Source: Synergistaceae bacterium (GTDB taxonomy: Bacteria; Synergistota; Synergistia; Synergistales; Synergistaceae). From it: a DNA stretch of 43,322 bases. Under the pieces are notes generated by a model. It was not told the origin of the DNA and made no database searches. It saw only the letters and a list, made by a program, of their open reading frames with translations. The position numbers and the translations under genes were made by a program. This document shows, piece by piece, positions 1-43,322 of this stretch (the first letter of the stretch is position 1; every line of letters starts with the position of its first letter). Where the stretch lies: contig JAUNHV010000005.1 in the NCBI GenBank assembly GCA_030523725.1, positions 1 through 43,322 on the forward strand, in the 5' to 3' direction.

Positions 1-352
1 ATTTGAAAAAATTTTGAAAAATATTGAAAAATATAGTTTTCGTAAAAACATGCCAAAAAATCTAAAATTATTTCACACACAATTGTACACATATGTACGT
101 GAGAGCGTAGGGCGTAGTGGCGTAGTAAGGTTCAAAATTAAATTGCCATATTTAATACTTCTTTACATTATAATTTTTTACATTTGTCACCTTCTCTACC
201 CTAGTATTTTTTTTAGGATTCTTATTGGACAAAAATGAGATACACGTAAGGTACATTATGTGTGAGATATAAAAATGTGATTGCATAATAAAAATTCTTA
301 TGCTAAAATACCACATCTTCAAAGTGAAGATAAAATGTTGCACAAAAATTTT
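1..352. other. AT-rich upstream region of hppA, no supported gene
   Basis: I see no convincing gene here. The open frame at 14-238 has no ribosome binding site and no recognisable domain. A short motif GCGTAGT/GCGTAGG occurs three times in tandem around 105-128. The stretch presumably holds the hppA promoter, but I cannot assign -35 and -10 boxes with confidence. Confidence 0.4.
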
Positions 353-365
353 AGGAGGCGTTTTT

Positions 366-2381
366 ATGATTACCCTTACATTACAAACAATGCTAATCAT
401 CATTGGATTAGTTGCTGTTGTGGCACTTGTGTATGCAGCATATGCTTCATACAGGATTAGTCGGGCTCCCGTGGATAATGCAAAAGTTGCTGAACTTTCA
501 AACATAATCCATGGTGGTGCTATGGCATTCCTCAAAAGAGAATATAAGGCAATTTTACCTTTTGCTGTTGTTGTTGCCATTCTTCTTTGCTGGAAGGTCT
601 CAACAGCTTCGGCAATTTGCTTTTTGGCCGGTGCTTTCTGTAGCGCAATAACAGGTTATATTGGCATGCAGATAGCCACAAGAGCGAACGGAAAAACAAG
701 CTGTGCTGCATTAAAGGGAATGAATAAAGCTTTAAACGTTGCATTTCTTGGTGGCAGTGTTATGGGAATGATCGTTGTAGGCGTCGGTTTACTCGGGGTT
801 GTAGTTGCTTTCCGTTTCACCTATAATACAGAGATAATCACTGCCTTTGGTTTTGGTGCAAGTGCTGTAGCACTTTTTGCACGTGTAGGTGGGGGTATTT
901 ACACAAAAGCTGCTGACGTCGGTGCTGATCTTGTCGGTAAAGTTGAAGCCGGCATTCCAGAAGATGATCCAAGAAACCCAGCCGTCATTGCTGACAATGT
1001 GGGGGATAATGTTGGTGACGTTGCTGGCATGGGCGCAGACCTATTTGAATCATATGTAAACTCCATTATAGCTGCAATTGCCGTTGGTGGCACAATCGCC
1101 GCAAACTTTGCAAGTAAGGGAGTTAAAGATGGTCTTGCAGTTTTCTACATATATCCCCTCGTTTTAGCAGCAGTTGGAATTTTGTCATCAATCTTAGGAA
1201 CATTCTTTGTCCGTGTTAAGGAAAATGGTAACGCAGCAAAGGCGCTAAGCACTGGTCTCGGTGCTACGGGACTTTTCATGATTGCTGGTTCCTTCATTGC
1301 AACAAAGTATCTGTTCCAGAGCCAGTACATTTTCTTCTGGGCAGTTCTTTCTGGTGTCATTGCAGGACTTCTAATTGGTGCTGTTACTGAGTTCTATACA
1401 TCGGCAGATTATCCAAGCGTAAAGGAAATTGCAAAAGCATCCACCTCTGGAACTGCAACAAATATTTTGGCTGGACTTGGGGTTGGTATGAAGTCTTGCG
1501 CTATCCCGGTTATTTTAGTTTGCGTTGCAATTTTTGTTGGAATGAAATTTGGTGGTCTATACGGAATTGCTTGTTCGGCAGTCGGTATGCTTTCGATCAC
1601 TGGTATGGCACTTGCAGTTGACGCCTATGGCCCAATAGCAGATAATGCTGGTGGTATTGCTGAAATGGCAGATTTGCCAGCTGAGGTTCGTAACATCACT
1701 GACCATCTTGATTCTGTCGGCAACACTACAGCAGCCGTTGGTAAAGGGCTCGCTATTGGTTCAGCTGCACTTACAGCAATTTCACTTTTCTGCACTTATG
1801 CTAATGCGACAAGACTTTCCTTTATTGATATCAAAGATTCAAATGTTATGATTGGTCTTTTCCTTGGAGGTCTCCTTCCATTTCTTTTCACAGCTCTTTC
1901 AATTCAGGCTGTTAGCCGTGCAGCTGACAAAATGATAGTTGAAGTTCGCCGTCAATTTAGGGAAATTCCTGGTCTTATGGCAGGGACAGCTAAACCAGAA
2001 TACGCACGTTGCGTAGATATTTCTACTGCGGCAGCACTTCGTGAGATGATTATTCCTGGGCTTATGGCAATTGCTGCACCTATTGTCGTTGGTTTTGGTC
2101 TAGGTGCTGAGGCACTCGGTGGGCTTCTTGCTGGTGCAATTATAACCGGCGTTATGCTTGCTATTTTTATGTCAAACTCAGGCGGTGCATGGGATAATGC
2201 TAAAAAATATGTAGAAGAAGGTAATTGTGGCGGCAAGGGCTCTCTTGCACACATAGCTGCAGTTGTTGGGGACACCGTTGGTGATCCATTTAAGGATACT
2301 GCTGGACCTGCTTTGAATATTTTAATTAAGCTTATGACAGTTGTTGCGACAGTTTGCGCACCACTCATTATTGCACTATAA
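366..2381 (+). CDS. hppA: K+-dependent membrane-bound pyrophosphatase (ion pump)
   Basis: Integral membrane pyrophosphatase that couples PPi hydrolysis to H+ or Na+ export. It is 671 residues and hydrophobic throughout, as usual for the family. The substrate motif [11 protein letters not shown] starts at residue 184 and is followed by the acidic DNVGDNVGD stretch; the C-terminal [10 protein letters not shown] motif is also present. At GNTTAA (452-457) the discriminating position is Ala456 rather than Lys, the signature of the K+-dependent subfamily. Whether it pumps H+ or Na+ cannot be read with confidence. The start at 366 follows AGGAGG (353-358) with a 7-base spacer; an in-frame ATG at 300 would add 22 residues but has no such site. 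The gene stands alone, with a terminator at 2408. Confidence 0.95.
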
Positions 2382-2407
2382 ATTTAGCTCAATATAAAAA
2401 CTTGTTT

Positions 2408-2445
2408 ATCAGGGGAAGAAGGCTTGTCTCTCTCCCCCTGATTTT
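2408..2445 (+). terminator. Terminator after hppA
   Basis: ATCAGGGG pairs with CCCCTGAT across a 19-base loop, followed by a short T run. It ends only 12 bases before the dnaG start codon. Confidence 0.7.
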
Positions 2446-2457
2446 GTCGTTTATAGC

Positions 2458-4167
2458 ATGGATACTGTTAGTGACATTACATCACGACTTGACTTGGTAA
2501 CCTTTGTAGGTAGCTATGTTAAGTTAATAAAAAGAGGCAAAAATTATTTTTGTTGTTGTCCGTTTCACAACGAAAAAACGCCTTCTCTTTCTGTATCACC
2601 AGATAAACAAACCTGGCATTGCTTTGGTTGTGGTAAGGGTGGAGATATTATCACCTTTTGTATGGAAATAGAACACCTTGATTTCAAGGAGGCTTTGGAA
2701 AAACTTGCAGAGTTGGCTGGTGTTACACTTGAACGATACCAAAAACATTTTACTCCTAACAAAGATCTGTTACTTGAAGCAGAGAATTTCTTTGCTAAAC
2801 AAATTTCTCTTGTCTCTGCAAAAGTTGCACAGGAGTATTTAGCCAAAAGGTTTCTTTCACTCGACGATGCACGGCGTTTTAATGTAGGTTACTCTCCTGC
2901 GTCTTGGGATGCTCTTGTACGCCATTTTGCGGAGTTAGGGATTTCCCCTGACGTTCTTGTCTCTCATGGCCTTGCCAACAAAAACAGCAGGGGTGGTTTT
3001 TACGACAGATTTCGTGGTCGGCTGATGTTTTCCATACGCAATAATGTTGGACGCATTGTCGGGTTTGGTGGCAGAATTCTTGATGGTGACGAAGCTAAGT
3101 ATGTTAATAGCCCCGAGAGCACACTTTACAACAAAAGACATATTCTTTATATGCTTGATAAAGCTAAAACTTCTATAAGAGAGCGTAATTATTGTATCCT
3201 TGTTGAAGGTTATATGGACGCAATACGTTGCCACATAGCTGGTTTTACAAATACCGTAGCTAGTTGTGGAACAGCTCTTACCCAAGAGCAGGCTGCTTTG
3301 ATAAAGCGCCTCACTAATCGTTGTATCGTTTGTTATGATAGCGACAAAGCCGGACAAGAGGCAGCTTTACGAGCAATGTATCTTTTGCAAGAAGAAGGAA
3401 TTACACCTAGACGCGTAATAATTCAAAGTGCAAAAGATCCAGACGAACTCTTGTTAGAAGATGGTGGTGCAGAGAAATTTAAGCTAAGTTTAAAGAATGC
3501 TATGCCTTTACCTATTTTTCATGCTCATCTCAGAGAAACAGATTTATTAGATGAAGCAACGAAAGACGAAGCACTTGCCGACCTTGTTGTGGGGCTCGCC
3601 AGGCTTTCGCCATTTGACTTTAGGAGTTATAAAGACAGTGTGTCAAAGATATTAGGGCTTTATTCCCATGATCTGCAGAGCATGGTTGATCGTGCGAGAA
3701 ACAGTGCAGAGAAACGAAGTGATCCATGTGCCTTTGTAACACCAACTGGTCATATTGACCCATTAAAAAAATTAGAATCTATGCTACTTGCTGTTATTTG
3801 GCAAGAGCCTACTCTTTTGAGCAAAATTAGCCCAGATGAGATAATGCTTTATGTGGAAGATCAGGATATTCAAAATATCCTCTTCGCCTTGTCTGACGGG
3901 GTAACCAAGGAAAAACTTGAAGAAGAATGGCTTCTCAGAGGAGAAATCCGTCCTACTCAGCTTATTTCGGCCGGAAATGGTTACCTTGCACTAGGTTTTG
4001 AGGGGATTTCACTTGAAAGAATTTTACACGACATAAAAGTACAAAATATTAAACTTCACTATGATTTGCTAAACAAAAAAGCTAAAGATGGTTCTATTAC
4101 AGATGATGAATATAAGGATCTGTTGATGTATGGTTCCATTTTAAAGGGACGCAATCCTAGAAAATAG
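2458..4167 (+). CDS. dnaG: DNA primase DnaG
   Basis: Synthesises RNA primers at the replication fork. At 569 residues it is near the usual bacterial length. The CHC2 zinc finger is visible as Cys34, His37, Cys55 and Cys58 ([10 protein letters not shown] ... CFGCGKGG). The TOPRIM domain carries EGYMD from residue 250 and, further on, DSDKAG, the acidic metal-binding residues. A helicase-binding C-terminal region follows. It sits directly upstream of rpoD, the classic macromolecular synthesis operon order. Oddly, no Shine-Dalgarno precedes the ATG, which lies just after the hppA terminator, and the N-terminus seems a few residues shorter than typical primases. A non-ATG start slightly upstream is possible. 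Confidence 0.95.
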
Positions 4168-4204
4168 AAAGTTCGTTTGTAGTACTATTAGGAGGTTTTG
4201 CTGT

Positions 4205-5902
4205 ATGAGTGAAGAAATTTTAGAAAAACAGCAAGAGGAAACAAAAAACACAGAAGTTAAACAAAAGTCCAGAAGAGGCAGAAAGAAAAAGACAGCCTTG
4301 GTCGTACCAGAAGCAGTAGATGAAGTAAAGGAAGATGAGCTAAGTGCAGGAGATATGACTGATTCTAACATTGGAGAATCTACAGATGAAATTTCCATTG
4401 AGGACATTAATCCAACACCTGAAGAACTTGTAGAAGTTGAATCTGAGGTAGTAGCAGTGGCTGATGAGCTTCCCATTACAGCAGATGATATAGACAGTGA
4501 CAATGACACAAACGATGATGCTACTAGCCTTGAAGAAGAAGATGATGACGATGAATATGAAGAGAGCGATAGTGCAGCCGCCCAAACTGCTCAAGGAAGT
4601 CTCGATGATGACGATTATGTAGCTTACATAGGCATAATTAGAGAATTGCTTCACAAAGGTAAGGAAAAGGGGTATTTGTCCTTTGATGACATTGAGAAAA
4701 AAATTCCAAAGCAAATTATAAATACGGAAATTCTTGATAACATCTATTCAATGATAACAGAAATGGGAATAGATGTTATAGAAGATCAGCAAGCTGTAAA
4801 CGATGGCTCTGATGTACAAAAATCAGAAGACGAAGCTGATATGGATGATATCTCCCTCTCCGACCCTGTGCGTATGTATTTGCGCGAAATAGGGCGCATA
4901 CCTCTTTTAACAATGGATGATGAAGTCCGCCTTGCTAAGGGAATAGCTGAAACCAAGGAAGCAGTAAGAGCAAAATATGAAGTGGAGATGGTAAACTTCT
5001 TCACTGAGCAAAAAAGAGAAGAAATTTATGAAAAATTGAAAGCAAGTGAGAAACGTCCATTAACCAATGACGTCCTTTTAGAGATCAATGGGAAGGTTCA
5101 GGAAACACTTCAAGATGAAGCAGCACAAAAAGAAATATCCAAGAATGTACATAAAGCCCTTGAATTCAAGCGTGACAAGAAGTATGACCACAAACTATTA
5201 GAAGCAAACCTTCGCCTTGTTGTTTCTATAGCAAAAAAATATATAGGTAGAGGCTTAAGCTTTTTGGATCTTATTCAGGAAGGCAATCTAGGCCTTATCA
5301 AGGCAGTTGACAAGTTTGATTATAACAAAGGCTTCAAGTTTAGTACCTATGCTACGTGGTGGATACGCCAAGCAATAACCCGTGCAATTGCAGACCAGGC
5401 ACGTACAATTAGAATTCCGGTTCACATGGTAGAAACCATCAATAAACTTATTCGTGCATCACGTGCTCTTGTTCAGGAGCTTGGTCGTGAACCTACGTCC
5501 AGTGAAATTGCAGAAAAGATGGGGCTTTCTCGCGAAAAGGTTGAGGACATTCAAAAAATTGCTCAGGAGCCAGTCAGTCTTGAAAAACCAATTGGCGAAG
5601 AAGAAGACAGCCAACTTGGAGACTTTTTGGAAGATAAAGATCTTCCAAACCCAGAAGAAGCAACAGCAAGGACTATTCTGCGTGAGCAACTTGAGGAAAT
5701 GTTAAATGGCATTTCAGAACGTGAAAGAGATGTTTTAAGAAAACGTTACTGCCTTGAAAATGGCAAACAACAAACACTGGAGGAAGTTGGACACCACTTC
5801 GGCGTTACAAGAGAGCGTATTCGCCAAATTGAAGGAAAAGCTCTTCGCAAACTTCGTCATCCAAGTAAGGCAAGGCGCTTGAAAGATTTCTTGCCATCAT
5901 GA
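4205..5902 (+). CDS. rpoD: Primary sigma factor RpoD (sigma-70/SigA)
   Basis: Housekeeping sigma subunit of RNA polymerase, 565 residues. The N-terminal ~130 residues are very acidic and low in complexity (runs of Asp/Glu). A region-1.1-like segment follows, then region 1.2 ([16 protein letters not shown]). Region 2 contains [16 protein letters not shown] and [13 protein letters not shown]. Regions 3 and 4 end with the helix-turn-helix [20 protein letters not shown], typical of group 1 sigma factors. AGGAGG lies 8-9 bases before the ATG. It is 37 bases after dnaG with no terminator between, so the two are probably co-transcribed; its stop overlaps the rqcP start by 4 bases. Confidence 0.97.
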
Positions 5903-6165
5903 TTAGACTTGATAAATTTTTGAAATTAAGCCACCTTGTAAAAAGGCGAACCGTAGCACAAGAGATGCTAGAGGTTGGTGCAATAAAGCTCAATGGAAGG
6001 GTAGTAAAACCTTCTAAAGAGGTAAAAGAAGATGATGTCGTTGAGATTGGCTACGCAAAAAAAATCTTAACTATCAAAGTAATAACCGCAGATGAATTTC
6101 TCTTAAAACGAAAAACTGAAGCTTATGAGGTAATGAGCGAAAAATTGGTCGAGGTAAATATATAG
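5899..6165 (+). CDS. rqcP: RqcP-like S4-domain RNA-binding protein
   Basis: Small 88-residue protein that is essentially one S4 RNA-binding domain ([20 protein letters not shown], then [15 protein letters not shown]). Length and sequence pattern match RqcP/YabO of Bacillus, which works with RqcH on stalled 50S subunits during Ala-tailing. That function is family knowledge; only the fold is visible here. The start ATG overlaps the rpoD stop (ATGA), suggesting translational coupling. Confidence 0.8.
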
Positions 6166-6205
6166 CATGCAAAAAAACTGAAGAAAGGTAAAAACATAAA
6201 AGACT

Positions 6206-6233
6206 TTGAAAATCCTACAATATGTGTTAAAAT
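6206..6233 (+). promoter_or_regulatory. Putative promoter for yajC-secD-secF
   Basis: TTGAAA (6206-6211), a 16-base spacer and TAAAAT (6228-6233), 37 bases before yajC. Good match to a sigma-70 promoter. Confidence 0.55.
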
Positions 6234-6270
6234 GCCAAGTCGTTAAATAAAAAAGATTGGAGGAATTGCA

Positions 6271-6711
6271 ATGCAAAAACAGGCAGGACAAGGCGGTATC
6301 ATGGGGATGATGATGCCACTGGCCATATTTATAGTAATCTTTTATTTCTTAATCTTAAGACCACAGAAAAAACGTCAGCAAGAACATGACAAGTTGGTCT
6401 CCAATATCAAGCCAGGTGATACAGTCGTTACAGCAGGTGGCTTTTATGGTAAAGTACATGATGTGCTTGACGATAGCTATATCATTGAACTTGATCAAAA
6501 CGTTAAGGCACGTATTCTGAAGTCTTCTATTTCGAGCAAGATTTTTACTGACAACTCTGTTGAGCCTAAGAAAAAGAAAAAGAGAAAACGCCCCATAGCG
6601 TCAGAGCAGGCGGTGAAAGCTGCTTCACCCACGGTAACCCCAACAACACCACAAGCAGAACAAGCACCCCAACCTGTTACTGACGATCAAAACGCAAAAG
6701 AGCAAAAATAA
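6271..6711 (+). CDS. yajC: Preprotein translocase subunit YajC
   Basis: Accessory subunit of the SecDF-YajC complex. It is 146 residues: one membrane segment near residues 10-30 ending in FYFLILRPQKKRQQEH, followed by the YajC cytoplasmic core (NIKPGDTVVTAGGFYGKV). The C-terminal ~50 residues are unusual: a Lys/Arg block (KKKKKRKRP) and a Pro/Thr/Gln-rich tail, longer than the ~100-residue typical YajC. GGAGG precedes the ATG. secD follows after 72 bases. Confidence 0.93.
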   Translation: MQKQAGQGGIMGMMMPLAIFIVIFYFLILRPQKKRQQEHDKLVSNIKPGDTVVTAGGFYGKVHDVLDDSYIIELDQNVKARILKSSISSKIFTDNSVEPKKKKKRKRPIASEQAVKAASPTVTPTTPQAEQAPQPVTDDQNAKEQK

Positions 6712-6783
6712 TCTTAAAAGACACTGTTTTATTGTGCCCTTTATTGATTTTTTGAAAAAATAATATGAATGGAGAGATAAGAT

Positions 6784-8163
6784 ATGCTAAAAAAGGACAA
6801 AATTCGTCTTGGCATAGTGTTTGCAACTGCTATTATTTCCATCCTAATAGTTTTCCCTATCGGTAACAGATTACATTTAGGGCTTGACTTAAAGGGTGGA
6901 GTTCACATCGTTTTGCAAGCAAAAGGAACACAAGACAATCCTGTAAACAATGAGAGTATTGAACGGCTTTTGGCAATTTTACGCAATAGAATTGACCAAT
7001 ATGGTATTGCTGAGCCTGTGTTACAACGTGAAGGTTCTGATCGTGTTGCGGTTGATCTCCCTGGCATGGAAGATCCAGATGCTGCACTTGAGTTGATTGG
7101 CAAAACTGCTGTTCTTGAGTTTCGTGAAGTACTTGGTGAGACACCAAAAGTTCCTGAACCACCAAAGCGTGAAGAGTATAATGATGATACACAGTATGCT
7201 GCAGCAATGAAACGCTATGCAATTTTGAAATCTGATGCTGAAGCAGAAATTAAGAAATTACAGAACTCTGTAGCTAACATGGAAAATCTCATCATAGCAA
7301 AAAATGAAAATGGCGGAGCAAATCTATTAGGTCCAGTCCTCGTTTCAGGTGGCGATCTTACCGAAGCGGCAACAACGTATGACCAATTTGGAAAGGCGGC
7401 CGTCTCCTTAAAGTTTAACTCACTTGGTGCAAGACTATTTGATGAGGCTACAGCAAAGAACATTGGCAAGCAGATTGCAATTGTGCTTGACGGTACAGTC
7501 ATTTCTGCCCCTGTTGTACAGCAACGTATTTCTGGCGGTTCAGCGCAGATTACTGGGAACTTTACAACACAAGAGGCAGGGCGTCTTGCAATTATGCTTA
7601 AGGCAGGTGCACTTCCTGTTAATGTTGAAGTTTTGGAAAACAGAGCAGTTGGTCCAACCTTGGGGCAGGATTCAATTCAATCTGGTATTACATCAGGCCT
7701 TTGGGGTGCTGGACTTGTATTCTTATTTATGCTTGTTTTCTACGGTTTGCTGGGCATTGCCGCAGACATAGCTCTTGCAGTTGCAATCCTGCTTATCTTA
7801 GCAGCTATTATTGTTTTAGGTTCAACTCTTACCCTACCAGGTATTGGAGGTCTTATCCTCACAATTGGAATGGCAGTTGATGGTAATGTTTTAATTTATG
7901 AGAGAGTTAAAGAAGAGCTACGTGCTGGGGTAACAAAATATGCAGCGCTTGACGCGGGATTCAAGAAAGCACTTACCGTTATTTTGGACTCTAACATAAC
8001 AACTCTAATTGCTGCTGCAATCCTTTTCTATTTTGGCAGTGGTCCTGTGCGTGGTTTTGCTGTAACTCTTAGTGTTGGTGTTATTGCATCTGTTTTTTGC
8101 AATATTGTTGTCACAAGAGCTGTGCTTAGTTTGCTCATGGGCAAGAAGAAAACTGGCAAATAG
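6784..8163 (+). CDS. secD: Protein translocase subunit SecD
   Basis: Membrane partner of SecF that uses the ion gradient to pull translocating proteins. 459 residues. One N-terminal membrane segment is followed by GLDLKGGVHIVLQ, the diagnostic SecD motif. A periplasmic P1 region comes next, and five C-terminal membrane helices include DGNVLIYERVKEELRAG. GGAGAG lies upstream of the ATG. secF starts 12 bases after the stop. Confidence 0.96.
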   Translation: MLKKDKIRLGIVFATAIISILIVFPIGNRLHLGLDLKGGVHIVLQAKGTQDNPVNNESIERLLAILRNRIDQYGIAEPVLQREGSDRVAVDLPGMEDPDAALELIGKTAVLEFREVLGETPKVPEPPKREEYNDDTQYAAAMKRYAILKSDAEAEIKKLQNSVANMENLIIAKNENGGANLLGPVLVSGGDLTEAATTYDQFGKAAVSLKFNSLGARLFDEATAKNIGKQIAIVLDGTVISAPVVQQRISGGSAQITGNFTTQEAGRLAIMLKAGALPVNVEVLENRAVGPTLGQDSIQSGITSGLWGAGLVFLFMLVFYGLLGIAADIALAVAILLILAAIIVLGSTLTLPGIGGLILTIGMAVDGNVLIYERVKEELRAGVTKYAALDAGFKKALTVILDSNITTLIAAAILFYFGSGPVRGFAVTLSVGVIASVFCNIVVTRAVLSLLMGKKKTGK

Positions 8164-8175
8164 GAGGCACTTGAC

Positions 8176-9066
8176 ATGTTATTTAAAAACATTAATAACG
8201 CAAATATACAGTTTATAAAAAATAAAAACCTATTCATAGCTATTTCAGCAGCTTTTGTTATTTGCTCTCTTGCTTTACTCTTCACAAAGGGATTGAACCT
8301 TGGTGTCGATTTCACTGGCGGAACGGTTTTGAAGGTAAAGTTTGCTGAGCCAGTTGAAGTGGCAAAGGTAAGAGATGCACTTTCCACAATCAATCAGGGC
8401 AGCGCAACCATCCAGACATTTGAAAACGGAGATATTATGCTTCGTTTCCAGGGTGATACAGAAGAGCTTTTGACGAGTGTTCGCCAGACTTTATTACAAC
8501 AGGTTGGAAAATACGAAGTTCGTAGTGTTGATAAGATAGGTCCAGTTGTAGGTAGCGAATTAAGAAATCAAGCAGCTACCGCATTGCTCCTCGCACTGGT
8601 TGGAATTTTGATTTATATAGCAATTCGTTTCCAGTTCCGTTTTGGAGCAGTCGCAATTATCGCCCTTGCACACGACGTAATTGTTATGCTTGGTGCCTAT
8701 AGCCTTACTGGCAAAGAAATCTCAACCACGTTTATTGCAGCAATTTTAACAATTGCAGGTTACTCAATAAATAACTCAATTGTTATTTTGGATAGAATCC
8801 GTGAAAATTGGCGACAGTTAAGAGCAAAAGGAATTGCACTTGTTGTAAATGAGTCAATTAACATGTCTCTTTCTCGCACACTCTACACTTCATTGACAAC
8901 TCTATTTCCAGTGCTTACCATGTACTTTTTTGGTGGCGAGGTAATTGGAAACTTTGCATTTGCTTTCCTCATTGGCATTGTCGCGGGAACATTTAGCTCT
9001 ATTTGCCTTGTCGGTTCGTTACTTGTCCTCTCATACGAGAAAAAAATGGGGACGAATAAGAAATAA
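8176..9066 (+). CDS. secF: Protein translocase subunit SecF
   Basis: Second RND-like subunit of SecDF, 296 residues. GLNLGVDFTGGT near the N-terminus is the SecF signature. SINNSIVILDRIRENWR is the conserved helix shared with SecD, and about six membrane segments are seen. AGGAGG starts immediately after the secD stop. The operon ends at the strong hairpin at 9095. Confidence 0.96.
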   Translation: MLFKNINNANIQFIKNKNLFIAISAAFVICSLALLFTKGLNLGVDFTGGTVLKVKFAEPVEVAKVRDALSTINQGSATIQTFENGDIMLRFQGDTEELLTSVRQTLLQQVGKYEVRSVDKIGPVVGSELRNQAATALLLALVGILIYIAIRFQFRFGAVAIIALAHDVIVMLGAYSLTGKEISTTFIAAILTIAGYSINNSIVILDRIRENWRQLRAKGIALVVNESINMSLSRTLYTSLTTLFPVLTMYFFGGEVIGNFAFAFLIGIVAGTFSSICLVGSLLVLSYEKKMGTNKK

Positions 9067-9094
9067 CAAATAATTAAGATCATATTGAGATTAT

Positions 9095-9129
9095 AAAAAA
9101 GCCAACGTCACATGACGTTGGCTTTTTTA
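9095..9129 (+). terminator. Terminator after secF
   Basis: Perfect GCCAACGTCA stem with its complement, flanked by A and T runs, so it could work on either strand. It closes the yajC-secD-secF operon. Confidence 0.9.
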
Positions 9130-9435
9130 TATGCGAAGAAAAAGCTAATGGACCACATAAAAAACGTTAAATCAAGCAGCTATAATGATTTTCGTTACAA
9201 CAAGATTAGTGTCATGTTACTGCGCTTATTCTTAAAACAGTAACGGCAACTGAGTCTTTCTAGCACTACGTTTGCGAGCGATAATTTGAGCTATCACACT
9301 TTCACACTGTAATCTCCACGTAGCCTCATCCTAAATCTTATCTGACTTGTCTGATAGGATAATATTAACTACAACTCCACCTGAACCTCAAAAACATATA
9401 TATTGAATGTGTGATACAAATCCATGAAGAGATAA
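9130..9435. other. Intergenic region between secF and the MFS gene, nothing recognised
   Basis: About 300 bases between two terminators of converging genes. I see no supported ORF and no known RNA. A short imperfect hairpin (TATCTGAC / GTCTGATA) lies near 9340-9357. Confidence 0.4.
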
Positions 9436-9476
9436 TAAAAAAGACAGCTACGCAGCAAAGCGCAACTGTCTTTTTG
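9436..9476 (-). terminator. Terminator after the MFS gene
   Basis: GACAG pairs with CTGTC around an imperfect GCGC/GCGT inner stem. T runs on both strands make it usable either way. Confidence 0.6.
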
Positions 9477-9509
9477 TTAATTCACTTAATTATTATAATT
9501 AATTACAAA

Positions 9510-10775
9510 CTAAGCCTTCTTAAATATATGTCTGCAGAATGCACAGAGGATTATGATAAATGCTGCATAACCAAGGATTGCAACATCACCAAATGCCTCA
9601 TATAGCTTTGCATAGGTGACGTTCGTAACAAACCAACCCAAGTCATAGCTCAAGAGAACTGCCACGTTTGCTTTTGGTAACAAATTCTTTGGAGACAAAT
9701 CTGTAATGAGCTGGACATATGCAGGGAAGGCAAAGCCAAGTGCAATACCAAATAGAAAACCTACAATTGGAAATACCACTGGTGCAATTGCATTTGGTGT
9801 CTGTGATAAAATAATGATACAAGTTGCTAACCCTATGGATGAAATCGGTAAAACACTCTTCAAACTCCACCGTTTTACTGCCGGCAATGTAGCAAGGAAA
9901 CGAGTAAAGATACCACCAACAGAAAGCATAATCATGTAAAGGCTGGAGTCAGTGCCGTGCTTTTGAGCGAGATCTGAGACAGAGCCAGACATACCATCAG
10001 CTAGGGACATGAAGAGCGTTGCAAAGCAGAGGACAACCAATACCTTTGTCGCAAAGAGATCTTTCCAAGAGCCCCATTTGATTTCCTGTGCAGGTGCGGG
10101 GTTGGCAGAGTCTGTTTTCGTGGACATCTTAGGTGTTTTCAAAAGCAACACAAAGATGATCGAGATAATAGAAGTCACCGGACCAATTGCCAAGTAGTAC
10201 ACGGAACCAGCAAGACGATCGGAAAGGCTGGTGAAGTAGTTTGCCAAAGGAATAACTGAAGACATTGAAAGAAATCCTGCTAAAGTAACAAAGCCTGTTG
10301 CCGGCGCTCTCGTCTCATCTGTTGTTGAATAGCTTAATGCAACGAACAAACCAACCATGTAGAGACTATAGCTAAAGCCAGCCAAGATACGGCAAACTAT
10401 CAGTAAGTTACCATAGGCTTGGGGCGAGAGGCAAGAAAGAACGTGTCCAGCCTCGATAACTCCATTGTAAACTCCATTACTGGAAATATCAAGCCAGCAG
10501 AGGTAACCAAAAGCAGAGCAAGAAATGAGTGCTACAAAGCAAGCAATAAGCATTGATGTTTTAATACCAATGCGCTCAATAATTGAGCCGGAAAGCGGGC
10601 GAGAAATTGCAACTGCAACAAAGTAAATTGCAAAAAGCATCGCACCAACACTAAGCAAACCTCCAAACGTCTGCGAGTATGCTGAGAATACGTAATAAGA
10701 GTTGTGCATACAAAGCATGAAGTAGTTTGCGAAGAACAAGATGATAACGTTGTAATACTTCTTGAAGAAATCCAT
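9510..10775 (-). CDS. MFS transporter, substrate unknown
   Basis: A 421-residue protein that is hydrophobic almost throughout, consistent with 12 membrane helices. RPLSGSIIERIG after the second helix is a motif-A-like MFS loop, and a central hydrophilic loop (around KTPKMSTKTDSANPAP) separates two six-helix halves. Nothing in the sequence identifies the cargo. AGGAGG lies 8 bases before the ATG. The leader contains a perfect short hairpin (10801-10820). The gene is transcribed alone. Confidence 0.85.
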   Translation of the reverse strand: MDFFKKYYNVIILFFANYFMLCMHNSYYVFSAYSQTFGGLLSVGAMLFAIYFVAVAISRPLSGSIIERIGIKTSMLIACFVALISCSAFGYLCWLDISSNGVYNGVIEAGHVLSCLSPQAYGNLLIVCRILAGFSYSLYMVGLFVALSYSTTDETRAPATGFVTLAGFLSMSSVIPLANYFTSLSDRLAGSVYYLAIGPVTSIISIIFVLLLKTPKMSTKTDSANPAPAQEIKWGSWKDLFATKVLVVLCFATLFMSLADGMSGSVSDLAQKHGTDSSLYMIMLSVGGIFTRFLATLPAVKRWSLKSVLPISSIGLATCIIILSQTPNAIAPVVFPIVGFLFGIALGFAFPAYVQLITDLSPKNLLPKANVAVLLSYDLGWFVTNVTYAKLYEAFGDVAILGYAAFIIILCAFCRHIFKKA

Positions 10776-10800
10776 GAATAGTGCCTCCTAAATTTTTTTT

Positions 10801-10820
10801 GTTTTGGTTGCTACCAAAAC
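10801..10820 (-). promoter_or_regulatory. Perfect hairpin in the MFS gene leader
   Basis: GTTTTGGT and ACCAAAAC form a perfect 8-bp inverted repeat around a 4-base loop. It lies just downstream of a TATAAT-like sequence and about 20 bases upstream of the ribosome binding site. It could be a repressor operator or an RNA structure; I cannot tell which. Confidence 0.4.
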
Positions 10821-10871
10821 CACACTAGGTGATATTTTATAATATAAAAAAAAAAAAGTCTAGTTTTTCAT

Positions 10872-10906
10872 AAAAAAAATCAGCGAAAAAAAATTTTTTC
10901 GCTGAT
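10872..10906 (-). terminator. Terminator after trmB
   Basis: ATCAGCGAAAAAA pairs with TTTTTTCGCTGAT; on the minus strand a run of eight T follows. It ends the rsmA-trmB transcript. Confidence 0.85.
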
Positions 10907-10931
10907 CTATAAATAGCATCAAACAATAGGG

Positions 10932-11846
10932 TTATAAGGCTCTTTTTATAGCAGCTTTTACTGCCGGAGTCCTGTATGGATGCCCAATTGGATCAAGCTT
11001 CATAGTAACCTTCTCTCCACGAGGCAAAAATTTCATATAGAAGTGTTGCTCGAAACCTTCGTCGCTCGTAATTACAAGCATTATGCCGACTCCATCAGGC
11101 GACATGTAGTAATCGCGGAATACATAGTGACCACTACCATCTGTACCTACACCTTCACTTCCTGCGAGGCGTTGCATCACTTCTGCGACATTTCCTGATA
11201 TTTCAAAAATTTCTTCCATTATCTCTTGCTCACTTTCGTTTTCAACCTTGTTGGCTGTTTTTGTAATAACTAAATCAAAGGTATTTCGTCCTTCTTTTTG
11301 CCACTTTCGTTCATACTTTGTTACATATGCACGAATTGGATTTTTTATAAGGGGTGCTACAGAGAAATTGTCTTGGCTAGAAAAGATTTCTGCACAATCC
11401 AAAGCATACCATTCAACATCAGTTGCCAAATGAAACTCTCCCCCAACTTTTAATATGTAATCCAATAAATTTACAAAGCTAGGAACTGTTACTCGACGTG
11501 AAGCGTGACGTGATTTTGGCCATGGACAGGGAAAATTCATAAAAACCTTTGACACTGTGTGTGGTGTAAAGCTTTTACGCAAAATTAACCCAGCATCACC
11601 ATGCATGAGTTTTATGTTCTTCAATCCAGACGCAAGAGCTCTGCGACACGCTTTTGTTACACACATTTGAGAAACTTCAATACCAACAATTAAAGCATCT
11701 GGATTTTTTTCGGCTAAAAAAGTTGTAAATTCGCCATTGCCAAAACCAATTTCAACCAAAAGCTCCTCGTAATTTTTTATCTTTTGCCAATCAAGCGGCA
11801 AATTTTGTCGCTCGGTGATCAAAATATCTTGAAAATTCCAGTTCAA
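10932..11846 (-). CDS. trmB: tRNA (guanine46-N7)-methyltransferase TrmB, long form
   Basis: SAM-dependent methyltransferase for m7G46 of tRNA. The SAM motif VEIGFGNGEFTTFLAEKNP is clear. The usually invariant NFPDPWPK block reads NFPCPWPKSRH, with Cys107 in place of the Asp that is implicated in catalysis in E. coli TrmB. After about residue 210 there is an extra ~95-residue C-terminal region absent from short TrmB proteins. I chose a TTG start at 11846: AAGGGAG sits 8 bases upstream and the TTGA overlaps the rsmA stop. An ATG at 11873 is possible but lacks a ribosome binding site. Probably co-transcribed with rsmA. Confidence 0.88.
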   Translation of the reverse strand: MNWNFQDILITERQNLPLDWQKIKNYEELLVEIGFGNGEFTTFLAEKNPDALIVGIEVSQMCVTKACRRALASGLKNIKLMHGDAGLILRKSFTPHTVSKVFMNFPCPWPKSRHASRRVTVPSFVNLLDYILKVGGEFHLATDVEWYALDCAEIFSSQDNFSVAPLIKNPIRAYVTKYERKWQKEGRNTFDLVITKTANKVENESEQEIMEEIFEISGNVAEVMQRLAGSEGVGTDGSGHYVFRDYYMSPDGVGIMLVITSDEGFEQHFYMKFLPRGEKVTMKLDPIGHPYRTPAVKAAIKRAL

Positions 11847-12640
11847 ATTATACACTCCCTTATTGCAAACCATTCTTCTAAGGTCAATTCTTCAGCCCTG
11901 ACAGTTTGTTTCAAACCAACCTTTTGATAAATTTCAGCTATTTGCTCTTTATTTAATCCACCTGCCAAAAAATTATTTTGCAATATTTTACGTCTTTGCT
12001 TAAAAGCCATTTGTAAAAGACTCCGCCATTTTTTATCATTTGCAATGTTAAAATTCTTGGAAAGTGAAATCTCTACTATAGCCGAATTGACAGCTGGACG
12101 TGGCTTGAAAGCTTCTGGCGAGACGCGACGAAGAATTTGAGCATCTCCCCCCATTGCTTCAATCGTAACTCCGAGGGGGCAACGATTTTTTGTATGTGGT
12201 TTAGCTACTATTCTCTCTGCAGCTTCCAGTTGCACCATGACAAGAAAATAATGTACCCCAAGTGGAGCTAATTGTTCTAAAAAGGTAAAAAGAAGTGGCG
12301 TCGTTATGTGATATGGTAAATTTGCAATTATTTTATTTGGGAGAAAAGGCAAGCTTGTATAGTCAAAACCAACTGCATCAGCCCAAAATATCTGTAAATT
12401 TGTGTGTTTTTCCTCAATAGGCGCAAGAAATTCCTGCAAACGTTTGTCAAACTCAATAGCAAAGACGTGCTTTGGAAAAAACGAGAGAAGTCCCTTTGTC
12501 AAAATTCCTTTACCAGGACCAATTTCCAATATAACATCTTCTTTGAAAATGTGAGCCTTACGTGTTATGAAGTCTATCACACTAGTATCAATCAAAAAAT
12601 TTTGTCCAATATCTGTATTGTTAATAAATTTACTCGGCAA
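11843..12640 (-). CDS. rsmA: 16S rRNA dimethyladenosine transferase RsmA/KsgA
   Basis: Dimethylates two adjacent adenines near the 3' end of 16S rRNA. It has 265 residues, normal for the family. Visible motifs: GQNFLIDTSVIDFI at the N-terminus, the SAM motif LEIGPGKGILTKGLL, and NLPYHITTPLL, the catalytic NLPY. The start codon is TTG at 12640 with GGAG about 9 bases upstream; the ATG further upstream is out of frame and hits a stop. It overlaps trmB by 4 bases. Confidence 0.95.
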   Translation of the reverse strand: MPSKFINNTDIGQNFLIDTSVIDFITRKAHIFKEDVILEIGPGKGILTKGLLSFFPKHVFAIEFDKRLQEFLAPIEEKHTNLQIFWADAVGFDYTSLPFLPNKIIANLPYHITTPLLFTFLEQLAPLGVHYFLVMVQLEAAERIVAKPHTKNRCPLGVTIEAMGGDAQILRRVSPEAFKPRPAVNSAIVEISLSKNFNIANDKKWRSLLQMAFKQRRKILQNNFLAGGLNKEQIAEIYQKVGLKQTVRAEELTLEEWFAIRECII

Positions 12641-12759
12641 GGCTAGAATCTCCGCATAAAAAAAGATTGTAGAAAAATTAGTATTTTCGCAAAACAGCGG
12701 TAATTATAACAAAATTTTTAAGCTTTTTAAATTTTTAGTAAATTTTTTAAGAAAAACAC

Positions 12760-12789
12760 TTGCTTTTTTTGTAATTTTTGTAATATAAT
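12760..12789 (+). promoter_or_regulatory. Promoter of the ferredoxin gene
   Basis: TTGCTT (12760-12765), an 18-base spacer and a perfect TATAAT (12784-12789). The transcript leader carries a small hairpin, ACCTTG/CAAGGT (12809-12825), upstream of the ribosome binding site. Confidence 0.7.
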
Positions 12790-12849
12790 CCTCAGTACGA
12801 TTTATTAGACCTTGCTTGTCAAGGTAATTGTCATAGGAGGAGTTTTAAC

Positions 12850-13023
12850 ATGGCAAAGGCTGTAGTGAATGGGGAAGTTTGCGTGGGTTGCGAGGCTTGC
12901 GTTGGTGTTTGCCCAGTTGGAGCTATTTCAATGGCGGACGGCAAGTCTTGCGTTGATCCAAATGCATGCGTTGAGTGCGGTGCATGTGTTGAGACGTGCC
13001 CCGTTAGTGCTATTTCAAACTAG
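12850..13023 (+). CDS. 2[4Fe-4S] ferredoxin
   Basis: A 57-residue clostridial-type ferredoxin, a low-potential electron carrier common in strict anaerobes. Two cluster motifs are complete: CVGCEACVGVCP and CVECGACVETCP. It follows AGGAGG with its own promoter and is closed by its own terminator, so it is a monocistronic and probably highly expressed gene. The pyruvate- or hydrogenase-type redox partners are not in this window. Confidence 0.95.
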   Translation: MAKAVVNGEVCVGCEACVGVCPVGAISMADGKSCVDPNACVECGACVETCPVSAISN

Positions 13024-13038
13024 TATTATAGTGTTTTT

Positions 13039-13063
13039 GGTGCGGACTTTCCGCACCTTTTTT
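13039..13063 (+). terminator. Terminator after the ferredoxin gene
   Basis: GGTGCGG/CCGCACC perfect stem with a 5-base loop and a T run. Confidence 0.92.
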
Positions 13064-13104
13064 GTTGCTAAAGATATCAAAAATCTAAAATATGAAAAAC
13101 TCTC

Positions 13105-13133
13105 TTGCTTTTTTCACATGTTTGACGTATAAT
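13105..13133 (+). promoter_or_regulatory. Promoter of rpmE
   Basis: TTGCTT (13105-13110), a 17-base spacer and TATAAT (13128-13133). Nearly the same boxes as the ferredoxin promoter. Confidence 0.75.
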
Positions 13134-13173
13134 ACCCGACTGTTAATGGAGAAGACATCGGAGGTGTATCAAT

Positions 13174-13404
13174 ATGAGAGAAGGCATCCATCCTAACTAT
13201 GTAAAATGCAAGGTGACTTGTGCATGTGGCAACACATTTGAGACAATGTCTACCGTTGGCGATATGAGGGTTGCAGTCTGCAGCGCTTGCCATCCATATT
13301 ACAGCGGCAAAAAAGGTCGCGTCATAGAGGCAGGTCGTTTGGAAAAATTCCGTCAGAAGTACGCTGGTATTAACTACGGGCAAAAAGCAAAGACTGCAGA
13401 ATAA
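13174..13404 (+). CDS. rpmE: 50S ribosomal protein L31, zinc-binding form
   Basis: 76-residue L31. MREGIHPNYVKCKVTCACGN and VCSACHPYYSGKKG give the CxC...CxxC zinc-ribbon pattern of the C+ paralogue. GGAGG lies upstream of the ATG. It has its own promoter and terminator. Confidence 0.96.
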   Translation: MREGIHPNYVKCKVTCACGNTFETMSTVGDMRVAVCSACHPYYSGKKGRVIEAGRLEKFRQKYAGINYGQKAKTAE

Positions 13405-13429
13405 ATTTTGTTTTATTTTGAATTCAAAA

Positions 13430-13452
13430 GGAGTGCGTAGCACTCCTTTTTT
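13430..13452 (+). terminator. Terminator after rpmE
   Basis: GGAGTGC/GCACTCC stem with a 3-base loop and a T run. Confidence 0.9.
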
Positions 13453-13517
13453 GTTTTGTGGTTTTTTTTTATTATGATATAATCTCGAAAAGTTTTATTA
13501 TATTGAGGTAACAAACT

Positions 13518-14192
13518 ATGTATGTAAAACTAATAGCACACACGCCTGAACCAGATAGAGTTGTTGCTGCTGCTGCAAAGCTTTGTTATAGTGCAAGTTC
13601 TGCCGTTGAGATTTTCGATGGTTTAACTACAGAAAACTGTGCCAAATTCTTACAAATTTTGCAAAAATCAGGGCACATGTCACCATTTGAACATGCAAAC
13701 TTCACCTTTGCAATTGACGGCATTTCACGTGTAACTTCACATCAGCTTGTTAGACACAGAATGGCATCATTTAGTCAACAAAGCCAACGCTATGTCGGAA
13801 TGGAAGAAAATGAGTGCATTTTACCTCCTTCCTTAGATAAAATTGAAGGAGCTAAGGTGATTTTTACAAAACAGATAGAAAGTGCAAAAGAAGCTTATAA
13901 CAAATTGGTTGCTCTTGGAATTCCAAAGGAAGACGCCAGGTTTGTTCTACCACACGGCGGACTAACGCGTATTGTCGTTACAATGAACGCACGCGAACTA
14001 CATCATTTCTTTTCACTTCGTATTTGCCACAGGGCTCAATGGGAAATCCAGTCACTTGCTACTGCAATGCTCAAGGAAGTAAAAAAAGTAGCTCCGCTTC
14101 TTTTCAGCAAAGCAGGTCCTAGCTGTATATCAAAAGGGAAATGTGAAGAGGCACGCCCTTGTGGTAAGCCAATAGGACCTGATGAACTCTAG
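13518..14192 (+). CDS. thyX: Flavin-dependent thymidylate synthase ThyX
   Basis: Makes dTMP from dUMP using FAD, NADPH and methylene-tetrahydrofolate. The family signature RHRxxSxxxxSxR is seen from residue 79 (RHRMASFSQQSQRY). 224 residues is a normal length. A TATAAT at 13478-13483 is a plausible -10 box, and a weak GAGG precedes the ATG. The DUF1385 gene follows after a few bases. Confidence 0.95.
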   Translation: MYVKLIAHTPEPDRVVAAAAKLCYSASSAVEIFDGLTTENCAKFLQILQKSGHMSPFEHANFTFAIDGISRVTSHQLVRHRMASFSQQSQRYVGMEENECILPPSLDKIEGAKVIFTKQIESAKEAYNKLVALGIPKEDARFVLPHGGLTRIVVTMNARELHHFFSLRICHRAQWEIQSLATAMLKEVKKVAPLLFSKAGPSCISKGKCEEARPCGKPIGPDEL

Positions 14193-14207
14193 ACGGTGAC
14201 GAATATT

Positions 14208-15131
14208 ATGAAATTGCTAAAAAAAATCGCACTATCCCTTCTTTTAACACATAACCTAGCAAGTAAAGAAGGCTGCGAAAGAGAAAACATTCCTGTTGGT
14301 GGTCAAGCTGTAATAGAAGGGGTGCTAATGAAGGGACCAAATCTCTGGGCAATGTGTGTTCGCGACCCTCAAGGTAAAATTGTGACAGAAACGTGGCAAC
14401 CCTCAACGTGGCTCAAGACTAAATTTTGGCAAACTCCTGTTATTCGTGGTTTTGCTACAATGATAGAAATGATGCGGGTTGGAATAAAAGCCTTGTCAAG
14501 AAGTGCAGATATAAGCCTTGGCGAGGAAGAAAATTTATCCCCAGCAGAGACAGTGGGGACAATAGTTATTGCATTCATAGCTGTTGTTGGACTCTTTATC
14601 GCGTTACCTATGTTTGCAGGAGAACTTATCGCCAGATGGTGTCAATTATCTCCCTTCGCTGAACATGCACTTGAGGGGCTGTTCCGTGGAATTATCTTCG
14701 TAGCTTATGTAGCCGGCATTTCGCTTTACAAGGATATCGCACGAGTTTTCGAATATCATGGAGCAGAACACAAGACTATAAATGCCTATGAAGCTGGTTC
14801 CTCAATGTCACCAAATGAAGTTAGCAAATTTTCTCGCATACACCGCAGATGTGGCACTTCTTTTTTGATAATTGTTATTGTGGTTTCAATAATAGTTTTT
14901 GCCCTTATACCAACAACGACAATTTTTTGGCGTATAGCAAGCCGAGTAATTTTGCTTCCCCTCGTAATTGGCATTTCTTATGAAATCATCAAGGGAGCAA
15001 GCAAATCAAATGGGATTGGAAAATGGCTAATCACCCCAGCACTTGCATTACAATTCATCACAACAAAAGAACCATCAAACGACCAATTAGAGGTTGCAAT
15101 CAGTGCATTAAACAAAGCACTTGATGCCTAA
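14208..15131 (+). CDS. yqhQ: DUF1385 family membrane protein (YqhQ-like)
   Basis: 307-residue membrane protein of the DUF1385/YqhQ family. VGGQAVIEGVLMKGPN and EYHGAEHKTINAYEAG are family hallmarks. Several hydrophobic segments follow the first motif. Function is poorly established in the family, and I infer none. I chose ATG 14208 because GGTGA lies 8 bases upstream; a GTG at 14196 would add four residues. It follows thyX closely, so the two are likely co-transcribed up to the hairpin at 15144. Confidence 0.85.
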   Translation: MKLLKKIALSLLLTHNLASKEGCERENIPVGGQAVIEGVLMKGPNLWAMCVRDPQGKIVTETWQPSTWLKTKFWQTPVIRGFATMIEMMRVGIKALSRSADISLGEEENLSPAETVGTIVIAFIAVVGLFIALPMFAGELIARWCQLSPFAEHALEGLFRGIIFVAYVAGISLYKDIARVFEYHGAEHKTINAYEAGSSMSPNEVSKFSRIHRRCGTSFLIIVIVVSIIVFALIPTTTIFWRIASRVILLPLVIGISYEIIKGASKSNGIGKWLITPALALQFITTKEPSNDQLEVAISALNKALDA

Positions 15132-15143
15132 TAAATTGTACGA

Positions 15144-15188
15144 AAAAAACAAGTCGATAGAAAAATATTTTTCTTTCGACTTGTTTTT
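15144..15188. terminator. Bidirectional terminator between yqhQ and prmC
   Basis: ACAAGTCGA pairs with TCGACTTGT and the pairing continues through AGAAAAAT/ATTTTTCT, one long stem with A and T runs on both sides. It serves both converging genes. Confidence 0.9.
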
Positions 15189-15194
15189 TGTGTA

Positions 15195-16043
15195 TCAGCG
15201 TTTCTTTAGTATCACATGACGAGGAATGTTGGCATAATCTTGCACAATTTTCACTAAATTAAAGTGCTTTTGCCACATTTTTTCAAGGATAGCAATTTGA
15301 GAAGCTCCTGCAGTCTCTATTGCTAAGAGCCCACCTGGCTTTAGGAAAAGTTCCGCAGCAACTAAAAGTTTTTTGTAAATTTTTAGTCCGTCCTTACCAC
15401 CATCAAGCGCCATCTTTGGTTCATAGTCACGAACCTCTGACATTAAACCAGACATATCATTTGTATCAATGTATGGAGGATTTGCGGTAATTAAATCAAG
15501 GCTTTCCTTTGAAAAATTTGCATCAATAATGTTTTTATTCTGTAATATTTTTGTGCAATGACTTAGATTATGTAGAGCAACATTTTTAGAATTCCACTTT
15601 ATTGCACAAGTTGATTTTTCAACAAAAGTACAAAAGTCATTAGGATTATTTCTACTCTTCAAAATAGAAATTCCAATGCAGCCACTTCCGCTGCACCAAT
15701 CTGCAAAGTTAATTGCTACATTTTCCTTGAAGAGTTCAAGCACTTCTTCAACCAAAAGCTCCGTTTCTGGGCGGGGAATAAGCACGCCTCTACCAACAAG
15801 AAAAACAAGCCCCATAAATTCCGCTTTACCTAAACAATATGAGAGAGGCATGCCGTTTTTTCGTTTTTGAGTACAGGAGCGTATAAGCTTTTCTGATTTA
15901 GCATCAATTTCCTTTTCGCCAAGAAAATATTCGCCATCATTTATACTGGCAAATTGCATAATAATTCGCCTCGTGCAGTAATCTGCGCGAGGCGTGTTTT
16001 TTAATTCAGAGAAGATTTGTTGTTTTAATATGGATAATTTCAT
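15195..16043 (-). CDS. prmC: Release factor glutamine methyltransferase PrmC
   Basis: Methylates the Gln of the GGQ motif in peptide chain release factors. 282 residues. The N-terminal helical domain ends in GVLIPRPETELLVEE. The SAM motif reads DWCSGSGCIGI, and the catalytic NPPY is at 188-191. The start is one base after the prfA stop with no separate ribosome binding site, so translation is probably coupled to prfA, its substrate gene. Confidence 0.95.
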   Translation of the reverse strand: MKLSILKQQIFSELKNTPRADYCTRRIIMQFASINDGEYFLGEKEIDAKSEKLIRSCTQKRKNGMPLSYCLGKAEFMGLVFLVGRGVLIPRPETELLVEEVLELFKENVAINFADWCSGSGCIGISILKSRNNPNDFCTFVEKSTCAIKWNSKNVALHNLSHCTKILQNKNIIDANFSKESLDLITANPPYIDTNDMSGLMSEVRDYEPKMALDGGKDGLKIYKKLLVAAELFLKPGGLLAIETAGASQIAILEKMWQKHFNLVKIVQDYANIPRHVILKKR

Positions 16044-16044
16044 T

Positions 16045-17121
16045 TTATAGCTTTAAAGCTTTTAGCTTTTCCGCCTGGTCTGCTTCTGCCAAGGCGGCTA
16101 TAAGTTCATCAATCTCGCCATCCATAACTTGATCCAGTTTATAAAGAGTTAAATTTATGCGATGGTCACTAACTCTGTTTTGGGGAAAATTATATGTGCG
16201 AATTCTTTCTGATCTGTCACCTGTTCCAACTTGCCCACGTTTTTCTGCTGCAATTTCTGCATTTTGCTCTTGTAATTTTAGGTCATAAAGCTTTGTACGA
16301 AGATACTGCATCGCTTTTGCACGGTTTTTTATCTGGCTGCGTTGGTCTTGACATGTCACAACAATCCCCGTTGGCAAGTGCGTTATACGAACAGCAGAAT
16401 CCGTCATATTTATGTGCTGACCACCAGCGCCACTTGAACGATAGGTATCGATTTTTAAGTCCTCAGGGTTAATGCTTACATCAACTTCCTCTGCTTCCGG
16501 TAGCACTGCAACTGTAGCTGTTGAAGTGTGTATTCTGCCTGAGGCTTCCGTTTCAGGAACACGCTGTACACGATGAACGCCGCTTTCATATTTCAACTTT
16601 GAGAATGCTCCGACTCCATCAACGCGAAATATTATTTCCTTTAAACCACCTATGCCAGTTTCATTACCTGACGTTACTTCAACCTTCCAGCCTTGCTTTT
16701 CTGCATACATCATATACATACGGAACAAATCTGAACCAAAGAGGGCAGCTTCTTCACCACCAGCACCGCCACGAATTTCCACAATAACAGACTTATCATC
16801 GTTTATATCTTTTGGAAGAAGGAGAATTTGTATCTCTCGTTCCATTTCCGGAATATGTTCTTCTAGCTCAAGGAGTTCAGAACGAGCCAGCTCTCTCATT
16901 TCAAGGTCTTCTTCTGCTTCAATTATCTCCTTTGCATCGGCAATTTCCTTTAATGCACGTTCGTATTTTTCTGTAGCTTCAACTACAGGTGCAAGGGCAG
17001 TATGCTTACGCCCCAAGTCACGTAACTGTGCTTGATCCGCCACTACCGCAGGATCAGCCATTTTATCTTCAATTTCTCTGAAATTTTGTTCAATTTCCTT
17101 TAGTTTTGATAATAAATCCAT
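16045..17121 (-). CDS. prfA: Peptide chain release factor 1
   Basis: Recognises UAA and UAG stops. 358 residues. The catalytic GGQ is at 233-235 in [17 protein letters not shown]. The sequence before the GGQ domain is typical RF1 ([20 protein letters not shown]). GAGGAAATTGAA precedes the ATG. It forms the usual prfA-prmC pair. Its leader contains a long-armed inverted repeat (17156-17216). Confidence 0.97.
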
Positions 17122-17155
17122 TTCAATTTCCTCACTATACTTGAAGCATTTATAT

Positions 17156-17216
17156 CATTTTACGAGGAATGAAACTCACGACCAAAATATTCGTCATATT
17201 CAGTCCTCGCAAAATG
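17156..17216 (-). promoter_or_regulatory. Long-loop inverted repeat in the prfA leader
   Basis: Two 13-base arms, CATTTTACGAGGA (17156-17168) and TCCTCGCAAAATG (17204-17216), match at 12 of 13 positions and enclose about 35 bases with further short pairings. There is no T run, so it is not an ordinary terminator. It could be a structured leader or an operator. Confidence 0.45.
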
Positions 17217-17231
17217 ACACCAAAGATACAA

Positions 17232-17262
17232 AAAAGACTTCGCAAAAAGCGAAGTCTTTTTC
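17232..17262. terminator. Terminator after the OmpH-like gene
   Basis: AAGACTTCGC/GCGAAGTCTT around a 5-base A loop, with A and T runs on both sides. On the minus strand it ends the transcript of the OmpH-like gene. Confidence 0.9.
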
Positions 17263-17272
17263 ACTTAGTTAA

Positions 17273-17713
17273 TTAGAACTTAACAGACGTGTTCTGGAAA
17301 GCTGCCATAACGGCTGCTGTGATATCCTTCGCGCTGTTTACTGCAATGACCTCGTGTGCTGGAAGTGCGAGCTCAAGATTCTGCTTCTTGATCTCTGCAT
17401 TCACAACCTTGATCAATGCCTCTGAGTAGGCCTGGTTGCACTTTGCTTCAAACTGATTCATCTGTGTCTGAAGCTCCTGGAACTTACGTGCAATTTTCTC
17501 TCTTGTAGCCTGGTCGTCTGTCTTAGGATTTGCCTTTCTGAAATCCTGAAGCTGCTTGTCAAGCTTTGCTTGTGCCGCAAGAATTGTGTCTGTCAATGCT
17601 TTGCCATTTTTGCTCTCAAGACGAATCTTGTTCACATCAACAACACCAACTGCAGCGCAGGCCGCTGAAGCCAAAGCCACTACCATTACCAAAGCGAGTA
17701 AAACCTTTTTCAT
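17273..17713 (-). CDS. OmpH/Skp-like periplasmic protein
   Basis: 146 residues. A clear signal peptide (MKKVLLALVMVVALASAACA) is followed by a Lys/Gln/Glu-rich helical middle (about 45-115) likely to form a coiled coil. This is the architecture of OmpH/Skp, a trimeric periplasmic chaperone for outer-membrane proteins. The match is to family pattern; the C-terminal part is not distinctive. AAGGAG lies upstream of the ATG. It follows gatB by about 50 bases with no terminator, so read-through from the gat operon is likely. Its presence supports a diderm envelope. Confidence 0.8.
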   Translation of the reverse strand: MKKVLLALVMVVALASAACAAVGVVDVNKIRLESKNGKALTDTILAAQAKLDKQLQDFRKANPKTDDQATREKIARKFQELQTQMNQFEAKCNQAYSEALIKVVNAEIKKQNLELALPAHEVIAVNSAKDITAAVMAAFQNTSVKF

Positions 17714-17762
17714 ATTACTCAGTCTCCTTTAACTAAAAAATTTTTTATATAAATTTCAAGTC

Positions 17763-19223
17763 TTACAGACCCAAAAGTTTATATACCGTTTGAGATACTT
17801 CTGCGATATCTGCATTTCCGCGAGTTTCCCTCATTACAAGCCCTTGCAAGAACTTAAGTTTTGCACCTTTTTTATCCTTGCCACTCTTAATGAACTCAAC
17901 CGCGTCAGCATTGTCTCGCAAAACGCCTGAGATTATATCAAATAATTTTTCACCTGTCAAGTGCCCAATTGTACCAATTTTTTTAATTGCTTCATCAAGT
18001 GAAAGATTTTTATCAATCATTTTTGCAAATACATCTTTTGCCTGTGTGTTAGAGAGATCCTTCTTTTCAACCTTAGCAATAAGCTTGCCAAGGCAAACTG
18101 GGCAGACAGAAAAGTCTGCAATAGTTTTATCCTGTTCCTTCAAGATACGAAGTACTTCAGTCTTAATCCAGTTGCAGGCTCGCAAAGGGCTTCCACTTTC
18201 ACGGGCCACTGTCTCAAAATAATCAGCTAACTGTCTATCTTCTGTTAGGAGTGCTACATCATCTTTGGAAAAACCATATTGACTTGCAAAGCGTTCTCTT
18301 TTGTCCCATGGCATTTCCGGCAGGGTTTTCTCAATTTTCGTCACATAATCTGGCTTTGCGGACATTGGTGCAAGATTCATTTCAGCATAGTAGCGATAAT
18401 CTTTTGCTCCTTCTTTGTTTCTCATGGAGCGGGTTACACCTGCGGCATCGTCCCACATGCGTGTTTCTTGCACAAGCGTTCCGCCAGTGTCAAGCACTTT
18501 ATTTTGTCTTGCTATTTCATAGTCCAAAGCTCTTTCAATGGAACGAAGGGAATTTATATTTTTTAGCTCAATTCTCGTTCCAAATGAACCATCTGGATTG
18601 GAAAGAGAAACATTGACATCGCACCTGAGAGAACCAGATTCCATTTCTCCGTCTGAAACACCTAGGTATCTTGCGAGCTGTCTAATTTGCGTAACATAGG
18701 CAACTGCTTCCTTTGCGCTGGACATATCTGGCATGGAAACAATTTCTGAAAGTGGGCAACCGCCACGGTTATAGTCAACAAGCGAATAGGCTGCACCGGC
18801 GAGGCGTCCATCGCTCGTCGGATGGACAAGCTTTCCTGCATCTTCTTCCAAGTGCAGATGGTCAAGATGTACACGTTTTTTTTGTCCATCAACTTCTATA
18901 TCAAGATACCCCCCCTGTGCAATGGCATGCGTGTATTGTGTAACCTGGTATGCACTCGGTAAATCAGCATAAAAATAGTGTTTTCTATGAAAACGTGTAT
19001 TGTCACAAATCTTGCAATGAAGCCCAAGTCCCATACGAATAGCAAGCTCAACTGCGTGGTCATTTACAACTGGCAAGGTGCCAGGAACTGCAAGGCAAAT
19101 TGGACAAACATTCGTATTTGGTGTAGCACCAATGTAATCTGTGGAACAGTTGCAGAATAACTTTGTTTTTGTTTTTAATTGAAGGTGAATTTCAAGTCCT
19201 ATAACTACTGGTCTTTTACTCAT
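17763..19223 (-). CDS. gatB: Asp-tRNA(Asn)/Glu-tRNA(Gln) amidotransferase subunit B
   Basis: Kinase/transamidase subunit of GatCAB, which amidates misacylated Glu-tRNA(Gln) or Asp-tRNA(Asn). 486 residues. GLEIHLQLK, LHLEEDAGKL and GSLRCDVNVS are recognisable, as are zinc-type cysteines at 24, 26, 40 and 43. Several usually constant motifs are altered: YRYFPEPD reads YRYYAEMN (276-283) and FYPDLP reads FYADLP (84-89). The start at 19223 follows AAGGGGGAAA; the open frame extends far upstream into gatA but without support. Third gene of the gatC-gatA-gatB operon. Confidence 0.92.
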   Translation of the reverse strand: MSKRPVVIGLEIHLQLKTKTKLFCNCSTDYIGATPNTNVCPICLAVPGTLPVVNDHAVELAIRMGLGLHCKICDNTRFHRKHYFYADLPSAYQVTQYTHAIAQGGYLDIEVDGQKKRVHLDHLHLEEDAGKLVHPTSDGRLAGAAYSLVDYNRGGCPLSEIVSMPDMSSAKEAVAYVTQIRQLARYLGVSDGEMESGSLRCDVNVSLSNPDGSFGTRIELKNINSLRSIERALDYEIARQNKVLDTGGTLVQETRMWDDAAGVTRSMRNKEGAKDYRYYAEMNLAPMSAKPDYVTKIEKTLPEMPWDKRERFASQYGFSKDDVALLTEDRQLADYFETVARESGSPLRACNWIKTEVLRILKEQDKTIADFSVCPVCLGKLIAKVEKKDLSNTQAKDVFAKMIDKNLSLDEAIKKIGTIGHLTGEKLFDIISGVLRDNADAVEFIKSGKDKKGAKLKFLQGLVMRETRGNADIAEVSQTVYKLLGL

Positions 19224-19239
19224 AACAATTTCCCCCTTC

Positions 19240-20706
19240 TTATTCCGCTGCCTTTGGCGTACCAAAAGAATCTTCCAAGCATTTTGCAAGAGCAACAGCA
19301 GTTGAATCTTCAAACCTCTGTGACATAACTTGGAGAGAAACACATTCAGAATCTTGTTCTAGCGAAACAGAAAATGACGGAAGACCAACAAGATTTGCAA
19401 GGCTAGCAAGAGCATCGCTTAAATATGTTTTCGTCTTGTTTGTGGCACTTTCTCCAATGAGCGGTGCAAGCTCTGTTGAAATAGGAGCTAAAACAGCATC
19501 TGCTTTTTTGAACAGATCATCAAATTCGTCCTTTATCATTGAACGAACCTTAATTGAAGGCTCAAAATAATTTTCATAGAAACCACGAGTTAAAATACTT
19601 GTCCCGATAAGAATACGTTTTTTGACTTCATCGCCAAAACCATGCTCACGGGTGTTTTTATACATATCCATAAGGTTTTTGCCGTCCTCATGGTAACCAT
19701 ATCTCATACCGTCAAAGCAAGCTAGCTTTGAGCTTGCGTCGCCAAGAACAGTCATATAGTAGCAAGCTGCAGAGTGCTCACGTGCAATGGGTAAATCCAC
19801 TTCAAAAACTTCGGCACCCTTCCCACGCAGAATTTCTACCGCTTTTTTTTCTGCTTCGATAATTTTTTCATCTAAAAGTGCTTTATCAAAGCCTGTAAGG
19901 ACAGCAATTTTCTTGCCCTTTATGTCAAAATTTGCAACTTCTTTTGTAAAAACAGGGCGGTCATAGGCATCACAGGTGCTGTCATTTTTCTCGTCAGCTA
20001 CTGCGAGAATATCGGTGAGGAGTGCAACATCAGAAGAAGAGCGAGTCATATAACCCACTTGGTCAAAACTCGAGGCACAGGCAATTACACCAAAACGGCT
20101 GACTTGCCCATAAGATGGCTTAAAGCCCTGCACACCGCAATAAGCGGCAGGCTGACGGACGGAACCGCCTGTATCACTAGCCAAGGCAAATGGAACGTAA
20201 CCCGCCGCAACGGCAGCGGCTGAACCACCAAAAGGCCCCCCAGGTACACGGGAAGCGTTGCGAGGATTTTTTGTAGCACCAAAAATTGAACTCTCGGTGG
20301 TTGAGCCCATAGCAAATTCATCCATATTTGTTTTTCCAAGAAGAATTGCGCCTTCTTTTTCAAGCAAAGTTACAACAGTTGCATCATAAAATGGTGTCCA
20401 ATTATCAAGCATGTGGCTAGCACAGGTCGTCTTAATACCAGCCGTGCAGATATTGTCTGATGCCACATAGGGCACACCTAGTAACCTTATATTGCCAGCA
20501 TTGCCACTTGCAACGAGCGCATCAATTTCATCTGCCTTTGCAAGAGCTTTCTCTTCACAAAGTGTGATAACCGCATTTATTTCTTTGTCACGTTGTTTAA
20601 TGAGGCTAAGCGCACATTCTGTGACTTCACGTGCCGTAAAACGCTTTTCTCTCACGCCATTTGCAATGTCTTGCGCTGAAAGGAGGATATAATCTTTTAC
20701 GTTCAT
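19240..20706 (-). CDS. gatA: GatA amidase-family subunit with a degenerate catalytic triad
   Basis: Glutamyl-tRNA(Gln) amidotransferase subunit A by position and sequence, 488 residues. GatA normally releases ammonia from glutamine with a Lys-cisSer-Ser triad. Here the usual (V/I)KDN reads ASDN, putting Ser83 where the Lys belongs, and GGSSGGS reads GGPFGGS, putting Pro158 where the cis-Ser belongs. Only the nucleophile Ser182 (SDTGGS) remains. Spacings of 75 and 24 residues match S. aureus K79/S154/S178, so the alignment is firm. The frame is intact. GGAAGGAG supports the ATG at 20706, one base after gatC. Confidence 0.9.
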   Translation of the reverse strand: MNVKDYILLSAQDIANGVREKRFTAREVTECALSLIKQRDKEINAVITLCEEKALAKADEIDALVASGNAGNIRLLGVPYVASDNICTAGIKTTCASHMLDNWTPFYDATVVTLLEKEGAILLGKTNMDEFAMGSTTESSIFGATKNPRNASRVPGGPFGGSAAAVAAGYVPFALASDTGGSVRQPAAYCGVQGFKPSYGQVSRFGVIACASSFDQVGYMTRSSSDVALLTDILAVADEKNDSTCDAYDRPVFTKEVANFDIKGKKIAVLTGFDKALLDEKIIEAEKKAVEILRGKGAEVFEVDLPIAREHSAACYYMTVLGDASSKLACFDGMRYGYHEDGKNLMDMYKNTREHGFGDEVKKRILIGTSILTRGFYENYFEPSIKVRSMIKDEFDDLFKKADAVLAPISTELAPLIGESATNKTKTYLSDALASLANLVGLPSFSVSLEQDSECVSLQVMSQRFEDSTAVALAKCLEDSFGTPKAAE

Positions 20707-20707
20707 T

Positions 20708-21025
20708 TTATGCATCTCCTTCCGTTTCCAAGGCAATTATGCGTGGTACACGGTAGAAATCTCCGTCTTTTATTGGGGATTCGTCCATAAATTTATCCCT
20801 ACCAGTCCAAGTAACTGCTTCGTCTTTTCTTCTGGCAGGCTCACGCTTTACATCCCATTCAAATGCTTCAAGCGTTTCATGCGGCAAGTTTGCCATCTTG
20901 TCACAAAGGGCAAGAACTTCATTGACGCGAGATATTATTTCATCATAATGACACTCGTCAATACGCAACTGCGACAGCTTAAGAACTTCCAAGAGTCGCT
21001 CCTTGTCAAGCCTCATTTGTACCAT
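20708..21025 (-). CDS. gatC: Asp/Glu-tRNA amidotransferase subunit C
   Basis: 105-residue small subunit that clamps GatA and GatB together. The N-terminal helices (RLLEVLKLSQLRIDE) and the C-terminal DGDFYRVPRI match GatC. The middle diverges from common GatC proteins. AGGAGG lies 7 bases before the ATG at 21025. First gene of gatC-gatA-gatB. Confidence 0.88.
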   Translation of the reverse strand: MVQMRLDKERLLEVLKLSQLRIDECHYDEIISRVNEVLALCDKMANLPHETLEAFEWDVKREPARRKDEAVTWTGRDKFMDESPIKDGDFYRVPRIIALETEGDA

Positions 21026-21071
21026 TTATTTGCCTCCTGTAAATACATTTCTAAATCAATTCAACCGCAGT

Positions 21072-21100
21072 ATTATAAAATTTTGTTTTCAATTTGTAAA
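21072..21100 (-). promoter_or_regulatory. Promoter of gatC-gatA-gatB
   Basis: On the minus strand TTTACA (21100-21095), a 17-base spacer and TATAAT (21077-21072), about 50 bases before gatC. Confidence 0.7.
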
Positions 21101-21228
21101 TTGCTAATGTGAAAAATAGAAAAAATAGAAAAAACGAGGATTAGATGCCTCAGATGCAAAGCGGTTGGGTGCAAAAGGAGCGAATTTCTAAAAACCTTGA
21201 AACCATAGAGCACATAAAGAGCACAGAG

Positions 21229-21247
21229 GCTCTAGCTTTGCTAGAGC
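21229..21247. repeat. Short perfect hairpin next to the modular repeat
   Basis: GCTCTAGC and GCTAGAGC pair perfectly around a 3-base loop. It lies about 10 bases from the three-hairpin element at 21258 and may be a fourth module of it. Confidence 0.45.
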
Positions 21248-21257
21248 TAAAAACACA

Positions 21258-21365
21258 GCAAGGAGTCGTTGGTTATACCAACGGCTCCTTGCCTTTATGT
21301 TAGGGATGGTGAGTTTACTCGACATCCCCTTTATGTTAGTCGCGCTAGCGGCGCTTATGGCTAAA
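21258..21365 (-). repeat. Modular hairpin repeat, copy 1
   Basis: Three hairpins in a row, each separated by the same 10-base spacer CTTTATGTTA (plus strand). Hairpin A is at 21258-21292 (GCAAGGAG...CTCCTTGC, long stem), B at 21303-21328 (GGGATG...CATCCC) and C at 21339-21352. The constant tail GCTTATGGCTAAA follows. The element abuts the 3' end of the autotransporter gene, so it may also act as its terminator or mRNA stabiliser. A second copy lies at 25079. Confidence 0.7.
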
Positions 21366-21366
21366 T

Positions 21367-24315
21367 CTATTTGCCAAACATATACCAAACGCTAACGTTT
21401 GCTCCTATTCCAGTGCGTTGACCTGCAAAACCCTGAAGAGCAACTTCACCCTTCCATGGGCTATCTTTTCTTTCGAATTTTACTCCAAATTCTGCTAAGC
21501 CGCTTCCGCCCTTGAAGTCTGAAGTGTCTATTGCTAGTCCATCTGTGCTGCCCTTTGCCTTACCGTCAAACTCATATTCGTAGGCAAGACCGCCAAAGAA
21601 ATTGAAGCCGTTTTTGCCTTCATTGCTATTGTAACGGAATCCGGCGCGGAGCCTGTTGCTGTTTATTGTGTCAAGGTCTATTCCCTCGTTGCCCAAGGTA
21701 GCACTTACACTGTTTTGTCTGTTCCAAAGGTATTTAACGTATGTATCGATGTTGCTTCCACCCTTAACGTTCCATTTGTAGCCAAATCCAGCATGTGCAC
21801 CAAAGTATGTTCCGCCCATATCAAAGCTGGTGTATGCAGTTGGGTCGAAGGTGCTGCTGTTATACTTGCTGTTGATATGTCCAACCCTCACGCTTGCTTC
21901 TCCGTGGAGCTGACCGAGGTCTGTTTTTCTTCCCTCTGCCTTGGCAAATAAACCACCACCAAAGTAGTTAATGTCGCCCTTGGCAAACACATCGGCATCT
22001 ACAAATTTATTTTCCGTGTAGTAACGACCATTTCCGCCTTCTGCAAAGAGACCAAGGGTTAGGTTATCACACACCTTTCCGGAAACTCCTGCTGCAACGT
22101 TAAACATATTGAGGTCGAGGTTGTTACCCACTCTGTCGTAGTTGCTGCGGTTGCCGCCAAGGACAGCAAAGGCTTCCCATCTATTGCTTTGTGGTATTGC
22201 GCTGTCCATGAGAGACGTTGCTACAATGTCTGCTGCGCTGTTGATAGCAGCGATGCTTCCGAGTCGAGCCTGTGTGAAGGACTTTGTGTTGACCGACGCT
22301 TCCGCTTCAAGGAAACCAAGCAATAAACCTGTAAAATTTCCTCCCCATAAAGGATGTTCGTATTCTGCTATTTTTATGCTATAAAGATATTTCTTCAAAC
22401 CCCCGGTTGTTTCAATTTTGTTTGGACCAGTGTAGTTTTTAGCTTGAGATACAAGTATCATTTTTTCACCCTTCGCTAATTTGCTACCTTCCTCGGTCTG
22501 CATAAGGTGCACCTGTGCACCTGTAAGGTCACATTCACCTTTCCCAACCGAACTAACTTCGATGAAGCTATCATCCTTTTTGTGTCCATCTAAATTGAAG
22601 TAAAGATTCCCTGAAAGCTTTACAGGGCTATCTACGCTGAGATATGCATTTCCACCACCTACATAAATATCACCCGTAAGCTTTACAGCATTAGCTGAAA
22701 TTACATTTGACATGCCTAAAGCGCCACAATTATTTGTGTCAACGATTACATTCGTGTTATATTCCCCCGCTTCTAAAAACACTTTTGCATAATTAAACAG
22801 ATTTAAAGTCAGTCCTTTATCGCCATACTCTGACTGCGAAAGTTCAATGATTTCCGTATGCCCTGAAGCTCCTTCTATGCTAACTTCTTCGCCAAGGTCA
22901 GACATATAGTCCGTCATGTAGTCTCCATTTTCCTGCTCACCGAAAAATTTGACGTTTTTCTCTCCAGAAACATTGCTAACATTCAGTGCAAGCACACCTT
23001 CCTTACTGGCTTCTGTTCCAACGCTTGCGAGCTTTGCATAGTTGCCAAGATTGTCAGGATCAAGCAATGCAGACACAAACATATTCTTGCCAGTTGTTAC
23101 ACCACTGTATTTAATATAGTAAGTACGACCGGTAACCTGAGCCGCATTACCCATGTTCAAAAGCTTCACGCCTTGACCTAGTGCTACTTCAGCCATTTTG
23201 TTAATGTCAAACCCGTCACTATATTCGAGCTTCGCTACAGTCGGTGTCTTTATGCCAGTATCGGTGTTTGCATCATACGGATCCTTCAAGGTTACCTTCC
23301 AACCTTGTGAACCGTCGTAGGTGGTATCTATATTAAAGGCGCCACCACAACTCTGACTATGCTTGCCACCTTGAGCGGCAGTCAAAAATGCAATTTTGGA
23401 TTGATCTAAATTAAACGCCGGACGAGCAGCAAAGTTATCATAAGACGCAGCCCTCCACGCAATGATTCCGGTAGGCAGCGACACATCCTCCATTAGTGTG
23501 TAAGCGCTATAACTATAAATACCTGAACGTAACCACCAAGAGGCAGGATTTCCTGACACACCTGCTTCCATCTCCGTAGTATTACCATACATCTTTTGTG
23601 CACCCTGTGCTAGATCCGTCGCTTCTGCTACCCTTGCAGGGTCTTGCACCGTTGGATCTGTAGAAAAACCAAAAGCAGCGCTTAATGCCTCGTCTTCGCT
23701 GAGAAAGAATAGCTTGTCTGTAGCACTAACATCTGAATTCGTAGTATCCTTTATTGCCGCATGTTCCCTGTCGCTAAAGGCATCTCCTGCAAAGCTGCCC
23801 CAAGTATCTGCTTCTCCAGTCTCCTTGAAGGTCGTTTTTTCTCTGCCGGTCGTGCCGTTCAGCACCTTGCGTATATCTACATCTTTCCAGCATTCATGAT
23901 GAGCTCCTCCATTATCAAGTTGGCGTGCAAATAACGCCTTATCTGACAAAAGAAATACTTGCTTTGTTCCTGAGCCGGTGGTGTCATTCGCTAACACGCG
24001 CCACTGAATTCCTTTTTGCTCATAATTGTTCTTGTTGAAGGCTTCGCCACCTTCAGGCGGTGTATAGCCCTCTGCAGCACTCTGGTAAAATGAACCATAA
24101 TAGATTGTTTCCGCTTGATTAGCTCCACCACCGTTACCACCTGTGAAGTCTGTAATCTTCACAATTCCGCCACTTGGCGACGCCTCCGCAGGCGACACCA
24201 CAGGTGTCAAACTGCTCATGGTAAGCACCACAAGCATAACGCATAACCCAAGGCACAAAAATTTCCGTGCCGAACCATTAAAGTAACTTTTTGTAAATTT
24301 TGTAATTTTTTTCAT
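21367..24315 (-). CDS. Autotransporter with a DUF6273-like passenger and outer-membrane beta-barrel
   Basis: 982-residue surface protein. Residues 1-45 form an extended signal peptide (hydrophobic CLGLCVMLVVLTMSSL, then Ala-x-Ala). Residues ~70-315 resemble DUF6273, with IQWRVLAND, VFLLSDKALFARQLD, WWLRSG and RPAFNLD, a pattern seen in many anaerobe surface proteins. Residues ~320-690 are Gly/Asn/Val-rich and beta-helix-like. Residues ~705-982 are an autotransporter barrel with alternating aromatic strands, ending in VSVWYMFGK. It should export its passenger to the cell surface. GGGGAGA precedes the ATG. The long 5' region and flanking repeats suggest its own regulation or an inserted locus. 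Confidence 0.85.
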   Translation of the reverse strand: MKKITKFTKSYFNGSARKFLCLGLCVMLVVLTMSSLTPVVSPAEASPSGGIVKITDFTGGNGGGANQAETIYYGSFYQSAAEGYTPPEGGEAFNKNNYEQKGIQWRVLANDTTGSGTKQVFLLSDKALFARQLDNGGAHHECWKDVDIRKVLNGTTGREKTTFKETGEADTWGSFAGDAFSDREHAAIKDTTNSDVSATDKLFFLSEDEALSAAFGFSTDPTVQDPARVAEATDLAQGAQKMYGNTTEMEAGVSGNPASWWLRSGIYSYSAYTLMEDVSLPTGIIAWRAASYDNFAARPAFNLDQSKIAFLTAAQGGKHSQSCGGAFNIDTTYDGSQGWKVTLKDPYDANTDTGIKTPTVAKLEYSDGFDINKMAEVALGQGVKLLNMGNAAQVTGRTYYIKYSGVTTGKNMFVSALLDPDNLGNYAKLASVGTEASKEGVLALNVSNVSGEKNVKFFGEQENGDYMTDYMSDLGEEVSIEGASGHTEIIELSQSEYGDKGLTLNLFNYAKVFLEAGEYNTNVIVDTNNCGALGMSNVISANAVKLTGDIYVGGGNAYLSVDSPVKLSGNLYFNLDGHKKDDSFIEVSSVGKGECDLTGAQVHLMQTEEGSKLAKGEKMILVSQAKNYTGPNKIETTGGLKKYLYSIKIAEYEHPLWGGNFTGLLLGFLEAEASVNTKSFTQARLGSIAAINSAADIVATSLMDSAIPQSNRWEAFAVLGGNRSNYDRVGNNLDLNMFNVAAGVSGKVCDNLTLGLFAEGGNGRYYTENKFVDADVFAKGDINYFGGGLFAKAEGRKTDLGQLHGEASVRVGHINSKYNSSTFDPTAYTSFDMGGTYFGAHAGFGYKWNVKGGSNIDTYVKYLWNRQNSVSATLGNEGIDLDTINSNRLRAGFRYNSNEGKNGFNFFGGLAYEYEFDGKAKGSTDGLAIDTSDFKGGSGLAEFGVKFERKDSPWKGEVALQGFAGQRTGIGANVSVWYMFGK

Positions 24316-24622
24316 AATCTTATTCTCCCCTTTGTGTAATTTTTCTTCACGAACTCTTTTTTTAGTTTTTTATTTTTTTTATTTTTTTATTTTGGTTCGC
24401 AAGTTGAAGACGATACACAAAAACACAAACAAGGGTATGTAACTAGAACAAAAAGTATCCAAGGTTGCCATTTCCTCTAGTTTTTTACCTATCATTTGTT
24501 TTTGTTTGTGCTTTGCTTCGCTTTTGTTTCTTTGTGTTTTCTTTGCCTTAAAACCCTACATCTCGTTAATAGCAGTTGGGGAAATCACCTCTCTTTCTCG
24601 CCTCACGATTGGATGTATGAAT

Positions 24623-24683
24623 AAAAAAGGCAACAGAACAGGGCCTACTAAGTAAAATCACCTAGTAAGCTCTGTTCTGTTGC
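24623..24683 (-). terminator. Strong terminator overlapping the leader-like ORF
   Basis: GCAACAGAACAG pairs with CTGTTCTGTTGC and the stem continues through the CTTACTAG/CTAAGTAGG region. On the minus strand six T follow. The 5' arm contains the last codons of the ORF at 24658-24744, an attenuator-like arrangement. Confidence 0.75.
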
Positions 24684-24744
24684 TCCAAATAATTTCATTA
24701 TTAAAAAAATTAAAAAATACAAAAGTCAACTGATTACTCATCAT
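24658..24744 (-). CDS. Candidate leader peptide, Phe-rich
   Basis: 28-codon ORF starting ATG-ATG with AAGGAG at good spacing. Residues 8-14 read FVFFNFF, five Phe in seven, and the stop lies inside the terminator hairpin. The layout resembles pheL/pheM attenuator leaders, but no phenylalanine gene lies downstream; the next gene is the autotransporter. The Phe run could also be a by-product of T-rich DNA, so this remains tentative. Confidence 0.35.
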   Translation of the reverse strand: MMSNQLTFVFFNFFNNEIIWSNRTELTR

Positions 24745-24978
24745 ATCCTTACTCCTTACTTCTCTCCATATATGATAATATAATAATTGTGTTATTAGGA
24801 TATATGCGGCTAAATCTGCACATCCTTCGACTTCAGTGTACGTATTGTATCGATTTGCTCTTTCTTTGCCAAGATGTTTTTTTAATTTTTTACTGATTTA
24901 GCCAATCTAATTTTATTAAAATTTTCTCAAAATTTAAGTTGCTTTTTTATATGATATTACTACATTTATCACTTGCGG

Positions 24979-25004
24979 AATGTTCACAAAAGTGAACATT
25001 TTTT
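24979..25004 (+). terminator. Orphan plus-strand terminator
   Basis: AATGTTCAC/GTGAACATT perfect stem with a 4-base loop and a T run. No gene on the plus strand ends here, so it may close a small RNA. Confidence 0.55.
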
Positions 25005-25078
25005 ATCAGCTTTTTCGGTCGCTACAAGTAGAACCCCTACCTGTTGCACCGCAAGGGTTTACAGCGTTTTATGCGTAG

Positions 25079-25176
25079 GGGCTTTACTTGTAAAGCCCAT
25101 TTTTTGTTTAATTTTATGTTGGGAATGGCTTTGCCATTCCCTTTATGTTAGCCGCGTAGCGGCGCTTATGGCTAAA
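25079..25176 (-). repeat. Modular hairpin repeat, copy 2
   Basis: Same plan as copy 1: hairpin A' at 25079-25098 (GGGCTTTAC/GTAAAGCCC), spacer containing TTTTATGTT, hairpin B' at 25121-25141 (GGGAATGG/CCATTCCC), spacer TTTATGTTA, hairpin C' at 25151-25163 (GCCGC/GCGGC), and the identical tail GCTTATGGCTAAA. The stems differ from copy 1 but still pair. A further imperfect 16-base arm (25024-25039 with 25074-25089) extends it to the left. It lies beyond the rnpB terminator. Confidence 0.7.
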
Positions 25177-25199
25177 AAACATGGCAAAAAGCAGACAAC

Positions 25200-25238
25200 A
25201 AAAAAGCTGGTACAAAAAATTTCGTACCAGCTTTTTTT
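25200..25238 (-). terminator. Terminator of rnpB
   Basis: AGCTGGTAC/GTACCAGCT stem followed on the minus strand by six T, directly after the 3' end of the RNase P RNA. Confidence 0.85.
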
Positions 25239-25240
25239 GT

Positions 25241-25580
25241 GAGCGTTCAATAAGCCGAGTTTTGTATGTATCGGTCATTTATCTAGCAAGGTGCTTGCAC
25301 ACCTCGACAAGCGGTCGTACCCGAGAGAACTGCGGGCAACAGCTGTGACTGTGTCACTCTCTCCTATTCGACCTTGCTTCGAGAGGGGCTTACCATGCGC
25401 GGGTCTTACTCCGCCGGTGGGCTCTTACCCCGCCTTTTCATCCTTACAGCTTGCGCTGCGGTTTACCTTTCTGTGGCGCTTTCCCTAAGCTTGCACTCGC
25501 AGGAATTTCTCCTACTCTCTGCCCTATGAAGCCCGGACTTTCCTCGAGATTAAAAAATCTCGCGACCGAGTCAAACACTC
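25241..25580 (-). ncRNA. rnpB: RNase P RNA, bacterial A-type
   Basis: Catalytic RNA of RNase P, which removes tRNA 5' leaders. On the minus strand the conserved core is unmistakable: GAGGAAAGTCCGGGCTTC then CATAGGGCAGAGAG near the 5' end, GGGAAAGCGCCACAGAAA in the middle, and GATAAATGACCG near the 3' end. The first ten and last ten bases (GAGTGTTTGA and TTGAACGCTC) pair as helix P1. A TATAAT lies at 25592-25587, 7 bases before the 5' end. Confidence 0.96.
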
Positions 25581-25621
25581 AAGTGCATTATAACACTATA
25601 ATTACTTAATCCAGCAAAAAA

Positions 25622-26413
25622 TTAATTAGCAAACTCGTACTTCCAATGTCCAGAGCCAAGTTTTGTAAAACCACTAAGGTGTGTAACAGCAGACATTAAA
25701 AATTTTACACGTTTACTATCTGAATAAATGTCAAGACTTACCTTAGCTTGTTTAGTATCAAGATTAAAAGCTACTTCCCCTGTTACATTGGAAAATTCAT
25801 TTTTCAAAACAACATTTGAAAGCTTTATTAAATTTTCACGATAAAGAACATCTGCCTTTGCATTTGCATAGGCAAAACAATCTCCAAAACCAGGCAAGGG
25901 CACACTCAACTTTATAGGAAAATCAATTTTGCCTTGTCCTCTTGAGGCGGCAGGATTTACAAAATCAAGATACACATCACCAAAAAATGCTATAGCTCCA
26001 TTGAGCTTAACGCCAACAGGGCCATAAATATCCTGCGTTCCAGAGATGTTGCCAAACAACCCCTTTGTGGCATCAAGCGCTAAATATTTATCTGATTCAT
26101 ATTTTATCGCAATTTCCCCCGGTGCAAGCACTATTTTAAAATCCATAAAGGTTGCAACTGATTCTTGCATCCATTTGGCAATAACATTTGCCGAGCCGGG
26201 AAGAGTAAAACTAGAAGATGAAACCGGAATAACTATTAGCTGCGGAGAAGATAAACTCAACTTGTCAGCAATAGACCATCTAAAGTTATCAAAAGCAACC
26301 TTACCAGAGGAAAGATGCGTGTCTTCCAAAGCTACCACGGGTGATACCCCCCCTAAAAATAATACAACTGCAATAACAAAACCACACAGGCAACGCCTAA
26401 CAAACTTTTTCAT
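25622..26413 (-). CDS. Exported protein of unknown function
   Basis: 263 residues from the ATG at 26413. A signal peptide is clear (Lys/Arg start, CGFVIAVVLFLGGVSPVVA). The mature part looks beta-rich with alternating hydrophobic residues and ends in KYEFAN. I do not recognise the family; a periplasmic or lipid-interacting role would be a guess. AAGGAG lies 14 bases upstream, rather far, and a GTG at 26440 is an alternative start. It is 71 bases after surE with no terminator, so it may be the last gene of the rmuC-surE run. Confidence 0.65.
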   Translation of the reverse strand: MKKFVRRCLCGFVIAVVLFLGGVSPVVALEDTHLSSGKVAFDNFRWSIADKLSLSSPQLIVIPVSSSSFTLPGSANVIAKWMQESVATFMDFKIVLAPGEIAIKYESDKYLALDATKGLFGNISGTQDIYGPVGVKLNGAIAFFGDVYLDFVNPAASRGQGKIDFPIKLSVPLPGFGDCFAYANAKADVLYRENLIKLSNVVLKNEFSNVTGEVAFNLDTKQAKVSLDIYSDSKRVKFLMSAVTHLSGFTKLGSGHWKYEFAN

Positions 26414-26484
26414 GTGTAATTTACACACTCCTTTCAACACTCAAAATTCTAACTCAAAAAAATACTAAAATAGTGATGCTACCT

Positions 26485-27270
26485 TTACTTCTTAAAATAA
26501 TCTCTCAATTCATCCATTTCTGCCATGTTTGTCATATCTCGCTGAATTGGTGTAATAGACACATATCCCCTGTCAATTGCAGTCACATCAAACAATGGTG
26601 AATGAATATCCATCGGTGTGCCTCCCAGTGTAATCCACATTTCATTATCTTTTTTCGATATTATATGCACAGCATTTTCATAACGGCGGATACCTTGTGT
26701 GGTAGCAAGTACACCTTTAATTTCAGATAATGGCAAATTTGGCACATTGATGTTATAAAGAAAAAAGAACCTTTCGCGCGATTTTAAGAACTCCATAAAG
26801 TCTAATGCTACCTTCAAAGCTGTTTCATAATGTTGCTCACCTAAAATTGACGGTGTTGCAAGAGAAATAGCAAATGATGGAACCCCATACAAATATCCTT
26901 CTAATGCTGCGCAAAATGTTCCAGAATAGGTTACGTCATCCCCCAAATTCGGTCCAAAATTTATGCCGGAAACCACCATATCAAAACGCGGCAGGATACT
27001 TTTTGCAACGGAAACGCAATCAGTTGGTGTGCCAGTTAATGAAAAAACTTCAATACTCTCTGGTAAAGAAAACGAAGTGGACGAGATTTTTCTCACTTGC
27101 AGAGGTCTATCAATCGTCATGGAGTGCCCTGAACCACTCTTGTCTTCGCTTGGTGCCATTATAGTTACAGAATAACCACATTGGCACAAAGCAGCAGCAA
27201 GCTTGTGGATTCCCACAGCGGAATAACCGTCATCGTTCGTTAATAATATGCGCTTTGGGTTAAAATTCAT
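26485..27270 (-). CDS. surE: 5'/3'-nucleotidase SurE
   Basis: Metal-dependent nucleoside monophosphatase and survival protein. 261 residues. ILLTNDDGYSAVGI near the N-terminus gives the metal-binding Asp13-Asp14; SGSGHSMT and SGINFGPNLGDDVTYSGT are the other active-site motifs. The start is one base after the stop of the M50 protease gene and lacks a clear ribosome binding site, so translation is probably coupled. Confidence 0.95.
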   Translation of the reverse strand: MNFNPKRILLTNDDGYSAVGIHKLAAALCQCGYSVTIMAPSEDKSGSGHSMTIDRPLQVRKISSTSFSLPESIEVFSLTGTPTDCVSVAKSILPRFDMVVSGINFGPNLGDDVTYSGTFCAALEGYLYGVPSFAISLATPSILGEQHYETALKVALDFMEFLKSRERFFFLYNINVPNLPLSEIKGVLATTQGIRRYENAVHIISKKDNEMWITLGGTPMDIHSPLFDVTAIDRGYVSITPIQRDMTNMAEMDELRDYFKK

Positions 27271-27271
27271 T

Positions 27272-27886
27272 TTAGATAAACACCAACCTAAATAACAGTG
27301 TGAAAATTGGATTCATAATAACAGGCAAGATGTTTGTTGCAAGAAGTAAAAGTACAATAAAAATTCCATATTGCTCAAGACGATACCACAAATATGACAA
27401 GCGCGGTGGAAGGAATAAAAACAAAATACGCGAGCCATCTAACGGAGGAATTGGAATAAGGTTGAATGCGGCAAGCCCTATATTTGTATAAATCATTGCA
27501 CGAAGAAAGCCGATAGCTCCATATGATGTAAAAAGTGCAGGGAAAAGCCTGGCAAAGTGAATACAAACAAAGGCAGTAATTATATTACCAAAAGGACCTG
27601 CAAGAGCCACAAGTGTGAAATCTCTTTTTGGCTTTTTGAAGTAGCGGACGTCTATTGGCACTGGGCGTGCCCAGCCAAAATGGAAGAACAAAAGACACGC
27701 AGCTCCAAGCAAATCAAAATGTGCAAATGGATTTAAGGAAAGTCGCCCTTCCTCTTCCGCCGTTTTATCCCCAAGAAGTTTTGCTACATAACCATGACAA
27801 AACTCATGAAATGTAATTGCCCAAAGTATCGCCGGAATACTCAAAAGAAATTCAGCTAACCCTTGCGCAGAAAATAAATTACCCAT
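27272..27886 (-). CDS. Site-2 protease family (M50) membrane metalloprotease
   Basis: 204-residue membrane protein of the short S2P/M50 group. The zinc motif HEFCH is at 27-31 and the third ligand motif PPLDG is at 147-151 (Asp150). The conserved NPFAHFDLLG lies between. There is no PDZ domain, unlike RseP. The substrate is unknown. It overlaps thiN by 8 bases, with AGGAGG inside the thiN coding end. Confidence 0.9.
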   Translation of the reverse strand: MGNLFSAQGLAEFLLSIPAILWAITFHEFCHGYVAKLLGDKTAEEEGRLSLNPFAHFDLLGAACLLFFHFGWARPVPIDVRYFKKPKRDFTLVALAGPFGNIITAFVCIHFARLFPALFTSYGAIGFLRAMIYTNIGLAAFNLIPIPPLDGSRILFLFLPPRLSYLWYRLEQYGIFIVLLLLATNILPVIMNPIFTLLFRLVFI

Positions 27887-28622
27887 TTAATTCTTGTTCC
27901 TCCTCTAAAAATAATACGTAAAATGCTAAAAGCCCCGTCATGCAGGAAACAGTTACACGCGAAGCCTCTGCTTCGTTACTGATTGCATAGGGCTCACCAC
28001 ACTTCAAGGTGGCATTCTCTAAGCCCCATTTAGTCCCTGTGAGATTAACTCCTGTTACATTGTCCTGCAAAGCGAAGAGCGAAACACAGCGTGGAGCTAC
28101 GTCAAAATCAAACGTTAAACCTTCACCAGAACGAACAATGAATAGCAACTCTTTTTCATCCCCCATAAAGAATGGCATAAGAGGTGAATGAATATTTGAG
28201 AATGTGAAAATATTACTAAGCAAATGGTCGAGTCTGCCTCCAAGTGAATTGATAACAGCTACAGCAATTCTATCATCTTTTTGTAAATGTTCTCTTTGCG
28301 CTGCTTCTTTTAAGGCAGCCTGGAAGTCTGTATCATCTTTCTCACGTTTGAGCCTTATTGTTTCTATCTTATGAATTTCAGCAAAATTTATTGCCTCTTG
28401 TTTCGCACTGTCAAGGTCACCAATTAAAAAGTGTGGCTTAATGCCAGTGTCGCAAAATATATCAAACCCCTTGTCAACTGCATAAAGTGCATCAAACATT
28501 GGAACAATTTGCATGAAGAAGTTTGTATCACAGGTTCTACCACCTAGAGACAAGAGTAACTTTTTCTTTTCATTCGTTTGACGCTCTAGACTAAATTTTG
28601 GGAAACGCAACGTCTCTAGCAT
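27879..28622 (-). CDS. thiN: Thiamine diphosphokinase
   Basis: Converts thiamine to thiamine diphosphate using ATP. 247 residues. Family motifs are DALYAVDKG, LIGDLDSA, KREKDDTDFQ and GGRLDHLLSN. GAGGAG lies 8 bases before the ATG, inside the end of coaE, giving a 7-base overlap. No thiamine riboswitch or transporter is visible nearby. Confidence 0.93.
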   Translation of the reverse strand: MLETLRFPKFSLERQTNEKKKLLLSLGGRTCDTNFFMQIVPMFDALYAVDKGFDIFCDTGIKPHFLIGDLDSAKQEAINFAEIHKIETIRLKREKDDTDFQAALKEAAQREHLQKDDRIAVAVINSLGGRLDHLLSNIFTFSNIHSPLMPFFMGDEKELLFIVRSGEGLTFDFDVAPRCVSLFALQDNVTGVNLTGTKWGLENATLKCGEPYAISNEAEASRVTVSCMTGLLAFYVLFLEEEQELNG

Positions 28623-29212
28623 TTGAACTTCTCCTCTAGGCGCTCAAGAATTTTTTTCGCCATATTCTCCCATTCTTCTTTTGTTCCGGTATTTTCAAGC
28701 ACTATGCTTGATTTAGCAATTTTAGCATCTCTATCTAAAAATTTTGCTTCACGTCGCATAATTTCCGCTTTTGTCCAGTTTCGTGTCACATTTTGGCAGA
28801 CACGTTTTTCAAAACTTGCAGTAATATAAATTACTTCGTCCATCCACTCATCGCTTTTTGTTTCAAAAAGCAACGGAATTTCTATGAGTGCAAAGCACGC
28901 ATCTTCTGGCAAGCACTTTATCTTTTCTTTTATGATTCTAATTGTTTCCCTGTGCACAAAATTTGTAACAAAATCATACTCTTCACTTGAATTAAAAATT
29001 TTGTCCGCTATTTTTTTGTAAATTGTCAAAATTGCATCTGCAAAAAAATCTTCTCCCCAACGCTTTCGCGCAAGGCTTTGAAATTCCGGTAGCAGTAAAA
29101 CTTCCTTTGCAACATCATCTGCGTAAAATACCGGGACTCCGTGCTTTTCAAATACATGTGCAAAGGTGCTTTTGCCAGCCCCCGGTTCTCCCGTTAAACC
29201 TATCAGTTTCAT
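28616..29212 (-). CDS. coaE: Dephospho-CoA kinase
   Basis: Last step of coenzyme A synthesis. 198 residues. The P-loop GEPGAGKST is at the N-terminus, followed by VFYADDVAKE and IPLLFE. I chose ATG 29212, which overlaps the pcrA stop (TGATG) with AGAGG 8 bases upstream; GTG and TTG codons just before it are less likely. Confidence 0.95.
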   Translation of the reverse strand: MKLIGLTGEPGAGKSTFAHVFEKHGVPVFYADDVAKEVLLLPEFQSLARKRWGEDFFADAILTIYKKIADKIFNSSEEYDFVTNFVHRETIRIIKEKIKCLPEDACFALIEIPLLFETKSDEWMDEVIYITASFEKRVCQNVTRNWTKAEIMRREAKFLDRDAKIAKSSIVLENTGTKEEWENMAKKILERLEEKFKC

Positions 29213-31206
29213 CACCAAAACCTCTTTTTGAAACGTGGCTTAACAGAGAAAGTGTTGTCACGTCCATAACGCGGTTTAAAAATTCTGCCAGACAAATCCT
29301 CTTCTTCTATCATCTGTGGATCAAGTTCTTTTAAGAAACGCGACTGTTCATTGTAACGAAAATTTCCAAAAAGCATCCTTGTCTCAGTATAGGTAAGGTA
29401 AAGTCGCTCCATTGCTCTCGTGATACCCACATAACAAAGACGGCGCTCTTCGTCTATTGATGTCTCTTCCTCCGCCCTTTGAGATGGAAAAATTCCCTCT
29501 TCCATTGCAACAATAAAAACAATAGGGAATTCTAGCCCCTTTGCAGAATGAAGTGTCATCACATTTGTTGCATTTTCCGTTACATTTCTTTCGTCATTGT
29601 CGGTATAAAGTGGAATTTCCGTAAGAGCATCTAATACAGACTTCTCCGGCGTTGAAATGGAAAGAATTTCTAAAACATTTTCTTCCTTGTCATGCCAATC
29701 AGAGGGGAATTCTTCTTTTAAGTGTTCAAGATAACCATTCTCGTAAAGAACAGCATTCAAGGCATCCTTCATATTAGATGCATTTCGCAAGATATTTAAT
29801 GAATAACTGGCAAGTGTCATTGCCCCACTCTTTGCCTTGCCCTTCAAATCTATTTCACCATTTTCTATGGAAAGCCAAATATCCTCTGCAGAAAAATTGT
29901 TCATCTTACCTATATGTTCCAGGAGCTTTTCTACATTTTTTTCACCGAGCCCAACCTTGTAAATGCTAGCAACACGCTTTAGTGCCACATCATCCATAGG
30001 ATTCACTGCCATTCGGAGTGCAGAAATTACATCTTTTATTTCAAGCCTGTCATAAAAGGCTAGCCCCTTGACAATTCTATATGGAACATTGTGTTCAATA
30101 AGTGCGGATTCTATTGTACGAGACAGTGCATTCATCCTATAAAGAATTGCAAATTCACTATAGGCAAAGCCATGCTTTGTCACAAGCTCATCAATACGCT
30201 TTGCAATCCACTCTGCTTCGTCATCACTGCTCGAAAATTTTAGAACATGCACGAGCTCGCCATCTTCTCTGACTGGCACAAGGTCTTTTGGAATTCTCTG
30301 TGTGTTGTTTTGAATCACACTGTTTGCTGCAGAGAGGATCTTCCCGGTAGAACGATAATTTTGAGACAAGATAGTTATCGTTCCACCAAAATCTTTTTGA
30401 AAATTCATCAAAAACTGCATTCTGCTACCACGCCAAGCGTATATAGATTGGTCTGGGTCACCAACAGCCATTATGTGATTTTTATCTCCAACTAAAATCC
30501 TCAAAAGAAAATATTGCAAAGAATTTATATCTTGATACTCGTCAACTAAGATCCAGTCAAGGCGAGATTGCTCTTTTTCCCGTAGTTCTGGGTTTGTAGC
30601 AAGAAGATGAAGCGGCATCATAAGAAGGTCATCAAAATCAAAAGCTCCAGCATTTTTTAACATCTTTTGATATTCGTTATATATAAGTTTTTCTGTTGAA
30701 CCAATATGCATAGGCTCAAGCGTTACGGGACTTGCCGCAACTTTTATTTTGCTGATTTCTTCCAAAACTTCACCTGGACTTAGAGGAGTGAAATTTTCTT
30801 TATTTTTTAGCCCTAAAGAATTCAAAATTCGGGACACTATACTCTTTGCATCGCTTCTGTCATAAACTACAAAAGGATACTTATACCCCGCTTGCTCAAG
30901 AAAAAAATTATTCCTGTGCAGAAAACGTACTCCCCATGAGTGAAATGTTGAAAGTTCAAGTCCATGCAAATCTTCACCAAGCAAACGCTCCGCACGCTCC
31001 TTCATCTCTCGCGCTGCCTTGTTAGTAAAGGTTAGAGCTAAAATTTTCCACGGAGCTACGTGAAGCTCATTCACTAAATATGCAATCTTTGAAGTCAAAA
31101 CACGTGTTTTGCCACTTCCTGCTCCAGCCAAAACAAATTGATTTTGGCTACATTGCAAAACCGCTTCCTTTTGCTCTTTATTTAGATTGTCTAGTATATC
31201 ACTCAT
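29212..31206 (-). CDS. pcrA: UvrD/PcrA-type superfamily 1 helicase
   Basis: 3'-5' DNA helicase for repair and conflict resolution. 664 residues from the third of three consecutive Met codons, chosen for its spacing to AGAGG. Walker A is AGAGSGKT with Lys33. Other motifs are FTNKAAREMKER, the Walker B-like DEYQDIN, GDPDQSIYAWRG, and late VMTLHSAKGLEF and YVGITRAMERLYL. It is somewhat shorter than typical PcrA, so Rep-like is also possible. It overlaps rmuC. Confidence 0.95.
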   Translation of the reverse strand: MSDILDNLNKEQKEAVLQCSQNQFVLAGAGSGKTRVLTSKIAYLVNELHVAPWKILALTFTNKAAREMKERAERLLGEDLHGLELSTFHSWGVRFLHRNNFFLEQAGYKYPFVVYDRSDAKSIVSRILNSLGLKNKENFTPLSPGEVLEEISKIKVAASPVTLEPMHIGSTEKLIYNEYQKMLKNAGAFDFDDLLMMPLHLLATNPELREKEQSRLDWILVDEYQDINSLQYFLLRILVGDKNHIMAVGDPDQSIYAWRGSRMQFLMNFQKDFGGTITILSQNYRSTGKILSAANSVIQNNTQRIPKDLVPVREDGELVHVLKFSSSDDEAEWIAKRIDELVTKHGFAYSEFAILYRMNALSRTIESALIEHNVPYRIVKGLAFYDRLEIKDVISALRMAVNPMDDVALKRVASIYKVGLGEKNVEKLLEHIGKMNNFSAEDIWLSIENGEIDLKGKAKSGAMTLASYSLNILRNASNMKDALNAVLYENGYLEHLKEEFPSDWHDKEENVLEILSISTPEKSVLDALTEIPLYTDNDERNVTENATNVMTLHSAKGLEFPIVFIVAMEEGIFPSQRAEEETSIDEERRLCYVGITRAMERLYLTYTETRMLFGNFRYNEQSRFLKELDPQMIEEEDLSGRIFKPRYGRDNTFSVKPRFKKRFW

Positions 31207-32458
31207 CATCATCCTCTAGCACAGATGTCTCTTGTTCGTCTTCCACGATGGCTTGTCCCTCATCAAAATCGTATTTTGATGCCTTCTCAAGGCTCTTTGT
31301 TATTTTTCTTGTGCTTGCTCCCGTGGACTCTAATTCCTTTTGAGCCTCTTCCATCTTTTTCCTTGCTTTTTCAATATAATTGCCAAAGGTTGCAAATTGT
31401 TTTTTAACATCTTCCAAAAGTTTCAAAATTTCTTTTGAATGTTTTTGAATCGCAAGGGAACGGAAGCCAATTTGTAACGAATTTAACAAAGCAGTAAGGT
31501 TTGTTGGTCCAGTCACAATTATTCTGTATTTTTGTGCAAGTTCCTCGGCAAGCCCGGTAATATTTAACGCTTCGGCATATAATCCTTCCGTGGGTACAAA
31601 AAGAATTGCAAAGTCCGTTGTTTTTGGTGACTCTATATATTTTTCTGCAATTTTTTTTGACTCAGTTAAAAATCTCTGGCGAAGCTCCTTTCTTGCCTCT
31701 GTCAACTTCTCCACGTCACCTTCACCGGCAAGTTCTGCTACCTTGTTGTAAAGATCCAAGGGAAATTTCGAATCTATTGGGAGCAGAACAAATTCGTCAT
31801 CAATTTTTGTAGGAAGCTTTATGGCAAACTCGACCCTGTCATTTGAATTTTTCTTTATTTGCACATTTTCCAAGTATTGCTCCGGTGCAAGAAATTGCTC
31901 AAGAATTGTACGCAGCAACGTCTCGCCCCAAATGCCTCGCGTTTTTACATTGGCAAATATTTTTTTTAGACCACCAACTTCTTCACCAAGCTTGTTCATC
32001 TCTCCAAGCCCCTTATGAACCTGTTCAAGTCTTTCTGCAATGCTATTAAACGATTCATTGAGATGTTTTCCCAGATTTTTGGAAAGCTGTTCGTCAACAG
32101 TTTGACGCATCTTCTCCAATTTTTCCTCGTTGGATTTTTGTAGTTTTTCAAGATTCTCTTTCAAGGTTTTGTCAATTTTTTCAAGATTGGAATTGTTTAC
32201 TTCTGTAATTTTGAAAAGTTGTGTTTGAAAATTATCAAGTGCTTTGTCCTGATGAGAAGATATTTCACGCAAAAGTTTTTCATTTTGCTCGTTGAGAGTT
32301 ATTTGTTGTTCTTTCTGCTCAGTGGCAAAAAATTTCAGCTCCATTTTGGCATTACTGTTTGAATTTTTGAAGCTGGCAACTAGATAAATTAGCAGACAAA
32401 AAATCATAAGGCAAAAAGCAGCTATAACCATCAAAAATATTTGGGTTAATGAAAACAT
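31199..32458 (-). CDS. rmuC: RmuC family protein
   Basis: 419 residues. An N-terminal membrane segment (residues 5-28) and a long coiled coil (~40-130) precede the RmuC domain with RGIWGETLLRTILEQ and LPIDSKFPLDLY, part of a PDDEXK-like nuclease fold. RmuC limits recombination at inverted repeats in E. coli, which is family knowledge. The acidic tail encodes the overlap with pcrA. GAGG precedes the ATG. It is the first gene of the minus-strand run through surE. Confidence 0.92.
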   Translation of the reverse strand: MFSLTQIFLMVIAAFCLMIFCLLIYLVASFKNSNSNAKMELKFFATEQKEQQITLNEQNEKLLREISSHQDKALDNFQTQLFKITEVNNSNLEKIDKTLKENLEKLQKSNEEKLEKMRQTVDEQLSKNLGKHLNESFNSIAERLEQVHKGLGEMNKLGEEVGGLKKIFANVKTRGIWGETLLRTILEQFLAPEQYLENVQIKKNSNDRVEFAIKLPTKIDDEFVLLPIDSKFPLDLYNKVAELAGEGDVEKLTEARKELRQRFLTESKKIAEKYIESPKTTDFAILFVPTEGLYAEALNITGLAEELAQKYRIIVTGPTNLTALLNSLQIGFRSLAIQKHSKEILKLLEDVKKQFATFGNYIEKARKKMEEAQKELESTGASTRKITKSLEKASKYDFDEGQAIVEDEQETSVLEDDDE

Positions 32459-32702
32459 AGTTAATTCCTCGATTAAGTTTTTATCGTTAGTATTTTAGCT
32501 TTTAACTGTAGAAAAAACAAGGCAAAAAGTTTTCGGAAATTAAAACAACAAATACATCTTGTAAAAATAAAATTTCCTGCTAGAATAGCACAATGGGTTA
32601 CGTGTTGTTGTACAGTTGTACTATTAACCCTAGAATTTTTTTAATTTGATATTCATGTTATTTTATATACATTACAGTCAATAATGGTGAGGTGATTAGA
32701 AT

Positions 32703-34034
32703 ATGGATTCAAGACGTCGTCGCCTATTAAGACAAAAATATTTGCAAGAAGAAGAAAGATTAGGCAAAATGAGCCGTGGTCTATCTTATGATGATGCTGA
32801 TAATTTCGACGAAAATGAAGAGAGCGAAAATAGTCGTTCTGCTGCGCGTCTTCCAAAATACAAGGCTCGTACCTTCAAAAACATATTACGGGATTTTGAC
32901 GACCCAGATTTTGACGAAAGCCAATACTTTGGGCAAAATTACCATAGAGAAGAACTGAGACGAGAGGAACAGAAGAGACAAGAAGAACAAGGGATACAAG
33001 AAGAGCAAGAGGCATACCAAGAACCGGAAAAGTTTGTAAAACCTGAGAGTCCAACTTCCCACGCAACACCAACAGAAATACGTGAAGAAAAAGAAATTAT
33101 AAGTGAACCTCAAGGATATCAAGACCAAGATAAACCTCAAAAACCTGAAGATGAATTAGAAGAAACCAATCACGAGTCTGACGAAAACGATTATCTCGAT
33201 GATCTTGATCTTGATATAAATATACCAAACACAGTAGATGAGGATGATTCCGAGACTTTGGATTTACCCCCAGATTATAAGCCTCTTCCCCTCAGAAGAC
33301 ACAAAACTCTGCGTTACATAGACGCTGAAACTAGACAAAAACAAGCCGAGAAAAACGAGAAACTACAGAGAATTAAAGCAAGCGCTAATCAATATAATGG
33401 ATTACAAGAACACAAATCACCTGCTATTGTACGTCATCTTGCCTTTCTTGCCTTTATCATGCTTGCTTTTCTTGCTGGATACTATCTCTGTGGAGGAGTG
33501 TTGCACTTGACAAACTTTCAACCTAGTAGCAATCAACCACAGGTAGAACAGCAATCAGATAATGTCTCCGTGCCAGGACAAAACAATGTAACACAGCCAG
33601 TAAATCCGAGCGATACCACTACGACCTCACCAAACAATAGCGCAGTAAAAACCTATACAATATTTGTCCCCAAAAGTGGCTCTCTTACTCCTGTCAATAT
33701 TGAACAAAAGATAGCATCTTCTAACGAACAAATGCTTAAAGGTGTTCTTAATCTTTACCTCGATAGCGTTAAGGAAGTAGGACTACTTTCAATCAGCACA
33801 AGTCTGACTGAAGTCTGGATTGCGGGAAATACATTGTACTTATCAATGAATCAGAATTTTCTATCAGACCTGAGAAGACTCAATGCCTCCAATGCCACAA
33901 TTTTAATGCGTGGCTTCCTACGCACTGTAAATACGAATATGTCAAGCATCAAGAGACTAAAAGTCTTCGTGGATTCGCAAGAAATCACCGATACCAAGCC
34001 AATTGACTTAACAAGCACATGGGAGACAATGTAA
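32703..34034 (+). CDS. GerMN-domain membrane protein with a long acidic N-terminal region
   Basis: 443 residues. The first ~235 are cytoplasmic, charged and low in complexity, very rich in Glu, Gln and Pro. One membrane helix follows at about 240-268 (FLAFIMLAFLAGYYLCGG), then a Ser/Thr/Asn/Gln linker and a C-terminal GerMN domain from about 315 to the end. GerMN domains occur in germination and envelope proteins; spores are not implied. GAGGTGA lies upstream of the ATG. Its stop overlaps the rph start (TAATG). Confidence 0.8.
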   Translation: MDSRRRRLLRQKYLQEEERLGKMSRGLSYDDADNFDENEESENSRSAARLPKYKARTFKNILRDFDDPDFDESQYFGQNYHREELRREEQKRQEEQGIQEEQEAYQEPEKFVKPESPTSHATPTEIREEKEIISEPQGYQDQDKPQKPEDELEETNHESDENDYLDDLDLDINIPNTVDEDDSETLDLPPDYKPLPLRRHKTLRYIDAETRQKQAEKNEKLQRIKASANQYNGLQEHKSPAIVRHLAFLAFIMLAFLAGYYLCGGVLHLTNFQPSSNQPQVEQQSDNVSVPGQNNVTQPVNPSDTTTTSPNNSAVKTYTIFVPKSGSLTPVNIEQKIASSNEQMLKGVLNLYLDSVKEVGLLSISTSLTEVWIAGNTLYLSMNQNFLSDLRRLNASNATILMRGFLRTVNTNMSSIKRLKVFVDSQEITDTKPIDLTSTWETM

Positions 34035-34780
34035 TGGCTCGCTTTGACGGAAGAGCTTTCAACGCATTACGCCCAATAAAATTTGAAAGACAAATCAACC
34101 GCTACGCCGAAGGCTCATGCCGAGTAACATGGGGCAACACGATTGTCCTTTGCACAGCAAGCGTTGAAGAAAAGGTGCCACCATTTTTACGTGGGGCTGG
34201 TACAGGCTGGGTAACAGCCGAATATTCAATGTTACCACGTGCCACAAAGACAAGAACCGTTCGTGAAATCACCAAGGGAAAGCCAAACTCACGCTCCAGC
34301 GAAATTTCCCGCCTTATCGGAAGATCGCTTCGTGCAGCAACAGACCTTACAAACCTTGGCGAACGCACAATCACAATTGACTGTGACGTGCTACAAGCAG
34401 ACGGTGGGACAAGAACCGCCTCTATCTCCGCAGGCTTCGTTGCACTCTTTGACGCTTTCCGCTTTTTAACCAAAGAAAAATATTTAACAAAAATTCCTCT
34501 TGTAAATCAGGTTGCTGCCGTAAGTGTTGGCAAGGTTAAGAGTGAAATTATCCTTGACCTCTGTTATGAGGAAGACAGCACAGCGGAAGCCGATGCAAAC
34601 TTTGTCATGACGGGCAAGGGTGAGTTTGTAGAATTTCAAGGCACTGGCGAAGGTGGCACTATAAACTATACAGATATGGCAAGTATGATAGAGCTAGCAC
34701 AAGTCGGCACAGCAGAAATTTTGAAAATGCAAAGAGAATGTCTTTGCCTAACAGAGAATGAAGCTAAGCTTTTTGTTTAA
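34034..34780 (+). CDS. rph: Ribonuclease PH
   Basis: Phosphorolytic 3' trimming of tRNA precursors. 248 residues. Motifs are GNTIVLCTASVEEKVPPF, GWVTAEYSMLPRAT and DCDVLQADGGTRTASI. GGGAG lies 8 bases before the ATG that overlaps the upstream stop; an earlier in-frame start at 34019 is not needed. rdgB follows after 12 bases. Confidence 0.96.
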   Translation: MARFDGRAFNALRPIKFERQINRYAEGSCRVTWGNTIVLCTASVEEKVPPFLRGAGTGWVTAEYSMLPRATKTRTVREITKGKPNSRSSEISRLIGRSLRAATDLTNLGERTITIDCDVLQADGGTRTASISAGFVALFDAFRFLTKEKYLTKIPLVNQVAAVSVGKVKSEIILDLCYEEDSTAEADANFVMTGKGEFVEFQGTGEGGTINYTDMASMIELAQVGTAEILKMQRECLCLTENEAKLFV

Positions 34781-34792
34781 TGGAGAAGAGGA

Positions 34793-35368
34793 ATGCGACA
34801 AATAGTTTTCGCAAGCACAAATAGAGGTAAATACAAAGAATTTAAAAAAAGTTTTGCAGGACTTCCAGTTGAATTTCTTTTTGCTGGGGATTTCGAAAAC
34901 CAGAAAAAAATAGAAGTGGAAGAAACAGGCTCAAGCTACGAGGAAAACGCAATTTTGAAAGCAAAAGCCTATGCCGAATCTCTTGGACTTACCGCATTAG
35001 CGGACGACAGCGGACTTGAGGTTGCCGCCCTTGACGGAAAGCCCGGTATCTATTCAGCACGGATGGGTAACACAGACCAAGAACGACTAAGCTGGCTTTT
35101 AACGTCTCTTGATGGTCAAGAGAATAGAGCTGCACAATTTATGTGTGCTATTGCACTTGTTGAACCAAACGGTGTAACGCAAACCGTCCGTGGAACCTGC
35201 CAAGGAAAAATTATTGCTGCACCACAGGGAGAAAGTGGCTTTGGCTACGATCCTGTTTTTGTTCCAAATGGATATGACAAAACTTTTGCAGAGCTTGGAA
35301 TTGATGTAAAAGATAAAATTTCGCACAGAGCTAATGCAATAAAAAAAATAAAAGAAATCTTGAAATAA
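34793..35368 (+). CDS. rdgB: XTP/dITP diphosphatase (RdgB/HAM1)
   Basis: Removes non-canonical purine triphosphates from the nucleotide pool. 191 residues. ASTNRGKYKEF is at the N-terminus, then ADDSGLEVAALDGKPGIYSAR and FGYDPVF. GGAGAAGAGG precedes the ATG. The rph-rdgB pairing is common. It is the last core-type gene before the accessory region. Confidence 0.96.
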   Translation: MRQIVFASTNRGKYKEFKKSFAGLPVEFLFAGDFENQKKIEVEETGSSYEENAILKAKAYAESLGLTALADDSGLEVAALDGKPGIYSARMGNTDQERLSWLLTSLDGQENRAAQFMCAIALVEPNGVTQTVRGTCQGKIIAAPQGESGFGYDPVFVPNGYDKTFAELGIDVKDKISHRANAIKKIKEILK

Positions 35369-35540
35369 GCAAAACAAAGCCTATGCGTGGCGGGCTGCTA
35401 TTGGCTTGCAGGCTGTTGATGTGCTAAAAACGTCAGACTACCTAATACAAACAGCTATATGAAATATTGAGGGCGAAATGCCGTTTTTGCAAGTAAGATG
35501 ATTTCACATAAAAAGCACAAGTTGTGTTTTTGATTTTATA
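35369..35540. other. Non-coding junction between the core genome and the accessory region
   Basis: No gene or known element is seen. Composition changes from GC-richer (about 35380-35430) to AT-rich. It is where the core gene run ends and a possible insertion boundary. Confidence 0.35.
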
Positions 35541-35542
35541 AA

Positions 35543-35585
35543 TAGCCTAACTATACAGAATACTCTGTATGGTTAGGCTATTTTT
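35543..35585 (+). terminator. Terminator between rdgB and the Fic gene
   Basis: TAGCCTAAC/GTTAGGCTA plus ATACAG/CTGTAT form a long nearly perfect stem, followed by five T. Confidence 0.9.
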
Positions 35586-35599
35586 ATCACCTCCGATTT

Positions 35600-35664
35600 A
35601 ATTTTATCATTTCGAGGAAAAATGATAAAATTGCGTTGTTTTTTGATAAAATTGATGTTATTAT
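35600..35664 (+). promoter_or_regulatory. Operator-like inverted repeat and promoter of the Fic gene
   Basis: AATTTTATCATTT (35600-35612) and AAATGATAAAATT (35620-35632) form a perfect 13-bp inverted repeat. A third half-site TGATAAAATT lies at 35644-35653, between a TTGTTT -35 (35636-35641) and a TATTAT -10 (35659-35664) with a 17-base spacer. A regulator bound here would block the promoter; the winged-helix end of the Fic protein is a natural candidate. Confidence 0.6.
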
Positions 35665-35697
35665 ATCCGCGGTAATTTAAGACAGCGAGGTTATTTT

Positions 35698-36753
35698 GTG
35701 AGAAAATTTGATTTGAAAAATGAATACCAAAAACTGCTAACACCAGAAATTGTTGCTCTGCTTTCACAAATTCACGAGTTTAAGGGAAAGCAGGGTGAGT
35801 TTGTAGGTGCAAAGGGTAGGGTTCTTGATAGCTTGGTTGAGATTGCAAGAATTCAAAGCACGGAAGCATCAAACCGCATTGAGGGAATTATTACAACAGA
35901 TGAACGTTTGAAAAAAATCGTCCGAGACAAAACCACACCAAAGAACAGAAGCGAAAAAGAAATTGCCGGTTATAGAGATGTGCTAGCAACAATTCACGAT
36001 AGCTACGATTACATTCCGGCAAAAGTAGGATTGATTCTTCAACTTCACCGTGATTTGTTCAAATATAGCGGCAGTGCAAACGGTGGCAAGTTCAAAGATT
36101 CTGACAATGTTATTGCAGAGGAAATGCCAGACGGAACAAAACATGTTCGTTTTGAGCCTGTGCCGGCGTGGCAAACTGCAGAAGCTGTGGAAAATCTTTG
36201 TAATGCTTTTAATGACGCTTCGCTAAAGGATGAATTAGACCCACTGATCTTGATTCTAATTTTCATTTTTGACTTTCTCTGTATTCACCCTTTCCATGAC
36301 GGAAATGGCAGAATGAGCAGACTTTTGACACTACTTTTGCTATATCGTGCTGGCTACATTGTGGGGAAGTATATCAGTGTTGAAAAATTCATTGCAAACA
36401 GCAAAGATACATACTATGAAGTTTTGCAGAATAGTTCTTTTGGTTGGCACGAGGGGAAAAACAATTATTTACCCTTTGTTCAATATATGTTAGGCGTAAT
36501 ACTTGCTGCATACCGTGATTTTTCTGCAAGGATTGAGCTAGTAACGGCAAAAAAACATTCCAAACCGGATCAGATTCGTGAAGTTATCAAACAAACTACC
36601 GGCAAAATAACAAAAACAGAAATTATGGAAAAATGCCCAAATATTAGTCAAGTAACGGTTCAAAGGGCTCTTGCGGACTTAGTGCAAAATAACGAAATCA
36701 CAAAAATCGGCGGAGGCAGATACACTGCATACACTTGGAATTGGGAGGATTAA
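35698..36753 (+). CDS. Fic family protein, self-inhibited class, with C-terminal winged helix
   Basis: 351 residues. Fic enzymes usually transfer AMP from ATP to a target protein. The catalytic loop HPFHDGNGRMSR begins at His197 and is complete. An N-terminal inhibitory motif S/TxxxEG is present (Ser58 to Gly63, SNRIEG), so activity is probably held in check. Residues ~285-351 look like a winged-helix DNA-binding domain (TKTEIMEKCPNISQVTVQRAL). The start is GTG with GAGG 7 bases upstream. Its promoter overlaps an inverted repeat that suggests autoregulation. It opens the accessory region. Confidence 0.9.
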   Translation: MRKFDLKNEYQKLLTPEIVALLSQIHEFKGKQGEFVGAKGRVLDSLVEIARIQSTEASNRIEGIITTDERLKKIVRDKTTPKNRSEKEIAGYRDVLATIHDSYDYIPAKVGLILQLHRDLFKYSGSANGGKFKDSDNVIAEEMPDGTKHVRFEPVPAWQTAEAVENLCNAFNDASLKDELDPLILILIFIFDFLCIHPFHDGNGRMSRLLTLLLLYRAGYIVGKYISVEKFIANSKDTYYEVLQNSSFGWHEGKNNYLPFVQYMLGVILAAYRDFSARIELVTAKKHSKPDQIREVIKQTTGKITKTEIMEKCPNISQVTVQRALADLVQNNEITKIGGGRYTAYTWNWED

Positions 36754-36931
36754 CCAAAATGGGTAACGACGTTAAATTATTTGAGGGGCAACAAATCCGT
36801 TCATTATGGGACAAGCAACAAGAAAAATGGTATTTTTCTGTTATTGATATCCTTGGAGTTTTGACAGAAAGCGAAAATCCTAGAAAATACTGGAGTGTCC
36901 TCAAAACACGGCTTAAAAAGGAAGGAAATGA

Positions 36932-36954
36932 GTTGGCTACAATTTGTAGCCAAC
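36932..36954 (+). repeat. Perfect palindromic hairpin inside the BRO remnant
   Basis: GTTGGCTACAA and TTGTAGCCAAC pair perfectly. The pattern (GTTG...CAATTTGT...CAACTGAAA) resembles the first 23 bases of both 134-bp repeat copies, so it may be a third, minimal copy. Confidence 0.5.
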
Positions 36955-37011
36955 TGAAACAGAAAGCTAAGCAAGAGCTAAAAACGCTTGCAAACAAAAG
37001 TATAAAAACAG

Positions 37012-37145
37012 TTGCTGACAATTTGTCGGCAACTGAAAAAATCTGCTTCAAAATTATACAGACTTTTTTCTGCATCGTCAAAAGACAAAATGCACTGATT
37101 GTAAGGATAAAACGTGGCAAAATCGCTGAAAATTTTAAGAAAATT
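37012..37145 (+). repeat. 134-bp direct repeat, copy 1
   Basis: About 90% identical, with no gaps, to 38289-38422. It starts with a hairpin (TTGCTGAC...GTCGGCAA) and contains a second short stem (CAGA/TCTG around a T run). The two copies bracket the PDDEXK nuclease gene. Confidence 0.9.
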
Positions 37146-37224
37146 AAAGAAAATGGGCTGGGAGCAAGAACCTATGGAACACGGAGGCGTTCACTTTACT
37201 AAATATGTGGACGATGATGACTAA
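37111..37224 (+). pseudogene. Gene-end remnant after the BRO pseudogene
   Basis: In a second frame the sequence after copy 1 reads KKMGWEQEPMEHGGVHFTKY and an Asp run before a stop at 37222. It looks like the natural C-terminus of a protein whose beginning is missing; upstream in this frame is a stop at 37108. Family not recognised. Confidence 0.35.
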
Positions 37225-37248
37225 AATCAAAGGTGAAATGAAGAAAAA

Positions 37249-38271
37249 ATGAATAATAACTTGCTAACAAACGAAATGATAAATCAAATTAGACATGTAA
37301 TGGAACAAGCCCGTTCCAATGTGGCTAAGACTGTAAACAACGAGCTTATTTCTGCCTATTGGAACATAGGACGCATTATTGTCGAGCATGAGCAAGAAAA
37401 TAATGAACGTGCTGCCTATGGCAAACAAACGCTAAAGGCACTCTCAAAAGCTTTAACAGAAGAATTTGGAAAGGGCTTTTCGGTTTCAAACATATATAAT
37501 ATGCGTTTGTTCTTTTTAACATATCAAAAATTCCAGACAGTGTCTGGAAAATTGAGTTGGTCACATTACTGTGAGCTCCTTTTGATTTCCGAAGATGATA
37601 AGAGAAGTTTTTATGAAAAGGAATGTGTCAATGCAGGATGGTCTGTTCGCGAATTAAAGCGTCAGATGCAAACTTCACTATATGAACGACTGCTGCTATC
37701 TTCAGGCACAGAAAACAAGGAGCGTGTTTTAGAGCTAGCATTAAAAGGAAACGAGATAACAAAGCCAATCGACATCATCAGAGATCCTTATGTGTTTGAG
37801 TTTTTAGGCATCCCAGAAGATAAGCCGATATTAGAAAGCAACCTTGAAAAAGCCCTTCTTGAACATATAGAAAAATTTTTACTTGAGCTGGGCAAAGGCT
37901 TTATGTTTGTTGGAACACAGCAAAGAATCACATTAGGCAACGAACACTATTATGTGGATATGGTTTTCTATAATAAAATACTTCATTCTTATGTGCTGAT
38001 TGAATTAAAGACAAAAAAGCTGATGCCCTCTGCAGTGGGACAATTGAATATGTATCTGAATTACTTTGCCTCAGAGGTTAACGATGAAAATGACAATCCG
38101 CCAATCGGAATTATCCTTTGCACTGACAAGGATTTTTTAGGTGCAGAATATGCACTCGGCAGTTTGAACAATGCAATTTTTGCATCAAAATATACCTTTG
38201 TTATCCCTAACAAAGAAACACTAATTAGCCAAGTGGAAACAGTCATAAAAAAGCTGGAAAACGTTAAATAA
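37249..38271 (+). CDS. YhcG-type PDDEXK nuclease (DUF1016 family)
   Basis: 340 residues. The N-terminal half is the DUF1016_N helical domain (ELISAYWNIGRIIVEHEQ, AYGKQTLKALSKALTEEFG, NIYNMRLFFLTYQKF). The C-terminal half is a PDDEXK nuclease core with Asp237 and Glu252-x-Lys254 (YVDMVFYN, LIELKTKKL), followed by GQLNMYLNYF. The family is abundant in mobile and defence loci and is often found near type I restriction genes. The ribosome binding site is weak. The gene sits exactly between the two 134-bp repeats, which suggests it moves or was acquired as a cassette. Confidence 0.9.
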   Translation: MNNNLLTNEMINQIRHVMEQARSNVAKTVNNELISAYWNIGRIIVEHEQENNERAAYGKQTLKALSKALTEEFGKGFSVSNIYNMRLFFLTYQKFQTVSGKLSWSHYCELLLISEDDKRSFYEKECVNAGWSVRELKRQMQTSLYERLLLSSGTENKERVLELALKGNEITKPIDIIRDPYVFEFLGIPEDKPILESNLEKALLEHIEKFLLELGKGFMFVGTQQRITLGNEHYYVDMVFYNKILHSYVLIELKTKKLMPSAVGQLNMYLNYFASEVNDENDNPPIGIILCTDKDFLGAEYALGSLNNAIFASKYTFVIPNKETLISQVETVIKKLENVK

Positions 38272-38288
38272 ATTTTTGCATAAACTAC

Positions 38289-38422
38289 TTGCTGATAATT
38301 TGTCGGCAACTGAAAAAATCGGCTTCAAAATTATGCAGACTTTTTTCTGCATACCTAAAAGACGAAATGCACTGATTGCAAGGATAAAACGTAGGAAAAT
38401 CGCTAAAAATTTTAAGAAAATT
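38289..38422 (+). repeat. 134-bp direct repeat, copy 2
   Basis: Gap-free counterpart of 37012-37145 with roughly a dozen substitutions, beginning 18 bases after the nuclease stop codon. The changes are not concentrated at third codon positions of the shared frame, so conservation looks non-coding. Confidence 0.9.
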
Positions 38423-38495
38423 CATAAATATTATGAGATTTTATTTATAATGAGGGACGAAATTACTTTAAGCTGAGGAATGTGAGGAGACAAAT

Positions 38496-41400
38496 ATGAA
38501 GATTTTTGATAATGTTACGAATATTATTCGTGACGATTTGAAAGATACAATAATCAAGGGAAGCAAGGTTTCAATTGCAGCAGCCTGCTTTTCTATGTAT
38601 GCCTATAAAGAGTTAAAAACTCAGCTTGAAGAGGTGGATGAGTTTCGTTTTATTTTTACATCTCCTACCTTTACCAAAGAAAAAACAGAAAAACAAAAAC
38701 GTGAATTTTATATTCCTCGCCTTGGTCGTGAAAACAGTCTTTGTGGGACAGAATTTGAAATAAGGCTTAGAAATGAGATGACTCAAAAAGCGATAGCCAA
38801 AGAATGTGCCAATTGGATTAACCGCAAGGCACGGTTTAAGTCCAACATTACCAATGAAAGAATGATGGGCTTTATGAATGTAGATGCTCAAAACTATACG
38901 CCATTTGATGGATTTACAACGGTGGATTTAGGTTGTGAACGAGGCAATAACGCATATTGCATGATTCAAAAAACCGAAGCACCGATGAGCACAGCATACC
39001 TACAGCTTTTTGATCAAATTTGGAATGATAACAACAAATTGCAGGATGTAACAGATGAAGTTCTTGAAAACATTACGACAGTTTATAACGAAAATTCCCC
39101 AGAATTTATCTATTTTATGACGTTGTATCATGTTTTTAGTGAGTTTCTTGATGATATTTCAGAGGATGTCCTGCCAAATGAGGCAACAGGTTTCAAGCAA
39201 AGCAAAATTTGGAATATGCTATATGACTTCCAAAAGGATGCTGCCCTTGCCATTATCAACAAACTTGAAAAATATAACGGTTGTATTTTGGCAGATAGTG
39301 TTGGACTTGGTAAGACTTTTACAGCCCTGTCTGTAATCAAATATTATGAAAATAGAAATAAAACTGTTCTCGTTCTTTGTCCAAAGAAGTTGGCAGAAAA
39401 CTGGAACACCTATAAAGACAACTATGTAAATAATCCTATTGCAACAGACCGCCTAAACTATGATGTGCTATTCCATACAGATCTTTCCAGAAATGGCGGA
39501 TTTTCAAATGGACTTGATCTTGACCGTTTGAACTGGGGTAACTATGACCTTGTTGTAATAGACGAATCTCACAACTTCCGTAATGGTGAAGGTGGCACAG
39601 CCACACACAAAAGCAATGGTGAAAATCGTTACCAAGTTTTGATGAATAAAATAATCCGTGCTGGCGTAAAAACAAAAGTCTTGATGTTGTCTGCTACGCC
39701 AGTAAATAACCGTTTTTATGACTTGAGAAATCAACTTGCTCTTGCCTATGAGGGCAAATCAGAATATATAGACAACACCTTGAACACGTCAAAATCAATT
39801 GACGAGATATTCCGTCAGGCACAAAAGGCTTTCAATGCATGGAGCAAGTTAGAACCTGAAAAAAGGACAACAGAGGCACTACTCACGACGCTAGATTTTG
39901 ATTTTTTTGAAGTGCTAGACAGCGTAACCATTGCCCGTTCCAGAAAGCACATAGAAAAGTATTACAACATCAATGAAATAGGCAAATTCCCAGAACGACT
40001 CAAGCCTGTGTCCTTGCGTCCAAGTTTGACGGACTTGGATACTGGCATAAACTACAACAAAATATATGAAAAGCTTGCGTTATTGAGTCTTGCTATATAC
40101 ACACCATCCAATTACATATTTGAAAGCAGACTGGATAAATATACAGACCTAAATTCCGGCAACGGCTCAAATCTCACCCAGCAAGGACGTGAAAGTGGTA
40201 TTCGGCGTTTGATGAGCATAAACTTGTTAAAGCGTCTGGAAAGCTCTGTGTATTCATTTCGTCTTACTTTGTCTCGCATAAAAGACCTTATAGCTTCCAC
40301 AATTGATGATATAAACGAATTTGAGAAATTTGGTCATGCAGATTTAGATGTGTTTGAAGTCGAAGAAAACGACTTTGATATGGAAGACAGCAACAATGAT
40401 CTATTCAGTGTTGGCAAAAAGGTAAAAATTGACCTTGCGGATATGGATTATACGACATGGCGCAACGAACTTCAGGAAGATGCCAACATTCTTACACAGT
40501 TAATTCAGATGGTAAGCAATATTACACCGGAACATGACACAAAGCTTCAAACATTATTTTCCTTGCTGGACGAAAAAATATCAAAGCCAATCAACGAAGG
40601 AAACAAAAAGGTGCTTATCTTCTCGGCTTTTTCAGACACTGCAGAATACCTTTATGATAATGTCAGCATTTATGTAAAAAATAAATATAAGCTTGATACA
40701 GCAATGATTACCGGCTCTGTTGAAGGGCGCACAACGATAAAGGGAATAAAGGCAACTCTCAATAACATTTTGACTTGCTTTTCTCCTATATCAAAAAACA
40801 AAGCTGTCCTAATGCCAAACAATTCAGCAGAAATAGATATTCTGATTGCAACAGATTGCATCTCCGAAGGTCAAAATTTGCAGGATTGCGACTATCTTGT
40901 AAATTATGATATTCACTGGAATCCAGTGCGTATTATTCAGCGTTTCGGGCGTATTGACCGTATAGGAAGCAAAAATGCCCACATACAGCTTGTGAATTTT
41001 TGGCCAGATATGACCTTGGATGATTACATAAATCTTAAATCACGTGTTGAAACTAGAATGAAGATTGTAGATATGACTGCCACAGGAGATGATAATGTTC
41101 TTAGCCCAGAAGAAAAGGGTGATTTGGAATATAGAAAGGCACAGTTAAAACGCTTGCAGGAAGAAGTCGTAGATATTGAGGATATGTCGTCTGGAATATC
41201 TATCATGGATCTTGGCTTGAATGAATTTAGGCTTGACCTGCTTGAATATGTAAAGAACCACGAGGACTTAAATAAAAAGCCTAAAGGGCTTCATGCTGTT
41301 GTCCCTGCCACGGAAGAAAATCCGCAGGGCGTTATCTTTGTGCTCCGAAACGTCAATGACAGCGTGAATATAGACAATCAGAATCGTATTCACCCATTCT

Positions 41401-41723
41401 ACATGGTCTACATTGCGAATGATGGCAGGGTTGTATGCGATTATCTTAACCCTAAAAAATTACTGGATACCGTCAGGTTGTTATGTCGTGGCAAATCCGC
41501 CCCAGTGTCTGCACTGTGCAATCAGTTTAATAAACAGACAGATGATGGACGAAATATGTCAGAGTTTTCAGCCTTGCTTAATGATGCGATAGTCTCTATC
41601 ATTAACAAAAAAGAAGAAAGCGATATCGACAGCCTATTTTCAAGCGGTGGCACTTCTGCTCTTGTGTCCAAGGTATCTGGATTAGATGACTTTGAGCTTA
41701 TTTGTTTTCTTGTGGTAAAGTGA
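38496..41723 (+). CDS. Large SNF2-family helicase with PLD-like N-terminal region
   Basis: 1075 residues. The first ~170 match the start of PLD-like helicase fusions (SKVSIAAACFSMYAYKEL), but I see no HxK catalytic motif, so the nuclease part may be inactive. The helicase core is complete: DSVGLGKT with Lys273, DESH from 356, SATP from 399, and a C-terminal half with ATDCISEGQNLQ and QRFGRIDRIGS from 815. GAGGAG lies upstream of the ATG. It is followed after 13 bases by the DUF4391 gene, so one operon. The likely role is ATP-driven DNA translocation in a restriction or defence complex, an inference from context. Confidence 0.88.
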   Translation: MKIFDNVTNIIRDDLKDTIIKGSKVSIAAACFSMYAYKELKTQLEEVDEFRFIFTSPTFTKEKTEKQKREFYIPRLGRENSLCGTEFEIRLRNEMTQKAIAKECANWINRKARFKSNITNERMMGFMNVDAQNYTPFDGFTTVDLGCERGNNAYCMIQKTEAPMSTAYLQLFDQIWNDNNKLQDVTDEVLENITTVYNENSPEFIYFMTLYHVFSEFLDDISEDVLPNEATGFKQSKIWNMLYDFQKDAALAIINKLEKYNGCILADSVGLGKTFTALSVIKYYENRNKTVLVLCPKKLAENWNTYKDNYVNNPIATDRLNYDVLFHTDLSRNGGFSNGLDLDRLNWGNYDLVVIDESHNFRNGEGGTATHKSNGENRYQVLMNKIIRAGVKTKVLMLSATPVNNRFYDLRNQLALAYEGKSEYIDNTLNTSKSIDEIFRQAQKAFNAWSKLEPEKRTTEALLTTLDFDFFEVLDSVTIARSRKHIEKYYNINEIGKFPERLKPVSLRPSLTDLDTGINYNKIYEKLALLSLAIYTPSNYIFESRLDKYTDLNSGNGSNLTQQGRESGIRRLMSINLLKRLESSVYSFRLTLSRIKDLIASTIDDINEFEKFGHADLDVFEVEENDFDMEDSNNDLFSVGKKVKIDLADMDYTTWRNELQEDANILTQLIQMVSNITPEHDTKLQTLFSLLDEKISKPINEGNKKVLIFSAFSDTAEYLYDNVSIYVKNKYKLDTAMITGSVEGRTTIKGIKATLNNILTCFSPISKNKAVLMPNNSAEIDILIATDCISEGQNLQDCDYLVNYDIHWNPVRIIQRFGRIDRIGSKNAHIQLVNFWPDMTLDDYINLKSRVETRMKIVDMTATGDDNVLSPEEKGDLEYRKAQLKRLQEEVVDIEDMSSGISIMDLGLNEFRLDLLEYVKNHEDLNKKPKGLHAVVPATEENPQGVIFVLRNVNDSVNIDNQNRIHPFYMVYIANDGRVVCDYLNPKKLLDTVRLLCRGKSAPVSALCNQFNKQTDDGRNMSEFSALLNDAIVSIINKKEESDIDSLFSSGGTSALVSKVSGLDDFELICFLVVK

Positions 41724-41736
41724 GGGACAATTTATT

Positions 41737-42393
41737 ATGTTAGATTTGCCAAAGTCAACGGAATTTAACAAGAGTATTCCAAAACAAAAATTCTATGAAA
41801 AACTTAACGTAACATCGCAGATGAAGCGTTTTTTTGTAGAACAAATAGACGTAATCTACTGGCGAAACAAGATAGCGACGTCAACGCTGAATCTTGCAGC
41901 AGGCAAAACTGTTACAGAAATTGAAATATTTGAAATAAAATTGAAGAAGCAACCTTTGGATGAATCTGTTCTTCGTCAGATGGACAAGGAAATTCCATAC
42001 CACATTATTTTTCTTTTGGAATATAATGGAAAATACCAAGCATGGACAGCCTATAAGGAAACAGCACTCACTGGCAATAACGCCTTTAAGGTTGGAAGCT
42101 ATTACCACACAGAATGGCTGGCGGAGTCGGAGCTTGCTCTCAAGATTGATGGACTGAACATAGATGCAGTATATGAAAGCTTTGTCCGTCAGATTGCGGG
42201 AGAATCCTTGAAAACAGGGACAGCGGATGAATCGCTGGCAGAGTCTGTGGCGCATGATGAAAAAAGAAAAAGTCTTGAAAAACAGATTGCTACGTTGCAG
42301 GCGAAAATCCGCAAAGAGAAGCAGTTGAATAAGCAAGTTGTGATGAGTACAGATTTGAAAAGACTAAAAGAAGAACTGGAAAGGATACAGTGA
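41737..42393 (+). CDS. DUF4391 domain protein
   Basis: 218 residues. The pattern DVIYWRNKIATSTLNLAAG, then EIEIFEIKLKKQPLDESVLRQMDKEIPYHIIF, fits DUF4391. The C-terminal ~50 residues are a charged coiled coil (EKQIATLQAKIRKEKQ). From memory, DUF4391 genes commonly sit beside large PLD/SNF2 helicases and an adenine methyltransferase; its own activity is unknown. The DUF262 gene starts 2 bases after its stop, a strong sign of co-expression. Confidence 0.8.
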   Translation: MLDLPKSTEFNKSIPKQKFYEKLNVTSQMKRFFVEQIDVIYWRNKIATSTLNLAAGKTVTEIEIFEIKLKKQPLDESVLRQMDKEIPYHIIFLLEYNGKYQAWTAYKETALTGNNAFKVGSYYHTEWLAESELALKIDGLNIDAVYESFVRQIAGESLKTGTADESLAESVAHDEKRKSLEKQIATLQAKIRKEKQLNKQVVMSTDLKRLKEELERIQ

Positions 42394-42395
42394 TT

Positions 42396-43322
42396 ATGGC
42401 AAAAGATTTGATTGAAGAATTAGCAAGAGAGAGAAAATATATCAAAACGGACAGCTATGAAATGTCAATTGGTGAATTAATCAGCTTATATCGCGATGGC
42501 GATCTGAAATTGAATCCAGCATATCAAAGGCTTTATAGATGGGATCAAGACCATAAGGTTCGTTTTATTGAATCTATATTAATTGGGATCCCAATTCCTC
42601 AAATATTTGTTGCTCAAAAAGAAGATGGGAAATGGGATGTAGTTGACGGTGTCCAACGCATTTCAACGCTCTTGCAATTTGTTGGTGATCTACCTGAATA
42701 TGATCCATTAGTGTTGGATGGAACAAAATATCTTCCATCACTGCAAGGAATGCAATGGACAACTATGCCAGATGATGCAAAGCGTATTCTCAAACGTACT
42801 CGTATTGGTGTAAACATTATCCTTACTGATAATAGTATAGAATCTCAATACGAGCTGTTTCAAAGACTAAATACGGGAGGGGTATCTCTTGAAAGCCAGG
42901 AAATCCGAAATTGTCTTATTATTATGCTCGATTCATCATATTATGATAAGATTAATGAACTGAAGAACTATCCTGCTTTCAAAAACTGTTTGACCCTGAC
43001 AGATGACAAATTTAAGGTTGAATACCACATGGAGCTGATTGTTCGTTATTTGATTGCAAAACGTAATAAAACCAACTTCTCGGATTACAATATTTCTACC
43101 GAAAAAATAACGAGTTTTCTTGACCGAGAAATATCTATGCTGATTGAAGATAAAGAATTTGATTTAGATCGTGAAATAGAAATCTTCAAAAAAACATTTG
43201 ACTATTTGTCGGAAAAGCTTGGTAAAGATGTTTTCGTAAAATATAAGGTTGAAAAATCAAAATTCGAAGGAGCTTTTTCTAATGCAAGTTTTGAGGCAAT
43301 CCTTGTTGGCGTAGCTGAAAAT
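42396..43322 (+). CDS. DUF262 (GmrS-like) protein, truncated by the window edge
   Basis: 309 codons are open to the end of the window. DUF262 is the ParB/Srx-like NTPase-nuclease fold of type IV restriction enzyme GmrSD. The key motifs are present: NPAYQRLYRW (from Asn40) and VVDGVQRIS (Asp84, Gln87, Arg88), then YELFQRLNTGGVSLESQEIRN. The ending AFSNASFEAILVGVAEN suggests only ~50-60 residues are missing. Whether the GmrD-type HNH partner domain or a separate HEPN-type nuclease follows cannot be seen. Third gene of the helicase-DUF4391 operon. Confidence 0.88.
   Translation, partial: MAKDLIEELARERKYIKTDSYEMSIGELISLYRDGDLKLNPAYQRLYRWDQDHKVRFIESILIGIPIPQIFVAQKEDGKWDVVDGVQRISTLLQFVGDLPEYDPLVLDGTKYLPSLQGMQWTTMPDDAKRILKRTRIGVNIILTDNSIESQYELFQRLNTGGVSLESQEIRNCLIIMLDSSYYDKINELKNYPAFKNCLTLTDDKFKVEYHMELIVRYLIAKRNKTNFSDYNISTEKITSFLDREISMLIEDKEFDLDREIEIFKKTFDYLSEKLGKDVFVKYKVEKSKFEGAFSNASFEAILVGVAEN

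Follow-up and report, generated by a model that had tools for sequence, protein, structure and literature searches.

Missing glutaminase residues in GatA and two other amidotransferases of a Synergistaceae bacterium, and the likely use of free ammonia in place of glutamine

In a Synergistaceae bacterium with a small genome, GatA, the glutaminase subunit of GatCAB, has no catalytic Lys, no cis-Ser and no Ser beside the cis-Ser. We are fairly confident that this GatCAB is a working amidotransferase that acts on free ammonia, within a glutamine-to-ammonia switch in every capable enzyme that we found, with enzyme activity inferred. The initial annotation of the locus had reasoned that a GatA unable to split glutamine would have to draw on free ammonia or some other ammonia donor, or else serve in a role other than amidation; the analysis supported this, and free ammonia is the best of the three. 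It is best supported because amidation is needed in a genome without AsnRS, the other amidases carry N-terminal membrane segments, CTP synthase (PyrG) and GMP synthase (GuaA) have lost their glutaminase sites, and GlmS has been spared.

The window, i.e., the whole stretch of DNA that was analyzed (43,322 nucleotides), carries the following features of the gatC-gatA-gatB operon, all on the minus strand:

20708..21025, minus strand: gatC, 105 aa, first gene of the operon; 42.8 bits against TIGR00135, slightly below the cut-off of 47.1
19240..20706, minus strand: gatA, 488 aa plus stop, glutaminase subunit; ATG start at 20706, open frame, passes TIGR00132
20458..20460, minus strand: gatA codon 83, TCA (Ser), catalytic Lys replaced
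20233-20235, minus strand: gatA codon 158, CCT (Pro), cis-Ser replaced
20230-20232, minus strand: gatA codon 159, TTT (Phe), Ser beside cis-Ser replaced
20161..20163, minus strand: gatA codon 182, TCC, nucleophile Ser kept
17763..19223, minus strand: gatB, 486 aa, kinase/transamidase subunit; 576.9 bits against NF004012, cut-off 338

GatA scores 486.1 bits against the curated model TIGR00132 (cut-off 481.1), and its intact frame and place in the operon are as first described. Immediately upstream of gatC, positions 21367-24315 encode a large (982 aa) secreted, autotransporter-like protein whose C-terminal end resembles an outer-membrane barrel. Elsewhere in the window (37249-41723), a YhcG/DUF1016-type nuclease adjoins a 1075-aa SNF2/helicase protein, and the two may belong to a defence locus or a restriction-like one.

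The amidase-signature triad, Lys-cisSer-Ser, had been read as Ser83-Pro158-Ser182, with misalignment against Staphylococcus aureus GatA excluded. The codons bear this out, as does a pairwise alignment with S. aureus GatA (2DF4) in which, with no gap nearby, Ser83 faces the catalytic Lys and Pro158-Phe159 faces Ser-Ser; the protein lacks the Lys-cisSer-Ser triad. The original count of two lost residues was right for Lys83>Ser and Ser158>Pro, but incomplete: residue 159, the second Ser in the SSGGS loop, has gone as well. In aligned relatives, each of the four columns is invariant (Lys, Ser, Ser and the nucleophile Ser, 108/108 each), and the triad is intact in 24/24 full-length GatA loci of the same family. 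Normal triads in close relatives had been named as evidence that would refute the finding; they are indeed present, and the loss is therefore specific to this lineage, which leaves the finding standing. As every one of those 24 family copies is intact, the loss in GatA postdates any shared event. The subject genome is the sole genome of its genus in the comparison.

Near-invariant GatA columns were defined as those conserved at 97% or more (n=77). Seven of the 77 are broken here, and the glutaminase site accounts for three of these, a concentration with P = 0.0018 (hypergeometric test); 33 control sequences from the family and order have 0-2 broken columns each. Relative to the nearest codons used by the family, the three altered codons differ by at least 2, 2 and 1 bases, i.e., at least five changes, which one base-call error cannot account for. 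GatB keeps 62 of 63 near-invariant columns and, judged from its sequence, is essentially normal. The predicted GatA structure (AlphaFold, pLDDT 87.3, pTM 0.91) has the amidase-signature fold, and its best matches in the PDB are GatA subunits, with S. aureus GatA 2DF4 first (TM 0.91). Counting against a glutaminase-dead GatA, Arg364 and Asp431, which align to the glutamine-contacting Arg358 and Asp425 of S. aureus GatA, are still present. GatA also evolves faster, with a GatA/GatB evolutionary distance ratio of 1.37 in this lineage versus 1.14 (s.d. 0.14), and its sequence has diverged strongly over residues 401-480 (identity of 0.31-0.36 to relatives, against 0.71 among relatives). Both features are expected from relaxed glutaminase function, but could also reflect a wider decay of GatA.

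The subject genome (1.55 Mb, rated 100% complete, a draft of 15 contigs) encodes AspRS, LysRS, GltX and GlnRS. AsnRS was not found in it: the best match to the asnS model reached 98 bits versus a cut-off of 342.6, the weak matches fell on AspRS/LysRS, and PF00152 matched only the AspRS and LysRS genes. Among the 61 genomes searched, 12 have AsnRS above the cut-off. The check for GlnRS and AsnRS suggested at the outset thus yielded the first enzyme and not the second, on profile matches. By the logic of indirect aminoacylation, Asn-tRNA without AsnRS must arise by amidation of Asp-tRNA(Asn). Since the genome lacks AsnRS, GatCAB amidation is needed, and the cell should be unable to make Asn-tRNA without GatCAB; the charging of tRNA(Asn) with Asp by AspRS is inferred. 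With GlnRS present, Gln-tRNA formation is unlikely to be the reason for which GatCAB is retained.

Neither a second GatCAB, whose possible presence had also been raised, nor an intact GatA paralogue was found when the subject genome was searched. The other amidases in the genome are two amidase-signature proteins encoded in tandem on contig C8 (L002:1234-2844 and L003:1141-2805), with intact K-S-S triads and N-terminal membrane segments; the next gene after them encodes a 353-aa protein. They are probably exported, to judge from these segments, for which reason they do not look like partners of GatB. Separately, a true loss of gatA was considered for one relative (G009, 96% complete) and rejected: several relatives carry lysS close to gatCAB, and in G009 lysS is undetected too, so the missing gatA is probably an assembly gap.

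The genome was searched by named families only; NadE, CarA/CarB and the tRNA set lay outside any separate survey. The more extensive finding is outside the window and was beyond the reach of the initial annotation: class-I glutaminase (PF00117) matches were limited to PyrG and GuaA, and in both the glutaminase domain is broken:

L144:1471-3066, contig C10: CTP synthase PyrG, with Gly for Cys380 and Leu for His504 of the glutaminase triad
L145:1471-2727, contig C8: GMP synthase GuaA, 418 aa, with an in-frame deletion of the glutaminase core

In PyrG, the motif GICLGMQ has become GIGLGMQ and QFHPE has become EFLPE, so that the catalytic Cys and His are gone. Broken near-invariant columns number 9/62 in its GATase domain and 2/117 in its synthase domain (Fisher P = 0.0014). 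The GuaA deletion corresponds to residues 76-183 of the protein of relatives and removes the whole triad (Cys, His/Glu), and the synthetase part keeps 128 of 132 near-invariant columns. PyrG, GuaA and GatA/GatB each combine lost glutaminase residues with a conserved synthase part, as expected of an ammonia-dependent type. GlmS, the only match to PF13522 (GATase_6), has intact active-site motifs: Cys1 in MCGIMGY, YRGYDSAG, GHTRWATHG and VHNG. A type III glutamine synthetase of 707 aa is encoded on contig C5 (L146:490-2613), so glutamine is probably still made in this bacterium; the catalytic residues of this enzyme were not checked.

Losses in PyrG and GuaA recur in the same family. In PyrG, the catalytic Cys is replaced by Ser in G003 and by Gly in G016, and His by Gln in G005 and G024; in GuaA, Cys is replaced by Gly in G003 and G023, and the GATase domain is absent from G005 and G024. 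The latter two genomes encode a stand-alone GMP synthase ATPPase (L208 and L209; 329 and 326 aa) with no glutaminase domain. A separate GuaA-type glutaminase subunit was not found in either, PF00117 matching only PyrG and a HisH-like protein. These ATPPases share about 51% identity with the synthetase part of the family's GuaA and lie on a long branch; on this evidence they may have been acquired by transfer and not trimmed in place. Extra diverged glmS-guaA-pyrG copies on a foreign-looking contig of G016 (C66) were excluded.

The HisH motif GICLGMQ is intact in G005, G024 and G023; hence these relatives have not dropped glutaminases altogether. The Cys1 motif of GlmS is intact in G002, G003, G005, G007, G009, G014, G020, G023 and G024, and it is thus kept in every loss-bearing genome in which the N-terminus of GlmS was readable (G003, G005, G023 and G024). 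Genomes with PyrG or GuaA losses are small (1.3-1.6 Mb), with the exception of G016 (2.1 Mb, 65% complete). The sites are intact in G002 (1.6 Mb), the one remaining small genome that is near-complete, and in the larger genomes checked. Taken at the level of protein sequence, family members appear to have lost CTP or GMP synthase glutaminase sites separately, with the triad intact in every full-length GatA of theirs. In G003, gatA (L120:1569-3061) is split by a one-base frameshift beside the cis-Ser loop, which could be either real or an assembly error; this genome has lost the catalytic Cys in both PyrG and GuaA. Key nodes of the trees have support of 71-74, and the trees leave unsettled whether the losses in G000, G003/G023 and G005/G024 share ancestry.

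In the mechanism that we propose, GatA would have a dead glutaminase but would still belong to a functional GatCAB. GatB would phosphorylate Asp-tRNA(Asn) and then amidate it with free cellular ammonia, not with ammonia channeled from glutamine, and GatA and GatC would stay as a scaffold, perhaps as a channel wall. CTP synthase and GMP synthase presumably take free ammonia too, and GlmS, being unable to use ammonia, retains its glutaminase. Abundant internal or environmental ammonia may have relaxed selection on glutamine hydrolysis; that the habitat is rich in ammonia is an inference, and so is this cause of the loss. Gut bacteria that ferment amino acids are expected to have ammonia in plenty, and membership of Synergistaceae fits the assumed physiology, amino-acid-fermenting and ammonia-producing; that this bacterium lives in a gut is an assumption. 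Transamidation with NH4Cl has been described for GatFAB (PMC4027206), the use of external ammonia for GMP synthetase (PMC10526850) and that of exogenous NH3 for CTP synthase (PMC9138612), and GlmS, unlike other amidotransferases, is described as unable to use ammonia (PMC9539796). The enzymes reported to use external ammonia, i.e., tRNA amidotransferase, CTP synthase and GMP synthetase, are exactly those without glutaminase here.

Other readings of the GatA sequence have to be weighed against the use of free ammonia. GatA could be the product of an early pseudogene that is drifting to loss, with GatCAB dispensable or only its GatB part of importance. Its faster evolution relative to GatB, the relaxed C-terminal block and the frameshift next to the cis-Ser loop in G003 would all fit such a drift, but the frame is intact, 70 of the 77 near-invariant GatA columns are kept, GatB is nearly perfect, and the losses hit the glutaminase site more than chance predicts. 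Without AsnRS, moreover, there is no other known route to Asn-tRNA, and we consider a decaying GatA unlikely. Another glutaminase or amidase might instead supply GatB with ammonia in trans, for which the tandem amidases on C8, with their intact K-S-S, are candidates. Both, however, begin with a hydrophobic membrane segment and look exported, and the one tested against the GatA model fails (188 bits, cut-off 481). A single GatB-specific donor would also leave the glutaminase losses of PyrG and GuaA unexplained, and such a supply seems very improbable.

We are similarly doubtful that GatA still splits glutamine at a rearranged active site in which Ser182 is the nucleophile and other residues act as the base. 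The retention of Ser182 and of both glutamine-contacting residues would permit this, but the two nucleophile-activating residues found in every relative are gone, their loop carries Pro-Phe instead, and the parallel losses in PyrG and GuaA, which include outright deletion of a domain, point to loss. Least credible of all is a sequencing or assembly artefact. The genome is a 15-contig draft and read evidence is lacking; nevertheless, errors would have had to produce at least five base changes, spread over three codons and two sites separated by 225 bp, without disturbing the frame, and losses of the same kind are present in two further genes that lie on other contigs.

The preferred explanation, amidation with free ammonia, can be compared with known systems. 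Bacterial GatCAB complexes (S. aureus 2DF4, Aquifex aeolicus 3H0L and the Pseudomonas aeruginosa transamidosome 4WJ3) share with the present one the operon gatC-gatA-gatB, the fold, the conserved columns of GatB, the glutamine-contacting Arg and Asp and the nucleophile Ser; they differ in that their GatA has the catalytic Lys, the cis-Ser and the Ser after it, all of which are missing here. Carbamoyl phosphate synthetase 1 (CPS1) retains a glutaminase-like domain that is inactive, with a catalytic residue replaced, and uses free ammonia (PMC4655335). It is likewise a glutamine amidotransferase with a retained but dead glutaminase part, but CPS1 is one specialized enzyme class, whereas here three unrelated amidotransferases of one bacterium have changed together, and GatA differs further in being an amidase-signature protein. 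Type N NadE, the ammonia-only NAD synthetase, amidates with ammonia and has no glutaminase (PMC3376133). Its ammonia form is thought to be ancestral, whereas in the present case relatives have the glutaminase and it was lost.

The two-site form of these enzymes is usually explained by ammonia channeling from glutamine. The open-access literature searched, the coverage of which was partial, contained no previous description of a GatA whose glutaminase is naturally dead. Such a GatA would separate the scaffold and channel roles of the subunit from catalysis in GatCAB, and three unrelated enzymes without channeling, with GlmS spared, offer a natural experiment on the need for glutamine channeling. 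On balance, we think it probable that essential amide-nitrogen transfer in this bacterial lineage (Asn-tRNA, CTP and GMP) has moved to free ammonia, with glutaminase left only in GlmS, whose chemistry requires it, and that parts of this change recur independently in related members of the family with small genomes.
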